NCBI GenBank assembly: GCA_001775355.1
Contig: MEWM01000135.1
Span: forward strand, 518 to 12,428
DNA length: 11,911 nucleotides
Source: a candidate division Zixibacteria bacterium RBG_16_43_9
Lineage (GTDB): Bacteria; Zixibacteria; MSB-5A5; RBG-16-43-9
Direction of reading: 5' to 3'
The notes below the pieces were generated by a model. The model made no database searches. It worked only from the letters and a program-made list of their open reading frames with translations, and was not told where the DNA came from. Positions 1 through 11,911 of the stretch are shown one piece after another (position 1 is the first letter of the stretch; each line of letters opens with the position of its first letter). Made by a program: the position numbers and the translations under genes.

Positions 1-990
1 TAACCCAGATTGATAATCCAGGGTCTTGGAATCGCTTAAGCCCATATAAGCATGCGTGGGTAGTCCGAAATATTTGCCGATCTGATTGTAAGACGAATCT
101 ATCATCATAGTCTCGATTGCGCCCATCGGGGTTGTGCCGGTCCTCATATCAAAGCATGCAGGAGAGCCTCCATAGATGATGGGTGAGCCTTTTTGGGCAA
201 GCTGATGGATAACAATCCCGCTCAGGTTCTCCGCAGTATGCTGGACTAATGCTCCAGCTAAGGTCACCGGTGCAGTCGCTCCTGTCAATGGCATCGAGAC
301 CAGTTCAGCCGGGATTCCGCTTTTAGCGCAATCGATCAGGTTCTGGCATGTCAGGTCACTCCATTTCAAAGGAGGAGAAGGGCAGCAGTCGAAGATGGCT
401 AAGGGCTTTTTCCTCAAGTTATCCTCTCCACCTCTTATGCTGACCAGCATATTTTTCATCACCTTAAAGCCTTCCTTAACAAAAGTCCCGGTGATAACTG
501 GCTTGGAAGAATATAAAAGCGAAATGAAGAGCCGATATCTATCTGCTATCTCCTTGGGCACATCCGAAGGAATCAGGGCAGTGCTCTGAGCTTTGAGGTA
601 TTTTAATCCATCGGTAAGCTGAGCAAACCTGATCAGATCAGAAGTGACCGGCTCTCTGATTTTATCTTTTTTTAAATCATAAATCCACAGAGCCGCAGAG
701 CCAGGGTCAAAATGTACATTGTACTCTTTCAAGTCTAAAGCTAAGTTCCCTTTTCGATCATAGACCTCTATCCCCTTCGGCGCTGTTTTCAGGCACTTTT
801 GCACCAGTTCACTTTTGATATAGATCCTTTTCTTTTTTTTGTCTACTTTTGCTCCGGCTTCTTCTAAAAGCTTCAGACCTTCTTTATTCTCCACAAATAC
901 CCCGATTTTTGAAAGAAGTTCTAAAGCTTCATCTATTATCTGTTCAATCCTTTTCCTGTCTAAAAGCTCCAATTTTGGGCGTCTATTCAA
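1..990 (-). CDS. MttB-like corrinoid methyltransferase (trimethylamine/betaine methyltransferase family), 3' end outside window
   Basis: An open frame of 330 codons runs without a stop from a TTG at 990 to the window edge, so the C-terminus is missing (the family is usually about 470-500 residues). Recognisable segments include an N-terminal helical part (EQIIDEALELLSKIGVFVEN), a central stretch with PLTGATAPVTLAGALVQHTA, then GSPIIYGGSPACFDMRTGT and YMGLSDSKTLDYQSGL at the visible end. These are typical of MttB/MtgB TIM-barrel enzymes, which move a methyl group from a quaternary or tertiary amine to a corrinoid protein. No in-frame TAG is present in the visible part, so pyrrolysine is not indicated, though the end is missing. 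Members without pyrrolysine include glycine betaine methyltransferases; the substrate cannot be told from sequence. It is the last gene after a corrinoid protein, a homocysteine methyltransferase and an activator protein, separated from them by a 197-bp gap holding a cruciform repeat. Confidence 0.85.
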   Translation of the reverse strand, partial: MNRRPKLELLDRKRIEQIIDEALELLSKIGVFVENKEGLKLLEEAGAKVDKKKKRIYIKSELVQKCLKTAPKGIEVYDRKGNLALDLKEYNVHFDPGSAALWIYDLKKDKIREPVTSDLIRFAQLTDGLKYLKAQSTALIPSDVPKEIADRYRLFISLLYSSKPVITGTFVKEGFKVMKNMLVSIRGGEDNLRKKPLAIFDCCPSPPLKWSDLTCQNLIDCAKSGIPAELVSMPLTGATAPVTLAGALVQHTAENLSGIVIHQLAQKGSPIIYGGSPACFDMRTGTTPMGAIETMMIDSSYNQIGKYFGLPTHAYMGLSDSKTLDYQSGL

Positions 991-993
991 GTT

Positions 994-1000
994 CCCTCCT
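994..1000 (-). promoter_or_regulatory. Shine-Dalgarno site fixing a TTG start for the MttB-like gene
   Basis: On the minus strand AGGAGGG lies three bases before TTG at 990. There is no nearby in-frame ATG or GTG with a comparable site, so TTG is the best start. No sigma-70 promoter was seen between this site and the preceding gene; the gap is mostly repeat. Confidence 0.7.
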
Positions 1001-1026
1001 ATCTTAAAAGCTACCCTAAAAGGCCA

Positions 1027-1169
1027 TGTTGGAAAAAGCCCATCCTGTCATTCTGAGGGAGTCCGCCTGCGGCGAGACGACCGAAGAATCCCTTTGATTC
1101 AGGTAGAGATTCTTCGTCTCGCCTTCGGCGGACTCAGAATGACACTCTCCTAGTTTCACTTTTTCAACA
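1027..1169. repeat. Nested inverted repeat (TGTCATTCTGAG family, paired copies) between activator gene and MttB-like gene
   Basis: The core, 1046-1144, starts with TGTCATTCTGAG and ends with its exact reverse complement. Further matching arms lie inside: AGTCCGCC (1060-1067) with GGCGGACT (1127-1134), GGCGAGACG (1071-1079) with CGTCTCGCC (1115-1123), and GAAGAATC (1083-1090) with GATTCTTC (1108-1115). The whole could form a long cruciform or RNA stem. An outer near-perfect pair, TGTTGGAAAAAG (1027-1038) and CTTTTTCAACA (1159-1169), encloses it, suggesting one repeat nested in another. It shares end motifs with the elements at 3585, 4717, 4816 and 6647. Confidence 0.9.
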
Positions 1170-1187
1170 GCCTCTAAAAGGGTCGCA

Positions 1188-1826
1188 CTACGTTTGGCGC
1201 TTCTTAAACCTGCACTTTTTTAAACCGCAAATCTCACAGGGGGTTGACCCTTTATCCCTAAAAGGATTTCTGCTTAAATTAGTTGCAAAAGAGACTGATT
1301 TCCGAGGTATCATCATAAAGGATCGATTCAATCGCACACCTATCTTCTCTGCAGGCAGAAGGTCAAAGATAAATCTCTGAGCTTCTAATTTCCAGCCCCC
1401 ATAACCTGGACTGAACCTGGTATTACCATAAAGTTTCTTTTTTTTAGCCTCATCCGCGATAACCTGATTGAGATGTTCAGCAGTAGATTCTGCTGCGACT
1501 GAGCCGATGGCATCCAGGATAACTGCTCTGGTTAACTCTTCCTGATTGGTCAATCGCTCAACCTGTTTCTCTAAAAGTTTGCCTATAGTACAGATGCATA
1601 AAGCTACCTTTTCGGCATTGAAAAAACATTCTTCAGGCAGTTCCCTGGATTCCCGGATGACAAAGATACCTTCAGGCTTAATCAAATCGCATGAAAAACT
1701 GATCATCTCCTCGACCAGCTTTTTAGACCTCTCCTTTATTTCCTCAGGTTTTGAGGTATGTCCTAACAGCCTGAGAATCTCTTGCTTGCTGACTTCTACT
1801 TGGAAATCTTTGATTATCTTAGCCAT
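1188..1826 (-). CDS. Stand-alone methionine synthase (MetH) activation-domain-like protein
   Basis: This 212-residue protein matches the reactivation domain found at the C-terminus of cobalamin-dependent methionine synthase, which binds AdoMet and helps re-methylate oxidised cob(II)alamin. Key parts are RFSPGYGGW (137-145), the AdoMet-binding RxxPGY region, followed by LEAQRFIFDLL, IGVRLNRSFMMIPRKSVSF (162-180). The tail carries a Cys cluster CEICGLKKC (C197, C200, C205) that could bind a metal or Fe-S cluster; this is inferred. It lies 39 bp after the homocysteine methyltransferase gene in the same direction. Free-standing activation proteins are known in bacteria whose MetH lacks this domain. 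Its likely job is keeping the neighbouring corrinoid protein in the active Co(I)/methyl state. The final codons and the TAG stop lie inside a repeat-derived 16-mer (1177-1192). The ribosome site is weak. Confidence 0.85.
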   Translation of the reverse strand: MAKIIKDFQVEVSKQEILRLLGHTSKPEEIKERSKKLVEEMISFSCDLIKPEGIFVIRESRELPEECFFNAEKVALCICTIGKLLEKQVERLTNQEELTRAVILDAIGSVAAESTAEHLNQVIADEAKKKKLYGNTRFSPGYGGWKLEAQRFIFDLLPAEKIGVRLNRSFMMIPRKSVSFATNLSRNPFRDKGSTPCEICGLKKCRFKKRQT

Positions 1827-1865
1827 CTTTTCAAATGCCTTGGAGTATAAAGCTTTAGCTTTATT

Positions 1866-2786
1866 CTATGATAAACCTAAAGGTTTATATTCCAGGGTCA
1901 TCAAACCTTTCTTCACCATTCTTATAAACTCCGGAGTTGTTCCACAGCAGCCGCCTGCAAAATGGACTCCGAGTTTTATCATTTTCAATACATCATTAGC
2001 GAAGGAAGCTGGTCTCTGGAGATAGACAGTTTTTCCTTTGACAAGTTTCGGCATTCCGGCATTGGGCTGGACGATTATGGGAAGCTTTGTGCTTTTCTTC
2101 ATAACCGAAGCCAGTTTTATCATCTCTTTGCTTCCCAGGGTACAGTTGGCTCCAACCACGTCTGCACCGGCTTGTTTGAGTTTTTTCAAGGAGGATGAGA
2201 CCTCATCTCCCATCAAAGTAAAATATCCCTTACTCTTTTTCTCAAAGGTCATGCAGATGAAAAGGGGAAGAGAAGAGACCTCTCTAACTCCTTCGATCGC
2301 GGCTAAGGCTTCCCGCAGATCATACATTGTCTCAACGGAGAAAAGGTCGATTCCTGCGGAGCGGAGAATTTCAGCTTGCTCTGAGAAGGCTTTCTTGAGG
2401 TCTTTATATTTTACCTTTCCCACTGGTTCTAAAAACTCACCTGTGGGACCGATATTGCCGGCAACATATTTACCATCCGGGCAAGCTTTTCTGGCGATTT
2501 TGACTGCGGTTTTATTTATCTTGTCCATCTTTTTTTCAATTCCGGATTTTTTCAACTTCAGGCTACTTGCGCCAAAGGTATTGGTCTGGATAACATCCGC
2601 ACCTGCCTGAATATATTTCTTATGAATCTTAAGAACTATTTCAGGCTGCGAAAGGTTCCACAGCTCAGGTGGGGTGCCGAAGGGTAACCCGTACGAGAAA
2701 AGCATGGTGCCCATAGCGCCATCAAATAAAAGCGCTCTCCGTCTGGACAAATCCAGTATAGATTTCTTACTTTCTTTTGGACTCAT
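1866..2786 (-). CDS. Homocysteine S-methyltransferase domain protein (MetH N-terminal module)
   Basis: A single-domain 306-residue zinc enzyme that activates homocysteine and accepts a methyl group, giving methionine. The family signatures are FDGAMGTML (21-29), QTNTFGASSLKL (67-78), GNIGPTGEFLEP (110-121), VETMYD (151-156), and the zinc-binding cysteines in GANC (Cys215) and GGCCGTTP (Cys280, Cys281). The layout equals the first module of MetH, but the protein stops where the folate-binding barrel would follow in MetH. Its start overlaps the upstream corrinoid protein gene by 20 bp, pointing to translational coupling and a working partnership. Family members acting alone with S-methylmethionine or betaine (MmuM, BHMT types) are alternatives, but the adjacent corrinoid protein favours methylcobalamin as donor. 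No folate-binding (pterin) domain is encoded in the visible cluster. Confidence 0.9.
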   Translation of the reverse strand: MSPKESKKSILDLSRRRALLFDGAMGTMLFSYGLPFGTPPELWNLSQPEIVLKIHKKYIQAGADVIQTNTFGASSLKLKKSGIEKKMDKINKTAVKIARKACPDGKYVAGNIGPTGEFLEPVGKVKYKDLKKAFSEQAEILRSAGIDLFSVETMYDLREALAAIEGVREVSSLPLFICMTFEKKSKGYFTLMGDEVSSSLKKLKQAGADVVGANCTLGSKEMIKLASVMKKSTKLPIIVQPNAGMPKLVKGKTVYLQRPASFANDVLKMIKLGVHFAGGCCGTTPEFIRMVKKGLMTLEYKPLGLS

Positions 2787-3462
2787 GTCCTATTTCCCTT
2801 TGAGCGACCTTAACTGCCGAGATAGCATTTTCTGCGTATAAATCTGCTCCGATCTCTTTTGCCCAGGATAGGCTGGCTGGTGCTCCGCCCACCATTACTT
2901 TAAGCTTTTTCCTGAGATTTGCTTTTTTCAATCCTTCTATTACTCGGATCTCATTTTGCATAGTGGTGGTAAGCAGGGAAGAAAGGCAGAGAAATCTAGG
3001 CTCATATTTTTTTGCCATTTTCACGAAATTGTCAGATTTTACGTCCACGCCCAGGTCGATCACCTCAAAACCATTGGCTGAAAGCATAGTTGCCACCAGG
3101 GTTTTCCCGATGTCGTGTATATCCCCCTCGATAGTGCCGATTATCACCCTGGGCAAATTTTTCCTCCCAGCTTTACTCTTCAAAATCGGTTCCTGCAGAA
3201 TTGAGATTCCAGCTTTTACTGCCTCTGCACCTAAGACTAACTCCGGCAGAAAACAGCTCCCCTGCTCCCACTTCTCACCTAATTTCTTTATACCTTGAAC
3301 CAGTCCCTTCTCAATTACCAGATAGGAGTCGTAGCCTGATTTGACAGCTTCCGTGGCAAGTTTTTCTGCCTTTTGTTTATCCCCTTCGAGAACTGCATTA
3401 TAGCATTCTTCCAGAAAATTTTTTAACTTTCTTTCCATTCGCTTTAGTTCCTCCATTTTCAC
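2767..3462 (-). CDS. Corrinoid (B12-binding) methyltransferase protein, MtgC/MtbC-like
   Basis: A 231-residue methyl carrier of the kind that shuttles methyl groups between two methyltransferases. Residues about 10-90 form the helical cap module (LVQGIKKLGEKWEQGSCFLPEL). Residues 104-225 form the Rossmann-like cobalamin domain, with DIHDIGK giving the cobalt ligand His116, then SSLLTTTM (161-168) and VGGAPAS (191-197), which contact the cobalamin tail. First gene of the operon, it overlaps the homocysteine methyltransferase gene. Start choice: the longest frame begins at GTG 3462 with an ATG two codons later, but neither has a clear ribosome site. An ATG at residue 9 (3438) follows GGAGG by 11 bases and fits the promoter at 3486-3515, so the mature product may be 8 residues shorter. 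Best matches in character are single-carbon carriers of methylamine, betaine and methanol systems. Confidence 0.9.
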   Translation of the reverse strand: MKMEELKRMERKLKNFLEECYNAVLEGDKQKAEKLATEAVKSGYDSYLVIEKGLVQGIKKLGEKWEQGSCFLPELVLGAEAVKAGISILQEPILKSKAGRKNLPRVIIGTIEGDIHDIGKTLVATMLSANGFEVIDLGVDVKSDNFVKMAKKYEPRFLCLSSLLTTTMQNEIRVIEGLKKANLRKKLKVMVGGAPASLSWAKEIGADLYAENAISAVKVAQREIGHESKRK

Positions 3463-3485
3463 TTTATATTCGTCAAAACCTTTCC

Positions 3486-3515
3486 ATAATAAGCAATGAA
3501 GCCTTGAGTTGTCAA
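3486..3515 (-). promoter_or_regulatory. Sigma-70-like promoter of the corrinoid/homocysteine methyltransferase operon
   Basis: On the minus strand a perfect -35 TTGACA (3510-3515) and a -10 TATTAT (3486-3491) are separated by 18 bp. Transcription would begin near 3479, leaving a leader of roughly 17 to 41 nt depending on the start codon. That is too short for a SAM or cobalamin riboswitch, so none is expected here. Confidence 0.6.
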
Positions 3516-3553
3516 TCAGATTTAAGCTTGATCCCGGTATTTTGCTAATGTAA

Positions 3554-3576
3554 GTCAGGAGCGCAAGGCTCCTGAC
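3554..3576. repeat. Hairpin repeat, 9-bp stem, upstream of the corrinoid operon
   Basis: GTCAGGAGC (3554-3562) and GCTCCTGAC (3568-3576) flank a 5-base loop. On the minus strand it is preceded by GTAG and followed by TTAC, like the GTAGG-flanked palindromes elsewhere in the window. It lies between two divergent promoters and downstream of neither gene, so a terminator role is unlikely. Confidence 0.7.
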
Positions 3577-3584
3577 CTACTTTC

Positions 3585-3671
3585 TGTCATGCTGAGTCCC
3601 CACAGGGGACGAAGCATCTAAAGCACCATTACAGATTCTTCGTTCCGCCTTTGGCGGAACTCAGAATGACA
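3585..3671. repeat. Paired inverted repeat, TGTCAT-CTGAG family, between divergent promoters
   Basis: TGTCATGCTGAG (3585-3596) faces CTCAGAATGACA (3660-3671), one mismatch in the 12-bp arms. Each arm encloses its own hairpin with a different core: GTCCCC-ACA-GGGGAC on the left and TTCCGCC-TTT-GGCGGAA on the right. Each arm then ends in GAAG(C/A)ATCT. The element is thus two head-to-head units of one repeat with unrelated but self-complementary cores. No gene lies in 3463-3769 apart from promoters and these repeats. Confidence 0.85.
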
Positions 3672-3716
3672 AATGAAGATGTACAAGCGTATTGCAATGA
3701 CCCTACAAAAAAATCC

Positions 3717-3745
3717 TTGACTCATTCAAAAATGCATTATATTAC
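3717..3745 (+). promoter_or_regulatory. Probable promoter of the SAM methyltransferase gene
   Basis: TTGACT (3717-3722) and TATTAC (3740-3745) are spaced 17 bp, giving a start near 3752, about 18 nt before the preferred ATG at 3770. An overlapping TATATT at 3738 has a shorter, less favourable 15-bp spacing. Confidence 0.45.
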
Positions 3746-3769
3746 GCTGGCAAAATGTCAGGAGAACAA

Positions 3770-4681
3770 ATGGCAAGGACAATTTCCGAAAGACTATCTA
3801 ACATCTTGGTTTGTCCATTTGACCACTCCAGATTAGCTCTCGAGCAGGCCAGGTTCAGTTGTCAGAAATGCAAACGGGAATTTCAACTCTCCGGTCGAAT
3901 CCCGATAATGCTTGATCCCGGGCTTCTTCAGGCGGATGTTCAGAAGGAAGATGAGGCTCGCAAGAAAGAGGAAATGGAGATATTTGATAATTTAAGCTCT
4001 TATCAGGATTTTATGAACCGTGCGTACTTGAGAGCCATTAAAGAAGATATTTCAAATTCCCTTTTGAGCTTCGATTTAAAGGATAAAGAAATTCTGGAGA
4101 TAGGTGCGGGAATCAGTCTTTTTGCGGGTAAATTAGCAGAGAGAAATCGGGTGGTCCTTACTGACATAAATGAGACTTTGCTTAATCAGAATCCGGAAAA
4201 TTGTGATCTGGTGGTAGCGGATGCTGAGAATCTTCCTTTTCCGGACAGAAGTTTTGATTTTATCTATCTGGTGGGGATTTTGCATCATCTACCTGATCAG
4301 AAAAAAGGGATGCAGGAGATAAAAAGGGTTCTGAAAGAGGACGGAAAAGTATTTATAAGTGAGCCGACCAAGTGGAGCGTCAATTTAATTTATTATCTGG
4401 GCAGAAAGCTGCTCATATTTCTTTTGGGCAAAAATTTCGTCAGAAAACTTGTGGGGTGTGGAACTCCGGATGAGGAATTCCTGGACACAAAAGAACTGAA
4501 GAAGGTTTTCTCAGATGACTTCCAGATTAAAATTAGGAAAATCTCTCCGATCCGGCTTCTGCCCATCAGATTTTTTGATAATCTGGGTTTCGTTCCGAAA
4601 ATAAACCATATCCTGGAGAAAATTCCGATAATCAAAAACTTCGGGGCGATTGCGCAGATAACGCTGTTGCCTAAAAGATAA
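3770..4681 (+). CDS. Class I SAM-dependent methyltransferase with N-terminal Trm112-like segment
   Basis: The protein (303 residues from ATG 3770) starts with a Trm112-like zinc-knuckle segment, LVCPFDHSRL then CQKCKREF, in which the usual second cysteine is Asp, a substitution seen in this family. A class I Rossmann methyltransferase core follows: EILEIGAGIS (motif I, SAM loop), VVLTDIN (acidic end of beta 2), DAENLPFPDRSFDFIYLVGILHHL (motifs II/III) and LKEDGKVFISEP. This is the methyltransferase-11/UbiE-like pattern of enzymes acting on small molecules or lipids; the substrate cannot be named. The C-terminal third has an amphipathic, basic stretch (LIYYLGRKLLIFLLGK) that might touch membranes. 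ATG 3770 is preferred over ATG 3755 because AGGAG (3760-3764) sits 5 bases before it. It is the only plus-strand protein gene in the window, flanked by repeats on both sides. Confidence 0.85.
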   Translation: MARTISERLSNILVCPFDHSRLALEQARFSCQKCKREFQLSGRIPIMLDPGLLQADVQKEDEARKKEEMEIFDNLSSYQDFMNRAYLRAIKEDISNSLLSFDLKDKEILEIGAGISLFAGKLAERNRVVLTDINETLLNQNPENCDLVVADAENLPFPDRSFDFIYLVGILHHLPDQKKGMQEIKRVLKEDGKVFISEPTKWSVNLIYYLGRKLLIFLLGKNFVRKLVGCGTPDEEFLDTKELKKVFSDDFQIKIRKISPIRLLPIRFFDNLGFVPKINHILEKIPIIKNFGAIAQITLLPKR

Positions 4682-4684
4682 CAG

Positions 4685-4712
4685 GTAGGGGCACGGCATG
4701 CCGTGCCCCTAC
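4685..4712. repeat. Perfect 28-bp palindrome (GTAGGGG family) after the methyltransferase gene
   Basis: The half-site GTAGGGGCACGGCA is followed directly by its exact reverse complement, then by ACAAAATG. The 13-mer CCCCTACAAAATG (4706-4718) recurs inverted at 6596-6608. It lies 3 bases after the gene stop and could form a strong RNA hairpin, but no T-run follows, so it is listed as a repeat and only possibly a terminator. Confidence 0.85.
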
Positions 4713-4716
4713 AAAA

Positions 4717-4799
4717 TGTCATTGCGAGGAGGTCATCTGACTGACGAAGCAATCTGTTGACGTAGAAGGATTGCTTCGCCCTGCGGGCTCGCAATGACG
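4717..4799. repeat. Paired inverted repeat, TGTCATTGCGAG subfamily
   Basis: TGTCATTGCGAG (4717-4728) faces CTCGCAATGACG (4788-4799), and GAAGCAATC (4746-4754) faces GATTGCTTC (4769-4777). The left arm holds GTCA-TC-TGAC, the right arm GCCC-TGC-GGGC, so the small hairpins differ but each is self-complementary. It abuts the 28-bp palindrome directly, sharing bases 4717-4718 with the conserved ACAAAATG tail. Confidence 0.85.
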
Positions 4800-4815
4800 T
4801 GGTATGGGAACAAAT

Positions 4816-4842
4816 TGTCATGCTGAGCGAAGCGAAGCATCT
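4816..4842. repeat. Solo unit of the TGTCAT-CTGAG repeat
   Basis: TGTCATGCTGAG, a short CGAAG core, then CGAAGCATCT: one arm of the paired elements without an inverted partner. It shows the minimal unit, with no internal hairpin core beyond repeated CGAAG. Confidence 0.75.
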
Positions 4843-4875
4843 AAATATCTTGTTTAGAGCGAGGAAAGAGGTAAC

Positions 4876-4942
4876 CCCACCTTGCCCTCAAGGTGGGTGA
4901 TCGACCCATGTTAAGGGCAACCCTACGGGCAGGCTATGGGTC
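4876..4942. repeat. Two tandem stem-loops with a possible alternative pairing, upstream of the tRNA promoter
   Basis: CCCACCTTG (4876-4884) pairs with CAAGGTGGG (4889-4897) around the loop CCCT. GACCCAT (4903-4909) pairs with ATGGGTC (4936-4942). In addition TTGCCCT (4882-4888) is complementary to AGGGCAA (4914-4920), so the first hairpin has a competing partner. No ORF or RNA family is recognised. It is probably another dispersed repeat, but no second copy is in the window. Confidence 0.5.
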
Positions 4943-4971
4943 TACCGGTTTTTAGGACAGACGGGAAAATC

Positions 4972-5000
4972 TTGACATTTATCTTTTTTGGACGTAATAT
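4972..5000 (+). promoter_or_regulatory. Sigma-70-like promoter for tRNA-Lys
   Basis: A perfect -35 TTGACA (4972-4977), a 17-bp spacer, and -10 TAATAT (4995-5000) point towards the tRNA. Transcription would begin around 5007, inside the repeat cassette that starts one base after the -10 box. Confidence 0.6.
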
Positions 5001-5084
5001 TTGGAGTGCATCATCCGTGATGATGCCTGAATGGAGTGCATCCCGCCAGGGGCGGGATGCTGCATCCAATTGGATGCACTCCAA
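5001..5084. repeat. Three-hairpin palindrome cassette in the tRNA-Lys leader
   Basis: Outer arms TTGGAGTGCATC (5001-5012) and GATGCACTCCAA (5073-5084) are exact reverse complements. Within them lie three stems built on GCATC: GCATCATC-CGT-GATGATGC (5008-5026), GCATCCCGCC-AGG-GGCGGGATGC (5038-5060) and the 18-bp perfect palindrome TGCATCCAATTGGATGCA (5061-5078). The word GGAGTGCATC occurs twice directly and once inverted. The cassette fills the space between the -10 box and a point 9 bp before the tRNA. Confidence 0.9.
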
Positions 5085-5093
5085 AAATCAATT

Positions 5094-5166
5094 GCGCCTT
5101 TAGCTCAGCTGGTAGAGCAACTGACTCTTAATCAGTGGGTCGCAGGTTCGATTCCTGCAAGGCGCA
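5094..5166 (+). tRNA. tRNA-Lys (anticodon CUU)
   Basis: A complete 73-base cloverleaf. The acceptor stem GCGCCTT (5094-5100) pairs with AAGGCGC (5159-5165), with discriminator A at 5166. The D stem is GCTC/GAGC (5103-5106, 5115-5118). The anticodon stem ACTGA/TCAGT encloses loop CTCTTAA, with anticodon CTT at 5127-5129. The T arm GCAGG-TTCGATT-CCTGC spans 5142-5158. The 3' CCA is not encoded. No intron or variable-arm extension is present. A good promoter lies upstream, separated by a repeat cassette. Confidence 0.97.
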
Positions 5167-5179
5167 CTATTTTGTTTTT

Positions 5180-5242
5180 CGTAGTGCGTCCGCCAAAGGC
5201 GGATTAGCCTCGCCTCAGCGACCCTGAAAGGGTCGCACTACG
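5180..5242. repeat. Three-way-junction inverted repeat just after tRNA-Lys
   Basis: Outer arms CGTAGTGCG (5180-5188) and CGCACTACG (5234-5242) enclose two perfect hairpins: TCCGCC-AAA-GGCGGA (5189-5203) and GCGACCCT-GAA-AGGGTCGC (5218-5236, sharing its last bases with the outer arm). The right-hand 16 bases AAAGGGTCGCACTACG recur at 1177-1192. The tRNA 3' end (CGCACTA, 5163-5169) also matches the outer arm, giving an alternative pairing with 5182-5188. Confidence 0.85.
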
Positions 5243-5300
5243 ATTATGGAAGAAGGAAAATAAGAACAAATGACGGATTATTTATAGAGGCGGGATCAAT

Positions 5301-5341
5301 CTCCTCTCCCCTTGTGGGAGAGGATTAAGGAGAGGGGGAGG
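5301..5341. repeat. Pyrimidine/purine inverted repeat
   Basis: TCCTCTCCC (5302-5310) and GGGAGAGGA (5316-5324) form a hairpin with loop CTTGT, followed by a second purine copy GGAGAGGGGGAGG. Similar strings are common between genes in many environmental genomes. The rest of 5243-5384 holds nothing recognisable. Confidence 0.65.
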
Positions 5342-5384
5342 AGAAGTAAGAGCAACCCCCGGTGCCTGCCCTGATTTTTTAAAA

Positions 5385-5405
5385 GGACAGAACAATGTTC
5401 TGTCC
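5385..5405 (-). terminator. Possible terminator (palindromic repeat) after the dehydrogenase gene
   Basis: GGACAGAACA and TGTTCTGTCC form a 10-bp stem around a single base, 19 bases downstream of the dehydrogenase stop on the minus strand, and are followed there by TTTT. The flank on the plus strand (CCCTACAAAATAC) matches the GTAGGGG palindrome family, so this may be a repeat that serves as a terminator. The T-run is short. Confidence 0.4.
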
Positions 5406-5424
5406 CTACAAAATACAAATACAT

Positions 5425-6471
5425 CTATGGAAACAGCACTACCTTCCCGGATTCCTTATTGGGTGAGAGGAGTGCATCTATTCCTTTCTGGAAATCCTTT
5501 AAGGGAAATTTGTGGGTGATGACCGGGCTGGGGTCGACTAATTTGTTGTTTAAAAGATTGGAAAGCTCATACCAGGTCTGGAACATCAGGCGTCCGTTTA
5601 TTCCGATTATCTTTGCTCCTTTGAAAATCACATTGGCATTCAGATCGAAAAGGATTTTGTCGGATGGTATTCCGAAAGCGGTAAAAGTTCCTCCCTTTTT
5701 CAGGATTTTAAACCCATCCTCAATTGCCTTTGGAGCGCCGGTCATCTCCAAGACCACGTCTACACCTTCGCCTGAGGTTTGCTCCATTATCTCATCTGCC
5801 GGACTGCTATTTTGAATGCTTAAAGCCACGTCTGCGCCCATCTTTTTCAGAAGCTCAACCCTGAAGGGAAATTCTCCAACTGCAAATACTTTCGCCGCTC
5901 CGACTGCCTTTGCAATTCCTACTGCAAAGCACCCGATCGGTCCATCGCCTAATATGGCGATTATCTTTCCCTGAACATCGCTTTCCATAACTGTATAAGT
6001 GGCATTTCCAAAAGGCTCCTGGATCGAGGCAATTTGAGGAGGCAGGCTGGGGTCGTTTTTCCACACGCAGATATCCGGGATAGCGATATATTCGGCAAAG
6101 GCGCCATCTGTGTCCACGCCCAATATCTTCAAATTTTTGCAGATATGCATCTTGCCGGTTCTACATTGATAACAGGTCTGGTCAGGGATATGAGTCTCCG
6201 CTGAGACAAAATCACCGACCTTTGCTCTTTTCACCTGGGAGCCGATTTCCACTACTTCACCGGCACATTCATGTCCGAACACCAGAGGAGGTTTGATCCT
6301 GTTCTGAGCCCAGTTATCCCAGTTATAAATATGCAGGTCAGTTCCGCAGATGGAGCAGGCTTTGACCTTCACCAGAACCATATCCGGACCGATTTTCGGG
6401 ATTTCGACATAGTCTAATTCTGCGCCCGGGGCTTTGTTCTTCTTCATCACTGCCAGCATCTTGTCTGCCAT
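5425..6471 (-). CDS. tdh: L-threonine 3-dehydrogenase-like zinc alcohol dehydrogenase
   Basis: A 348-residue medium-chain zinc dehydrogenase (E. coli Tdh is 341). Threonine dehydrogenase hallmarks are CGTDLHIYNWDNWAQNRIKPP (catalytic Cys42), FGHE (His67, Glu68) and IASIQEPFGNATYTV (148-161). Tdh oxidises threonine to 2-amino-3-ketobutyrate with NAD+, normally followed by a CoA ligase (Kbl) that yields glycine; no kbl is next to it. The dinucleotide fold carries GDGPIG (175-180). Two oddities: the structural zinc site has Asp97 in place of the first Cys (then C100, C103, C111), and the usual acidic residue that binds the NAD ribose appears as GE (199-200), shifted by one. ATG 6471 has AAGGAG five bases upstream. 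Another related polyol or threonine-like dehydrogenase is possible. It has its own promoter and is the last gene of the right block. Confidence 0.82.
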   Translation of the reverse strand: MADKMLAVMKKNKAPGAELDYVEIPKIGPDMVLVKVKACSICGTDLHIYNWDNWAQNRIKPPLVFGHECAGEVVEIGSQVKRAKVGDFVSAETHIPDQTCYQCRTGKMHICKNLKILGVDTDGAFAEYIAIPDICVWKNDPSLPPQIASIQEPFGNATYTVMESDVQGKIIAILGDGPIGCFAVGIAKAVGAAKVFAVGEFPFRVELLKKMGADVALSIQNSSPADEIMEQTSGEGVDVVLEMTGAPKAIEDGFKILKKGGTFTAFGIPSDKILFDLNANVIFKGAKIIGINGRLMFQTWYELSNLLNNKLVDPSPVITHKFPLKDFQKGIDALLSPNKESGKVVLFP

Positions 6472-6522
6472 CTTTGCTCCTTATTTCAGATTTTCAAATG
6501 ATCAAATTTAAAGTTTGTGAAA

Positions 6523-6550
6523 AATATAACGAATCAAAAGGATTTGTCAA
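6523..6550 (-). promoter_or_regulatory. Sigma-70-like promoter of the threonine dehydrogenase-like gene
   Basis: On the minus strand TTGACA (6545-6550) and TATATT (6523-6528) are spaced 16 bp. Transcription would begin near 6516, giving a leader of about 45 nt with AAGGAG close to the ATG. No operator palindrome is evident in the AT-rich leader. Confidence 0.55.
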
Positions 6551-6566
6551 GGAGGAAAGAACCAAA

Positions 6567-6631
6567 GGGCTTGATGAATCAAGCCCCTGCAACCGCATTT
6601 TGTAGGGGTTCGATTCATCGAACCCCAAAAT
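6567..6631. repeat. Two related palindromes joined by a GTAGGGG-family flank
   Basis: GGGCTTGAT-GA-ATCAAGCCC (6567-6586) and GGGGTTCGAT-TC-ATCGAACCCC (6605-6626) share the middle GATGAATC in opposite orientation, so they are inverted, diverged copies. Between them is CATTTTGTAGGGG (6596-6608), the inverse of the 13-mer at 4706-4718. The two stems differ at paired positions while staying fully self-complementary. Confidence 0.8.
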
Positions 6632-6646
6632 GTCTCTGTTCTACTA

Positions 6647-6734
6647 TCATTGCGAGGAGTCCATCTGGACGACGAAGCAATCCCTATCTTACTCAGTCAA
6701 CGGATTGCTTCGCCCAGATGGGCTCGCAATGACA
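6647..6734. repeat. Paired inverted repeat, TGTCATTGCGAG subfamily, after prmC
   Basis: TCATTGCGAG (6647-6656) faces CTCGCAATGA (6723-6732), and GAAGCAATCC (6674-6683) faces GGATTGCTTC (6702-6711). The inner hairpins GTCCA-TC-TGGAC and GCCCA-GA-TGGGC differ from those at 4717-4799 but keep pairing. It ends 7 bases after the prmC stop and could act as an mRNA 3' hairpin there. Confidence 0.85.
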
Positions 6735-6741
6735 TCTCAAT

Positions 6742-7614
6742 TCACCTCTTGATCGCGAACACCACTCTTTCAATCCCCGCCAGGTCTTTTATGATCTCTG
6801 TAGAGGCGAATTCAGTTTTGGCTTCGATTATTTTTCTTACTTTCTGTGCCTGATTAAATCCTGTTTCCAAGACAAGAATTCCGTTCCCCTTCTTCAAGAA
6901 CATAACAGATTGATCAATTATCTTCTGATACAATCCCTCCTTCACGAACAAAGCCACTCCCGGCTCAAAATCCCTGACCTCTTTCGGCAGGATGTCTTTT
7001 TCCTCCTTTTTTACATAGGGAGGATTTGAAACCACAGCATCAATCTTCTGTTCCAGATTCTTACCTTCCAAGGATGCAAAAAGGTCTCCGCATAAAAATT
7101 CGATTCTGTCTTCGAGTTTATTAATTTCTGCATTCTCTTTTGCAAGGGAGAGGGCTTCTGAGGATATGTCTATGGCATAGATAAAAGAGTTCTTCAGATG
7201 ATATGCTAAAGCGATTGCGATGTTCCCGGCACCTGTGCCGATATCGATGATCTTCAGATGATCAGATTCCTTTTTTTCTTTTTTGAAATACTCTATGACC
7301 TTTGAGACTAAAATTTCTGTTTCCGGGCGGGGGATTAAAGCCCTGGAATCGACTTTGAATTTCAAGCCGAAGAATTCTGTCTCACCAATGACGTACTGTA
7401 AAGGCTTACCTTTTAACCTTTTTTCGACCAGACGTTTGAGCCTCTCCTCCTGTTCGGAAGACAAGACCCTCTGGCTGTCCAGATAAAGCTCTGTTCTTTT
7501 TAAATTGAGGATATGACCTAAGAGAAGCTCTGCTTCTACTCGTGGACTTTCAATATCTTTTTTCCAGAAAATCTCGGTAGTAGACTTGAGGGTTTCTGAA
7601 ATGGTTCTGCCCAT
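6742..7614 (-). CDS. prmC: Peptide chain release factor N5-glutamine methyltransferase
   Basis: A 290-residue enzyme that methylates the glutamine of the GGQ loop in release factors RF1 and RF2 using SAM. The N-terminal helical domain (SPRVEAELLLGHILNLKRTELYL, 23-45) recognises the factor. The catalytic domain has IPRPETE (95-101), motif I DIGTGAG (124-130) and the diagnostic NPPY (197-200), which holds the glutamine amide, and ends with DLAGIERVV. Length and order match PrmC/HemK fully. The start at ATG 7614 lies only 3 bases after the stop of the short Tat-signal ORF and has no ribosome site of its own, suggesting coupled translation. The RF1 gene lies upstream in the same direction near the window edge, the usual prfA-prmC linkage, here interrupted by four other genes. 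Confidence 0.95.
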   Translation of the reverse strand: MGRTISETLKSTTEIFWKKDIESPRVEAELLLGHILNLKRTELYLDSQRVLSSEQEERLKRLVEKRLKGKPLQYVIGETEFFGLKFKVDSRALIPRPETEILVSKVIEYFKKEKKESDHLKIIDIGTGAGNIAIALAYHLKNSFIYAIDISSEALSLAKENAEINKLEDRIEFLCGDLFASLEGKNLEQKIDAVVSNPPYVKKEEKDILPKEVRDFEPGVALFVKEGLYQKIIDQSVMFLKKGNGILVLETGFNQAQKVRKIIEAKTEFASTEIIKDLAGIERVVFAIKR

Positions 7615-7617
7615 AGG

Positions 7618-7860
7618 TCAGGAGGTAAATCTGAAGTTTGCCCAGTCATCCAGACCATTTTCGATTCTTCCATGAAATTCAGTCGCCAGAGTCGAGGTGG
7701 AACACCCCTTTTGAGGTGAGCCATAGAGCCAGTTAGTGGGGGGAATAAATTCTATTCGGTCTGAGGAAAAGGCTTTTACATTCCTTCTGAGGAAAGAAGG
7801 AAACAAATATATGCCCAAACCTGAAAGACCTAAAGTTCTGATGAATTTTCTGCGGTTCAT
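7618..7860 (-). CDS. Short hypothetical protein with twin-arginine-like signal peptide (possibly a truncated gene)
   Basis: An 80-residue ORF starting NRRKFIRTLGLSGLGIYLFPSFL: a twin-arginine motif (RRKFI) followed by a hydrophobic stretch, as expected of a Tat export signal. The remaining 50 or so residues (GCSTSTLATEFHGRIENGLDDWANFRF) match no family I recognise and contain one cysteine. GGAAG lies 8 bases before the ATG. The stop is 3 bases before prmC, so it appears to be co-translated with it. Tat passengers are usually longer folded proteins, so this may be the surviving N-terminus of a larger gene cut by deletion or frameshift. Other frames in this stretch do not continue it. A large repeat cluster begins 22 bp upstream of its start. 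Confidence 0.5.
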   Translation of the reverse strand: MNRRKFIRTLGLSGLGIYLFPSFLRRNVKAFSSDRIEFIPPTNWLYGSPQKGCSTSTLATEFHGRIENGLDDWANFRFTS

Positions 7861-7882
7861 ATTTTGTCTTCCATTTACACTC

Positions 7883-7995
7883 GGTAGCCGCAGACTTTAG
7901 TCTGCGGGTGGAGACCCCAGTGAGCGGGATTTCGCAAAGCTCAACAAGCTCCACCCCTACGCGAATCCATGCGCAAGCTGAAGCTTGCGGCTACC
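7883..7995. repeat. GTAGCCGCA inverted repeat with two different hairpin cores
   Basis: GGTAGCCGCA (7883-7892) and TGCGGCTACC (7986-7995) are exact reverse complements. Inside, CCGCAGACT-TT-AGTCTGCGG (7888-7907) and CGCAAGCT-GA-AGCTTGCG (7972-7989) are perfect hairpins. Read outward-in, both arms are GTAGCCGCA plus a different self-complementary core plus TGCG. The spacer (7908-7971) contains a further weak pair, GGTGGAG and CTCCACC. Confidence 0.85.
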
Positions 7996-8003
7996 AATTT
8001 TCT

Positions 8004-8038
8004 CTTGCCAGGTCAGTCCGCCTCTGGCGGATGGCAAG
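8004..8038. repeat. Nested hairpin with TCCGCC/GGCGGA core
   Basis: CTTGCCA (8004-8010) faces TGGCAAG (8032-8038) around TCCGCC-TCT-GGCGGA (8017-8031). The same core with other loops occurs at 5189-5203 and within 3585-3671. It sits downstream of tldE and might mark a transcript end, but lacks a T-run. Confidence 0.65.
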
Positions 8039-8061
8039 CGCTACACTCATTTTCTTCTCCA

Positions 8062-8091
8062 CCCTTGAACCTTTAAACCTTTGAACCTTTG
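8062..8091. repeat. Short tandem CCTTTGAA-like repeat after tldE
   Basis: Three imperfect copies of a word close to CCTTTGAA follow one another within 30 bases, just downstream of the tldE stop. Copy length is about 9-10 bp. No function is apparent. Confidence 0.5.
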
Positions 8092-8095
8092 TTTA

Positions 8096-9418
8096 CTACC
8101 CTCCGATGAAATTAAATTTGTTTATCTTCATCGCCGGCACGTACATCAAAACACCGTACTGGGGGCAGAGTTTCCTTTCTTTAGTCATCAACTCTACATT
8201 GGAAAAAGCTTCCAAAATGCTCTGACCGATGCGCATATTCTTAACTGCTGATTTTATCTTGCCATTTTCTATCAAAAAAGTCCCATCCCGGGTTGTGCCA
8301 GTGACCTGGGCCTTCATCGGGTTCATATAATTAATATACCAGAAATGGGTGATCAGGATTCCTTTGTCAGTTGAGGCTATCATCTCATCTAAAGTTGAAT
8401 TTCCAGGTGAAATGAGCATATTCTTAGGATAAGGACCAAAGGTGTTATTGGGCTGAAGCGCATGTCCGGTTGATTCAGTCTTATTCTTGTTCGCATAATA
8501 CGAATTATAAACCACTCCCTTTCCGATGCCGTTTTCTATCAAGACGACTTTTTTCTTGGTCACTCCTTCATAATCAAACGGCATACTTTTCATCACCGGG
8601 TCATAAGGATCCTCGATTATGGTGATATTATCACCGGTTATCTTTTCACCTATTTTCATAAAGCTTCTACCTTCGGAGAAGGTTTTCCCACCGAAACCTA
8701 AGAAAGCCAAGAATAGAAGGAAAGATGCCACTGCCGCTTCCTCTAAGATAACTGTATACTCACCTGGCGGAAGCTCCACCGGATTTCTAGATGATAAAGC
8801 TTTCTCCACTGCAATCTGGCTAAGCTTATCAGTATTTATGTCTTTTACCTCTCTGGAAAACCCTTGAGCCCAGCCTGACTGTTCATCTTTACTCACAGTT
8901 AAGGAGAAATTTGCTTTGGTCTCCTGAAAATATTGTCTTGTCCCCAGGGAATTAACCACTGCCGTAACATCAGTCTCAGTTTGAAAAGCTCCTGCAGAGA
9001 TTAGATCATTCTTTTGAGACTTGTCAACAGCTATTTTGACACCTTTAGCTCTATCGTCAGGAGAGAAATTATGAGTGTTATTATAAAAACCCTTTACTTC
9101 TGGTGCTGGACCTGATTTAGGTAATAAGACGAAATCAGGGTCATCTTTTTGATTTTTCGCAATCTCAATTGCATCTTTAACGACTTTTTTGATCCCGTCC
9201 TCATCTATTTTATTGGTCACAGCTACGCCAAGCTTTTTACCTAATACTGCTCTAGCCATAACCGTATGATCAGCTCTTCCCATATTCTGGTGAATGATGT
9301 TCTCTGCAAATCTGGTCAGATAAAAATCCTCCTCCAATAAAAGCAACTCAATCTGGTCTGCATCTGAATATTTCAGACCCTTTTCCAAAATCTCTAAGGC
9401 TTTTCCTTTTGAAATCAT
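8096..9418 (-). CDS. tldE: TldE/PmbA family subunit of the TldD-TldE protease
   Basis: A 440-residue member of the PmbA/TldE family, the partner without the metal motif. In known systems TldD and TldE form a heterodimeric zinc metalloprotease that cleaves unfolded peptides, for example trimming the microcin B17 leader and degrading the CcdA antitoxin. The family pattern is seen in the N-terminal FAENIIHQNMGRADHTVMARAVLGKKLGVAVTN region, in the central VILEEAAVASFLLFLAFLGFGGK segment where TldD has its HExxxH helix, and in the C-terminal TGTTRDGTFLIENGKI. It begins 4 bases after the tldD stop, so the two are co-transcribed. The substrate here is unknown; no bacteriocin precursor was found next to it. 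A repeat cluster follows the stop. Confidence 0.93.
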   Translation of the reverse strand: MISKGKALEILEKGLKYSDADQIELLLLEEDFYLTRFAENIIHQNMGRADHTVMARAVLGKKLGVAVTNKIDEDGIKKVVKDAIEIAKNQKDDPDFVLLPKSGPAPEVKGFYNNTHNFSPDDRAKGVKIAVDKSQKNDLISAGAFQTETDVTAVVNSLGTRQYFQETKANFSLTVSKDEQSGWAQGFSREVKDINTDKLSQIAVEKALSSRNPVELPPGEYTVILEEAAVASFLLFLAFLGFGGKTFSEGRSFMKIGEKITGDNITIIEDPYDPVMKSMPFDYEGVTKKKVVLIENGIGKGVVYNSYYANKNKTESTGHALQPNNTFGPYPKNMLISPGNSTLDEMIASTDKGILITHFWYINYMNPMKAQVTGTTRDGTFLIENGKIKSAVKNMRIGQSILEAFSNVELMTKERKLCPQYGVLMYVPAMKINKFNFIGG

Positions 9419-9422
9419 AAGA

Positions 9423-10868
9423 TCAGCTTCCTACTTTCACATTTCTGAACCTGGCAGGGGATGCTCCCTGGCCTGTTCGGGCGTTTTGCCCGGGTTGACC
9501 TTTACCACAATTGGGTGTGCCCCAGACTTTGAAATATTTTTCGCTGCAGATTCCATCGCAGGAGTTCCAGAACTCAACTGTATTGCCTGAATAAGTCGGG
9601 TTTTTTATCATCTCACCCAATTTTCCGTTTTTTATCTCCCAGCCGATCTGGCATCCCATCTGGAAATTCTCCCGGTTATCATCTATGCTCCAGGAGGAGA
9701 CTGTCTCCATATAGATTCCGTCATCCACTTCAGAAATCAAATCCTCAAAACTATAATTCCCAGGTATAAGAATCGTATTGGTCATACGGATAATCGGGAT
9801 ATTTCCCCAGCCTTCAGCTCTCATCGAGCCGTTGGATGAAGTTTTGACCAATGATGCAGTTTCCCTTGATGTCAAGTATCCCACGAGTAGCCCATCCTGG
9901 ATGAGGTCTTTTCTTTCGGCTTTGACCCCCTCATCATCATAACCGAAGCTTCCCAGACCGCCGGGATAAGTTGGGTCTGTTACAACGTTGATCACATCTG
10001 AGGCATATTTGAGTTTGTTCAATTTATCCAGTGTCGCAAAGCTTGTCCCGGAAAAGTTTTTCTCCGCGCCCAAGACCCTGTCCAATTCTAATGGATGACC
10101 GATAGACTCGTGAATCTGCAATGAAAGCTGAGCACCATCTAAAACCAACGCCTTTATTCCTGACGGACAATCTTTAGCTGAAAGCAAAGCTTTTGCCTGC
10201 TGGGCTATTTTTTCACAGTTTTCCTCAAGGTTTAACTCATTGATCAACTCATACCCTTTACACTCATATTGACCATTGGAATCCGGATAAGACCTTTTTC
10301 CCATCTCCCTTCTGGATTTCATAGCTGTTGCTTCTATGCCTGCTCCGCTCTGGATTAACATCTGCTCAATTTGAGAGCCTTCTGAGCTTGAAAAGAATCT
10401 GCTCTCTTTTCTGAAATCCATAAAGGCAGAAGCTGAGGTGATGCCATCTGTTTTCCTTAACAATTGATCTAAGGCTAAAAGGTAATCTAATTTTTCTTTG
10501 AGGGGGATGGTAAAAGGGTCTATCTGGACTGGATTTCTGTATGAATCTTTAGTCTTACTAAGAAGAGCCAAGACTAAATCGTTTTTCTTGAGCTTGGCTG
10601 AGGCTCTGGCAATTTTTACTGCAAGGTCAGCGGTTTTCTTAAGGTTATTTTCATTCAGATCAGAAGAGGAGGCAAAGCCCCAGGCACCATCTGCAATTAC
10701 CCTTATCCCAAAGCCAAAAGAGTTGTTTTTCTCAAGTAACTTCGATGCTCCGTTTTCGACCGAGATGTTCTCATCCTCAGTATTGACAATCCTGATGTCC
10801 GCATAACTTGCCCCTTTTGATTTGGCGGAATTCAGGGCAATCTCTGAGGCTTTTTTAAAATTGATCAT
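9423..10868 (-). CDS. tldD: TldD metalloprotease subunit
   Basis: A 481-residue protein of the TldD family, full length. The metal site is the HExxxH-type motif HESIGHPLELD (His253, Glu254, His258), and the C-terminal TPNCGKGQPGQ supplies the conserved cysteine at 454. Other family segments are SFGFGIRVIADGAWGFASS (50-68) and LGSFGYDDEGVKAERKDLIQDGLLVGYLTSR. It is the catalytic half that acts with TldE, encoded immediately downstream. Its ATG overlaps the stop of the upstream membrane protein gene as ATGA (4-bp overlap), so the three genes are probably translated together. The protease is cytoplasmic in known cases and works on peptides threaded into a closed chamber. Nothing is truncated or missing. 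Confidence 0.95.
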   Translation of the reverse strand: MINFKKASEIALNSAKSKGASYADIRIVNTEDENISVENGASKLLEKNNSFGFGIRVIADGAWGFASSSDLNENNLKKTADLAVKIARASAKLKKNDLVLALLSKTKDSYRNPVQIDPFTIPLKEKLDYLLALDQLLRKTDGITSASAFMDFRKESRFFSSSEGSQIEQMLIQSGAGIEATAMKSRREMGKRSYPDSNGQYECKGYELINELNLEENCEKIAQQAKALLSAKDCPSGIKALVLDGAQLSLQIHESIGHPLELDRVLGAEKNFSGTSFATLDKLNKLKYASDVINVVTDPTYPGGLGSFGYDDEGVKAERKDLIQDGLLVGYLTSRETASLVKTSSNGSMRAEGWGNIPIIRMTNTILIPGNYSFEDLISEVDDGIYMETVSSWSIDDNRENFQMGCQIGWEIKNGKLGEMIKNPTYSGNTVEFWNSCDGICSEKYFKVWGTPNCGKGQPGQNARTGQGASPARFRNVKVGS

Positions 10869-11725
10869 ATGCTGTGAGGGATAAGGTAAATTGCTAAAGT
10901 TAAAATGTATCCTAATATGCCAAACCAGGCCAGGGTTTTATCCGGCAAAAGATTTTTAGTTTTGTCCTTCTTAAAGGCTGAGCCTTTTATCAGAATCAAA
11001 AAGATAATCCAGTAGAATATAAGAATCGAGGTCTTGCTGTCAGTTATATCCGTGAAAATTGGGAAACCTCCCCAGATCTCTCCAAAGGTCAGGTTGGTAA
11101 CCAGAATACCTAAAGGGACTCCTCCGATGAAAGAAAGAATTGTCGCCCACAGACTGTAAACAGAGAGTTGTCTGAGCGAATCTTTGCCCCATAATACCTC
11201 CAGGGAAGAGAACAGAACCAAGAATACAAAGAAAACAGAGGCAAACATCATCAGCACATGAGGTCCGATAACATAAGGAGGGACTTTACCCTTGAATTTA
11301 ACCAGAAAAGGATTGTTTAAAAGGTCCAATTTTTCAGGCAAGGTCAATATTCTCTTACCCTGGCTATCAGATAAGGAAAGATAATAATAGGCCCTTTTCC
11401 CTTTTGGCTGTGAAGGAATAACTGCTGAAAACTGGTTAGCTTTTCCTTCGACTGGCTGCATTCTCAGACTGGTGTATTCACCTTCTCCTTTTCCAATCTT
11501 GTAAAAAAGGTTTAATGAATACTTATCCGCGGTTTCCGGAGTCGTTAGGGTGGCAATTATTTCTACTTCACCTGATCCGACTTTCTCAGTGACAGTTGTA
11601 TGGGAAAGCTTTATTGCACCTGAGGTGACTTCCTCAAACTCTGGCACGCGTATAGATATGTGCCGGGCGATGCCGAGTAAAATAACGGTCAAAACGAAAG
11701 CTAAGACGTATTTGAAAAGCTTCAT
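10865..11725 (-). CDS. Uncharacterised membrane protein with N-terminal exported domain
   Basis: I do not recognise a named family. The 286-residue protein has one hydrophobic segment at residues 4-21 (anchor or uncleaved signal) and a soluble region of about 25-150 rich in beta-strand patterns. That region ends in AYYYLSLSDSQGKRILTLPE, which recalls the YYxxxxDxxG strands of Ig-like or fibronectin-type domains (inference). Four further hydrophobic segments follow, near 153-176, 189-213, 232-248 and 266-284. The predicted layout is an outward-facing domain followed by a helical bundle. A strong Shine-Dalgarno run (GGAGGGAGG) precedes the ATG, 10 bases after the prfA stop. The stop overlaps tldD by 4 bp. 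Tight coupling to a peptide-cleaving protease suggests a shared role, unproven. Confidence 0.75.
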   Translation of the reverse strand: MKLFKYVLAFVLTVILLGIARHISIRVPEFEEVTSGAIKLSHTTVTEKVGSGEVEIIATLTTPETADKYSLNLFYKIGKGEGEYTSLRMQPVEGKANQFSAVIPSQPKGKRAYYYLSLSDSQGKRILTLPEKLDLLNNPFLVKFKGKVPPYVIGPHVLMMFASVFFVFLVLFSSLEVLWGKDSLRQLSVYSLWATILSFIGGVPLGILVTNLTFGEIWGGFPIFTDITDSKTSILIFYWIIFLILIKGSAFKKDKTKNLLPDKTLAWFGILGYILTLAIYLIPHSI

Positions 11726-11735
11726 TCCTCCCTCC

Positions 11736-11911
11736 TTATTTTAAAACCTTTTCATTTTGTAACTTCTCAGCCTGTTCCTCTCTTTCCAGGACTGCTATTA
11801 GCTCATCCAGGTCCCCGGACAGAACGTCCTCCAGGCGATGCAGGGTCAAGCCGATCCGGTGATCAGTGATCCGGTTCTGGGGGAAATTATAGGTCCTGAT
11901 CTTCTCTGACC
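11736..11911 (-). CDS. prfA: Peptide chain release factor 1, C-terminal end (5' part outside window)
   Basis: The last 57 residues and the TAA stop are present. [20 protein letters not shown] and [17 protein letters not shown] are the highly conserved RF1/RF2 C-terminal segment that follows the GGQ domain. The ending [11 protein letters not shown] and the LTLH wording favour RF1. RF1 reads UAA and UAG stops and releases the peptide on the ribosome. The GGQ loop and codon-recognition residues lie outside the window. Its upstream neighbours cannot be seen. It heads the run of minus-strand genes that ends at prmC, the enzyme that modifies it. Confidence 0.93.

Follow-up and report, generated by a model that had tools for sequence, protein, structure and literature searches.

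A four-gene Zixibacteria operon that probably couples an MttB-superfamily methyltransferase to a split, pterin-free methionine synthase

Can a cobalamin-dependent methionine synthase work as separate proteins, with an amine methyltransferase in place of its folate module? The question is raised by four minus-strand genes, read from position 3462 towards 1 of the window (the whole 11,911-nucleotide stretch analyzed, from a Zixibacteria genome), which code in order for a corrinoid protein, a zinc homocysteine methyltransferase (HMT), a reactivation protein and an MttB-superfamily enzyme (cob-hmt-act-mttB). An earlier note had described them as a methionine synthase split into consecutive genes, two of them overlapping, with no folate module and followed by an MttB-like gene. 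This description holds: the domains and motifs of all parts were found; the corrinoid gene (3462-2767) and the HMT gene (2786-1866) overlap by 20 bases; the fourth gene matches PF06253, and MttB is the conserved fourth partner in the phylum; and an adjacent pterin-binding gene, sought in the full contig and in the relative G002 (where a TPR protein and, on the other strand, a class V aminotransferase lie beyond the operon), was found in neither. On the full contig mttB spans 32-1507, the gene end lying 31 bases from the contig end. A promoter-like candidate site (3486..3515, minus strand; TTGACA-18-TATTAT), which is a consensus match only (11 of 12 positions), ends 23 bases ahead of the corrinoid gene; the scan turned up 9 such sites where 4.0 would be expected. 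In an Rfam search, no upstream SAM or cobalamin riboswitch reached threshold.

The corrinoid carrier (2767..3462, minus strand; 231 aa, GTG start) combines PF02310 (7.1e-26) with PF02607 (8.5e-19), displays the DxHxxG motif of MetH B12 domains (D114, H116, G119), and has an SxLLTTTM stretch that aligns with MttC. It scores 214.2 bits against TIGR02370, slightly below the cut-off of 215.3, and its top PDB match is MttC (7xcn_M, 185.5 bits), with MetH B12 domains reaching at most 87.5 bits. In a tree, the corrinoid proteins of loci with the window's gene order (order A) grouped with MttC (96/91) and were separated from MetH B12 domains (99/97); this tree and its HMT counterpart draw on 12 operon genomes and, for outgroups, on a subset of the named loci, those above L066 having been thinned by number and short pieces dropped. 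By these comparisons the protein belongs with the methylamine-type MttC (MttC/MtbC/MtgC type), not with the B12 domains of MetH. The HMT (1866..2786, minus strand; 306 aa) matches PF02574 (3.8e-71, 240.7 bits) and not PF01717, the MetE catalytic fold of the MesA-D enzymes. It contains GANC and GGCCG motifs, and its cysteines C215, C280 and C281, which we take to be the zinc ligands, are invariant in 13/13 aligned rows. The nearest PDB match is the homocysteine domain of Thermotoga MetH (216.1 bits). The HMT also matches the betaine-homocysteine methyltransferase model PRK07534, and Phaeobacter inhibens Bmt is reported to pass a methyl group from betaine or DMSP to homocysteine in vitro, with neither cobalamin nor folate (PMC12366255), so that the operon's HMT might conceivably act alone in the same direct manner while the corrinoid genes serve elsewhere. 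We regard this as very improbable: the PRK07534 score (225.4 bits) falls below the cut-off of 338, and an HMT acting alone would not account for its tightly conserved partners, the corrinoid, reactivation and MttB proteins.

The stand-alone MetH-type reactivation protein (1188..1826, minus strand; 212 aa) matches the MetH reactivation domain PF02965 (1.5e-9; 38.2 bits, cut-off 25) and the methionine synthase chain 1j6r_A (7.7e-8). It has an RxxPGY motif (R137-Y142) and, near the C-terminus, a CxxCxxxxC motif whose cysteines (C197, C200, C205) are invariant in 21/21 rows. Source-named homologues, recorded as homologues only, occur in Cloacimonadota, WOR-3 and an Acidobacteria-like entry. The C-terminal domain of RamA (RACo_C_ter, PF14574) was found in 0/59 relatives; among 14 control genomes, Methanosarcina acetivorans alone gave a match. 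The window edge cuts the MttB-superfamily gene, leaving the N-terminal 330 aa (1..990, minus strand; PF06253, 1.8e-56), with a TTG start and AGGAGG at 1000-995; the complete protein from the full contig has 491 aa, a run of Ns being read as X, and matches PF06253 at 6.4e-74 (249 bits, cut-off 25). The pyrrolysine position, located by aligning the G002 orthologue with MttB (7xcl) and MtgB (2qne), holds a leucine (GLSDSK), as in 16/16 rows from the phylum; both Myxococcota rows have cysteine. This leucine rules out a pyrrolysine-type trimethylamine methyltransferase, and the window part scores 282 bits against TIGR02369, whose cut-off is 525. Apparent pyrrolysine signals in relatives were likewise set aside: Rfam PYLIS_3 matches in mttB of L121 and L124 lie inside the coding sequence near the pyrrolysine position and read as coding similarity, the in-frame TAG of G027 comes after RSRWQ near the C-terminus, and that of G071 falls outside an intact 485-aa frame. 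MttB homologues, again homologues only, carry the source names Cloacimonetes and TA06.

Relatives share three identical proteins with source-named entries, which assigns the group to Zixibacteria. Across 132 genomes of the phylum, the reactivation gene is present in 56 and MttB in 55; at least one of them occurs in 58 genomes, both in 53 (Fisher p=1.3e-30, uncorrected for relatedness), and the two are adjacent in 49. This test and those below take no account of relatedness or of draft-genome gaps. Co-occurrence together with adjacency rules out a chance neighborhood. The earlier note had proposed checking whether the four genes co-occur in relatives, and absence of MttB from the cluster is indeed rare: in one genus (G007, G009) it lies on a separate contig, one genome (G119) keeps the other three genes with no MttB match, and in the remaining cases fetched it was lost at contig ends. 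MttB gives one match in 53 of the 55 MttB genomes and two partial matches in the other two. Pairwise distances of the four operon proteins correlate at r 0.94-0.97 (10 genomes), those between operon proteins and dihydropteroate synthase (DHPS) at r 0.57-0.71 (6 genomes). The phylum displays order A (cob-hmt-act-mttB) and order B (mttB-act-cob-hmt), and a third arrangement (mttB-cob-act-hmt) was recovered from L027, a metagenome-assembled genome titled Deltaproteobacteria and placed in Myxococcota; in another such genome, L028, the neighborhood of mttB, cob and hmt yielded no reactivation gene. In trees with partly weak support, the order-A HMT is closer to the Myxococcota HMT than to that of order B, and the order-B corrinoid protein is closer to the Myxococcota one than to that of order A, as if the same modules had come together more than once.

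Does a pterin-binding partner operate from elsewhere in these genomes? In Ruegeria pomeroyi such an arrangement has been demonstrated, with the pterin-binding MtgD needed for both functions of a shared corrinoid protein (PMC12478193), and by analogy the operon could combine a split MetH with an amine demethylase, its corrinoid protein also trading methyl groups with folate by means of a pterin methyltransferase whose gene lies elsewhere. We think this quite unlikely on the evidence from 59 relatives (24 operon genomes and 35 others). A PF00809 frame of MetH length (>1,100 aa) occurs in 10 of them, 6 being operon genomes; among the 49 that remain, PF00809 finds nothing in two and gives DHPS-level or fragmentary matches in the rest. 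The check for a full MetH elsewhere gave one in 6/24 operon genomes; the window's own genome (74% complete) and G001-G003, which belong to its genus and family, gave no MetH-length pterin match. In the own genome, PF00809 hits nothing but two pieces of one gene, the larger of which is DHPS. In five near-complete genomes with the operon as sole synthase found (G004, 98%; G024, 96%; G042, 95%; G047, 94%; G054, 100%), the only PF00809 match is DHPS above the curated cut-off; these five and the own genome yielded no non-DHPS candidate for a separate MtgD-like protein. A hidden pterin enzyme was sought among seven PF00809 candidates (six complete, plus the partial one of the own genome), all of which are DHPS by NCBIfam; the candidates of G001 and G006 lay outside that scan, and the rest were judged by score alone. 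G037 was kept off the list of clean cases because one of its contigs has a 49-residue PF00809 match at its end, possibly a MetH fragment. The missing RamA C-terminal domain likewise speaks against the Ruegeria-like arrangement, as does the distribution of methylenetetrahydrofolate reductase (MTHFR, PF02219).

MTHFR occurs in 34/36 relatives with MetE or MetH and in 2/10 operon genomes with neither (Fisher p=7e-6), which fits replacement of the folate module by MttB. It is no rarer with the operon overall (14/24 operon genomes, 23/35 others). Nor is the operon always alone: 14/24 operon genomes, the window's own among them, have MetE or MetH, so it is often not the sole route. As to metE and metF, which the earlier note suggested looking for, the own genome carries what is probably a split, folate-dependent MetE pair beside an HMT-MTHFR (MetF) fusion, so that the operon would be an extra route in this species. 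Further, 13/59 relatives lack operon, MetE and MetH (one, G055, does hold part of the operon where a contig ends); in these methionine may come from outside, and MTHFR absence taken alone proves little.

From this combination we consider it probable that the operon forms a four-part, cobalamin-dependent and folate-independent methionine synthase fed by MttB from a methylated donor. MttB would move a methyl group from that donor, most likely a quaternary or tertiary amine, to Co(I) of the corrinoid protein, thereby occupying the role of the MetH pterin domain; the zinc HMT would then transfer it to its acceptor, which we infer to be homocysteine, yielding methionine; and Co(II) arising by oxidation would be restored by the MetH-type reactivation protein with S-adenosylmethionine and a reductant, replacing RamA. 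In the window's own species this would be a salvage route beside the probable split MetE, and in several relatives the only methionine synthase found. Enzymes of the HMT family differ in substrate, and another methionine synthase is present in the 14 operon genomes noted above. The operon might therefore be a catabolic or detoxifying demethylase, in which MttB strips methyl groups from amines and homocysteine merely happens to serve as acceptor, or a different thiol fills that role. MttB systems are indeed reported to serve growth on methylated amines (PMC12155760, PMC12478193). We judge a demethylase unlikely given that MttB is single-copy, the cluster has no acceptor besides the HMT, the activator is of MetH type with no RamA C-terminal domain in the relatives, operon genomes exist in which no other methionine synthase was found, and the HMT is nearest to the MetH homocysteine domain.

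The earlier note had proposed possible methionine formation from a methylated amine, such as a betaine, through the corrinoid carrier; the split, pterin-free arrangement and the MttB partner agree with the former, and the betaine found no backing. The BCCT betaine uptake family occurs in 1/59 relatives, one without the operon, and OpuAC in 6/24 operon genomes against 7/35 others (Fisher p=0.75); betaine uptake, which does not track the operon in either family, was dropped as a hint to the substrate. Transporter genes adjoining the operon in L027 and L028 (ABC_sub_bind; TrpX-like, under the TrpX cut-off) give no donor, and the proteins behind other donor chemistries in the literature, chloromethane CdmB and the Bathyarchaeia 'MtgB', are assigned by the respective authors to different families. 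With uptake unlinked, yet the operon the sole synthase found in several near-complete genomes, this MttB clade might use a cell-made donor, possibly a methyl pterin or other methyl carrier, which would make the operon a complete de novo synthase. This strikes us as decidedly improbable: MTHFR is missing from eight of the ten operon genomes with neither MetE nor MetH, the MttB-superfamily substrates reported in PMC12155760 are all methylated amines, and the uptake link was examined for BCCT and OpuAC only.

Under the MttB-fed reading, an amine methyltransferase has taken the place of the folate module in methionine synthase, which gives a direct amine-to-methionine route and would explain what a large number of MttB proteins with no assigned substrate are for. 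Some uncultured bacteria would, on this reading, draw the methyl groups of S-adenosylmethionine from methylated compounds around them and not from folate. Tentatively, we extend it to several lineages of the phylum in which, with the operon as sole methionine synthase and MTHFR lost, all new methyl groups of methionine and S-adenosylmethionine may come from salvaged methylated compounds through MttB, uncoupling the methyl cycle from folate one-carbon metabolism. If the MttB-fed reading is right, missing metE, metH or metF would be insufficient grounds for calling methionine auxotrophy.

The earlier note had also called the MttB-fed combination unusual; the union of MttB, corrinoid protein and HMT does have a precedent. 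The concept is partly known: in R. pomeroyi MtgBCDE, whose members are all reported as co-located in Sinorhizobium meliloti, a corrinoid protein, an HMT and an MttB-superfamily protein are coupled (PMC12478193). Like this system and the split MetH of P. inhibens, the operon has separate proteins joined via the corrinoid and would make methionine in the absence of a full MetH (PMC12478193, PMC5764234). By the same accounts, however, both need a pterin protein (MtgD and PGA1_c16040, respectively) and involve RamA-like and DUF1638 proteins, whereas the operon cluster has no pterin protein and a PF02965 activator in the place of RamA; we found no PF02965 protein in P. inhibens. Among the titles, abstracts and passages covered in the open-access literature, none offered an account of MttB with an HMT and no pterin protein. 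As with Desulfitobacterium MtgB/MtgC (as cited in PMC12478193), a non-pyrrolysine MttB, with the same leucine as MtgB, is predicted to charge a corrinoid protein, and Eubacterium limosum MtpB, MtcB, MtyB and MthB are also described as non-pyrrolysine MttB proteins with corrinoid partners (PMC12155760, PMC8604678). These systems are reported to pass the methyl group to folate (to CoM in methanogens) and to rely on a RamA-type activator, whereas in the operon the acceptor protein is the HMT. The homocysteine domain and a separate reactivation gene recall MetH and the split MetH of anaerobes (Thermotoga and Bacillota loci). In 31 of 80 loci examined, a reactivation gene lies near a long HMT-B12 protein (mostly ~800 aa); that chain, judged by its length and the known architecture, probably retains the pterin domain, which the operon lacks, its B12 protein being MttC-type. 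Finally, the core methionine synthases MesA-MesD are described as folate-independent, three families being predicted to use methyl groups from energy-pathway corrinoid proteins (PMC7857596); these are MetE-type (PF01717) enzymes, in contrast to the PF02574 acceptor enzyme of the operon, which comes with a donor methyltransferase of its own.

We found four consecutive minus-strand genes at the left end of the window, coding for a corrinoid protein (3462-2767), a homocysteine methyltransferase (HMT; 2786-1866), a reactivation protein (1826-1188) and an MttB-like protein (990 to beyond position 1, past the window edge), the first two overlapping by 20 bases; this bears out the earlier note, which had described a split methionine synthase with two overlapping genes followed by an MttB-like one. 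The window spans 518-12428 of contig C135 in the source draft genome, which measures 1.95 Mb in 160 contigs and is 74% complete; on the full contig we recovered the remainder of the MttB gene, which ends 31 bases short of the contig end and yields a protein of 491 aa, including a run of X from Ns. An adjacent pterin gene, which the earlier note had set against its own reading, was not found: in a same-genus relative (G002) the MttB gene is followed by genes for a TPR protein and then an aminotransferase, both on the other strand.

Among solved structures the corrinoid protein scores highest with MttC (185.5 bits); no MetH B12 domain exceeds 87.5 bits. A 47-row tree clusters the versions from operons ordered corrinoid protein-HMT-reactivation protein-MttB (order A) with MttC (support 96/91), and splits all operon versions, together with MttC and those of L027 (a MAG titled Deltaproteobacteria but placed in Myxococcota), L028 (a further MAG) and L053, from the MetH domains (99/97). 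The ligand-motif residues Asp and His are retained in the corrinoid protein, as is a Thr-rich stretch; the MttC triad is described in PMC9842639. The HMT is nearest to the homocysteine domain of Thermotoga MetH, with three cysteines unchanged in 13/13 rows, and the reactivation protein is a PF02965 match with an RxxPGY motif and three C-terminal cysteines unchanged in 21/21 rows. In MttB the PF06253 match spans the whole length, and the G002 orthologue scores 195.6 bits against MtgB and about as much, 192 bits, against pyrrolysine MttB. The pyrrolysine position is Leu in 16/16 rows from the phylum, as in MtgB, and Cys in both Myxococcota rows; the residue itself gives no substrate.

Reactivation proteins whose sources name them 'candidate division Zixibacteria' or 'Candidatus Zixiibacteriota' (P0001, P0008, P0020) are the same, but for one additional first residue in a single case, as those of the relatives G036, G024 and G027, which belong to the window's class; this places the group in Zixibacteria. 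Searches of 132 genomes of the phylum, all of the same class as the window, recovered a reactivation-domain match in 64, and 56 of these were scored as having a stand-alone gene; in the remaining eight the matches are weak and lie in MetH-length or partial frames (G032, G052, G077, G079, G085, G099, G100, G102). MttB occurs in 55/132 genomes and together with the reactivation gene in 53, in 49 of which the two lie at most 3 kb apart on one contig (G072 being scored through a reactivation-gene fragment, with a larger match elsewhere). Among the exceptions, the operon is broken at contig ends in G055, G086, G051, G128 and G063, and in G121 the two genes are on separate contigs, MttB beginning at base 171 of its own. 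The earlier note had held that absence of MttB from the cluster in relatives would count against it: the 49/53 adjacency favors its reading, whereas MttB lies on another contig in genus g5, its usual place being occupied by a gene for a peptidase in G007 and for an ABC transporter in G009, and G119 (83% complete, a single contig) carries the remaining three genes with no MttB match found. The operon is real and conserved. Some families show order A, others MttB-reactivation protein-corrinoid protein-HMT (order B), and L027 MttB-corrinoid protein-reactivation protein-HMT. By identity and trees (several forks weakly supported), L027/L028 stand closer than order B to the order-A HMTs, and closer than order A to the order-B corrinoid proteins; these sequence affinities suggest that the same gene set was assembled repeatedly.

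Several other features accompany the operon in the window. A palindromic dispersed element with inverted GTCATTCTGAG-like ends lies between the reactivation and MttB genes (1047-1143) and upstream of the corrinoid protein gene (3586-3670); the window has 5 matches with no more than one mismatch, where 0.3 would be expected, and other loci of the source genome and of three relatives (G001, G002, G009) hold exact copies. Divergent from the operon, and beside it also in G002 and G003, is a SAM-dependent methyltransferase gene (3755-4681, plus) with a weak match to the corrinoid-associated methyltransferase CpaM (27.6 bits; cut-off 180). Beyond it are a tRNA gene (5094-5166, plus; Rfam RF00005, 76.1 bits), an L-threonine 3-dehydrogenase-like protein (5425-6471, minus; above the PRK05396 and slightly below the TIGR00692 cut-off), an 80-aa frame (7618-7860, minus) with a twin-arginine-like N-terminus (MNRRKFIRTLG) that is possibly a truncated secreted protein, and an adjacent TldE/TldD-type protease pair (8096-10868, minus; PmbA_TldD domains) preceded by a 286-aa protein (10865-11725) with no Pfam or NCBIfam match.

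We then tallied folate-linked genes in 59 relatives, which are not independent and whose draft genomes are incomplete. The operon, counted by its reactivation gene (G007 and G009 included; G055, with a fragment only, counted as lacking it), is present in 24/59, MetE-type PF01717 matches, not all necessarily methionine synthases, in 28/59, MetH (PF00809 in a frame above 1,100 aa) in 10/59, and methylene-folate reductase (MTHFR) in 37/59. MTHFR accompanies MetE or MetH in 34/36 genomes and is found in 2/10 operon genomes without either (G007, G016; p = 7e-6), and therefore tracks the folate-dependent synthases, not the operon. Operon genomes without MetE/MetH and MTHFR are G004 (98% complete), G006 (86%), G009 (76%), G024 (96%), G037 (94%, with a possible MetH fragment), G042 (95%), G047 (94%) and G054 (100%). 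Regarding a full MetH elsewhere, named by the earlier note as adverse, no MetH-length PF00809 match was found in the source genome or in G001-G003 of its genus and family, but 6 of the 24 operon genomes have one. PF00809 matches considered as pterin enzymes in G002, G004, G024, G042, G047 and G054 proved to be dihydropteroate synthases above the NCBIfam cut-off, as did the source genome's PF00809 fragment, and the RamA C-terminal domain was found in 0/59 relatives. The source genome's folP (L108, contig C87, 4036-4757) reads as two pieces separated by a short gap, through either an assembly error or a broken gene. Operon, MetE and MetH were all not found in 13/59 genomes; nine without any such match are at least 94% complete (G013, G017, G025, G034, G038, G041, G043, G048, G056) and may be auxotrophic for methionine or carry an unknown synthase.

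The search for metE, a full metH and metF, which the earlier note had proposed, had a mixed outcome: the sole PF00809 gene matched in the source genome is the dihydropteroate synthase, but contig C27 (L107, 529-4667, minus) codes for an HMT-MTHFR fusion (PRK08645, 757.5 bits; cut-off 453) adjoining two MetE-like genes. One is barely above the PRK04326 methionine synthase cut-off (407.5 versus 406), and the second matches both MetE domains about equally. On sequence, the pair resembles the archaeal split MetE, here in a bacterial phylum; the authors of PMC7857596 predict that the archaeal form uses methyl folates. In 25/59 relatives PF01717 is matched two or three times in separate frames, not always on one contig. 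The operon would be a second methionine route in the window's own species.

Betaine, suggested earlier as the methyl donor, is not supported, because transporter distribution does not favor operon genomes: BCCT transporters occur in 1/59 genomes, that one not operon-bearing, and OpuAC in 13/59 (6/24 operon genomes versus 7/35 others), with neither matched in the source genome. According to PMC12155760, MttB-superfamily members of known substrate use quaternary amines (phosphocholine, carboxylated betaines) or, where they have pyrrolysine, TMA.

Taken together, the operon is probably a four-part cobalamin-dependent, folate-independent methionine synthase in which MttB methylates the corrinoid protein; no description of it as a unit was found in the open-access literature searched. 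It appears to work like a split methionine synthase but is a member of neither MetH nor MtgBCDE, as one defining feature of each was looked for and not found. According to PMC12478193, MtgBCDE of Ruegeria joins the same three families (MttB, corrinoid protein, HMT); mutation of its pterin gene mtgD leaves the strain dependent on methionine and unable to use betaine for growth, even when methionine is supplied. RamA and DUF1638 proteins reach higher abundance on substrates of this kind. The same source reports co-located MtgBCDE in S. meliloti, so a clustered version with a pterin protein is already published; the present operon differs from it in having no pterin protein and an activator of the MetH type.
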